Assembly (NCBI GenBank): GCA_938010785.1
Contig: CALLVC010000339.1
Span: forward strand, 1 to 37,926
Direction: 5' to 3'
Length of the DNA: 37,926 nucleotides
From: an uncultured Saprospiraceae bacterium
Lineage (GTDB): Bacteria; Bacteroidota; Bacteroidia; Chitinophagales; Saprospiraceae
Part shown: one piece after another, positions 1-37,926 of the stretch
Numbering within the stretch: the stretch's first letter is position 1
Layout: each line of letters starts with the position of its first letter
Translations under genes and position numbers: made by a program
The notes under the pieces: model-generated
The model's input: the letters and a program-made list of their open reading frames with translations, nothing else
Told to the model about the DNA's origin: nothing
The model's database searches: none

Positions 1-1
1 G

Positions 2-1165
2 CAGCTAACCAGCAATAAGAATGCCTTCAGGTGGTTAATGATTTTTGTATCATTTGTTATCATATCTCTTATTTTGTGGAATACTTATCAATTCTTTCAA
101 AGTTTTAAGCAAGAGGAGCGCACAAAAATGCGCAATTGGTCTTATGCCTATCCTGAACTTTTAAAAAGTACAGACCTTGAAGAAGACATTAGTAATCTAT
201 CTCTTGAAATACTTCAAAGCAATACAACTACACCAATGATTTTGGTGGATGGAAAAGGAAATTATCACAGCAGCAGGAACTTGACTCAAGAACAAGAAAA
301 AAAATTAGAGGATTCCATTTATTTGAGAAAAGTGCTAATCAAATTTGAAAATGAGTACAATCCAATTTCAATTAAAGTTGATGACGAGATAATAAATACT
401 GTGTATTATGGAAATTCTGAATTGTTAAATAAACTAAAGTATTACCCTCTAGCATTATTACTCATTGCTTTTCTTTTTGCCGCAGTCGTTTATTTCTTTT
501 ACAGAAGTTCTAAGAATGCTGAGCAAAATAAACTATGGACAGGTATGGCCAAGGAAACTGCTCATCAGATAGGAACGCCATTATCTTCGCTTATTGGTTG
601 GACGGAAATTTTAAAAAGTGAAAATGTTAATCCTGATTATATACAAGAAATTGAAAAAGATGTCTCTCGTCTTGAAACCATAACTGAGCGTTTTTCTAAA
701 GTTGGCTCTGTTCCTACTCTTAAAAAAGTAGATATTGTTGAAGAAACAATAGAATCTTACAATTACCTTAAAGCACGCTCTTCAAAGCTTATTGATTTTA
801 AACTAGAAACTCCGAACAGTTCTATTTTTGCTGAATTGAATCCTCAACTCTTTAGTTGGACCATTGAGAATTTAGTGAAAAATGCCATTGACGCCATGAA
901 AGGAAAAGGAGAATTGTCTCTTAAAATCTTTCCATCCGATAAATACGTACATATAAATATAGCGGACACTGGAAAAGGCATACCTAAAAATCTTTTTAGT
1001 AAAGTTTTTGAGCCTGGTTACACTAGTAAAAAGCGCGGCTGGGGATTAGGGTTATCACTTGCAAAAAGGATTATACAAGATTATCATAAAGGAAGAATTA
1101 AAGTATTATCATCAGTAATAGGTAAAGGCACAACTATGCAGATTTCATTAAAAAGAATCACATAA
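2..1165 (+). CDS. Membrane sensor histidine kinase, 5' end cut by window edge
   Basis: Two-component sensor kinase. The frame is open to the first base of the window, and residues before the first visible Met (position 38) continue plausibly, so the true start probably lies outside. Counting from that Met: a first membrane helix at about 1-16, an extracytoplasmic region of about 115 residues without a recognised sensor fold, a second helix at about 134-155, then the kinase core. The H box AKETAHQIGTPLSSL carries His176, followed by Gln rather than the usual Glu/Asp. The N box ENLVKNAIDAM has Asn282, the G1 box is DTGKG (310-314), the F box is KVFEPGYTSK and the G2 box is GWGLG (334-338). All ATP-binding boxes are intact, so the kinase should be active. 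No response regulator is visible. The next gene begins 8 nt downstream and is probably co-transcribed. The signal sensed is unknown. Confidence 0.9.
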   Translation, partial: QLTSNKNAFRWLMIFVSFVIISLILWNTYQFFQSFKQEERTKMRNWSYAYPELLKSTDLEEDISNLSLEILQSNTTTPMILVDGKGNYHSSRNLTQEQEKKLEDSIYLRKVLIKFENEYNPISIKVDDEIINTVYYGNSELLNKLKYYPLALLLIAFLFAAVVYFFYRSSKNAEQNKLWTGMAKETAHQIGTPLSSLIGWTEILKSENVNPDYIQEIEKDVSRLETITERFSKVGSVPTLKKVDIVEETIESYNYLKARSSKLIDFKLETPNSSIFAELNPQLFSWTIENLVKNAIDAMKGKGELSLKIFPSDKYVHINIADTGKGIPKNLFSKVFEPGYTSKKRGWGLGLSLAKRIIQDYHKGRIKVLSSVIGKGTTMQISLKRIT

Positions 1166-1173
1166 TTAAAATT

Positions 1174-1536
1174 ATGAGCGAAAAGTTGATTACAATAAAA
1201 GAAGTCCCTCTCAAGAATAATTGCCCTGAATGTTATTCCACAGAAGGGTTAGTTCTGACTTTTAAGCAAAAATTTAAGGAAACACAATTCTATAAATCAA
1301 TAACAAATGATGTTGTTGAAGAACTTGCTTGTACTAAATGCGATACAGCCATTTATCCTGTAAGCTGGACTGACGATATCGAGCGTGTTTACGATTATCA
1401 GAAAAAGGCATTCAGCCCTAAACCTCCATCTTTAAAATTAAAGCGCCTCGCTTGGATAGTTTTTATAGTAATAGATATGATAGTAATTGTAACTATCCTA
1501 GCTATCTTCTTTCCTGAAGTAATGGGTTTAAAGTAA
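1174..1536 (+). CDS. Small zinc-ribbon-like membrane-anchored protein, function unknown
   Basis: A 120-residue protein with two CxxC pairs, Cys17/Cys20 (NNCPEC) and Cys53/Cys56 (ACTKC), spaced as in a zinc ribbon. It ends in one hydrophobic helix at about 92-114. The N-terminal metal-binding part is therefore probably cytoplasmic and tethered by a C-terminal anchor. I do not recognise a named family. It starts 8 nt after the histidine kinase, so the two are likely one transcript, and it could be an accessory of that kinase; that is inference from position only. Its stop codon directly abuts the stop of the convergent HIT gene, with no intergenic space. Confidence 0.75.
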   Translation: MSEKLITIKEVPLKNNCPECYSTEGLVLTFKQKFKETQFYKSITNDVVEELACTKCDTAIYPVSWTDDIERVYDYQKKAFSPKPPSLKLKRLAWIVFIVIDMIVIVTILAIFFPEVMGLK

Positions 1537-1926
1537 TTAAAGGGCGTTGCTTATTGCTTTAGCAGTAACTTCAAACTCTTCCTTAGTAAGACTCTCTTTA
1601 TTTAAAAAACGAGCATCTTCCATAGAGTTCAACGGAATTAGATGCACATGTACATGTGGGACTTCCAACCCAATAACAGACATTCCAACGCGCTTACAAG
1701 GAATCACTTTCTCAATAGCTATAGCTACCTTTCTTGAAAATTGCATCAATGCATTGTAGGTCTCTTCATCCAAATCGAAAATCTTGTCTACTTCTTTTTT
1801 AGGAATACAAAGAGTGTGTCCTTTTGCATTGGGGTTAATATCCAGAAATGCCAAAAAATCATCCGTCTCTGCTACCTTGTAGCATGGAATCTCTCCGTTG
1901 ATTATTTTTGTAAAAATTGAACTCAT
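1537..1926 (-). CDS. HIT family nucleotide hydrolase (Hint-like)
   Basis: Histidine-triad protein of 129 residues, the usual length for bacterial Hint-type enzymes. The signature HVHVHLIPL at residues 91-99 gives the catalytic histidines 91, 93 and 95. The N-terminal SIFTKIINGEIPCYKV and DINPNAKGHTLCIPK segments are typical of the family, which hydrolyses nucleoside phosphoramidates and related adenylated compounds in the cytoplasm. It lies 50 bp downstream of greA on the same strand and is probably co-transcribed with it. The gap contains a small REP-like palindrome. The physiological substrate cannot be read from the sequence. Confidence 0.93.
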   Translation of the reverse strand: MSSIFTKIINGEIPCYKVAETDDFLAFLDINPNAKGHTLCIPKKEVDKIFDLDEETYNALMQFSRKVAIAIEKVIPCKRVGMSVIGLEVPHVHVHLIPLNSMEDARFLNKESLTKEEFEVTAKAISNAL

Positions 1927-1948
1927 CTTAATATTCTTCCGAAAAAGT

Positions 1949-1975
1949 GGATTCTTGTCTTCGCAAGAATGACAA
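1949..1975. repeat. Short REP-like palindrome between greA and the HIT gene
   Basis: The stem ATTCTTG (1951-1957) pairs with CAAGAAT (1964-1970) around a TCTTCG loop and is flanked by GG and GACAA. The wording closely resembles the dispersed 'GGATTCCTGC...GCAGGAATGACA' palindromes of many bacterial genomes. It sits inside the 50-bp gap of a gene pair, where such elements often act as mRNA 3'-end or processing structures. Family membership is inferred from similarity to memory and was not searched. Confidence 0.5.
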
Positions 1976-1976
1976 C

Positions 1977-2450
1977 TTAGCGGCTTATTTCTATTATATC
2001 AAACTTCATAACACCATTTGGCACTTGTATTTCGGCAACTTCGCCAACAGACTTTCCCAGAAGACCTTTCCCAATTGGAGAGTTAACTGATATTTTTCCA
2101 GAAGTTAAATCAGCTTCACCATCTGCAACCAGTGTATAAAGCATTTCCATGCCATTGGTCTGATTTTTAATCTTCACTTTAGACAGTACTAACACCTTAG
2201 AGTTGTCTAGTTGAGATTCATCTATTAAACGTGCTCCAGCAAGTTGGTCTTCTAATTTAGAGATCCGCATCTCCAGCATGCCTTGCGCTTCTTTAGCGGC
2301 ATCGTATTCGGCATTTTCGCTCAAATCTCCTTTATCTCTGGCTTCCGCAATAGCTTTAGAAGCTTTAACGCGTTCTACGTCTTTAAGTTGCGCTAATTCT
2401 TCTCTCAATTTTTTTAGTCCTTCTGCTGTGTAGTATGATACTTTACTCAT
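1977..2450 (-). CDS. greA: Transcription elongation factor GreA
   Basis: GreA rescues backtracked RNA polymerase by inserting its coiled coil into the secondary channel and stimulating cleavage of the 3' RNA end. The 157-residue protein has the full two-domain layout. An N-terminal antiparallel coiled coil at about 1-75 carries the acidic tip GDLSENAEYDAA (Asp42 and Glu45 being the cleavage-stimulating positions). The C-terminal FKBP-like domain ends with SPIGKGLLGKSVGEVAEIQVP. It heads a probable two-gene transcript with the HIT gene. A promoter-like -7 element and a terminator-like hairpin precede the start codon (listed separately), suggesting leader-mediated control. Confidence 0.97.
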   Translation of the reverse strand: MSKVSYYTAEGLKKLREELAQLKDVERVKASKAIAEARDKGDLSENAEYDAAKEAQGMLEMRISKLEDQLAGARLIDESQLDNSKVLVLSKVKIKNQTNGMEMLYTLVADGEADLTSGKISVNSPIGKGLLGKSVGEVAEIQVPNGVMKFDIIEISR

Positions 2451-2470
2451 AACTTCATCGTTTAATATAA

Positions 2471-2500
2471 AATAAAAAGAATCTCGCTCACACGAGATTC
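2471..2500 (-). terminator. Terminator-like hairpin in the greA leader (candidate attenuator)
   Basis: On the minus strand GAATCTCG (2500-2493) and CGAGATTC (2486-2479) form a perfect 8-bp stem around a 6-nt loop. It is followed at once by TTTTTATT (2478-2471). The shape is that of an intrinsic terminator, but it lies between the predicted start point near 2500 and the greA start codon at 2450, so it would act on nascent greA mRNA. Escherichia coli greA also has an early leader terminator that yields GraL RNAs; homology is not claimed. Confidence 0.6.
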
Positions 2501-2506
2501 AGGATA

Positions 2507-2514
2507 CAAATATA
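2507..2514 (-). promoter_or_regulatory. Candidate greA promoter -7 element
   Basis: The minus strand reads TATATTTG, an exact match to the Bacteroidota housekeeping -7 consensus TAnnTTTG. The expected start point falls at about 2500, exactly at the first base of the leader hairpin. No convincing -33 TTTG element was found at the usual spacing. Confidence 0.5.
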
Positions 2515-2570
2515 CAAAATATTTACCTGAAAGTCGATTTTTACGTAAATTACAAGTCCACAATTACGTT

Positions 2571-3014
2571 ATGAAAACAATTACAATTTTTATCTTAACT
2601 GTCTTATTACTAACATCATGCAGTAGCAATGACGATGGCAGAAATGGCAACCCTAATATCCCAGATTATGCTTTTGATACTGGTGATTTAATAAATACCA
2701 ACCTTCCTCAATACAGTAATCTACAATTTCCTGGTAATTATATTTTATTAGATAATCCTTATGGTGTTAACGGCGTTGTACTATATAGTTCTGGTACTAC
2801 CTACAGCGCTTTCGAGTTAAGTGACCCGAATCATCAAGTGAATACTTGTTCTCGACTTACAGTAGAAGGCATTATTGCATCATGCGCTTGTGACGACGAT
2901 AACACTTATAACATTGTAAACGGCGGTCAACAAGAAGGCACTTCTGGTCAATACGGACTTGTACCCTATGGTGTTGAAGTCGTTGGAAATATTATTAGGG
3001 TTTTTAATAATTAA
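2571..3014 (+). CDS. Exported lipoprotein with degenerate Rieske-like domain
   Basis: A 147-residue lipoprotein. The signal peptide ends in the lipobox LLTSC (Cys17), followed by a Ser/Asn/Asp-rich linker as in many Bacteroidota surface lipoproteins. From about residue 45 the order of elements resembles a Rieske [2Fe-2S] fold: YSAFELSDPNHQ where box I would be, SCACDDDNTYNI where box II (CPCHGS) would be, then LVPYGVEVVGNIIRV as in the Rieske C-terminus. The ligand set is incomplete: no Cys two residues before His88, and Asp108 replaces the box II His. It probably no longer binds a [2Fe-2S] cluster. Its stop overlaps the stop of the convergent TonB receptor by 4 bp. The function is unknown, and the Rieske assignment is inferred from motif order. 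Confidence 0.75.
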   Translation: MKTITIFILTVLLLTSCSSNDDGRNGNPNIPDYAFDTGDLINTNLPQYSNLQFPGNYILLDNPYGVNGVVLYSSGTTYSAFELSDPNHQVNTCSRLTVEGIIASCACDDDNTYNIVNGGQQEGTSGQYGLVPYGVEVVGNIIRVFNN

Positions 3015-5227
3015 AACTTAAACGTCGCCCCTAACAAAAAATTAGTTCCCGCTTGCGGATAAAACCCTGCACCATCAAAAGTTGTGACACCTGGATTAGG
3101 ATCATTAGGCACATCGAATGTAAAATAATACCCATTAGAAACATACTTGGTGTTAAAAATATTATTCACTAGACCTGATAAAACAATTGATTTGAAAATT
3201 GATTTTGGCTTTATCTCGTAAGTGACATTAAAATCATTTACAAAATAACTATCCAACTTAGAGGCTTCCACGTCAAAATTACTCATGTATTGCTCTCCAA
3301 CATATTTAGACAAGAACACAAATTGAAGGTTTTGTATTGGATTAAATTGTAACATATTTCCAATAATTACATCTGGCGAAAAAGAAATATTTGTATTTCC
3401 AATAGTAATTAACTCACCATTTAAAGTTCTCGAAAAGTCAACATTCTTATTAGTGCTAATAGCAATGTTTGGCAATACCGAAAACTTATCAGAAATCTTT
3501 ATTTGGGCATCAACTTCGAGCCCTAATCGATAACTTTTACCACTATTTGCACGTATGGGAGCACCAACATCATCTAATGCTCCAGTGAGCACTAGTTGGT
3601 TATTATAACCCATATAATATACATTTGTATTTAAGACTGTTCTCTCTGAAACATGTCTCCATCCTAGCTCAAAATCGTTTAACTCTTCTGGTTCTGGATT
3701 TCCATTTTCGTAATCTGTACGGTTGGGTTCTCTGTTTGCACGTGCATAAGAAGCATACAAAGTATTGTCCTGATTTAATTGATATGTAGCCCCAACTTTA
3801 GGATTGAAGAAGGTAAAGTTATCCTCTACTGAAAAATTCACTAAATCAGAATTCAATCCGCCATCAGTTGAGTAATCGATACTTCGGACTTGCAAATCAC
3901 CGTAAAGACTCCATTTACCATCTAGCTTAAAAGTAGCTTTAGAAAACACATTAAATTCAGTTTTCTTTGCAGAATTATCGTAATAGCGGTCTCGTATTTC
4001 GCTATTGCTGGCAAATTGTGCCCAAATAACCTCTCCAAAATGGTCTCCCTCGTATACATTATAAGCGCCTCCAAAGACTATATCCGTTTTAGAATTTTTA
4101 TAGTTTAAAGAAAAAGTAGTGCCGTAAAAGTCGTTATCCAACCAACGTCTTCGTATTAGATCTGTGGTTTCAATCGTTTCACCTCCGATAACAATTGGCG
4201 TAAATCCGTAAGTAGAGAAATCTTCGTCTTCTTTGTATTGCTCAAAATATCCTCTTCCGTAAGTATAATGAAATGCTAAATTAGAGGACCAGTTATTATC
4301 ATATCGCTGATTCCAATGTAGTTGATAATGGTCTTGATTGTAGTTGTCAACTTCGTTGTCATAAAACTGAGTATTTCCATTTTCGTCTGTATAAACCCCT
4401 GCTGGATTGAACGTTCTATCAGACTCTAAAGTAGCAGCATCAATACCAAACCAAGATTGATATGTTCTTTCAAAACCTCCAAAAGTAATCGCTTTAATAA
4501 GAGTATTATCATCTACATAACTTCCTTGAAGAAAATATGATTTTAGTTCTGATTCGGCTCTGTCTATATAACCATCACTTGTTATCTTAGAAAGTCTTCC
4601 CGCCACTTCAAAATGATTATTAAGTTTACCGGTGCTGAATTTTACAGTATTCTTAAAAGTATTAAATGAGCCAATAGATGAAGCAATTTCTGCATTAGCT
4701 TTCTCTGAGACTGCATCTGTAAGAATATTTAAACTCGCACCAAAAGCACCTGAACCATTAGTAGAAGTACCCACACCCCTTTGCAACTGAAGGCTCTCAA
4801 CAGAGGACGCAAAATCCCCAAGATTTACCCAAAAGGTACCATGGGATTCGGAGTCGTTATAAGGAATACCGTTAATTGTAACGTTAACTCGGGTGGCATC
4901 ACTACCCCTGACACGAATACCTGTATATCCCACTCCAGCCCCAGCATCTGTGGTTGTAACAACACTAGGTAAATAGTTTAACAGTATTGGAATGTCTTGA
5001 CCAAGATTTCTTTTATTTAGCTCTTCTTTAGATACATTACTGTAGGTCATGGGTGTTCCTTCCTTAACACGAATGGCACTAATTAGAACTTCATCTAGCT
5101 TTTGTAATTGCGTCGAATCTTTTTCCTTTTCTTGAGCAAAAACAGATGTAGAAGCAATAAAAAACAGTAATACTGATACTTTTTTAAAAAATAACCGAAT
5201 AGACAGGAATGCAAAATTACTTTTCAT
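3011..5227 (-). CDS. TonB-dependent outer-membrane receptor, probable thiamine transporter (OMR1 type)
   Basis: Outer-membrane beta-barrel receptor of 738 residues for energy-dependent uptake. The signal peptide ends near VFAQ (about residue 31). Next comes a TonB-box-like stretch (KLDEVLISAIRV) and a plug domain with the hallmarks YTGIRVRGSDATRVNVTINGIPYND and LQRGVGTSTNGSGAFGASLNI. The rest is barrel, ending in an aromatic C-terminus (LGATFKF). The family alone does not give the substrate. The TPP riboswitch in its leader does, because in Bacteroidota such riboswitches control thiamine-uptake receptors. PnuC, a thiamine-binding protein and a kinase encoded upstream on the same strand agree. 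It is the last gene of the minus-strand run and has its own promoter and riboswitch. Confidence 0.92.
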   Translation of the reverse strand: MKSNFAFLSIRLFFKKVSVLLFFIASTSVFAQEKEKDSTQLQKLDEVLISAIRVKEGTPMTYSNVSKEELNKRNLGQDIPILLNYLPSVVTTTDAGAGVGYTGIRVRGSDATRVNVTINGIPYNDSESHGTFWVNLGDFASSVESLQLQRGVGTSTNGSGAFGASLNILTDAVSEKANAEIASSIGSFNTFKNTVKFSTGKLNNHFEVAGRLSKITSDGYIDRAESELKSYFLQGSYVDDNTLIKAITFGGFERTYQSWFGIDAATLESDRTFNPAGVYTDENGNTQFYDNEVDNYNQDHYQLHWNQRYDNNWSSNLAFHYTYGRGYFEQYKEDEDFSTYGFTPIVIGGETIETTDLIRRRWLDNDFYGTTFSLNYKNSKTDIVFGGAYNVYEGDHFGEVIWAQFASNSEIRDRYYDNSAKKTEFNVFSKATFKLDGKWSLYGDLQVRSIDYSTDGGLNSDLVNFSVEDNFTFFNPKVGATYQLNQDNTLYASYARANREPNRTDYENGNPEPEELNDFELGWRHVSERTVLNTNVYYMGYNNQLVLTGALDDVGAPIRANSGKSYRLGLEVDAQIKISDKFSVLPNIAISTNKNVDFSRTLNGELITIGNTNISFSPDVIIGNMLQFNPIQNLQFVFLSKYVGEQYMSNFDVEASKLDSYFVNDFNVTYEIKPKSIFKSIVLSGLVNNIFNTKYVSNGYYFTFDVPNDPNPGVTTFDGAGFYPQAGTNFLLGATFKF

Positions 5228-5336
5228 TCGAAACTAAAATTTATGCGAATAAAAAGGGGTGATTATTCTATTGTTGATATTACTTAATAAACGTTATTTA
5301 TAGCAACCTCCTAATCGATGATTATTTGGCATCCAC

Positions 5337-5359
5337 AAAAATATCCTCAGGACATTTTT
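5337..5359 (-). terminator. Hairpin with U-tract just after the TPP aptamer (candidate expression platform)
   Basis: The minus strand reads AAAAATGTCC-TGA-GGATATTTTT, a hairpin of about 10 bp including one G-U pair, ending in five T. It begins only a few bases after the 3' strand of aptamer helix P1. That position suits a riboswitch-controlled transcription terminator. The stem is AT-rich and weak, so translational control remains possible. Confidence 0.45.
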
Positions 5360-5362
5360 TTA

Positions 5363-5447
5363 ACGTTCGCTTTCCTAAACAGCATTACCTGTTCCAGGTT
5401 CAATGGGTATGATCTCAGCCGCTTATCGGCACCCCTAATGAGAACGC
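5363..5447 (-). promoter_or_regulatory. TPP (THI-box) riboswitch aptamer
   Basis: The minus strand contains the conserved thiamine pyrophosphate aptamer landmarks in order: GGGGTGCC, GGCTGAGATCATACCC, TTGAACCTGGAACAGGTAATGCTG (split here into its recognised parts GAACCTG and GGTAATGC), then TTTAGGAAAGC. Helix P1 closes as GCGTTC (5447-5442) with GAACGT (5368-5363), including one G-U pair. It lies 135 nt upstream of the TonB receptor. TPP binding is expected to lower receptor expression when thiamine is plentiful. Confidence 0.95.
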
Positions 5448-5449
5448 AG

Positions 5450-5457
5450 CAAAGATA
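5450..5457 (-). promoter_or_regulatory. Candidate promoter -7 element for the riboswitch/TonB receptor transcript
   Basis: The minus strand reads TATCTTTG (TAnnTTTG). It ends a few bases before aptamer helix P1, placing the start point near 5444. The receptor could therefore be transcribed independently of the upstream operon. The -33 element is unclear. Confidence 0.5.
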
Positions 5458-5497
5458 TATAGGATTTTTGATTTACTAATTATGAATCAAGAATTTT

Positions 5498-5905
5498 TTA
5501 TTCAATATTAGGTTTTTTCCGAGATGTTTTTTTATCGGATTGTAGTTTCTTGTTTTTTAGTCGTTTTAGCCTAACAGATTTGGGGATTCTTGTAGGTTTG
5601 CGCATTTTTGGTTGTACCAACCCTCTATTAAGGATATCAAGCAAACGTCTGACAATTATTTCTTTATTTCGATACTGGCTTCTAGTTTCATCACAGTGAA
5701 GAATAATGACATTGTCTTTAGTTAATCTTTCTGCAATTGTTTTGAGTAAAAGTTCTTTGTGTTCTTCTGTAAGAACCGTGGATTTCAATAAATCATACCT
5801 GAGTTCAATCTTTGTCGAAACCTTGTTTACATGCTGCCCTCCACTACCAGAACTTCTAACAGCTTTGAATTGAATCTCTGATATTATATCTTCAACGGTA
5901 ATCAT
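5498..5905 (-). CDS. arfB: Ribosome-rescue peptidyl-tRNA hydrolase ArfB (YaeJ)
   Basis: Release-factor-like hydrolase that frees stalled ribosomes without a stop codon. The 135-residue protein has the catalytic GGQ at residues 22-24 within RSSGSGGQHVNKVSTKIELRYD. It ends in a long Lys/Arg-rich tail (from about residue 100), which in ArfB inserts into the empty mRNA channel. The presence of the tail and the short length separate it from RF1/RF2. Its start codon overlaps the stop of the DUF4301 gene by one base (TAATG), so translation is probably coupled. The role has no obvious link to the thiamine genes around it. Confidence 0.92.
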   Translation of the reverse strand: MITVEDIISEIQFKAVRSSGSGGQHVNKVSTKIELRYDLLKSTVLTEEHKELLLKTIAERLTKDNVIILHCDETRSQYRNKEIIVRRLLDILNRGLVQPKMRKPTRIPKSVRLKRLKNKKLQSDKKTSRKKPNIE

Positions 5906-7458
5906 TAGCTACCAACTTGATGATGGGCTTTTAGAAGGTCATTGACAGTTTTCACAGGATTAAAAGTAACAAGTGGTACCTCAACGAAAATTGTGTTCCA
6001 ATTTGCCATACTTCCGTTCCATAATCCAGGTAGCTCTAATGCTTTAATGTCTTTACCAACTTTCGTTTTCATTGTGATAAAAGCAGTTTTATGATCTACA
6101 TACTTAGTTAAATCAAACTTATTGCCTTTATAGTCTTTAACACCACATACAAGATCTACTGGATTAAAATGAGTTGCATTTTTAAGAATATTTTTTTGAT
6201 GTTTGTTCTTTTTATCAATTTGAGCAGACTCAACTATCTGTAAAGATATATTAGCACTTTCATCTTTTACCCAAAATGGACCGCCACCGGGTTCACCTTC
6301 ATTTTTTACCATGCCACAGACTCTTATTGGACGATTGAGCTTTTCGAACAAATATTCTTTTTGATACTTTTTGCTATACTTCTCGAACTCAGTACTAATA
6401 ACCAAATTAAGCTCATTAGACATAAACTGAGCGATAACCATTAATTTTTCTTCATTGACATCTGCTTCTAAAGCTCTTAAATATGTAAAGGCTTGTTCTT
6501 GCACTTTCAATAATTTACCCGCCAACATTTTCTTACTATCGGCAACTTCTTGTTCGTACTTGAAAACAACAACATTGTCTATATTTTTGATAAAAATAAC
6601 ATCAGCATCAAGGTCGTTTAAATTTTCTATTAACGCACCATGACCAGATGGCCTAAACAATAATGATCCATCCTCTTCAATATAGGGCTTATTGTCTGTT
6701 GTTAATGCTATAGTATCTGTGGATTCTTTTTGATATGAAAATGAAATATCAAAAGCTGTATTTGTTTTTCTTTCGACGATTTCTTCAATTCTCTTAAACT
6801 CTTCATCAAAAATATTTTTATGCTTTTCTGAAATCGTAAAATGCAAATCTGCCTTACCATTAGACGAAGCATATATAGCGGCTTCAAAGAGATGTTCCTC
6901 AAAAGCAGTGGCTATATGATCCCTATATTGATGAAAAGGAATCAACCCTTTTGGGTAGTTACCATAGTTAAGTTTATCCTTAGCCATCATCATTTCTACA
7001 AACAAATACAACTGCTCATTAAGACTAAGTTTACCAAAATTTTTATTCAGTTTATGTAGTTGTTGTTTTACTATATAATAAAAAGGAAGCTTATTTATGC
7101 CTACAAAAAAAATCGACATTTCTGAAGCTTTCTTCCTGTTTATATAAGAATTAAGACTTTCTTCCTTCGGCCTGAAGTCTTCAAAGAATTTAAATAAGAA
7201 CTTAAACATTCGGGTCGCAGCACCAGATGCAGGAACAAACTTTAGTATTGATATATCATCACGCTTATTGTCATAATTCTCAATTAAATCTTTTCTTTCA
7301 TTATCATTAATGGACAAAATACCATTCCCAATAGTTGCAGCCGATTTTAAATTAACAAATGGCAGCCCTTTCTTGAATAGGTTTACTTGACTCTGAACTT
7401 TATCTAAAGTCAGCCCTTTATCATGTATTTGTTTGAGTTGTTTTTCTGTAAAATTCAA
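5905..7458 (-). CDS. DUF4301 protein, possible nucleotidyltransferase
   Basis: A 517-residue cytoplasmic protein of the Bacteroidota-typical DUF4301 family, recognised by KFVPASGAATRMFK (about 73-86). Two segments look like sugar-nucleotide pyrophosphorylases of the GT-A fold. The PASGAATRM loop resembles the N-terminal nucleotide-binding loop, and LLFRPSGHGALIENL followed by VIFIKNIDNV (266-296) resembles the GHG...NxDN block, in which an Asp binds the metal. This suggests an NTP transferase, but that is inference and no substrate is known. The start overlaps the NadR-like kinase stop by 4 bp (ATGA) and the stop overlaps the arfB start by 1 bp, so it is embedded in the operon. Confidence 0.85.
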   Translation of the reverse strand: MNFTEKQLKQIHDKGLTLDKVQSQVNLFKKGLPFVNLKSAATIGNGILSINDNERKDLIENYDNKRDDISILKFVPASGAATRMFKFLFKFFEDFRPKEESLNSYINRKKASEMSIFFVGINKLPFYYIVKQQLHKLNKNFGKLSLNEQLYLFVEMMMAKDKLNYGNYPKGLIPFHQYRDHIATAFEEHLFEAAIYASSNGKADLHFTISEKHKNIFDEEFKRIEEIVERKTNTAFDISFSYQKESTDTIALTTDNKPYIEEDGSLLFRPSGHGALIENLNDLDADVIFIKNIDNVVVFKYEQEVADSKKMLAGKLLKVQEQAFTYLRALEADVNEEKLMVIAQFMSNELNLVISTEFEKYSKKYQKEYLFEKLNRPIRVCGMVKNEGEPGGGPFWVKDESANISLQIVESAQIDKKNKHQKNILKNATHFNPVDLVCGVKDYKGNKFDLTKYVDHKTAFITMKTKVGKDIKALELPGLWNGSMANWNTIFVEVPLVTFNPVKTVNDLLKAHHQVGS

Positions 7459-8024
7459 CGTTGTTTCTTTAAAAGTTGGTCGATATACTTTATGGCCTCT
7501 TCTAGTCTGTTTTGCTTACTTCCCTTAAGCAGCACATAAGGTCTATTGTACTTTATTAAGGCACTTTCGAAAGCTTTGAACATTTCTTCTCTATGCTCTG
7601 GTTTATCTCGTAAGTCGTCGGCTTCCCAAGGGGTATCAATATACGTTAAAAAATAAAGGTCGTATGTGTTTTCGATAGCATATTTCTCTAAAACAGGGTC
7701 ACAAGTTCCTAAATAGTATGCTTCGGAATAGACTTTTGTTTCTAAAAGATCTGTATCACAAATCAACACAGTATTAGTTTTTCTTGCTAATTTATTTTCC
7801 AAACGAATTTGCCCTTTAGCAATAGGCAATAAATCTTTTGGCTCACAAGTTTTTCTTTCGTTATTCCATTTACTTTGCAGGTATTGCCTTGCATATTCTG
7901 GCACCCAAACAGAATCATAATGTCTAGCCAATTGCATAGAAAGCGTTGTTTTGCCAGTAGATTCCGGCCCAAATAATACAACCTTTATGCAGTTTGAAGG
8001 TTTCTGTTTAAGCTTTTCTTCCAT
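7455..8024 (-). CDS. NadR-like ribosylnicotinamide-kinase-type ATPase, candidate vitamin kinase
   Basis: P-loop kinase of 189 residues. Walker A is GPESTGKT (19-26), followed by WVPEYARQYL and later CDTDLLETKVYSEAYYLG, as in the kinase domain of NadR. The nucleotidyltransferase and DNA-binding domains of full NadR are absent. NadR kinase domains phosphorylate vitamins brought in by PnuC-type facilitators and trap them in the cell. Here the upstream gene is a PnuC/PnuT transporter, and thiamine genes flank the pair, so a thiamine (or precursor) kinase role is plausible; nicotinamide riboside is the alternative. The coding start lies inside the pnuC gene (40-bp overlap), and the next gene overlaps by 4 bp. 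Confidence 0.85.
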   Translation of the reverse strand: MEEKLKQKPSNCIKVVLFGPESTGKTTLSMQLARHYDSVWVPEYARQYLQSKWNNERKTCEPKDLLPIAKGQIRLENKLARKTNTVLICDTDLLETKVYSEAYYLGTCDPVLEKYAIENTYDLYFLTYIDTPWEADDLRDKPEHREEMFKAFESALIKYNRPYVLLKGSKQNRLEEAIKYIDQLLKKQR

Positions 8025-8617
8025 TCTAAATATCCTTGTATTGCTAATATAGTGAAGATGATGTATTGGAGTGATAGCATTCCTAATCCTCTATAAGCAT
8101 ATAAAGGAATTGTAATAATATTTGCCACAATCCATAGTGTCCAGTTTTCTATCTTTTTATTTGCCATATACCACATCGCAGTAAAGAAAATTCCTGAAGT
8201 TAAAATGTCCAAATAATTCGGAATTTGGATATTGTAATCGTATGCTTTATATACCATAAAAGTAACTACCATTGTAGATAGAAAAAGTGCAAAGCCTATC
8301 CATTTCTCTTTAGTATTGGTTCTGGAAATAGGTACAATATATTTTCCTTTCTTTTTTCTGGACCAGTTCCACCAACCATAAATACTCATTACAGAATAGT
8401 AAAAATTCATCATCATATCACCAAAATACTCGTTGATATAAAGTAGATACACAGTAATTACAGTGCAGATTATACCTGTTGGGTATACTAATATATTTTC
8501 TTTTTTAGCAAACCAAACACTGGCTATACCGAATACGAAAGCTATAGCTTCTAGTACTATTTGGTATCTGGGAGTAGCTTTGTAGGCTTCAAGGAAAAAA
8601 TCAAAAATTTGGCTCAT
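7985..8617 (-). CDS. PnuC/PnuT family vitamin transporter, probably thiamine
   Basis: Inner-membrane protein of 210 residues with about seven hydrophobic helices and the family features YGWWNWSRKKKG and ENWTLWIVANIITIPLYAYRG, the latter matching the substrate-binding region of PnuC. These facilitators move nicotinamide riboside (PnuC), riboflavin (PnuX) or thiamine (PnuT), with trapping by phosphorylation. The preceding gene encodes a thiamine-binding-type protein and the cluster carries a TPP riboswitch, which favours PnuT. Substrate specificity cannot be read from the residues I can see. It overlaps its upstream neighbour by 17 bp and its downstream neighbour by 40 bp. Confidence 0.9.
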   Translation of the reverse strand: MSQIFDFFLEAYKATPRYQIVLEAIAFVFGIASVWFAKKENILVYPTGIICTVITVYLLYINEYFGDMMMNFYYSVMSIYGWWNWSRKKKGKYIVPISRTNTKEKWIGFALFLSTMVVTFMVYKAYDYNIQIPNYLDILTSGIFFTAMWYMANKKIENWTLWIVANIITIPLYAYRGLGMLSLQYIIFTILAIQGYLEWKKSLNRNLQTA

Positions 8618-8861
8618 AATCGCTTCTATCTGATTTTATTACCTTCATAGTAAGTACTGAAATATCTTGATTTTGAAAAGATGCCCTTATCGTCTTTGTT
8701 AAAAACGGCATTAAAGTATCATAATCACCATACACTTGAGTACTAAGAGGATTTTCTAGTACTTTAAATTCAGAATTTTGTAATGCTTTAATAAAAGTAA
8801 TTATGTGTTCCTCGTAATTATCCTGTAAAGGTGATAAAGTTAAATCTACAGATATCTTCAT
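8601..8861 (-). CDS. MTH1187/YkoF-like thiamine-binding protein
   Basis: A small 86-residue soluble protein of the MTH1187/YkoF-like superfamily. The recognisable segments are MKISVDLTLSPLQDNYEEHI at the N-terminus and NPLSTQVYGDYDTLM in the middle. The fold is ferredoxin-like. YkoF binds thiamine or its pyrimidine moiety HMP, and relatives are found beside thiamine genes. Here it immediately precedes and overlaps the PnuC/PnuT gene by 17 bp. It starts 5 nt after pcrB, so it is part of the same transcript. It has no signal peptide, so it acts in the cytoplasm. Confidence 0.82.
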   Translation of the reverse strand: MKISVDLTLSPLQDNYEEHIITFIKALQNSEFKVLENPLSTQVYGDYDTLMPFLTKTIRASFQNQDISVLTMKVIKSDRSDYEPNF

Positions 8862-8866
8862 TCTCT

Positions 8867-9589
8867 TTAATTTAATTCGTTAAAAAAAGCTTCATCTTCT
8901 TCAAAAGCTGTACCGACAACTACCATATCTGCACCGGCTTTGTATGCGTCATCTAATTGTTTTTTACTTCTTACGCCACCTCCAACAATTAATGGAATAT
9001 TAATCGTTTTTTTTACTTCTGATATTATTTCAGAATCAATCGGATGTGTCGCACCACTCCCAGCCTCTAAATACATTAATTTTTGTCCTAGAAGTTGTCC
9101 CGCTAAGGATGTATCTACAATCTTAGACACCTCATTTCTTTTCATGGGTTGCGTTTTTGTAACACGCTCTACAGATGTTTTTTTGCCACTCTCAATTAGA
9201 ACATATCCTGTTGGAATAACCTCTAACTCAGATGCCTTTAATAAAGGTATTGCTTGTACATGTTTATCAATTAAATAGTCAGGGTTCCTACCAGAAATAA
9301 GGGATAAAAACAATAATGCATCTGCATTCTCAGAAATCTGAGTAATATCTCCTGGAAAAACTACAACAGGAATTTTTGTAAGATTTTTTAGCGCTGCAAT
9401 AAGAATTTGGGTAACATGCTTACTTACTTCGCTTCCCCCAACAAAAACATGTGTCGCAATAGAAGCATTTAACTTATCCATAAAACTTGGAAGCGCTTCC
9501 AAAGTTGTTTTATCTGGATCTATAAGAACAGCCAATAACTTTTCTTTCTTTTTTATAGAAGCCTGTATGTTTTTATAAACACTGTTCAT
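8867..9589 (-). CDS. pcrB: Geranylgeranylglyceryl/heptaprenylglyceryl phosphate synthase (PcrB family)
   Basis: TIM-barrel prenyltransferase that joins a polyprenyl diphosphate to sn-glycerol-1-phosphate. Family hallmarks are LLAVLIDPDK near the N-terminus, FVGGSEVSKHV, YLEAGSGATHPI and the phosphate-binding LIVGGGVRSKKQLDDAYKAGAD. I place the start at 9589, giving 240 residues, because its ATG overlaps the upstream TGA (TGATG), a coupling arrangement. An ATG at 9610 would add seven unconserved residues. Bacteroidota carry such genes, but the lipid made here cannot be read from the sequence. Confidence 0.9.
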   Translation of the reverse strand: MNSVYKNIQASIKKKEKLLAVLIDPDKTTLEALPSFMDKLNASIATHVFVGGSEVSKHVTQILIAALKNLTKIPVVVFPGDITQISENADALLFLSLISGRNPDYLIDKHVQAIPLLKASELEVIPTGYVLIESGKKTSVERVTKTQPMKRNEVSKIVDTSLAGQLLGQKLMYLEAGSGATHPIDSEIISEVKKTINIPLIVGGGVRSKKQLDDAYKAGADMVVVGTAFEEDEAFFNELN

Positions 9590-10215
9590 CAAGACATTAC
9601 ATAGGCGCATGAAAATCCATCAAATTCCAAAAAATTAGCGTCATATTTTAGTTTACTGGATTTATAATCTATCCATGCATTTGTAAAATCATCTCGAAGC
9701 ATGAATGGTATTACAAATGTGTTCATCTTAAAACTCAAACCTGGCGTAGCAAAAAGTTTGAACAAAGACTCCTTTATACACCAAATGATTGTCAGTTTTT
9801 TAACTAAATCTGGGTCTTTGTCTTTTAAATACTGCTCTTCGTAACCAATAAATTTAGGAGCTACAATCTTTATTTTGTCTCTTTGCTTTTCTATATCAAT
9901 ACCTACTATTGAATCTGAAACAATAACAGCAGAATAATTAAATGAATGGGTAATGGATATATTCTTACCATCCTTTAAATGAGGTTTCCCATTTTCATCG
10001 TAGTATAAGTCATTATCCTTGTAACCAAATTCGTGTAGCAAATGACGCACACTCAAAAATCCTCTCTGATGAACAGAAGATTTCATTCCGTCAACTCTTT
10101 CTTGGCTCTCAGGTCTTAATTGAAGTGGTTTAATCAAGTCATCATATGACTCTTCAATACGCCAAATCTTAACAATAGTTTGTGAGTTTACGGTGATGGA
10201 TTTGTATAATGGCAT
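9589..10215 (-). CDS. 4'-phosphopantetheinyl transferase superfamily protein
   Basis: Transfers the phosphopantetheine arm of coenzyme A to a serine of acyl or peptidyl carrier proteins. The 208-residue protein has the Sfp-type pattern: SITHSFNYSAV (substrate binding, about 87-97), VGIDIEK with metal ligands Asp107 and Glu109, and WCIKESLFKLF (145-155) with the conserved W-xx-KE-xxx-K. The length fits the two-lobed Sfp class rather than the trimeric AcpS class. It is the first gene of the minus-strand run and is coupled to pcrB by a 1-base overlap. No carrier protein or polyketide gene is nearby, so the target is unknown. Confidence 0.9.
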   Translation of the reverse strand: MPLYKSITVNSQTIVKIWRIEESYDDLIKPLQLRPESQERVDGMKSSVHQRGFLSVRHLLHEFGYKDNDLYYDENGKPHLKDGKNISITHSFNYSAVIVSDSIVGIDIEKQRDKIKIVAPKFIGYEEQYLKDKDPDLVKKLTIIWCIKESLFKLFATPGLSFKMNTFVIPFMLRDDFTNAWIDYKSSKLKYDANFLEFDGFSCAYVMS

Positions 10216-10238
10216 TTACTTAAGTCGAACTTATTACG

Positions 10239-10246
10239 TAACTTTG
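10239..10246 (+). promoter_or_regulatory. Candidate ahcY promoter -7 element
   Basis: TAACTTTG matches TAnnTTTG and would start transcription near 10252, giving a leader of about 29 nt before the ahcY ATG. It overlaps in space the oppositely oriented promoter for the phosphopantetheinyl transferase operon. Confidence 0.5.
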
Positions 10247-10267
10247 CAACCTGAAAATTGCATGAAA

Positions 10268-10275
10268 CAAATATA
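10268..10275 (-). promoter_or_regulatory. Candidate promoter -7 element for the PPTase-pcrB-thiamine operon
   Basis: The minus strand reads TATATTTG (TAnnTTTG), predicting a start near 10261 and a leader of about 45 nt. The two divergent promoters face each other across only 65 bp, so the transcripts would overlap at their 5' ends. Confidence 0.5.
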
Positions 10276-10280
10276 CAATT

Positions 10281-11597
<1,317 letters not shown>

Positions 11598-11674
11598 AAA
11601 CAGTTTGCAGTAGGCAGTTCGCAGAATTGTCGCTGTAAAGCATATAAGAATAATATTATTTAGCTTATGGTTAG

Positions 11675-11722
11675 TAGGCACAAGTTGAGGCAATTCGTCT
11701 TTAATTTGTGCCTATTTTTTTT
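11675..11722 (+). terminator. Rho-independent terminator of ahcY
   Basis: TAGGCACAA (11675-11683) pairs with TTGTGCCTA (11706-11714), followed by eight T. The right arm and U-tract run into the 3' end of the convergent TPR gene, whose stop codon (11712-11714) lies in the stem. Confidence 0.85.
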
Positions 11723-13166
11723 GCAGGTCAGCAATTTTTCTTTCCAATTGCTGTATAGTAAATTGATGTTCTATTTCGGAGACTTGCTGACGGTCATTTC
11801 GTTGATAAAAATCTTCATAAAATTTAGTGTAAATCATTTGATACATGACTGCACTTTTAAACTCTTTTTTCTTACGAAAGATTTCGGCCATAATTTGATA
11901 CCCTCTAATTTCTGCCAAACCATCTTTCATTCTTTTTGCAGCCGCTATTCCTCTACTCGTTAATTTAATACTCTCACTATATTTTTCTAACTTTTTATGA
12001 ACACTGCCTAAGTTAATCAAATTGACTTGTATTCCATCTACATCTCCAATTTGCTCTCTAATATTATTAACCTTCTTAGCATATCTTAATGCTTTATTAA
12101 ACTGATTTTTACTGGAACTAATAACACCTAAATAGGCTAAACAAAATGCTAAAGCAGGTTTATTTTGAGATTGCTTAGCTAGTTTTTCAGCGGCTAAGAA
12201 ATACTGCTCCGCTTTTTCAACATTTGCAAATAAAAAATTAGATTTTCCTAAATAATTTAGTAGTAAAACTTGGTCGGTAGATTGCAATAATTTTTTAGGA
12301 GCTTCTTCTACCAAATTTAGATATTCTAATGATTTGGGATAGTGAAAAACTTCATTGTAAGTAATGCCTATGTAAAGCAAAGCTTCCGCAAAATGTGCTT
12401 CGTGATTAATAGACATGCTTTCAGCTTTAACACTTAATAAATGCTTTATTCCTAAAGCATAATCTTTCATATGCACGGCAATCTTTCCTGCTTTTAAAGC
12501 TGCTTCTAAAAACAACTCTTTCAAATTCCGTTCTTTACTTATTTGTATGGCTCTCTCCGCATAGTTTATAGCTTGACTAAAATCTCCCTTGTATAAAAAA
12601 ATATCACTTTGTAATAAGTAGTTCTCCGCCAAAACAGAAAAATCTGATTCATCGGTATGCTGAATCAGTAATTCTAGAGATTGATTAGCTAGATTTAAGG
12701 CAGTCTCAATATCCTTCGGGTTATTAAAAGCTAATCTAGTCAAACCATTTAGGGCTTGAATCTCACCTATCTCATGCTCATTTTCCTTACTAATTTCCAG
12801 AATACTTTTAAAAGTTGCCCTAGCTTTATCATGCTCTTCTAATTGCAGATAACTTTCTCCAATCAACAATTGAAGCGGTAAGAATGCAATAGACTTATTT
12901 AATGAAGGAGTAATCTCTTGTAAGGCTAATAACTTAGTAAGCGCCAAAGTAGGAAAACTACTATCTCGAAGAAAACGACCTTTAGTCAATAGAATTTCAG
13001 CCCACAATACATTACCATGCACAGAAAGGTCTGAACCACTATCTTGTTGACGTTTTTTCAAAGATTGGTCAATAGCCTGAAGGGCTTGCTCTAATTCTAA
13101 ATTTTTTAAATGTTCCTTTGCAAGGAGAAGTGCAGCATCGGTTAGTTCGTTCACTGAAGTACGCAA
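11712..13166 (-). CDS. Cytoplasmic tetratricopeptide-repeat protein
   Basis: A 484-residue protein made almost entirely of helical TPR units, for example ALLYIGITYNEVFHYPKSLEYL, ALAFCLAYLGVISSSKNQFNKAL and NLINLGSVHKKLEKYSESI. It has no signal peptide or membrane helix. The last 40 residues (QQVSEIEHQFTIQQLERKIADLQKK, listed here as one coiled-coil stretch beginning near residue 460) resemble the linker that in Bacteroidota sensor proteins joins TPRs to a kinase or cyclase, but no output domain follows. It could be a scaffold or a sensor remnant that works with a partner. It starts 39 nt after the DUF1573 gene and is probably co-transcribed. The specific function is unknown. Confidence 0.85.
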   Translation of the reverse strand: MRTSVNELTDAALLLAKEHLKNLELEQALQAIDQSLKKRQQDSGSDLSVHGNVLWAEILLTKGRFLRDSSFPTLALTKLLALQEITPSLNKSIAFLPLQLLIGESYLQLEEHDKARATFKSILEISKENEHEIGEIQALNGLTRLAFNNPKDIETALNLANQSLELLIQHTDESDFSVLAENYLLQSDIFLYKGDFSQAINYAERAIQISKERNLKELFLEAALKAGKIAVHMKDYALGIKHLLSVKAESMSINHEAHFAEALLYIGITYNEVFHYPKSLEYLNLVEEAPKKLLQSTDQVLLLNYLGKSNFLFANVEKAEQYFLAAEKLAKQSQNKPALAFCLAYLGVISSSKNQFNKALRYAKKVNNIREQIGDVDGIQVNLINLGSVHKKLEKYSESIKLTSRGIAAAKRMKDGLAEIRGYQIMAEIFRKKKEFKSAVMYQMIYTKFYEDFYQRNDRQQVSEIEHQFTIQQLERKIADLQKK

Positions 13167-13205
13167 TCAAGCGGTATTTTTCTCTTAGTAATTTAATAAA
13201 ATCGG

Positions 13206-13820
13206 TTATTCAACAAAGCCTTCCATATATAATTTTAGCGTTCTTGGCCTACCATTAGTAACAACTGTAACTGTTGGTTTTTGACGACCTATTTTATGTT
13301 CGCTATTAAATGTGACATCAATTTCGCCTTCTTCTCCCGGTTTGATAGGTAGAAAAGGATAGCTAGGAAAAGTACATCCACAGCTAACATCAACATTCTT
13401 AATTACTAATGGTGCATTGCCTGTATTGGTAAACTTAAACTTATGGGTAACTTTATCACCAGTTTTAATCGTACCAAACTTGTGAGTCGTTTCCTCAAAG
13501 TTAATCTTAGAACGTTTTTTTATCTTCTTTTTCTTAGGAGCGACAGGCGCTTCTTTTCTATCAGCAGCAGCTTCAGTCGTAGCAGTCACCTGCTTAGTTT
13601 TTTCTTTTTCTTTTGCAGTAGCAGGAACAACATCAGCAATGGCTTCTTTCTTAACCTGTATGCTACTATCTATCACTTCTTTGATTTGCGCTACGGGTTG
13701 CTCCACAACTTCTTTAGCTGCTTCTGTAACGTTTTCTTTCGTCGCAGTTGCATCTTGGCATTGCGTAAAAAGACCTAATAATAAAATGCTAGCAAATAAA
13801 AAATAGAATGGTTTAAACAT
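13206..13820 (-). CDS. DUF1573 lipoprotein
   Basis: A 204-residue probable lipoprotein: hydrophobic leader followed by GLFTQC (Cys21). A low-complexity Glu/Lys/Ala/Thr/Pro linker follows to about residue 108, then a DUF1573 domain at 109-204. The domain shows the family pattern FGTIKTGDKVTHKFKFTN, VSCGCTFP and IKPGEEGEIDVTF, an immunoglobulin-like (ASH/MSP-type) beta sandwich common in Bacteroidota envelope proteins. The long charged linker suggests reach across the periplasm or peptidoglycan. The molecular role is unknown. A -7 element lies 23 nt upstream of the start. Confidence 0.88.
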   Translation of the reverse strand: MFKPFYFLFASILLLGLFTQCQDATATKENVTEAAKEVVEQPVAQIKEVIDSSIQVKKEAIADVVPATAKEKEKTKQVTATTEAAADRKEAPVAPKKKKIKKRSKINFEETTHKFGTIKTGDKVTHKFKFTNTGNAPLVIKNVDVSCGCTFPSYPFLPIKPGEEGEIDVTFNSEHKIGRQKPTVTVVTNGRPRTLKLYMEGFVE

Positions 13821-13842
13821 TTGTGTTCAATTTAAATTTCTA

Positions 13843-13850
13843 CAAAAATA
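13843..13850 (-). promoter_or_regulatory. Candidate promoter -7 element for DUF1573-TPR genes
   Basis: The minus strand reads TATTTTTG (TAnnTTTG), predicting a start near 13836 and a leader of about 16 nt, as is common for Bacteroidota genes lacking a Shine-Dalgarno sequence. Confidence 0.45.
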
Positions 13851-14014
13851 ACCAAATGTTTGCATATCACTAAACAAGTTCAATATAAAGAATGATAGTT
13901 TGGTTGTAATATTGACGAAATATAATTCAAAAAGACACAATAATAGTGGAGTATTTTTATCAATTTGTATTTAAACTGGCGAGAAGAATATACAAAGTAG
14001 TTAAAATTAAGATT

Positions 14015-14039
14015 CTGGATACTAGTTTCTAGTATCCAG
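14015..14039. repeat. Perfect 11-bp inverted repeat
   Basis: CTGGATACTAG (14015-14025), a TTT loop, and CTAGTATCCAG (14029-14039). There is no U-tract on either side. It leads directly into a heptamer array whose unit shares the CTAG core, so both may have arisen from the same sequence. It lies about 30 bp after the stop of the LamG gene. Confidence 0.8.
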
Positions 14040-14066
14040 CATCTAGCATCTAGCATCTAGCATCTA
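14039..14066. repeat. Heptamer tandem repeat, four copies of GCATCTA
   Basis: Four exact consecutive copies of GCATCTA occupy 14039-14066, ending two bases before the stop codon of the LamG gene (stop at 14069-14071). Similar heptamer arrays are known as a class in some bacterial genomes; this one was read directly from the sequence. Confidence 0.9.
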
Positions 14067-14068
14067 GT

Positions 14069-15301
14069 TTATCTGAGCAAAGTCAAACTTCCCATATCCG
14101 TCTTTTCCTCTTCTCCACACCTATATCGTACTCGATATAATAAAACCCCGGGATTCATTTCTTTACCATTAAAAGTACCATCCCATTTATCAAAAGGACT
14201 GGTTGTTGAAAAGATACGACCTCCCCAACGGTCAAAGATTTCAAACTCCACTAATTTCCCATCTAAAACGACAGAGTTACTAATACCATATGTATCGTTT
14301 CTACCATCTCCATTGGGTGTGAAAGCTTTAGGCAGTTGAGCCGCACAAGGCAATTCTTCTGGGTCAATAACTGTGATTTGGATAGTATCGCTAGCAATAC
14401 AAAATTGGTCAGAAAAATCTAATTCATATCTAAATACGCCAGAGGTTGTAGGCGTAATTGTTACTTCTCCTTCACTTGGGTCGCTTACACCAGTGGCAGG
14501 GGACCAAGCAAAAGCATCTGCACAAGTCTCATCTAGAACAATATCCACCGAATTACCTAAAAAAAGTAAAACATCATCATTTTGAATACGGTCTGGCGCG
14601 AGATACAGTGCTTGAATCTCTTCTACTCTTAGTGCTCGGTTATAAACTCGTAATTCATCAATTAGACCAGAAAATCTATTTCTTGTGATACCTACACATT
14701 CTCCGTTGGCAATATTTAATTCTGCATTATTGTCAAAATTAATTCTTGGGCTAGAACGCTCTCGAACTAATTCCCCATTAATAAATAATTGGTTTTGTGT
14801 ACCTCTTCTCAATACGACAATGTGATACCAACAAGGGTCAAAAGATAATTGAGAGCTCAAGGTAACACGATTCAATGAATCCGCCGCAATTTGTCCACTT
14901 AGCTCAGCAGAAATTGAATTGGCTCCAGAAGAGTAACTAACACTAAATTCTCTATCATCACCACAAGATTCACTTTTAGAAATAATATCTTGAACACCGA
15001 CAGCATTAGTTGGTTTGACATACAAACTAACGGTATAATCAATTCTATTAAAAGAATTACTAATAGTCCCAAGAAAAAGTAAATAATCATCCACCCCGTC
15101 TAGCAACAAAGCATTTCCAGAAACACCACATACACAAGCGGGTTCTCCAACAATTACTGCTGCTTGATTATTCCCGCTTTCTTCTTTATTTAAATCTTGA
15201 CAATCATCAAAAGAATAATAAGCAGCTAAGCCATTGGTTAAATCCTGACCAAAAGCAAAACTCGCTAAACATACTAACATGCAACTAAAAAAGCATCTCA
15301 T
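14069..15301 (-). CDS. Secreted LamG-domain protein with T9SS type B C-terminal domain
   Basis: A 410-residue secreted or surface protein. The signal peptide ends at AFGQ (about residue 19). Residues about 20-235 form a LamG/concanavalin-like sandwich, seen in LAAYYSFDDC, GNALLLDGVDDYLLF, WYHIVVLRRGTQNQLFINGEL and GLIDELRVYNRAL, a carbohydrate- or protein-binding fold. A short immunoglobulin-like stretch follows, and the last 85 residues are the gliding-motility/CHU_C type sorting domain (LPKAFTPNGDGRNDTYGI, EIFDRWGGRIF, WDGTFNGKEMNPGVLLYRV). That domain marks export by the type IX system encoded at 22-31 kb. The ligand is unknown. Confidence 0.9.
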   Translation of the reverse strand: MRCFFSCMLVCLASFAFGQDLTNGLAAYYSFDDCQDLNKEESGNNQAAVIVGEPACVCGVSGNALLLDGVDDYLLFLGTISNSFNRIDYTVSLYVKPTNAVGVQDIISKSESCGDDREFSVSYSSGANSISAELSGQIAADSLNRVTLSSQLSFDPCWYHIVVLRRGTQNQLFINGELVRERSSPRINFDNNAELNIANGECVGITRNRFSGLIDELRVYNRALRVEEIQALYLAPDRIQNDDVLLFLGNSVDIVLDETCADAFAWSPATGVSDPSEGEVTITPTTSGVFRYELDFSDQFCIASDTIQITVIDPEELPCAAQLPKAFTPNGDGRNDTYGISNSVVLDGKLVEFEIFDRWGGRIFSTTSPFDKWDGTFNGKEMNPGVLLYRVRYRCGEEEKTDMGSLTLLR

Positions 15302-15461
15302 TTAACTGAAATTATTGGGGCATCCATAGTTTTTAAACAATGATGCCAATATCATGAAATTAATAAGTCAGTCCTTTCTATAAAAGTAACTGTGGCAATG
15401 TAAACGTTACATCTGTCCGCAATATTTTACTTAAGGAATGAAACTAAAGTTACCTATTAGT

Positions 15462-15469
15462 CAAAAGTA
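15462..15469 (-). promoter_or_regulatory. Possible distant promoter -7 element for the LamG gene
   Basis: The minus strand reads TACTTTTG (TAnnTTTG) about 160 bp upstream of the LamG start. The intervening leader contains the small palindrome ATGTAA-ACG-TTACAT at 15398-15412. This is a motif match only. Confidence 0.3.
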
Positions 15470-15502
15470 TATTTTAAAGAAGTATCAATAAAGAATACCA
15501 TC

Positions 15503-15823
15503 TTATTTACCAAACATATCTGCCAAACCGCCCATACCAGGAGGCATCATATTTTGAATCAATTTTTGGCTTTCTTCCGCCTGTTTAGCCGCAGCTTTTT
15601 CCAACGTTCTATTAATAGCTACTAATAATAAATCTTCGACCTCTTCCGTATCTTCCCAATCTAATTTTGATTTATCAATAGAAATATTTAAGATTTTCTG
15701 ATTAGCATTAGCGGTTACTTTAATAGCTCCATCACCTGCATCTCCATTAATTTCTATAGTCGCTAATTTTTTTTGTAATTCTGCTTGTTGTTGTTCAACA
15801 TTTCCAAATAAATCTCCAAACAT
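15503..15823 (-). CDS. YbaB/EbfC family nucleoid-associated protein
   Basis: A 106-residue DNA-binding protein of the YbaB/EbfC family, small dimeric proteins that coat the nucleoid. The family pattern is visible as LQKKLATIEINGDAGDGAIKVTANANQKI and DWEDTEEVEDLLLVAINRTLEKA, ending in the Met/Gly/Pro-rich tail PPGMGGLADMFGK. In many bacteria ybaB sits between dnaX and recR; here it does not, being flanked by a surface-protein gene and an alkyltransferase-like gene. A long hairpin lies just upstream. Confidence 0.93.
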   Translation of the reverse strand: MFGDLFGNVEQQQAELQKKLATIEINGDAGDGAIKVTANANQKILNISIDKSKLDWEDTEEVEDLLLVAINRTLEKAAAKQAEESQKLIQNMMPPGMGGLADMFGK

Positions 15824-15847
15824 GTTTTATATTTTTATTTAAAAAAT

Positions 15848-15928
15848 AGAGTAGAGAGTAGAGACCATTTCACTGAGACCTGCCTGCGGCAGGCAGGTCT
15901 CAACGAAGTGGTCTCTGTTCTCTATTCT
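15848..15928. repeat. 81-nt near-perfect palindrome with 40-bp arms
   Basis: The arms 15848-15887 and 15889-15928 flank a single central base. The inner 13 bp are perfect (GAGACCTGCCTGC with GCAGGCAGGTCTC). The next 7 positions have two mismatches and one G-U. The outer 20 positions pair throughout, three as G-U on the plus-strand RNA. It fills the gap between the ATL stop (15935) and the ybaB start (15823). The GC-rich CCTGCC core resembles dispersed palindromes of other Bacteroidota. Confidence 0.85.
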
Positions 15929-15934
15929 CAAATA

Positions 15935-16270
15935 TTACAATAATTCTTCCGAAGGATTCCAAAGTAAAGTTTTAAAATCTTTCACTTTATCATCTACCAC
16001 TTCTACGCCTTCACTTTCTAATAGTTCCTGCATCATTGTGGGCGTTGGAAATCGTCCTCTTGCACTTAATTCTCCTTTTCGATTCACAACTCTATGCGCA
16101 GGTACAGGGTCATCTTGATTCCAATTACATTTGTTCAACGCCCAGCCAACCATTCTTGCCGAGCCTAAGGATAAATAATTGGCTATAGCTCCATAATTAG
16201 TTACCCGTCCATAAGGAATTAGACGAGTCACTTCAAATACTTGTTCAAAGTAAGAACTATTTTTACTCAT
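15935..16270 (-). CDS. Alkyltransferase-like protein (ATL, MGMT family without the reactive Cys)
   Basis: A 111-residue protein of the O6-alkylguanine-DNA alkyltransferase C-terminal fold. It has the Tyr of VTNYGAIA (Tyr26), the arginine finger in SARMVGWAL (Arg39) and the active-site motif PAHRVVN (57-63). In true methyltransferases the motif is PCHRV; here Ala58 replaces the reactive cysteine. ATL proteins bind O6-alkylguanine without repairing it and hand the lesion to nucleotide excision repair. It should therefore be a damage sensor and not a suicide enzyme. It overlaps the end of the upstream metalloprotease gene by 8 bp, so the two are probably co-transcribed, an odd pairing. Confidence 0.92.
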   Translation of the reverse strand: MSKNSSYFEQVFEVTRLIPYGRVTNYGAIANYLSLGSARMVGWALNKCNWNQDDPVPAHRVVNRKGELSARGRFPTPTMMQELLESEGVEVVDDKVKDFKTLLWNPSEELL

Positions 16271-18536
16271 GCTTTATGATTTTTTTTGAAAAAAATTGGT
16301 CATTAATGCTTCCTTTCAAATAATAAACTCCCATTGGTAAACCATCCATAGAGATAGAAAAGTTGGCCGTATTCGCGTTTACATGTTCTTGTTGAACAAT
16401 TTGTCCTAAGGCATCAAAAATCATTAAATCTATTTCTTCATTAAGTATTTCAGGAAAAAGAACCATTAATTTATTTCTAGTTGGATTAGGAAATAATTGA
16501 ATAGGCGCTGTATAAAGTTGTTGGGTAGAAGAAATAATTGGTGCTGTAATTTTAAACCGATTATTGGACATATCAAAAAAGATATTGTCAGAACACTTTA
16601 TTTTAATACGAGCCCTTGTCGTCGTTGTATCTGGTAATACAACTCTTGTTTCCCCATTATTCGGAATGGCTTCGGCTAAGAGATGATTAAATTCTTTCCC
16701 ATTATCAAAGGACAAATAAACATCCACTAGCGCACAATTTACAGGAGCGACATCTGTATTTCCAACATCCCATAGAATCGATATAGAATCAGTCGGAGCA
16801 TATTCAATATTGGCAGAATCAGGTTGTAGTACGGTAAAAGGCCCTGCTTCTGCTGACGCAAAAAACATCACTTCAGAAAAAGCCGTACTCCCTCCACGTT
16901 CATCATTGTCCCGCACAGTTACCCCAAAAGTCAACATTCGTGTGGTATCGGGCAACACTTCCACATCGGACGATTTATTTAGAATGATATCATTAACTCG
17001 TGGAAAAATTCGTTCGGATTCTCTTACGGGCGAGTAGGCACGAAAGCTAGGAGCATTTTCAATTGGAAAACCGATTTGACTCACCGCTCCAGTATCAAAT
17101 TGTTCCCACGAGTAAGTCAAGGTAGTATTGTCTATATCCGTAACAATCGCATTTAGTTCAAAAGGGGTAGCAATTGGAATCGTAAATCCACTTTCTATCA
17201 CGCTGATAGTCGGTGATGTATTCTCTGTAGGAATAAGTTGATAACAACCAATAGAATCACTCAATAAAGCACTTTTAATTTCTTGAATACTAATCCCGTG
17301 TAAATTATCTTGAGCAGTAGCAACAATATCAAAAGGACCACAAACTCCTCCATAGGACATTATCGTACTACCACTGCCAGGTTCTACCGCTGTTGCCGCA
17401 GAACGTTGCCCTTCATTAACGAAGACTCCACAATTACTCCAGGTATGATTAGCTCCTAATTGATGTCCTATTTCGTGATAAAGAGTCGTGCGAAACGTTC
17501 CTAAATTTTCATTAAAAACACAGGAGGCAGCTCTTGCTTTATTTTTAGTAGAGCATACGCTAGCCAAAGCAGCCAAACCAGACACCCCACCAGTACATTC
17601 GGCAGCAAAAACATGTCCTAAATCGTAGTTTTCATTTCCTAAAAGACTATCTAATAAAAAGGCATTTTCCCACCATAATCCAAAAGCATCCTCCGAATCA
17701 GAATAAGGAGAAGGCATAGAGTCGGTAAAAATTAACTGATTATTATCCTCATGTAATACAAAACGAATACCTGTATCTTTTTCATAAATTACATTCAAAC
17801 TAGTTAAAGCCCTCACTATCGCAGCAAGCGCCGTTTCGATTGTTCCTCCCGAAGCATTCGTAAATCCTTCAGTAGCAGTAATAGCAAGTCGAAAAACTTT
17901 TAAGTTCGTATCAAATAAGGAATCCGTGGCTGTTTGATTAAAAATAGGTTGGTCTTTTTTAAATTTTTCAAGTAAGTTATTTCCACAAGCTAAAGTCGTG
18001 TTTTCGGAAGTTTTCAGGTCTACTTCTTTATAAAATAAATAGGCATCTTCGTAGCCTTCAATTTGTACATTTTCAATGAAAAAAGATTGTTCATCTTGTA
18101 TAAGATGTCCATATAGTGTTCCATTCACCCAACTAATTCTCCCTTGCATCAAAGAATTAGCTGTTTCTACCACTTTAAAGGTTTGAATCGCAGGATATTT
18201 ATTAGTTAAACCTTCCGCTATAATAGGGGCATTCGTTAAAGTTAAATGAGTCATTTTCCTTTCACCAAAAGGAATAGGTAATTGAAGCGTGAATTGTCTA
18301 GCCGAACTGGTTTCGCCCTCCATACTAGATAAGAATAAGGGTTTATCAAGGCTAAATAGACTAAAATCTTGAAGTTCGGTAGATTTTTTTTTTGATAATA
18401 AATTCTCAGAAATAGGTGTCCAAAGTTGATTTTGAGCGTCTGTATTAATGGAAAGTAAAAAACAAGTAAAAAATAGCAAAAAACGACAAAATGACGAGGT
18501 TAAACAATTTTTATTTCGTATTAATAAATTTGTCAT
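16263..18536 (-). CDS. Secreted reprolysin-type zinc metalloprotease with T9SS type A sorting domain
   Basis: A 757-residue exported protease. The signal peptide ends near NTDAQ (residue 35). A propeptide-like region runs to about 210. The catalytic domain contains the metzincin motif HEIGHQLGANH (His354, Glu355, His358, His364) and the Met-turn STIMSYGG, as in M12B/reprolysin-like enzymes. Residues about 440-660 contain immunoglobulin-like modules. The final 80 residues (LFPNPTRNKL, MIFDALGQIV, LPMGVYYLKG, SKKIIKHE) are a type A sorting domain. The protein is expected to pass through the type IX system and be processed by PorU, then released or attached to the surface. Substrates are unknown. 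The downstream ATL gene overlaps its stop. Confidence 0.92.
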   Translation of the reverse strand: MTNLLIRNKNCLTSSFCRFLLFFTCFLLSINTDAQNQLWTPISENLLSKKKSTELQDFSLFSLDKPLFLSSMEGETSSARQFTLQLPIPFGERKMTHLTLTNAPIIAEGLTNKYPAIQTFKVVETANSLMQGRISWVNGTLYGHLIQDEQSFFIENVQIEGYEDAYLFYKEVDLKTSENTTLACGNNLLEKFKKDQPIFNQTATDSLFDTNLKVFRLAITATEGFTNASGGTIETALAAIVRALTSLNVIYEKDTGIRFVLHEDNNQLIFTDSMPSPYSDSEDAFGLWWENAFLLDSLLGNENYDLGHVFAAECTGGVSGLAALASVCSTKNKARAASCVFNENLGTFRTTLYHEIGHQLGANHTWSNCGVFVNEGQRSAATAVEPGSGSTIMSYGGVCGPFDIVATAQDNLHGISIQEIKSALLSDSIGCYQLIPTENTSPTISVIESGFTIPIATPFELNAIVTDIDNTTLTYSWEQFDTGAVSQIGFPIENAPSFRAYSPVRESERIFPRVNDIILNKSSDVEVLPDTTRMLTFGVTVRDNDERGGSTAFSEVMFFASAEAGPFTVLQPDSANIEYAPTDSISILWDVGNTDVAPVNCALVDVYLSFDNGKEFNHLLAEAIPNNGETRVVLPDTTTTRARIKIKCSDNIFFDMSNNRFKITAPIISSTQQLYTAPIQLFPNPTRNKLMVLFPEILNEEIDLMIFDALGQIVQQEHVNANTANFSISMDGLPMGVYYLKGSINDQFFSKKIIKHE

Positions 18537-18679
18537 AAAGATGCTTTAAAAACGTTATTAGTGGCTATTTTTGCCGTTATTTGCAGAAAAAAGGAGAAAA
18601 ATAGTTTTTTCACAAGCGTGTCATTTTTTTTGTTTAACGTTGTTTACAGTAAAATGACAAACTTCCACAAGTAGAGTCC

Positions 18680-18687
18680 TAATTTTG
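18680..18687 (+). promoter_or_regulatory. Candidate hemA promoter -7 element
   Basis: TAATTTTG (TAnnTTTG) lies 87 bp upstream of the chosen hemA start. A second match, TATTTTTG near 18564-18571, lies further upstream. No clear -33 element is seen. Confidence 0.4.
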
Positions 18688-18773
18688 TCGTCATAAGGAA
18701 TGTTTAAATTGAATTTAAATAAACTTAAAAGTAATCACACATGATTCATTCCTGGCGCGGACAAAGAAAATAT

Positions 18774-19994
18774 ATGCTAAACGAATATAAAATACTGACA
18801 GTAACGCACAAACATGTCCGTTTGGAAAGAATTGGTGATTTCTTAATTACCCACTCCACTGATGAAGAATTAAAGACAAAATTAGCAAATCTCAAAGATA
18901 AATTTAATTTAGAAGAACTTTTATACATCTCCACTTGCAACCGAGTAATCTACTTATATAAGTCTTCCAGAGAACTTAATTTAAATTTTCTCGAACAGTT
19001 TTTTCAAACAGTAAATCCTACGCTTTCTACAGATTACATTCAACGAATCATCACAGGATATGAAGGAAAAGAAGCTATCAATCACTTCTATGAAGTAGCC
19101 GCTTCTATTGATTCTTTAGTAGTGGGAGAACGAGAGATTTTGCGTCAAATTAGAGAAGGGTTTAATAGATGTAATCAATGGAATTTAGTTGGAGACGGAA
19201 TTCGATTATTGATGAAGCACGTAGTAGAAGCATCCAAGGAAGTGTATGCTCAAACTAGAATCGGTGAAAAACAAATCTCTGTAGTTTCCTTAGCCATTAG
19301 AAAATTATTAGAAAGCAATATTTCTAAAGAAGCTAGAATATTATTAGTAGGAGCAGGACAGACCAACTCGTTAGTTTCAAAGTTCTTAGTAAAGTATGAA
19401 TTCAAGAATATAACGGTGTTTAATCGGTCTATTGAAAAAGCAGAGAAACTAGCAGCTAGATTTGACAGTAATGCTTTTTTATTAACTGATTTAGAAAGCT
19501 ATAGTGAAGGTTTCGATTGTATGATTGTTTGTACAGGTGCAACAAAAGCTATTATTAAAACACCACTTTATAAAAAAATAAATGGAACGGATACAACGGA
19601 GAAATTAATCGTTGACTTATCTATTCCAAATAATGTAGCAAGGAACGTGGTAGAAGATTTCAACATCAACTACATTGAGATTGAAGATTTAAAGCAATTG
19701 GCAGAGCAAAACTTAGCATTCAGAAAAAAAGAAGTGGGTAAGGCAAAAAGTTTATTGGTACAACAAATTAATGAATTTCAAAAAGTCTTTCAACAAAGAC
19801 AAATTACAAAGGCCTTACAAAACGTTCCTTCTGAAATAAAAGCCATTAAGCAAAAGGCGATGAATGAAGTGTTTAAAAAAGATTTAGACGCACTAGATGA
19901 TAATACAAAGGCGCTTTTTGAAAAGATGATGACTTACATGGAAAAGAAGTGCATCAGTGTCCCAATGAAAGCAGCTAAAGAATTAATTGCTTAA
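18774..19994 (+). CDS. hemA: Glutamyl-tRNA reductase
   Basis: First committed enzyme of tetrapyrrole synthesis by the C5 route: reduces glutamyl-tRNA(Glu) to glutamate-1-semialdehyde with NADPH. I chose the ATG at 18774 (406 residues), since MLNEYKILTVTHKH matches the family N-terminus. An ATG at 18741 would add 11 atypical residues. The active-site Cys55 lies in ISTCNRV, His104 in the stretch NHFYEVAAS, and VVGEREILRQIREG is the conserved loop. NADPH binding is at LLVGAGQTNSL (about 191-200). The C-terminal dimerisation helix is present. Other heme genes are not adjacent. It converges on purF. Confidence 0.93.
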   Translation: MLNEYKILTVTHKHVRLERIGDFLITHSTDEELKTKLANLKDKFNLEELLYISTCNRVIYLYKSSRELNLNFLEQFFQTVNPTLSTDYIQRIITGYEGKEAINHFYEVAASIDSLVVGEREILRQIREGFNRCNQWNLVGDGIRLLMKHVVEASKEVYAQTRIGEKQISVVSLAIRKLLESNISKEARILLVGAGQTNSLVSKFLVKYEFKNITVFNRSIEKAEKLAARFDSNAFLLTDLESYSEGFDCMIVCTGATKAIIKTPLYKKINGTDTTEKLIVDLSIPNNVARNVVEDFNINYIEIEDLKQLAEQNLAFRKKEVGKAKSLLVQQINEFQKVFQQRQITKALQNVPSEIKAIKQKAMNEVFKKDLDALDDNTKALFEKMMTYMEKKCISVPMKAAKELIA

Positions 19995-20034
19995 CTGCAC
20001 CTTTGTTTTTAAATAATTTACTACTTTCCGATTT

Positions 20035-21927
20035 CTAATAAGCCCGTTCATTTCTTTTTTCCACATAATTAACAAAAGCCTTGTTCACAACTCTAAAGCC
20101 TCCAGGCGTAGGATAGTTACCAGAAAAATACCAATCTCCATTATTGTTAGGGCAAGCCTTGTGTAAGCCCTCTATGCTTTGATAAATGACCTTTACCTCA
20201 GGCTTAATACCTTCAGGAGTAATCATTTCAGCGATTTTATTAGATATCGCCTCATAAGTAAATTCATTATACAAATCGATGAGCGGGTTCGACATTTGCT
20301 CTACAGGTAATTTGAGCTGTGCCTTACATTTTTTATAAGTCTTCTTAATCAAATGTGTCTTACCATGCTCATTTAATAAAGCAACTAAAGCTTTAAAAGC
20401 AGCAAAGTTTCCAAACTTTGACATATCAATTCCATAACAATCAGGATAACGAATTTGAGGAGCAGAAGAAACGATAACGATTCGTTTAGGACGAAGGCGA
20501 GAAACTATTTTGATAATGCTATCTTTTAAAGTCGTCCCCCTCACAATAGAATCGTCTAATAAAACCAAATTATCTTTTTCGTTATTGACAATACCGTAAG
20601 TCACATCATAAACATGAGAAACCATTTCACCTCTAGTGGCATCATCAGCAATAAAAGTTCTAAGTTTAGCATCCTTAACTACTGTCTTTTCTATTCTTAT
20701 TTTTTGAGAAAGAATCTTTTCTAATTTCTTTGGTTTCAAAGCCGAACCCAAGGCTAATATTTGAGCCTGTTTTAGCTTATTTAAAGATTTTTCTGCACCT
20801 TCCACTAAACCATAAAAAGCAGATTCTGCGGTATTTGGAACAAAAGAAAACACGGTATTCTTGATATCGTTATCTACTGCTTTTAGTACAGACTTTGTTA
20901 GCTGTGCTCCTAGTTTTTTTCGTTCTAAATAAATATCTCTATCCGTACCTCTAGAAAAATAAATTCGCTCAAAAGAACAAGCCTTCCGCTCTCTTTTAGG
21001 TACATACTTCTTTTCTTGAAGTTTTCCACTTTTCTTAATTATCAAAGCATTCCCTCTTCCCAATTCTTTTATCTTCGTGTAATGAACATTCATTGCCGTT
21101 TGAATAGCAGGTCGTTCAGAAGCCACCACCACAATTTCATCATCCGCATAATAAAACGCAGGTCTAATACCATTAGGGTCACGAATAACGAAGGCATCAC
21201 CATGTCCAATCAGCCCCGCAATAACATAGCCCCCATCAAATTTTTTACTTGCCCTTCTAAGCATTCGCTTGACATCCAAATTATCAAAAATTAAATTATT
21301 AATTTCTTGATTAGTGTACCCATCAGGTTTATGCCAATTAAATAAGCGTTGCACCTCATCATCTAAGAAGTGACCAATCTTTTCCATCACGGTTACTGTA
21401 TCCGCCTTACGCTTAGGATACTGCCCTAACTGAACCAACTCTTCGAATAACTCATCAACATTCGTCATATTGAAGTTACCTGCCAAGACTAAATTCCTAC
21501 TAATCCAATTATTTTGTCGAAGAAAAGGGTGGCAAGTTTCTATTGAATTATCTCCATGTGTACCATAACGCAAATGTCCCATTAATAACTCGCCGATGTA
21601 GGGTTTGTTCTCCTTCATCCATTTAGGATCATTTAATTGGTCAGGTGTTAAATCATTAAAATGACTACGAACATCTCTAAAAAGGTCTGCCAAATAATTA
21701 TTAGAGACACATCTTTTACGACTAATATATCTTTTGCCAGGTCTGGGGTCTAATTTGATAGTAGCAAGGCCAGCACCATCTTGCCCTCGGTTTCTTTGCT
21801 TTTGTAAAAGCAGTTGTAACTTATTAAGTCCATAGAGTGTAGTTCCATATTTTTTATGATAAAAATCAAGTGGCTTAAGTAATCGAATTACTGCTAAACC
21901 ACATTCATGTTTAATTGAATCACTCAT
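20035..21927 (-). CDS. purF: Amidophosphoribosyltransferase, long Bacteroidota form
   Basis: Glutamine-dependent enzyme of 630 residues making 5-phosphoribosylamine, the first step of purine synthesis. The class II glutaminase domain begins IKHECGLAVIRLLKP (Cys9 expected to be the nucleophile after N-terminal processing) and includes NRGQDGAGLATIKL. The phosphoribosyltransferase domain has the PRPP loop VLLDDSIVRGTTLKD and SSAPQIRYPDCYGIDM. It is longer than the roughly 500-residue standard PurF, as in a form I recall from Bacteroidota that often coexists with a standard one; a distinct role is possible. The frame is open to an ATG at 22047, but those 40 residues are encoded by a heptamer repeat and lie upstream of the likely promoter, so I start at 21927. 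Confidence 0.85.
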   Translation of the reverse strand: MSDSIKHECGLAVIRLLKPLDFYHKKYGTTLYGLNKLQLLLQKQRNRGQDGAGLATIKLDPRPGKRYISRKRCVSNNYLADLFRDVRSHFNDLTPDQLNDPKWMKENKPYIGELLMGHLRYGTHGDNSIETCHPFLRQNNWISRNLVLAGNFNMTNVDELFEELVQLGQYPKRKADTVTVMEKIGHFLDDEVQRLFNWHKPDGYTNQEINNLIFDNLDVKRMLRRASKKFDGGYVIAGLIGHGDAFVIRDPNGIRPAFYYADDEIVVVASERPAIQTAMNVHYTKIKELGRGNALIIKKSGKLQEKKYVPKRERKACSFERIYFSRGTDRDIYLERKKLGAQLTKSVLKAVDNDIKNTVFSFVPNTAESAFYGLVEGAEKSLNKLKQAQILALGSALKPKKLEKILSQKIRIEKTVVKDAKLRTFIADDATRGEMVSHVYDVTYGIVNNEKDNLVLLDDSIVRGTTLKDSIIKIVSRLRPKRIVIVSSAPQIRYPDCYGIDMSKFGNFAAFKALVALLNEHGKTHLIKKTYKKCKAQLKLPVEQMSNPLIDLYNEFTYEAISNKIAEMITPEGIKPEVKVIYQSIEGLHKACPNNNGDWYFSGNYPTPGGFRVVNKAFVNYVEKRNERAY

Positions 21928-21969
21928 AGAAAAGTTAGGGACTACCCGTTTTATGTTTATAGAAAGGCA

Positions 21970-21977
21970 CAAAGTTA
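21970..21977 (-). promoter_or_regulatory. Candidate purF promoter -7 element
   Basis: The minus strand reads TAACTTTG (TAnnTTTG), predicting a start near 21963 and a leader of about 36 nt to the ATG at 21927. It lies inside the extended open frame, which argues against the upstream ATG. Confidence 0.5.
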
Positions 21978-22002
21978 CGAGAAATAAAAAGACTAAAAGA
22001 AA

Positions 22003-22037
22003 TGTAAAATGTAAAATGTAAAATTTTAAATGTAAAA
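22003..22037. repeat. Heptamer tandem repeat, TGTAAAA
   Basis: Three exact copies of TGTAAAA (22003-22023), one degenerate unit (TTTTAAA, 22024-22030), and a fourth exact copy (22031-22037). It lies immediately upstream of the purF promoter element. The unit length equals that of the GCATCTA array at 14039-14066, but the sequences are unrelated. Confidence 0.85.
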
Positions 22038-22104
22038 GTGTTGACAATCCATTAATTCTACTCAGAACATGTAGTAAAACTGGTCTCTATCAAGGCGTTC
22101 AAAT

Positions 22105-22143
22105 AAAAAAGCCCATAAGCACGAATTGTACTTATGGGCTTTT
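22105..22143 (-). terminator. Rho-independent terminator of porV
   Basis: On the minus strand AAAAGCCCATAAG (22143-22131) pairs with CTTATGGGCTTTT (22119-22107) around an 11-nt loop and runs into further T residues. It starts 31 nt after the porV stop codon. Confidence 0.88.
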
Positions 22144-22173
22144 CAGAGAAGAGAAATATTCTTCTAATGATTT

Positions 22174-23391
22174 CTATAAATCAGCATCTCCACGGAAAGC
22201 AGAGAAATCAAATAACATAGAAAATCTAAGGGTATTATCTAATGGATTTCTTTGATTAGTAGTTGGTACTAAATAAGAAATATTTAAACCAAAGACATTA
22301 TATTTTAAGCCTAGCCCTACAGTAAAGTACTTTCTATTTCCTTTTGTAGAATGTTCGTAGAAATAACCAGTTCTTACGGCAAATTGCTTATCATACCAGT
22401 ATTCTAATCCAAAAGAATACATCAATTCTCTAAGTTCTTCTGAGATACCGCCTTGAGCATCACCAAACGAACCAAAAACACCAGAGAAAGTAGAAACTTG
22501 TTTGTAATCAGGTACGCCGTCAGCATCGTCATCTGTCAATCCTGGATCAGGAGTCGGTGCCATTAATTTATTAATATCCATTGCTACCGTTAATCTATTA
22601 AACTCATCAAAGTCTAAATTCCAAGCAGCTCCCAAACCAAAGTTAGCAGGGATAAAATCTTTATTTATGGAGTTAGTATAAGTAATTTTAGAACCTATAT
22701 TCGTTAAAGCTAATCCGATTGTTAAATCAGAAGAACCATTATTTAAATCTATTTTTCCTGACTTATAAGTCATAGAAATATCTGCAGCGAAAGCAGTTCC
22801 AGCAGAAATTTGCTCTCCACCAACTTCTTGTCCAGCAGCTAAGTTAGAATAAATGAATTTAGCTCCTAAACCAGCAGATAAGTTATCTCCTAATTTTCTA
22901 GCATAAGAACCATTCAGTTCAAATTCGTTAGGGCGCCCATTACCTAAAGGCATACCATTTTCATCCGTAAAAGCAATATCACCTAAAGAAAAGTACCTTA
23001 AACTAAAACCGGCAGCTTCTTGGTCATTCAATTGGTAGTAACCAGAAAGGTAAGCTAGGTATACATCGTTTACATTTAAAGCTCTCAACCAAGGAGTATA
23101 AGTAACAGCAACGCCACCTTTGTCCTCTCCAAAAACCATTTTAGAAGCATTGAAGTGCATAGAGTTTGCATCTGTAGATGTTGCAATACCAACATCTCCC
23201 ATAGCCGCAGACCGGGCATCAGGTACAATTCTTAAAAAAGGAACTGCAGTGATAATGGTATTAACACAAGGTTCTCCTAATACCGTTTCATAGGTATTCG
23301 TTGCAGTGTTTAAAAAACACTGTGCAGAAACTTTTTCAGTCATTCCAAACAGAATCACTAAAACTAGGGTAGTAAGTAATGATTTTTTCAT
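22174..23391 (-). CDS. porV: Type IX secretion outer-membrane shuttle protein PorV
   Basis: Outer-membrane beta-barrel of the FadL-like PorV/LptO family, which carries T9SS cargo from the translocon to the PorU sortase complex. I start at the ATG at 23391 (405 residues), giving a proper signal peptide MKKSLLTTLVLVILFG ending SAQ. The longer frame from 23478 would bury it behind 29 non-conserved residues, and a promoter element falls within that stretch. Family features are VPFLRIVPDARSAAMGDVGIAT and the barrel repeats, ending in LRFSMLFDFSAF. It follows porU on the same strand, the arrangement I recall from flavobacterial gliding genomes. Confidence 0.93.
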   Translation of the reverse strand: MKKSLLTTLVLVILFGMTEKVSAQCFLNTATNTYETVLGEPCVNTIITAVPFLRIVPDARSAAMGDVGIATSTDANSMHFNASKMVFGEDKGGVAVTYTPWLRALNVNDVYLAYLSGYYQLNDQEAAGFSLRYFSLGDIAFTDENGMPLGNGRPNEFELNGSYARKLGDNLSAGLGAKFIYSNLAAGQEVGGEQISAGTAFAADISMTYKSGKIDLNNGSSDLTIGLALTNIGSKITYTNSINKDFIPANFGLGAAWNLDFDEFNRLTVAMDINKLMAPTPDPGLTDDDADGVPDYKQVSTFSGVFGSFGDAQGGISEELRELMYSFGLEYWYDKQFAVRTGYFYEHSTKGNRKYFTVGLGLKYNVFGLNISYLVPTTNQRNPLDNTLRFSMLFDFSAFRGDADL

Positions 23392-23422
23392 AGTATCATT
23401 GCGTAAAGGGCGAAAAAAAGCC

Positions 23423-23430
23423 CAAATGTA
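23423..23430 (-). promoter_or_regulatory. Candidate porV promoter -7 element
   Basis: The minus strand reads TACATTTG (TAnnTTTG), predicting a start near 23416, about 25 nt before the chosen porV ATG. Together with the 289-bp gap after porU, it suggests porV can be transcribed separately. Confidence 0.42.
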
Positions 23431-23680
23431 AGCATTTTTTTGGTCGAAATAATTCATGTTTTTAATATGTTGTTGCACTAATTTAGTTGTTTCCTCTCCT
23501 TAAAAATTAGGATATTTCAAAAATTTCCAATTCGATTAGTTTTAAAACTTCAATTTTCAAGAAATATTGTCAATGTTAAGAAAAACTTAAAGAGGATAAG
23601 CTCAAAAAGTTTAAAACTAGCATGTAAGTTCATAATAAATTGAAAATAATATTAGTCAAAACTAGCAACCATGAAGGTTT

Positions 23681-26600
23681 CTACTTTAGAATTACTAGTT
23701 TTTCAAAATCGCTATTTACGGTTTGTCCATCTCCATTATTAGCTGCTCGCACGCTTACTTTGTATAAGTAGGCACCTCTAGCTAAATCTCCACCATATTC
23801 ATCTTTTCCGTCCCAATTAATATCACTTACTCGATTACCGTCACTTATAACATCGGCATCAATTGTTTTAATCAAACGTCCAGAGACTGTAAAAATACGT
23901 ACTTGTACTTCCATTAGTTGCCCTGCGCTTAAGTTATGTAAAAATTGGAATTGAGTTGAGGTGGTAAAAGGATTTGGATAGTTCAAAACTCGTTCCAAAG
24001 CTGCATCTGCGGCGTCAGAAACTAAAAATTCTGTAATTCCTTCGGCAGAATTATTAAAAACATCCCAAGCTTTTACTTTTACTTGATGAACACCCGATGT
24101 TAAATCGCTCAAAGGAAAACGAACAATTCCTCTTCTATAATCATCTTTTGCAGCCTCATAAAATTCATTTAATAAAATAGTGTTCTGAGTATTATTATCT
24201 ATCACTGCTGTTAAATCATGTCCTATACTAGTTCCAGAAACATTAATCCCATTATCATCAGAAAGTAAAATAAATAAGGTAGGATTAGCATTAGTAGTTC
24301 CTCCAAAAACAAAAGTAGAGTCATTCATAAACACTTCTACAATCGGTCCTTCGTTATCTACAATTGCATCTTCCTTTGTACCACCAATCACTAAATTACT
24401 ATAATATCCCCCCGCATCCTGCTGCCCATTCTCTGCATAATAGCTAATTTTCCCAAAACCATATTCATAATTAATATCTTTAGGTACTACAAAAGTAAAT
24501 CGGAATTGACCATTGGTAACACTAGCTCTTCCTTTGAATAAAACACTTTTTTGTATATCAAAAGGAATAATCCGACTACCAGCATCATTACCTAAATTAG
24601 AGACGGTAACTTTTTTATCAAAAACAGTAGGAAAAATATTCCCATTAAAAGAGGACATTGGATTACCAGCGGCATCCGCCACATAGCCTTCAACTGTAAC
24701 ACGTTGTAATGCTTGAATCGTATCAATACGAGTAGTACTTACAGATTGATTATTAACTTTAGTAGTTACTATATCAAATTTTGGCAGCGCCAATTGCATA
24801 GAAGGGTCACCTATTAAGGTAAACTTTCTAGCATTAATATCTGTCGTATCTGCAGAATTACTATTTTTGCCTAATCTCAAGATTTCTCCAATAGGCGGAT
24901 GGACTCCATTTACCTTTTCATATATCTGGTCAAAAACAGCTTTGGTTAATCGTTCATTTCGAGAAGAATAAACAGCCCGAACAGTAGTAAATAAGCCCAT
25001 TGCCCCACCATTTGGATTAAGCAATGCTTCTTCTCCAGAGGTAACGAAATTAGGGTCATCATAACCAGTGAAAGAACAAGTAGCTGTAACCATCAATGGT
25101 AATTTATTAAAATTGGTCCAGGCAGTAATATCACTTTTCTCTAAAACTCTTTCTTGAGTCCAACCTTTTGCTCCTCCATGTCCTAAATAATTCAAGACTA
25201 AGATGCCTTTAAAAATTTCGTTATTTAATGCTTCTTTAGCAGAAGGGTAACGCTCACCGCCGGGGGTTGTAATTTGCTGAAAAGCATCTAAGAAAATTTT
25301 ATTGACATTATATACATCATATTCCGTATCCACTTTTGAAGAAATACCATCTGCCTGTCGCTGATGCAAACTATTATCTTCATCATCCGCCATAAAAGTT
25401 TGGTTCAATCGCCAATTTCCTAAAGTTTTAGAATTCGTATCATAATTAATTATTTTACGAATCACAGCTTCTGCTTCTCCTGGTGTTTTTGCAGGTATAC
25501 GACCTACCGCAATATCTAAAGCGCCTCTTAAATCATCCCCTTCATTCTCACTTAGCAAAGCATAATAATCATCTGTAGGAAACCCTTCGATTGGTTCTAA
25601 AGATTCGTCCGTTTCATAAACTGGAATGAAACCTGAAGGGTTCGGTAGTTTCTTAAGGTTTTTAAAATCAAAAGAGCCATCCCCCAATAAGAGTAAATAA
25701 TTGAATTTAGAAGAGCGATCCGCTACCATTTTCACAAAATCTCTAATAGCCGTAGGGTCTTGGGCCCCACTTGAAAATTCATTATAAATATTATCTACTA
25801 AAACAGTCTCCACCTCATAATTGCTATGATTTCTACGATGCGTTGCTAATTGTTGTGCCGCATTTTCAAATTCTGCTGGATAAACTATTAGTAAATCTGC
25901 GGAAGCAATTTCATGAATATTTTGATTAGGGATATTACCAACTGCCGTAGGTTTAAAGAAACTACTATTGCTATCAAAGACAACAAACTCTTTTAAATCA
26001 GTTGTATTAACGCCAAAGCTTAAAGCATTTCCAGTAAGATTGTATTGTTGATTTTTCGGTATCAAAGGATTAGACACATCCCATACCATTATATTATTAT
26101 TGACATTTGCTATTTCAAAAGTACTTGTGGCGGCATTTAAAGTTTTGGGGTCTCTAAAATTCATCTGGTTATTATTAAAAACCAAACTCCTTCGAACATT
26201 CAACTGGATATAATCTAACCATCCAGTGCTACTTGCCGATTGAGGATATTCAATACTCACAGGCAAATTATCGGAGTTGGGCATAAACGTTTCATTAATA
26301 ATACCAAGATGAGCATATTTATCTTCCACATCTCCTGTGTTAGAACGTCTAATAGTTGCGGTAAATTCATCACTTCCGACAGCAGCATTAAAGGAGGTTG
26401 TCACATTGCTCCTACCAGCAAAAACAGCTTTAATATTAGCAGCTTCTGAAGTTATAATATTTGGGAAAGAGAAATCTCCATAAGTTCTTTGTCTAATAGT
26501 CTCAAAAAGGTCACCGTACCAATCTTTACCTGTTCCCTGCCCCTGAGAAAAATTATCTAACAAATTAATTAATTCTTCCTCGACTCTCGCATAGTCTGTA

Positions 26601-27523
26601 TATGCATTGGTTGTATAATCTGTATTAGTCAAAGAATTTTGACTATCAACTCGTTTTCCTTTTCCGCTACTAATTTTTAAGAAGTAATAATTATTATTAT
26701 CATAAATATTCATTTCTCTATTAAAAATAGCTTCTGTCTCATTATATGTCCATTGATTTGCGGCCTCCCCATAAAATAAGATATAATCTGCTGCATCAAA
26801 ACTAGCATCATCTTCTCCTATTACCTCAATCGCATTTTCTTGTAAATCATCATATCGAAAATCTGCAATAGTTCGTGGTAAAATACCTCCACCGTTACCG
26901 TATAATTTGATAGTGGTCGGGTCTACATTATCAATATCAATCCCCAATTCATCTTTTAAAAAAGCGTAATCTAATTTCTGAACACCTCTGTTCGTTACCG
27001 CAATTTTATAGATAGCACCATCTTTTAAAACAGAATTAAAAGTATGGTCGGTATTTCTTGCTTTAGCAACTTCAGTAGTTGTAGGGCTGAAAGTTACTCG
27101 TAAATCAAATGAAACTAGCTTCTCATAACTATTTCCTCTTTTGATGATTGGAATAAAAAAAACTTTCCCATAAAATTGGTTTCGGTCCGCTTCTACTGTT
27201 GTTCCGATTTGAATTGTTTCCTTTAAATAAATGTCATCCGGAACGACCAATTTATTAAGTGGTTCAAATTGCGCATTAATCAATTCTACATTTATCTGAC
27301 CATTATTGTTCACCTCAAATCTTTCAGAAAAAACAGGAAGGGTAGGATGTTTGGGGTTAGCATAGCTATCCTCAAAAGTCCAAAGTTGTTTTTCAAAATT
27401 ACCTGTAGGATTGTGAATAATTGGCGAGGGAGACCAATTCAGTTTTTTTTGAATCGTAAATGGTCTTTGTGCCCATAAGTTTAGAGAAAATAAAAGGAGT
27501 GCTATAATTGTAAAAATCCTCAT
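23681..27523 (-). CDS. porU: Type IX secretion system sortase PorU
   Basis: A 1280-residue cell-surface member of the gingipain (C25) peptidase family. It removes the C-terminal signal of T9SS cargo and, in several species, attaches the protein to lipopolysaccharide. The signal peptide ends at LWAQ (residue 19). A long N-terminal beta-rich region precedes the C25 domain (about 540-915), which begins ADLLIVYPAEFENAAQQL and contains LLLLGDGSFDF. The catalytic residues are His782 in NYLGHGGAKGW and Cys816 in VTATCSFTGYDDP. The C-terminal part has immunoglobulin-like modules and ends in a FlgD-like sorting-type domain (LNYPNPFTTSTQF, INWDGKDEYGG, GAYLYKV). All key residues are intact. Confidence 0.95.
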   Translation of the reverse strand: MRIFTIIALLLFSLNLWAQRPFTIQKKLNWSPSPIIHNPTGNFEKQLWTFEDSYANPKHPTLPVFSERFEVNNNGQINVELINAQFEPLNKLVVPDDIYLKETIQIGTTVEADRNQFYGKVFFIPIIKRGNSYEKLVSFDLRVTFSPTTTEVAKARNTDHTFNSVLKDGAIYKIAVTNRGVQKLDYAFLKDELGIDIDNVDPTTIKLYGNGGGILPRTIADFRYDDLQENAIEVIGEDDASFDAADYILFYGEAANQWTYNETEAIFNREMNIYDNNNYYFLKISSGKGKRVDSQNSLTNTDYTTNAYTDYARVEEELINLLDNFSQGQGTGKDWYGDLFETIRQRTYGDFSFPNIITSEAANIKAVFAGRSNVTTSFNAAVGSDEFTATIRRSNTGDVEDKYAHLGIINETFMPNSDNLPVSIEYPQSASSTGWLDYIQLNVRRSLVFNNNQMNFRDPKTLNAATSTFEIANVNNNIMVWDVSNPLIPKNQQYNLTGNALSFGVNTTDLKEFVVFDSNSSFFKPTAVGNIPNQNIHEIASADLLIVYPAEFENAAQQLATHRRNHSNYEVETVLVDNIYNEFSSGAQDPTAIRDFVKMVADRSSKFNYLLLLGDGSFDFKNLKKLPNPSGFIPVYETDESLEPIEGFPTDDYYALLSENEGDDLRGALDIAVGRIPAKTPGEAEAVIRKIINYDTNSKTLGNWRLNQTFMADDEDNSLHQRQADGISSKVDTEYDVYNVNKIFLDAFQQITTPGGERYPSAKEALNNEIFKGILVLNYLGHGGAKGWTQERVLEKSDITAWTNFNKLPLMVTATCSFTGYDDPNFVTSGEEALLNPNGGAMGLFTTVRAVYSSRNERLTKAVFDQIYEKVNGVHPPIGEILRLGKNSNSADTTDINARKFTLIGDPSMQLALPKFDIVTTKVNNQSVSTTRIDTIQALQRVTVEGYVADAAGNPMSSFNGNIFPTVFDKKVTVSNLGNDAGSRIIPFDIQKSVLFKGRASVTNGQFRFTFVVPKDINYEYGFGKISYYAENGQQDAGGYYSNLVIGGTKEDAIVDNEGPIVEVFMNDSTFVFGGTTNANPTLFILLSDDNGINVSGTSIGHDLTAVIDNNTQNTILLNEFYEAAKDDYRRGIVRFPLSDLTSGVHQVKVKAWDVFNNSAEGITEFLVSDAADAALERVLNYPNPFTTSTQFQFLHNLSAGQLMEVQVRIFTVSGRLIKTIDADVISDGNRVSDINWDGKDEYGGDLARGAYLYKVSVRAANNGDGQTVNSDFEKLVILK

Positions 27524-27823
27524 AAATTACGAATTGAGTATATGACTGCTGATTTGGTTTGAAATCAAATAGAGCTTAACGTTACAAAAACGAATAAAAC
27601 AAAAAGCTATTGTTAAAAAAAAGTCCGCTAAAAGTTAAAATCCGCAATTTTTAGCGTCTGTTAGTTAGCATAATCGTTTCATTTTAAGCTAAAAGGATTT
27701 CATTTTTGATTTTGAACATTTATTTTGTAGCTTGTAGTTAACAGTTTACCTAAATAAATTAGGATAATTAGGGAATACAAAGTTAATTAGAATATCTTTG
27801 GAATTAAGTCAAACAACTAGTCA
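27524..27823. other. Divergent intergenic region between porU and the PorP/SprF-like gene
   Basis: 300 bp without a gene. It holds a promoter-like element for the plus-strand gene (separate entry) and an 8-bp inverted repeat, CGCTAAAA (27626-27633) with TTTTAGCG (27649-27656), that could be an operator or a weak hairpin. No exact TAnnTTTG match was found for porU; TCTATTTG on the minus strand is the nearest. Confidence 0.5.
27793..27800 (+). promoter_or_regulatory. Candidate promoter -7 element for the PorP/SprF-like gene
   Basis: TATCTTTG (TAnnTTTG) predicts a start near 27807 and a leader of about 17 nt to the ATG at 27824. Confidence 0.45.
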
Positions 27824-28828
27824 ATGCTAAGACAGATACTTCTTTTTATATCATTTTACATCTTTTTTTCTATAAATGAAGTAAAGGCCCAGGACCCTGT
27901 ATTTACGCAATTTTATGCAGCCCCTTTACAATTAAACCCTGCATTTGCAGGAAATACTTACGCTCCATTTATTACCGTAAACTATAGAAATCAATGGTCA
28001 GGCTTTAACAGCTTCAAGACCTATGTTACCTATGCAGCTTCTTTTAGTCAATTTATTGAAGGGATGAATAGTGGAATAGGTTTGATGGTTCAATCTGATG
28101 ATGCAGGAGATGGCATTTATAAAAATACAACCGTAAGTGCTATCTACAGTTATAAAGTGCAAGTAAATAGAGATTTTGCTATTAAGTTTGGAATCGAAGG
28201 AAGTGCGGTTCAAAATACATTAAATTGGAATAAACTAGTATTTCCAGACCAAATTGACCCAACGGGAGAAGTCAACTTTCCAACCAACGAAATTGCTCCA
28301 GATAATTTAACTAAAAGTTATTTAGACTTATCAACTGGCATCCTTGCCTACAGCAAACAGTTTTATGGAGGTATCACAATTAAGCATTTGAATACGCCCG
28401 ATGAAAGCTTATTTGCCATTAATAGTAACATCAACAGCGGATTACCCGTTAGGTTGTCTATTCATGGAGGAGCACAGTTTCCATTATTCGGAGACAATAA
28501 AGGGAATTCCAATTCGTTTATATCCCCAAATATTATGTTTGTGAAACAAGGAGACTTTGGCCAAGTAAATGCAGGCACCTATTTTGGCTTTGGTGCGTTT
28601 TTTGCAGGTGCATGGTACAGGCATGCATTCTCAAACGGAGATGCAGCCATTGGTTTAGTGGGGTTTCAGAAAGGAGTTATGAAATTTGGTTATAGTTATG
28701 ACTTCACGGTTTCAGGTCTATCTACAGGAGTGACAGGCGGAACGCACGAGTTTTCGTTCATCATTAATTTAGACCAAAATCGCCCTAGAAGAACAGACTA
28801 CAACGATTGTTTTGAAATATTTAGGTAA
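27824..28828 (+). CDS. PorP/SprF family type IX secretion outer-membrane protein
   Basis: Outer-membrane protein of 334 residues. The signal peptide ends at VKAQ (about residue 22), and the mature start QDPVFTQFYAAPLQLNPAFAG is the strongest family mark. It is followed by VNYRNQWSGF and a series of beta strands ending in HEFSFIINLDQ. PorP/SprF proteins bind the T9SS ring or a particular surface protein such as an adhesin; genomes usually have many copies, each next to its cargo. Here there is no large adhesin beside it. It lies between porU and gldJ, so it may serve the general machinery. Core PorP and a specialised SprF cannot be told apart from this sequence alone. Confidence 0.9.
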   Translation: MLRQILLFISFYIFFSINEVKAQDPVFTQFYAAPLQLNPAFAGNTYAPFITVNYRNQWSGFNSFKTYVTYAASFSQFIEGMNSGIGLMVQSDDAGDGIYKNTTVSAIYSYKVQVNRDFAIKFGIEGSAVQNTLNWNKLVFPDQIDPTGEVNFPTNEIAPDNLTKSYLDLSTGILAYSKQFYGGITIKHLNTPDESLFAINSNINSGLPVRLSIHGGAQFPLFGDNKGNSNSFISPNIMFVKQGDFGQVNAGTYFGFGAFFAGAWYRHAFSNGDAAIGLVGFQKGVMKFGYSYDFTVSGLSTGVTGGTHEFSFIINLDQNRPRRTDYNDCFEIFR

Positions 28829-29364
28829 TTTTTTTGTCAAGCAACGATAAAATATCCTACCAAGACATTTTATAGAGATAAAAAATAAGTTGAACATTTG
28901 AGTTTTTCAAATGAATGATTTTTATACTTTACCTAAAGCATAAAAAATAATCTATTTGAAAAACGTCCAACTTCGATTTGTCGTTTTTTGTAAAATACTT
29001 TTCATTTCCTTCAACAATATTCTCCAATTTGAATTTTATCAATACTTTTGCAAACTGGTTTACAAAATAGCTTAAAGGTTGGATAAGAAAATCAAATCTT
29101 TTCCGTTAATACTTTTGTAACGAGTTGATTCTATTAAAAATCAGCATAAGTTTACATCATTACTAAAATAAATTATTCATCTATTGACAAGTCTTATCAC
29201 ACATAAAACGGCGAAAAAATAAATTTTGCGTTTTTCAAATGTTTTTTTTGTAATGGGTTGAAAACCTATGACAAAACATTCAATTAAAAAACTAAATGTA
29301 GAATTTATTTTTTAGTCATTAATTATAATTAATCCTTGTCAATTTATCATCAAATAGAACGTCA
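28829..29364 (+). other. 536-bp non-coding region upstream of gldJ, rich in structure
   Basis: No credible gene. Contents: an elongated hairpin at 28887-28973 (separate entry); the 11-mer GTTTTTCAAAT at 28902-28912, inverted at 28954-28964 and direct again at 29230-29240; two exact -7 elements TACTTTTG at 29043-29050 and 29110-29117; the inverted repeat CGTTA/TAACG around the second; and a perfect 16-bp palindrome ATTAATTATAATTAAT at 29318-29333, 31 bp before gldJ. If the -7 elements are used, gldJ has a leader of 240-310 nt. Confidence 0.5.
28887..28973 (+). other. Long interrupted hairpin with alternative pairing, downstream of the PorP/SprF-like gene
   Basis: Outer stem AAGTTG (28887-28892) with CAACTT (28968-28973); middle stem GTTTTTCAAAT (28902-28912) with ATTTGAAAAAC (28954-28964); inner stem TTTTTATACTTTA (28919-28931) with TAAAGCATAAAAA (28934-28946), one mismatch. 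The left arm can instead fold locally as CATTTGA (28895-28901) with TCAAATG (28907-28913), which excludes the middle stem. It may be a 3'-end structure, a small RNA or a switch; nothing in the sequence decides. Confidence 0.5.
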
Positions 29365-30867
29365 ATGAATAGGCTGCTAAAACTAAGCGTAACACTTTTA
29401 GTCTGCACGGTGCTACTTTCTGCCTGTGGTAAAAAAGAAAAATCTGCTACTACTGGTTGGAACTATAACGACCAAAAATCAGGTGGTTTTGAAAAACTAA
29501 ACTACGAAGGACAAGTAACTGGACCAAATTTAGTCCTTATTGAAGGAGGTACTTTTACAATGGGTCAAACAGACCAAGATGTTACCTTCGAATGGAATAA
29601 CGTACCAAGAAGAGTTACAGTAAACTCTTTTTATATGGACGAAACAGAAGTAACAAATATCGATTATCGAGAATATCTATATTGGTTAGACCGAGTTTAT
29701 GGCGAGTCTTATCCTGAAGTAATAAAGAAAGCAGAACCAGACCAATTAGTTTGGAGAGACGAATTGTCTTTTAATGAACCAATGGTAGAAAATTATTTCC
29801 GCCATCCTTCTTATGATAAATATCCAGTTGTTGGGGTAACTTGGCAACAAGCTAATGAATACTGTTACTGGAGAACCAACCGTGTAAACGAAATGATTCT
29901 ACAAGCAAAAGGTATTTTGAATCAAAATCCTGAGCAAAAAGATGAAGATAGTTTTGATACGGGTGCTTATTTAGAAGGACAGTATCAAGGAGATGTTCGT
30001 AAGAACAAAAAAGATTTGAAAACAGGTGGTGAAAGACCAGTTCGGTACGAAGATGGTATTCTATTACCTTCTTATCGTTTACCAACAGAAGCAGAATGGG
30101 AATATGCTGCCTTAGCATTAAGAGGAAATATGGCATCTGAAAAAGATGAGCGAATCACAACTTTTAGAATTTACCCTTGGGATGGAAATACCGTTAGGTA
30201 CCAAAAAAGAGATAAGTATCAAGGAGAAATCCTAGCTAACTTCAAGAGAAGTGGTGGTGATTATATGGGTGTAGCGGGTAACTTAAATGATGAAGCTGCC
30301 TTCACCGCACCAGTTGACCGATATTTTCCAAATGACTTTGGCTTATACAATATGGCTGGTAACGTAAGTGAGTGGGTGTTAGATATTTATCGCCCAATGA
30401 CTGCTGGTGATTTAAGAGATGGAGACAATCATGATTTAAATCCATTTAGAGGTAATAGATTTGAAACATTAGAATTGGACCAAGACGGCGCTGCAGTAGA
30501 AAAAGATAGTTTAGGTCGATTAAGATATAGAGCAGAAGAAGATGATGAAGTTGCCAATAGAGACAACTATAAGCGAGGAGAAGTATTTAATTACTTGGAT
30601 GGTGATAAAGAATCAGAAGTTTTCTATTCTTATGGAAAAACAACCTTGATTAGTGATAAAGCACGAGTTGTGAAGGGTGGTTCTTGGGCCGATAGAGCTT
30701 ATTGGTTATCACCAGGAGCTAGAAGATTTAAAGAAGAAGATAAAGGAGATAGAACTATCGGATTCAGATGTGCGATGACTAGAAATGGTGGTCCAACAGG
30801 GAATGAAGACAATGCAGGTAAGAAATTTAAATCTAAGAAAAAGAAGAGTAAGAGAAGATATAAATAA
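29365..30867 (+). CDS. gldJ: Gliding motility / T9SS lipoprotein GldJ
   Basis: A 500-residue lipoprotein with lipobox LLSAC (Cys21), then a formylglycine-generating-enzyme-like (SUMF1) domain from about residue 55 to 475. The domain has LVLIEGGTFTMGQTDQD, SFYMDETEVTNIDYREYLYW, YPVVGVTWQQANEYCYWRTNRVNE, RLPTEAEWEYAA, NMAGNVSEWVLD and a final GGSWADRAYWLSPGARRF...IGFRCAM. GldJ is needed to stabilise the gliding/T9SS machinery in flavobacteria. GldK is a paralogue with the same fold. I prefer GldJ because of the ENYFRHPSYDKYPVVGV wording and the porV-porU-gldJ-murF neighbourhood. The C-terminus is a Lys-rich tail. It has a strong terminator downstream. Confidence 0.85.
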   Translation: MNRLLKLSVTLLVCTVLLSACGKKEKSATTGWNYNDQKSGGFEKLNYEGQVTGPNLVLIEGGTFTMGQTDQDVTFEWNNVPRRVTVNSFYMDETEVTNIDYREYLYWLDRVYGESYPEVIKKAEPDQLVWRDELSFNEPMVENYFRHPSYDKYPVVGVTWQQANEYCYWRTNRVNEMILQAKGILNQNPEQKDEDSFDTGAYLEGQYQGDVRKNKKDLKTGGERPVRYEDGILLPSYRLPTEAEWEYAALALRGNMASEKDERITTFRIYPWDGNTVRYQKRDKYQGEILANFKRSGGDYMGVAGNLNDEAAFTAPVDRYFPNDFGLYNMAGNVSEWVLDIYRPMTAGDLRDGDNHDLNPFRGNRFETLELDQDGAAVEKDSLGRLRYRAEEDDEVANRDNYKRGEVFNYLDGDKESEVFYSYGKTTLISDKARVVKGGSWADRAYWLSPGARRFKEEDKGDRTIGFRCAMTRNGGPTGNEDNAGKKFKSKKKKSKRRYK

Positions 30868-30917
30868 ATTTTAGAATAGAGACGCTCTACTCTAAAAAAT
30901 AAGTTTATTATAAAAAT

Positions 30918-30957
30918 AAAAAGCCTTTGTGTAGCATTTACGCAAAGGCTTTTTTAT
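30918..30957 (+). terminator. Rho-independent terminator of gldJ
   Basis: AAAAAGCCTTTGTGTA (30918-30933) pairs with TACGCAAAGGCTTTTT (30939-30954), 16 bp with one G-U, running into T residues. murF begins 41 bp later and needs its own promoter or read-through. Confidence 0.9.
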
Positions 30958-30998
30958 TTTGCAGCTTGTTGAATTGATACGCTACTACAATAGTTTTT

Positions 30999-32300
30999 AT
31001 GACCATAGCTGCATTATATAAAATATTTTTAGACTATTCTAAAATCTGCACAGATTCAAGAAAAATTGAGCCTGATTGTCTTTTTTTTGCATTAAAAGGA
31101 GAAAGTTTTGATGGCAATCAATTTGCAGAACAAGCCATAGAACAAGGAGCAGCCTATGCGATTATAGATGATGCAAATCTCAGCAAGCACCAACAATTTA
31201 TTTTAGTAGAAGATGTGATAACCACTTTACAGCAACTCGCCCATCATCATCGCAAACAATTCGAAATTCCAGTAATCGGTATTACGGGCACAAATGGAAA
31301 AACAACTACCAAAGAACTCATAAGTACAGTATTAGAAAGTCACTATCCTACGCATTATACAAGAGGGAATTTCAACAATCATATTGGTGTTCCACTAACT
31401 TTATTAGCAATGCCTGCCGATACGGAAGTAGCCGTTATAGAAATGGGCGCTAATCATGTCGGAGAAATTGATTTCCTCTGCCAAATTGCAGCACCTACAC
31501 ACGGTTTAATTACAAATGTAGGAGAAGCACACCTAGAAGGTTTTGGAAGTTTTGAAGGCGTAAAAACGGCTAAAGGAGAACTATATAAATATTTAGAGAA
31601 AAGTAGAGGCTTAGCCTTCATCAACAAAAATGAGGAACACCTGCAAGAAATGGCAGGACAAAATCTATACAAAGTACTGTATACCAAAAGTGAGCAACCA
31701 GATTTAAAGGTCCCTATTTTCGAGACGGAGCTAGTAGCAGCAAGTCCTTTCGTAGAAATTGCTTTTTTATCAAAGACTGGAATTTCACAAAGCATAAAAA
31801 GTCAGCTTATTGGATTGTATAACTTTAATAATATCATGACTGCGGTTACACTAGCCCGCTATTTTAAAGTACCCTATAAGAAAATTAAGCAATCAATAGA
31901 AAATTATACGCCTAGTAATAATCGGTCTCAAATTATAGAGAAAGGAACTAACAAATTCTTATTAGATGCTTATAATGCCAATATAACAAGCATGACCAAG
32001 GCATTAGAAAGTTTTGCCAGTTATAAGGAACAGAATAAGATTGCAATTATCGGGGACATGCTAGAACTAGGAGAATATAGTGTAGAAGCACACCATAAAA
32101 TAATTGATTTATCAGAAAATTTAGGCTTAGAAATATTAACGGTAGGAAAAGAATTTAGTCAATTAAATAGAAAGGGAATCAAACAATTCCCTGACACCAC
32201 AACTTTAAAGACTTGGTTTTGGAAACAATCTTTTGAAAATACTTTTTTCTTATTAAAAGGGTCTAGAGGAATAGGGTTAGAGAAATTGTTAAAAGATTAA
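30999..32300 (+). CDS. murF: UDP-N-acetylmuramoyl-tripeptide--D-alanyl-D-alanine ligase
   Basis: Cytoplasmic ATP-dependent ligase that adds D-Ala-D-Ala to the UDP-MurNAc-tripeptide, the last soluble step of peptidoglycan precursor synthesis. The 433-residue protein has the substrate-binding N-terminus with CTDSRKIEPDCLFFALKG, the P-loop GITGTNGKTTTKEL (about 94-107), the central NFNNHIGVPLTLL and VIEMGANHVGEID, and the C-terminal LLDAYNANITSM and IAIIGDMLELG. These distinguish MurF from MurC, D and E. It follows gldJ, an arrangement I recall from flavobacteria, but a terminator separates the two. It converges on the acidic protein gene with only 3 bp between stops. Confidence 0.95.
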   Translation: MTIAALYKIFLDYSKICTDSRKIEPDCLFFALKGESFDGNQFAEQAIEQGAAYAIIDDANLSKHQQFILVEDVITTLQQLAHHHRKQFEIPVIGITGTNGKTTTKELISTVLESHYPTHYTRGNFNNHIGVPLTLLAMPADTEVAVIEMGANHVGEIDFLCQIAAPTHGLITNVGEAHLEGFGSFEGVKTAKGELYKYLEKSRGLAFINKNEEHLQEMAGQNLYKVLYTKSEQPDLKVPIFETELVAASPFVEIAFLSKTGISQSIKSQLIGLYNFNNIMTAVTLARYFKVPYKKIKQSIENYTPSNNRSQIIEKGTNKFLLDAYNANITSMTKALESFASYKEQNKIAIIGDMLELGEYSVEAHHKIIDLSENLGLEILTVGKEFSQLNRKGIKQFPDTTTLKTWFWKQSFENTFFLLKGSRGIGLEKLLKD

Positions 32301-32303
32301 ATT

Positions 32304-32975
32304 TTAAAAAGGAAATTCATCTCCTGAATCATCTTCAAAATCATCAAACCCTAAATCATCATCTTCTTGATACCCCTCAAAATCTCCTTCTTCTTCAAAG
32401 GCAATATATTTATGCCAGTCATCTCCATATCTCCTTTTTAACATGTATTCTTCGTAAGGGTCAATGTTTAAATCAGATTCTTCTTCCTGATTATCTTCAA
32501 ATTTCTCGAAAAAAGCTTCGAAGAAAGCACAGTGACAATATTTTTCTCCTAAAAGACAATCAGAACGGTCCTTTTTTTCCTTTTTATCACATAGCTCAAA
32601 AAAGAAATAATTTGCTTTGAGCATGGGTACTTCCTGTCGAAATCGCTCTCGAATAACTCGGTATTGAATGCGGTCGGGTACTTCTATTTGAAAAACAGCG
32701 GAGCAATTATAAGCATCTAACATAGCTTTAATCGCACAGAGCAAGGTAGTAATTTGAGCATCGGTTAATCGACTTTCAGGCGGGAATTGTTCTTTTTTTA
32801 AAGTTGTCCATTCTTCCAGAGATTTAGTAGGTGCATTTTCAGGGTCTTCCATCCAAGGCAGCACACCAAATTCTTCATCAGCCTCTTCTTCGAGAGGATA
32901 CCAAGGTTCAGGAACATTTTGAGTTGCTTCTCTAATGTCCTGCAATAATTGGTTGATGTATCGTTGTAGGCTCAT
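32304..32975 (-). CDS. Conserved acidic Bacteroidota protein of unknown function
   Basis: A 223-residue soluble protein with no signal peptide. The N-terminal half has a helical start (LQRYINQLLQDIREATQNVPEPWYPLEEEAD) and the segment FPPESRLTDAQITTLLCAIKAMLDAY. The middle has YRVIRERFRQEVP and a Cys-rich stretch with residues at CDKKEKKDRSDCLLGEKYCHC, four Cys and a His that could bind a metal. The last 60 residues are very Asp/Glu-rich with few Lys or Arg. I recall proteins of this kind in Bacteroidota but no assigned function. It follows lpxD at 115 bp and may be read from the same transcript. Confidence 0.75.
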   Translation of the reverse strand: MSLQRYINQLLQDIREATQNVPEPWYPLEEEADEEFGVLPWMEDPENAPTKSLEEWTTLKKEQFPPESRLTDAQITTLLCAIKAMLDAYNCSAVFQIEVPDRIQYRVIRERFRQEVPMLKANYFFFELCDKKEKKDRSDCLLGEKYCHCAFFEAFFEKFEDNQEEESDLNIDPYEEYMLKRRYGDDWHKYIAFEEEGDFEGYQEDDDLGFDDFEDDSGDEFPF

Positions 32976-33090
32976 TTAATATAATCTACTTGGGATTATG
33001 TCCAAATATGCTCCTAAATTAATAAAAATCAAGAAAAGACCAAAACCTTTGACGATTAATTTACAGATAGATACAAAGTAAATTTAATTG

Positions 33091-34125
33091 TTATATAATC
33101 TTTTGTTTTTCGTTTTTCTCCAATGCTCTAATTCGTTTTTCCAAATCAGGCAATTGTCGAAATAAAGCATAAGCACGTAAATAGTCTTGATAAGGCAGCG
33201 CAGGATAACCGTAAACCTTTCGTCCTTCCTCTTTAATCGAAGCTGCCACTCCACTTTGTGCCTGTACTTTGACGCCATCGGCAACTTCAATATGTCCAAC
33301 AAAACCTGCTTGACCACCTATTTGGCATTGATTTCCAATACGAGTACTTCCTGCTATTCCAGCTTGTGCAGCAATCACGGTATTTTCTCCCACCGTTACA
33401 TTGTGAGCAATTTGAATGAGGTTATCTAGTTTAGTTCCTCGTCGAATAATTGTCGCCCCCATCGTCGCTCGGTCAATCACGGTATTTGCACCAATCTCTA
33501 CATTGTCTTCTAGAATAACTTTTCCTACTTGAGGTATTTTTTGGTAAGAACCATCTGTCTGTGGAGCAAAACCAAATCCGTCGCTTCCAATAACTGCATT
33601 CGCTTGCAAAATACAGTTATCACCAATTTGGCAAGCATGATAAATTTTTACGCCCGGGTAAATCGTTACATTATTACCAATCGTTGTTCCTACACCGATA
33701 AAAACTTGCGGATATATTCGGCATTGCTTTCCAATAATAACTTCACTACTAATTGAGGTAAAATCTCCAACGGTCGTTTGGTCGCCTACTTGAGCCGTTC
33801 GATGAATAAATGACAAAGAAGAAATGCCTTGCTCTGGATGAAAAGACTGTTCGTAAAATTTCAAAAAAATAGTAATCGCACTATAAACATCCTTGACTTT
33901 AATCAACGTAGCAGCCACTTTTTTAGTTGGCATAAAATCATCACTAACCAAAACTGCAGATGCCTTGGTTTGGTAAATATAGGATTCATATTTAGAATTG
34001 GATAGAAAGGTAATAGCCCCTGCTTGAGCCACCTCAATCTTTCCTGGATGCGTAATAATTTCCTGTTCGTTTCCTTCTACAATGCCTCCTAAAATTTCGG
34101 CAATAGCTTTTGCAGTTAAATTCAT
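33091..34125 (-). CDS. lpxD: UDP-3-O-acylglucosamine N-acyltransferase
   Basis: Third enzyme of lipid A synthesis: transfers a hydroxyacyl chain from acyl carrier protein to UDP-3-O-acyl-glucosamine. The 344-residue protein has the N-terminal uridine-binding domain (about 1-100; AGAITFLSNSKYESYI) followed by left-handed parallel beta-helix hexapeptide repeats from about 105 to 300. The catalytic His241 is in NLIQIAHNVTVGENTV. The end is a helical extension. In many Bacteroidota lpxD is followed by lpxC/fabZ; here it is not. It starts 2 nt after the stop of the DUF6503-like gene, so the pair is tightly linked. Confidence 0.95.
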   Translation of the reverse strand: MNLTAKAIAEILGGIVEGNEQEIITHPGKIEVAQAGAITFLSNSKYESYIYQTKASAVLVSDDFMPTKKVAATLIKVKDVYSAITIFLKFYEQSFHPEQGISSLSFIHRTAQVGDQTTVGDFTSISSEVIIGKQCRIYPQVFIGVGTTIGNNVTIYPGVKIYHACQIGDNCILQANAVIGSDGFGFAPQTDGSYQKIPQVGKVILEDNVEIGANTVIDRATMGATIIRRGTKLDNLIQIAHNVTVGENTVIAAQAGIAGSTRIGNQCQIGGQAGFVGHIEVADGVKVQAQSGVAASIKEEGRKVYGYPALPYQDYLRAYALFRQLPDLEKRIRALEKNEKQKII

Positions 34126-34127
34126 TG

Positions 34128-34841
34128 TTATTTTTTTTCTAAAATATCAGCACCCAATAACCTATCATCTTTATTGACAAACCAAGTTCTGGTTTTAGGA
34201 AATCGAATGCCATTAATGGTCTCTTCTCCTTCCAGAGGAATATATTCACCATCATTCACTGCCTCATCATGATAAAAACGATAACCTACTAAAGCATAGT
34301 TATCAGGCTGAAAATAGAAATACCAAATATCTTCCCCCACCGATTGCTCATAAGTAACTTTCATGGCTAAAACTTCTTTTTCCATAAACGTTGTTTCAGT
34401 TACCTGCTGCTGGATTTGGGTACCTGGGTCTCTTAACTTCATCGGCATTCCCCATAAGTAAACGTAATAATTCCGGATTCTTTGTATTTGAGGACAAGTC
34501 AATCTAAACTTTTGTATCAAACTATCAGCTACCGTTGTCGCCCCATTAACCTTATAGCTGCATTGGTCATTTTTGATAAACTGCTCCACGTGATAGCCAG
34601 CACGCATTTGGTCTAAAGAAAAACTGCCCTTTTGATTATCTAGCATTAAAGCCGTTTGTCGGTCTGCACCATTAGGTCGGGTTTCTCTAAACTTCATGGT
34701 TCCATTAAATTTATCCCAATTCCTCTTTGGGTCATGATATTGAATACTTTTTTCTAAAAGTTCTTGTCCGGTGATAGTTTGTGCAACTATAAATTGTATT
34801 CCTAAACAAAAAAAGAAGAGTGTTATAAATAACCGTTTCAT
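34128..34841 (-). CDS. Exported DUF6503-like protein, possible lipoprotein-carrier fold
   Basis: A 237-residue protein with a signal peptide ending FIVAQ (about residue 20) and no lipobox Cys, so probably periplasmic. The opening TGQELLEKSIQYHDPKRNWDKFNGTMKF fits the Bacteroidota DUF6503 family as I remember it. The alternating strands (CSYKVNGATTVADSL, EVLAMKVTYEQSVGEDIWYFYF, TINGIRFPKTRTWF) suggest a half-barrel like LolA/LolB outer-membrane lipoprotein carriers. That resemblance is inference. It is 2 nt upstream of lpxD, so a link to outer-membrane assembly is reasonable but unproven. Confidence 0.72.
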   Translation of the reverse strand: MKRLFITLFFFCLGIQFIVAQTITGQELLEKSIQYHDPKRNWDKFNGTMKFRETRPNGADRQTALMLDNQKGSFSLDQMRAGYHVEQFIKNDQCSYKVNGATTVADSLIQKFRLTCPQIQRIRNYYVYLWGMPMKLRDPGTQIQQQVTETTFMEKEVLAMKVTYEQSVGEDIWYFYFQPDNYALVGYRFYHDEAVNDGEYIPLEGEETINGIRFPKTRTWFVNKDDRLLGADILEKK

Positions 34842-35070
34842 ATTTTAATAAAAGTTTTTTTAAATAAATTCAGACAACATGTCAGTTTAAATTAAAGCTA
34901 AATGACATTTTGACATTAAAAATATATCATTTTCAGCAAAAATGACCTAAAAATTGGCATGGCACATCGCTTGATGTAGGTAAAGTGTAAATTAATTAAA
35001 AAATGATAAGCATTCTGAAAATAAAAAATAAAGTTTGCTTAAAATTTCTAACCAATAAAATTTTTATAAA

Positions 35071-35523
35071 ATGAGACAATTAGTAAGAAGAAGAAATCAC
35101 GGATTCCCAACTTTTGCAAAAGTAGTCAATGATATTTTTAACGAAGACTTTGTTAAAAATTTAGACGAAAACTTAAGTGTATGGAATGGCAGTCAACCAG
35201 CTGTAAATGTAAAAGAAGATGCAGATGGATTTGCATTAGCACTAGCTGCACCAGGGTATGGTAAAGAAGATATTGAAATCAAAATTGAAGAAAATGTATT
35301 AACAATTTCATCTGAAAAGAAAGAGGAAAATACAGAAAAAGAAGGCGAAAAATTTACACGCAAAGAGTTTAAATATGCCGCTTTCAAAAGAACCTTCACC
35401 TTACCAGATACGGTAGATGCAGCTAAAATTGCCGCAAATTACGAAAATGGTATTTTAAATATTAGCATTCCTAAGAAAGAGGAAGCTAAGCCATTACCTC
35501 CAAGAACAATTGCTATTGGATAA
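35071..35523 (+). CDS. Small heat-shock protein, Hsp20/alpha-crystallin family
   Basis: ATP-independent holdase chaperone of 150 residues. The N-terminal arm is short and basic (MRQLVRRRNHGFPTFAKVV). The alpha-crystallin domain spans about 45-140 with PAVNVKEDADGFALALAAPGY, ILTISSEKKEEN, FKYAAFKRTFTLP and the signature ANYENGILNISIPKKEE. It is followed by a short tail in which PRTIAI provides the I-x-I/V-type oligomerisation motif. The 229-bp region upstream shows no CIRCE element and no clear sigma-32-like promoter. It is monocistronic, with two hairpins behind it. Confidence 0.95.
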   Translation: MRQLVRRRNHGFPTFAKVVNDIFNEDFVKNLDENLSVWNGSQPAVNVKEDADGFALALAAPGYGKEDIEIKIEENVLTISSEKKEENTEKEGEKFTRKEFKYAAFKRTFTLPDTVDAAKIAANYENGILNISIPKKEEAKPLPPRTIAIG

Positions 35524-35537
35524 GTACCATGAAGCAT

Positions 35538-35560
35538 AAACGATTAGAAATCGTTTTTTC
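35538..35560 (+). terminator. Short hairpin with T-tract after hsp20
   Basis: AAACGATT (35538-35545), loop AGA, AATCGTTT, then further T residues. It is a weak terminator candidate 15 nt after the hsp20 stop, ahead of the stronger one at 35583. Confidence 0.55.
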
Positions 35561-35582
35561 ATGATTGTGTTACAATTATTCC

Positions 35583-35619
35583 AAGCCCTTCTACAATGCT
35601 TTTGTAGAAGGGCTTTTAG
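35583..35619 (+). terminator. Strong Rho-independent terminator of hsp20
   Basis: AAGCCCTTCTACAA (35583-35596) pairs perfectly with TTGTAGAAGGGCTT (35602-35615), with a 5-nt loop and trailing T residues. The 14-bp stem is symmetrical enough to act in both directions. Confidence 0.88.
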
Positions 35620-35667
35620 TTTATATATAAAAGAGTTCTCTCCTAAAATAGAACATCCAAGTAAATG

Positions 35668-35726
35668 TTGATTAATTGGGACATTCCCGAAATAAATTCG
35701 GGACAGGCAGAGTCCCAATCAATCAA
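35668..35726. repeat. REP-like nested palindrome
   Basis: Outer arms of 15 bp with one mismatch (35668-35682 and 35712-35726; ATTGGGAC with GTCCCAAT). Inside is a perfect hairpin TCCCGAA (35685-35691), ATAAA loop, TTCGGGA (35697-35703). The TCCCGAA..TTCGGGA core followed by CAGGCAGAGTC resembles dispersed repeats seen in other Bacteroidota. Confidence 0.7.
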
Positions 35727-35735
35727 AAAAGGGTT

Positions 35736-35796
35736 TTTAAAGGGTGAGCTAAAAATTGATTTTCTTTGAAAATCAATTTTTAGCTCACCCTTTAAA
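35736..35796. repeat. Perfect 29-bp inverted repeat with 3-nt loop
   Basis: The arms 35736-35764 and 35768-35796 are exactly complementary around TTT, for example GGGTGAGCTAAAAATTGA in the left arm. Imperfect pairing continues outwards (AAAAGGGTT against AACCCCTTTT) to about 35727-35804. It adjoins the REP-like palindrome on its left. Confidence 0.93.
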
Positions 35797-35805
35797 CCCC
35801 TTTTC

Positions 35806-35838
35806 ACAAATTTTGCCGTTCGATACGGCAAAATTTGT
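35806..35838. repeat. Perfect 13-bp inverted repeat
   Basis: ACAAATTTTGCCG (35806-35818), loop TTCGATA, CGGCAAAATTTGT (35826-35838). It is the third palindrome in a row in this intergenic region and has no U-tract. Confidence 0.9.
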
Positions 35839-36117
35839 TAGGAACGCCTAGTTAAGCATTTTTATAAGAAACCCCTTTATGAGGTTAGAACAATAGACCT
35901 TTTTCCTCGTAAACTTGTAACTTTGTAGTTTTAAATTATTTATGGAAGTGATATAGTTTATTTGGTAATAAGTATAAGAATTGAATTAGTGAAAGTTTAA
36001 AAAGAAAAATCAAATTTTAAACTAAATTAATTAAGGTAATACTCAGCCCTCATTACCTTATTAACCTCATTCAACTTATTAACCTCATTCAACTTATCAC
36101 CTTATCAACCTCGACCT
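35839..36117 (+). promoter_or_regulatory. gatB upstream region
   Basis: Last part of a 594-bp stretch without a gene between hsp20 and gatB. It contains a -7 element TAACTTTG (35918-35925), which would give gatB a leader of about 190 nt, and the 18-mer repeat before the start codon. I see no coding potential beyond a four-codon frame at 35943. Confidence 0.45.
36058..36093. repeat. Tandem 18-mer, two exact copies, just upstream of gatB
   Basis: TTATTAACCTCATTCAAC occurs at 36058-36075 and 36076-36093, followed by degenerate continuation (TTATCACCTTATCAACC) to about 36110. The array ends within 10 bp of the gatB ATG and so forms the end of the leader. Low-complexity ACCTTATTAACC-like arrays are familiar upstream of Bacteroidota genes. 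Confidence 0.9.
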
Positions 36118-37569
36118 ATGTCTGTCTACGATAAATACGAAACTGTTATTGGCTTAGAAGTACACGTGCAATTGGGCACCAAGAGTAAAGCTTTCTGCGG
36201 AGATGATGCTAGTTTTGGGGCGCCACCGAATACGCACATCAGCACCATTTCTTTGGGGCATCCAGGCACCTTACCTAGATTGAATAAAAAGCAGATTGAA
36301 TATGCCGTAAAACTTGGATTGGCCTTAGGTTCTAAAATAAGTCCTACGAATAATTTTGATAGAAAGAATTATTTCTACGCCGATTTACCCAAAGGCTACC
36401 AAATCACTCAAGATAGAATGCCTATTTGTATTGGCGGAGGAATGGATGTAGAAACAGAAGCCGGAGGTAAACGACATATTCGAATGCATCATATCCATAT
36501 GGAAGAAGATGCAGGAAAATCTATTCATGATATTGCTCCAGACGCTTCTTTTATTGATTTAAATAGAGCTGGTGTTCCTTTATTGGAAGTGGTGACAGAA
36601 CCAGATTTTCGGTCAGCCCAAGAGGTAGATGTCTTTATGAATGCCATGCGTCAATTGGTCCGCTATTTAGGCGTTTCGGATGGTAATATGCAAGAAGGGT
36701 CTTTGAGATGTGATTGTAACGTTTCTGTTCGCTTAAAAGGCGCAGAAAAATTTGGGGAGCGTTGCGAGATTAAAAATATGAATTCTATGCGTTTTGCTAG
36801 AAAAGCGATAGAATTTGAACGTAAAAGACAAATTGACCTATTGGAATCTGGTGGTAAAGTTGCTCAACAAACTTTGAATTTTGACCCTGTTTCTGGAACG
36901 ACTTCTCCGCTGAGAGATAAGGAAGATGCGCATGATTATCGCTATTTTCCAGAACCAGATTTACCACCAGTTGTTATTTCAGATGAATATCTAGCAAAAA
37001 TTAAAGCTGGCATGCCTGCCTTACCTTGGGAATTGCAAAAGACATTTATAGAAAAATATAAATTATCGGCTTACAACGCCAAGTTATTAACAGAGGAAAA
37101 AGGTGTTGCGACCTTTTTTCAAGGCCTAACCCAGCATACTAAAAATTATAAAGGTGCAGCTAACTTAGTAATTAATAAAATTAGTCCTTGGTTGAACGAA
37201 GAGAAAGTGGGCATTGCTGACTTCCCTGCCAGTCATCAACAATTGGGCGCATTAATTCAATTGATTGATGATGGAAAAGTAAGTAATACCATTGCTTACC
37301 AACGTATCTTCCCTGAATTATTAAAAACTAAGAAAATGCCTTTGGAAGTTGCTGAGGCAATGAATTTAGTGCAATCCTCTGATGAAGGCTTTTTAGAAAA
37401 GTTAGTGGATGATGTTATTGCTCAAAATCCTGATAAAGTAAAAGCTTATCAAAATGGGAAAAAAGGGCTAATTGGGTTCTTTATGGGGGCTGTAATGAAG
37501 GCATCGAAAGGGAAAGCTGAGCCTAAATCAACTAATGCGTTGTTAGCGAAGAAATTGGCTAAGAAATAG
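36118..37569 (+). CDS. gatB: Aspartyl/glutamyl-tRNA(Asn/Gln) amidotransferase subunit B
   Basis: Kinase/amidotransferase subunit of GatCAB, which converts misacylated Glu-tRNA(Gln) or Asp-tRNA(Asn) to the correct aminoacyl-tRNA. The 483-residue protein is full length. The cradle domain has VIGLEVHVQLGTKSKAFC, NFDRKNYFYADLPKGYQIT, HHIHMEEDAGKSIHD, DLNRAGVPLLEVVTEPD, GSLRCDCNVSVR and KDAHDYRYFPEPDLPP-like wording (EDAHDYRYFPEPDLPP). The C-terminal GatB/YqeY tRNA-binding domain ends NGKKGLIGFFMGAVMKASKGKA. gatA and gatC are not adjacent. The start follows the 18-mer repeat; no alternative start fits the conserved N-terminus. Confidence 0.97.
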   Translation: MSVYDKYETVIGLEVHVQLGTKSKAFCGDDASFGAPPNTHISTISLGHPGTLPRLNKKQIEYAVKLGLALGSKISPTNNFDRKNYFYADLPKGYQITQDRMPICIGGGMDVETEAGGKRHIRMHHIHMEEDAGKSIHDIAPDASFIDLNRAGVPLLEVVTEPDFRSAQEVDVFMNAMRQLVRYLGVSDGNMQEGSLRCDCNVSVRLKGAEKFGERCEIKNMNSMRFARKAIEFERKRQIDLLESGGKVAQQTLNFDPVSGTTSPLRDKEDAHDYRYFPEPDLPPVVISDEYLAKIKAGMPALPWELQKTFIEKYKLSAYNAKLLTEEKGVATFFQGLTQHTKNYKGAANLVINKISPWLNEEKVGIADFPASHQQLGALIQLIDDGKVSNTIAYQRIFPELLKTKKMPLEVAEAMNLVQSSDEGFLEKLVDDVIAQNPDKVKAYQNGKKGLIGFFMGAVMKASKGKAEPKSTNALLAKKLAKK

Positions 37570-37926
37570 ATTTTGCTAAATAAAAAGTAATTTTCACTTT
37601 AGAATATTTTAGTAGGAACTTTGATAACCTGTATCTTTTGGAAGCATCTTTACTAGACGTTCTTTTCTTTTTTCAATTGAAAAAAAAGAAACAAAAATTC
37701 TAGTTTGTTTAAATCGCTCCGCGTAAACAAACGGCCTCCGCCACCTAAATAAACGTGTTCCTAGGCTGCTTTGCTGACGTATTCCATCTAAAAAACTAAA
37801 TAACTGATATTTTCATATAATGATAAAGTCAAAGCGAGAATAGCTGGCTTTTCACCTAACACACCATATTTTTAAATATATAAAAGTGTAAGTTCAGTGT
37901 ATAAACGCCTTTTTTCAATCTGTTTA
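37570..37926. other. Non-coding 3' region after gatB with inverted repeats
   Basis: 357 bp with no credible gene. It has an imperfect palindrome TTTCTTTTTTCAA (37664-37676) with TTGAAAAAAAAGAAA (37677-37691) and a perfect 9-bp inverted repeat GTTTGTTTA (37703-37711) with TAAACAAAC (37724-37732). The arrangement, followed by CGGCCTCCGCCACC, resembles a dispersed intergenic element I recall from Bacteroidota. The first palindrome could also terminate gatB, about 95 nt after its stop. Confidence 0.5.

Follow-up and report, generated by a model that had tools for sequence, protein, structure and literature searches.

Described systems for thiamine uptake and its control

TPP riboswitches of the Escherichia coli type exert translational OFF control. 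A general scheme for this type of control is set out in the accessible text of PMC2258182. For Bacteroidetes, the riboswitch mode was termed uncertain by a 2017 paper, and no report of a TPP riboswitch platform common to this group was found in the open-access literature. The closest described uptake system is OMthi-PnuT-Tnr3 of Bacteroides thetaiotaomicron (BT2390 and BT2396-BT2397), of which OMthi has been examined for thiamine in that organism (PMC5613172, in its accessible part). A second related system is the PnuC-NadR pathway of nicotinamide riboside salvage. Neither a NadR-like thiamine kinase nor a PnuT paired with one was found for Flavobacteria in the open-access literature.

Here, we describe a gene cluster, located within a 37,926-nucleotide stretch of DNA (the window), that is probably a conserved vitamin B1 (thiamine) uptake locus of a marine bacterium. 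It represents a variation on the OMthi-PnuT-Tnr3 system known from Bacteroides. The overall reading, which we favour with some reserve, combines thiamine salvage by a receptor, a PnuT-type transporter and a NadR-type kinase with a TPP-dependent translational OFF switch. Thiamine would enter through an OMthi-type TonB receptor in the outer membrane, cross the inner membrane via a PnuC-family facilitator in the role of PnuT and be converted by the NadR-type kinase to thiamine monophosphate, which would trap it in the cell, with ThiL then producing TPP from the monophosphate. When TPP is lacking, the 5' strand of the aptamer would pair with an element a short distance before the receptor start codon, leaving this codon free (ON); when TPP is present, the aptamer would take up its 5' strand and the element would instead pair with the start-codon region, blocking translation (OFF).

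Layout and conservation of the locus

Family matches place the receptor, PnuC-family, MTH1187-like and NadR-like kinase genes together on the minus strand. In this respect the sequence-only reading of the window was correct and its named genes are as described, but its list omitted two genes that lie between them, encoding DUF4301 and ArfB. The OMthi-like TonB-dependent receptor (3011-5227; PF00593, 95.5 bits, and PF07715) is preceded by arfB, a bystander encoding a ribosome rescue hydrolase (5498-5905; NF006718, 128 bits, cut-off 100), and by the DUF4301 gene, whose product has a UDP-sugar pyrophosphorylase-like fold (5905-7458; PF14134, 728 bits, above the curated cut-off). Further upstream lie the stand-alone AAA_28/NadR-type kinase, a candidate thiamine kinase (7455-8024; PF13521, 144 bits), the PnuC-family transporter, a candidate PnuT (7985-8617; PF04973, 177.1 bits), and an MTH1187/YkoF-like small protein (8601-8861), whose match to PF01910 (Thiamine_BP) scores 23.8 bits against a cut-off of 24.9. 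These last three genes belong to a separate run of overlapping genes upstream of the receptor unit, which also takes in arfB, with pcrB (8867-9610) and a 4'-phosphopantetheinyl transferase gene (PPTase; 9589-10215) as its upstream members, also on the minus strand; the earlier assignment of the inner-membrane part to such a run is thus borne out.

This arrangement is ordinary among Flavobacteriaceae: a comparison of gene order, as the sequence-only reading had proposed, found the layout conserved in the loci of 80 relatives from this family. The MTH1187-like gene is present in 63 of the 80; of the 63 loci possessing both genes, at least 61 show it overlapping the PnuC-family gene, such that the overlap of a binding-protein gene with a PnuT-like gene, previously singled out in the window, is a conserved pairing. 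One genus has DUF4301 and the kinase as a fusion. No relative was found in viral contigs.

A candidate thiamine kinase

The window kinase comprises 189 residues and consists of a kinase domain alone, the NMN adenylyltransferase (NMNAT) domain being absent. Thiamine pyrophosphokinase (TPK; PF04263) is not among the locus proteins of the window. Amongst 40 locus-bearing genomes, hand-selected from the 80 relatives, TPK is missing in 36 and found in four, where it co-occurs with the kinase, as it also does in genus g60; ThiL scores above cut-off in all 40. In a sample of 119 genomes of the class, the stand-alone kinase is found in 66 (approximately 20 of which were assigned by match length and score alone), TPK in 24 and both in two. 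Since a further 31 of the 119 have neither enzyme, the kinase and TPK do not simply complement each other. A second AAA_28 family ('kinB', with the P-loop GGPGxGK), considered as a second kinase copy, proved from its sequences to be a separate family and was removed before these counts were made.

The kinase is also physically linked to TPP riboswitches. Within the class sample, 23 genomes from 15 families have it on the same strand as a TPP riboswitch and at most 4 kb upstream of it, and 18 of 24 such kinase-riboswitch pairs are within 0.81 kb. In other families, clusters with the kinase lie immediately ahead of the riboswitch and receptor; in locus L173 the order is TBP-pnu-kinase-riboswitch-receptor. 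Relatives of the receptor under TPP riboswitches in other families are of 27-60% identity. Together, the absence of TPK where ThiL is present, the riboswitch linkage in 15 families and the rarity of co-occurrence with TPK indicate that the NadR-like kinase is likely to be a thiamine kinase, a stand-in for the missing TPK.

As regards the inner-membrane part, NAD-precursor salvage is the principal competing explanation, whereby the PnuC-family transporter and NadR-type kinase would salvage nicotinamide riboside for NAD and merely adjoin a thiamine receptor. On annotation, the genes would be assigned to NAD metabolism by their family names, PnuC and NadR. The transporter is named PnuC by NCBIfam (TIGR01528, 91.5 bits, cut-off 42.45), whilst the kinase has NadR as its best fold matches and matches the NCBIfam NadR domain below cut-off; in the kinase tree, the Flavobacteriaceae kinase falls outside the large riboswitch-linked group, with a starred branch placing it with NadR. 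The same tree sets the NMNAT-fused NadR proteins, including two solved ones, apart from the stand-alone kinases. However, the window kinase lacks the NMNAT domain, unlike the true NadR that adjoins PnuC in three loci (L015, L184 and L188), and the riboswitch linkage that recurs across families is seen for none of three NMNAT-fused NadR proteins in the class sample. The presence of ThiL in the absence of TPK also argues against this explanation, which we regard as unlikely. A tree of the PnuC family was attempted as a test of substrate but was dropped, as its deep branches are unresolved and leave the substrate unsettled. The PnuC-family protein is a candidate PnuT that would act as a thiamine facilitator.

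The TPP riboswitch and the receptor leader

A TPP riboswitch aptamer is located at 5355-5446 on the minus strand, spanning the full length of the RF00059 model (positions 1-105) with 50.2 bits (E 3.5e-9, 301 bases searched), and is the sole TPP match on the contig. Because this score falls short of the Rfam gathering score of 54.3, a default whole-window Rfam scan reports no aptamer. On comparative grounds, nevertheless, the match is not due to chance, given that the aptamer pattern recurs in 71 of the 73 relatives possessing the receptor and that a promoter box lies ahead of it in 72 of these 73. In the window this -7-like box is TATCTTTG (5450-5457, minus strand), identified by TAnnTTTG, the promoter -7 consensus of the Bacteroidota type; in the relatives it lies within 45 nt of the aptamer, where chance would yield approximately 0.03 per leader. 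Only the receptor unit carries its own promoter and TPP riboswitch, the upstream gene run having no riboswitch. The earlier proposal that the receptor is under TPP control is supported.

Downstream of the aptamer, the leader contains an element, ACCCCTTTTT (5251-5260), within GAATAATCACCCCTTTTTATTC (5268-5247), that can pair alternatively with the 5' strand of the aptamer (AGGGGU, 5431-5436) or with the start-codon region, the latter forming a predicted sequestor hairpin, CTTTTTATTCG ... CGAATGAAAAG (5220-5256), that includes the AUG at 5227; all of these features are on the minus strand. The unconstrained minimum free energy fold of the window leader (-57.0 kcal/mol) contains the anti-aptamer helix, with a pair probability of ~0.5-0.55 between the AGGGGU strand and the element, compared with a sum of -51.8 kcal/mol for the aptamer and downstream part folded apart. 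The element occurs as a single copy in 71 of 81 sequences (1.38 Mb) and in two copies in none.

Aptamers and leaders match species by species. For 35 receptor leaders (two of 37 being excluded, here and in the class-wide hairpin placement, for lengths below 20 or above 200 nt), none of 10,000 swaps was equally good, with control segments giving p values of 0.15 and 0.16. The result was the same with one leader per family (23 leaders; 20 draws, each giving 0 of 4,000) and for 21 other TPP leaders (0 of 10,000). Shuffling the aptamer flank within species caused an insignificant loss (p 0.13; 18 of 35), so the signal is carried by some species. Of 69 distinct leaders from Flavobacteriaceae (L103, with a GTG start, excluded), 59 have the start codon base-paired with the element. 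The mean z versus dinucleotide shuffles is -3.0, with pairs counted from single folds in a manner biased towards pairing. This count followed the use of RNAalifold, which for 36 of the 69 segments chose a different small hairpin without covariation, MAFFT having left the second strand unaligned. Across the class, at least half of the element lies inside a downstream hairpin in only 16 of 35 leaders. The alternative pairings, coupled with the species-matched aptamer and leader, predict a translational OFF switch rather than a terminator: the TPP riboswitch probably conceals the start codon when B1 is abundant.

Transcription termination would be the other mode of action. A terminator-like hairpin, noted previously, does exist at 5361-5337 (minus strand), at the point where the aptamer match ends on its 3' side, and is followed by a U-run. 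However, just 15 of 70 leaders have a hairpin like it, so it is not conserved, and a consensus terminator scan does not list the one in the window. Termination was rejected as a general mechanism on this basis, and the notion of a terminator as the switch finds no support, the conserved platform being the start-codon hairpin with its anti-aptamer element. In addition, the accessible part of PMC5613172 describes B. thetaiotaomicron transporter transcripts as unaltered by thiamine, and that of PMC12121620 gives six of 57 TPP riboswitches as transcriptionally active, with no Bacteroides among the species it names for those six. Control by termination at this hairpin is consequently considered improbable.

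Kinase substrate and gene neighbourhood

Instead of thiamine, the kinase could act on an imported precursor or breakdown product of it, hydroxyethylthiazole or HMP, in which case the genomic association would be identical, but ThiD and ThiM are the usual enzymes for these steps. Uptake of precursors under TPP riboswitches is described elsewhere (PMC3766115, accessible text); here, however, the receptor resembles OMthi, the protein examined for thiamine in B. thetaiotaomicron (PMC5613172, likewise), and we hold a precursor substrate to be very improbable. Least probable of all is that the neighbourhood is old Flavobacteriaceae synteny devoid of functional meaning, for whilst the bystanders arfB, pcrB and PPTase are likewise conserved in the run, other families show the same order of kinase, riboswitch and receptor in the absence of these genes, and locus L079 retains transporter, kinase and receptor with all bystanders absent.

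Comparison with known systems

Comparison supports thiamine salvage, as proposed by the sequence-only reading, through the aptamer, the conservation of the layout, the lack of TPK in genomes with ThiL and the kinase-riboswitch linkage. More broadly, and only tentatively, we propose that the stand-alone NadR-type branch may be the missing thiamine kinase of most Bacteroidia without TPK, in which case this enzyme would have arisen a second time, from the fold of nicotinamide riboside kinases, and that the TPP riboswitches of the same phylum may share one platform, in which the 5' strand of the aptamer serves as anti-sequestor to a hairpin concealing the start codon.

In common with OMthi-PnuT-Tnr3, as portrayed in the accessible part of PMC5613172, the window locus has a TonB receptor under a TPP riboswitch and a PnuC-family inner-membrane transporter with a trapping enzyme, arranged in two units. 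It differs in having no TPK/Tnr3, a NadR-type kinase and an MTH1187-like gene being present instead, and in the position of its inner-membrane unit, which lies upstream without a riboswitch. With the PnuC-NadR system of nicotinamide riboside salvage it shares the transporter family, the kinase fold and the adjacency of the genes, whereas its kinase has no NMNAT domain and is linked to TPP riboswitches. The leader appears to follow the anti-sequestor/sequestor logic of the translational OFF riboswitches of the E. coli type; in contrast to these, the predicted pairing involves the start codon itself, not the Shine-Dalgarno sequence, and the anti-sequestor would be the aptamer's own 5' strand.

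Gene organization and conservation

On the minus strand of the window, genes for a 4'-phosphopantetheinyl transferase, PcrB, an MTH1187-like protein (86 residues), a PnuC-family transporter, a NadR-type kinase (189 residues), DUF4301 and ArfB lie in that order from 10215 to 5498 as a single run in which neighbours overlap or are separated by very short gaps. A gap of about 50 bases containing a TAnnTTTG box (5457-5450) precedes a TPP aptamer (5446-5355), which is followed on the same strand by a leader of about 130 bases and a TonB receptor gene (5227-3011). Since the aptamer, at 50.2 bits, falls below the Rfam gathering score, a default Rfam scan of the window is empty. As noted for the window aptamer and locus L002, this threshold misses many Bacteroidota aptamers; 71 of 119 genomes sampled across the class have one above it, and at E 0.001 the number with a match rises to 113. 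The TAnnTTTG box is as frequent in the window as expected by chance (57 found, 56 expected), and its promoter role is supported instead by its conserved place in 72 of 73 relatives. A small lipoprotein-like gene (2571-3014), convergent with the receptor gene and sharing 4 bases with its end, is retained there in many relatives.

The locus is the standard Flavobacteriaceae arrangement. Searching with the transporter yielded 80 named loci, several on short contigs. The kinase is present in 79 of them, the MTH1187-like gene in 63, DUF4301 in 70, arfB in 72 and the receptor in 73; in one (L079), transporter, kinase and receptor alone are still together. The sequence-only reading had proposed that a riboswitch-controlled receptor is split from a riboswitch-free inner-membrane unit. 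This division is real and conserved, as judged from gene order across relatives and from the aptamer pattern ahead of 71 of the 73 receptors, and the overlap it described between the MTH1187-like and transporter genes is likewise kept, in at least 61 of the 63 loci with the small gene.

The contig itself (G000:C339, 1-37926) appears mis-binned: over 11.6 kb it shares 96.65% identity with L034, a Flavobacteriaceae contig. Its gene order is absent from the loci retrieved for relatives of G000, a genome that has its own kinase-riboswitch-receptor unit on contig C117 (L162).

A candidate thiamine-trapping kinase

The riboswitch marks the receptor as TPP-linked. The window transporter falls in a well supported tree group of 27 with no NadR-linked member, in a tree too weak for substrate assignment. 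No thiamine pyrophosphokinase (TPK) was found in the window locus, and among 40 locus-bearing genomes selected from the 80, the TPK domain PF04263 occurs in four (those of L101, L075, L071 and L112) and ThiL in all 40. ThiL requires thiamine monophosphate, and a kinase is therefore needed for imported thiamine. The NadR-type kinase is a candidate for this role, probably replacing the standard thiamine-trapping enzyme.

In the class sample, stand-alone NadR-type kinases occur in 66 of 119 genomes (28 families) and TPK in 24 (14 families), with families f20 and f24 containing both kinds and only two genomes, of one genus, carrying both enzymes. This distribution (Fisher p 1.9e-7) is support and not proof, because the genomes are related by descent and 31 have neither enzyme. 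In 23 genomes from 15 families, a TPP riboswitch follows the kinase on its strand at a distance of at most 4 kb, giving 24 pairs of which 18 are no more than 0.81 kb apart, where chance would predict about 0.0006 per kinase. TPK is situated downstream of such a riboswitch in 2 of 24, and NMNAT-fused NadR shows riboswitch linkage in 0 of 3. In other classes of the phylum, TPK follows the riboswitch-receptor unit (L164-L172, L183). In L164, L166 and L170 of these classes, riboswitch, receptor, TPK and a symporter-like gene stand in a row.

The kinase has a NadR scaffold, with a GPES[ST]GK P-loop and ExxR, DT and WxxDxxR motifs in an alignment of 26; its model (pLDDT 94) best matches NadR (8x7f, 1lw7), followed by thymidylate kinases. 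In the kinase tree, NMNAT-fused NadR proteins, including 1lw7 and 9x6f, group with L248, whose kinase domain likewise begins far into its reading frame; 61 stand-alone kinases form a second group and the Flavobacteriaceae kinases a third, which a starred branch joins with the NadR group. Genomes G146 and G243 each have a PnuC-NadR pair (L184, L188), in which Pfam detects an NMNAT-type domain, as well as a stand-alone kinase (L185, L187), which suggests that the two have different jobs.

For DUF4301 (5905-7458), the structural model has a pLDDT of 90 and a UDP-sugar pyrophosphorylase-like fold, matching those enzymes with a VIA Z of 23.1 across 333-338 residues. A kinase-DUF4301 fusion in one genus (L156, L159, L222, L223; Pfam check on L156) suggests that the two proteins share a pathway; no DUF4301 gene was seen at the loci of the four genomes that have TPK. 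In L161 (7163-8608), beside a TPP riboswitch-receptor unit, the kinase reading frame runs on into an aldose 1-epimerase domain. Many genomes have, alongside the NadR-type kinase, a member of a second AAA_28 family whose P-loop is GGPGxGK or similar (L144, L146, L149, L150, L153, L155, L157, L268-L283).

The receptor leader as a proposed riboswitch platform

An element, CC[CT]C...TTTT..ATTC, precedes the start codon in 71 of 73 Flavobacteriaceae leaders, mostly by 14-24 bases; a stricter form occurs once each in 71 of 81 sequences and twice in none. It is able to pair either with the aptamer strand AAAAAGGGGU, as it does in the unconstrained fold of the window leader, or with the start codon (UUUUUAUUCG with CGAAUGAAAA). 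In single folds of 69 distinct Flavobacteriaceae segments, the start codon is paired into the element in 59, z is below -1 against dinucleotide shuffles in 68, and both A-U and U-A are used at upper stem positions 2 to 6. Flavobacterial translation is adjusted by structure near the start codon, without Shine-Dalgarno sequences, according to PMC6847099, which is consistent with hiding of the start codon.

To extend the test past a single family, a class set of 60 riboswitch leaders was used, 37 before a receptor and the remainder mostly before reading frames that are ThiC-like by motif. In 35 of the receptor leaders, the aptamer strand paired more strongly with the leader from its own species (-11.83) than with swapped leaders (-10.15, sd 0.30), with none of 10,000 swaps as good; two control segments showed no effect (p 0.15, 0.16), and the result also appeared with one leader per family (23). 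Such species-specific pairing is also seen in 21 TPP leaders before other genes, mostly ThiC-like (receptor-free leaders among L308-L367). In 30 of 35 leaders the pairing site ends 10-40 bases ahead of the start codon, compared with 53% in shuffles, and downstream hairpins are stabler than shuffles (Wilcoxon 5e-5, 35 leaders); at least half of the element lies inside the hairpin in only 16 of 35. Counting against the platform model, flank shuffling within species had no significant effect and RNAalifold did not recover the start-codon hairpin.

Comparison with known thiamine uptake systems

We judge the locus to be a variant form of a thiamine uptake system already known, and its strongest new points, the probable kinase replacement and the riboswitch platform model, are both open to testing. 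Its equivalents in B. thetaiotaomicron are OMthi (BT2390) and pnuT-tnr3 (BT2396-BT2397), and deletion of a transporter in a biosynthesis mutant of that species increases the thiamine requirement, as described in PMC5613172.
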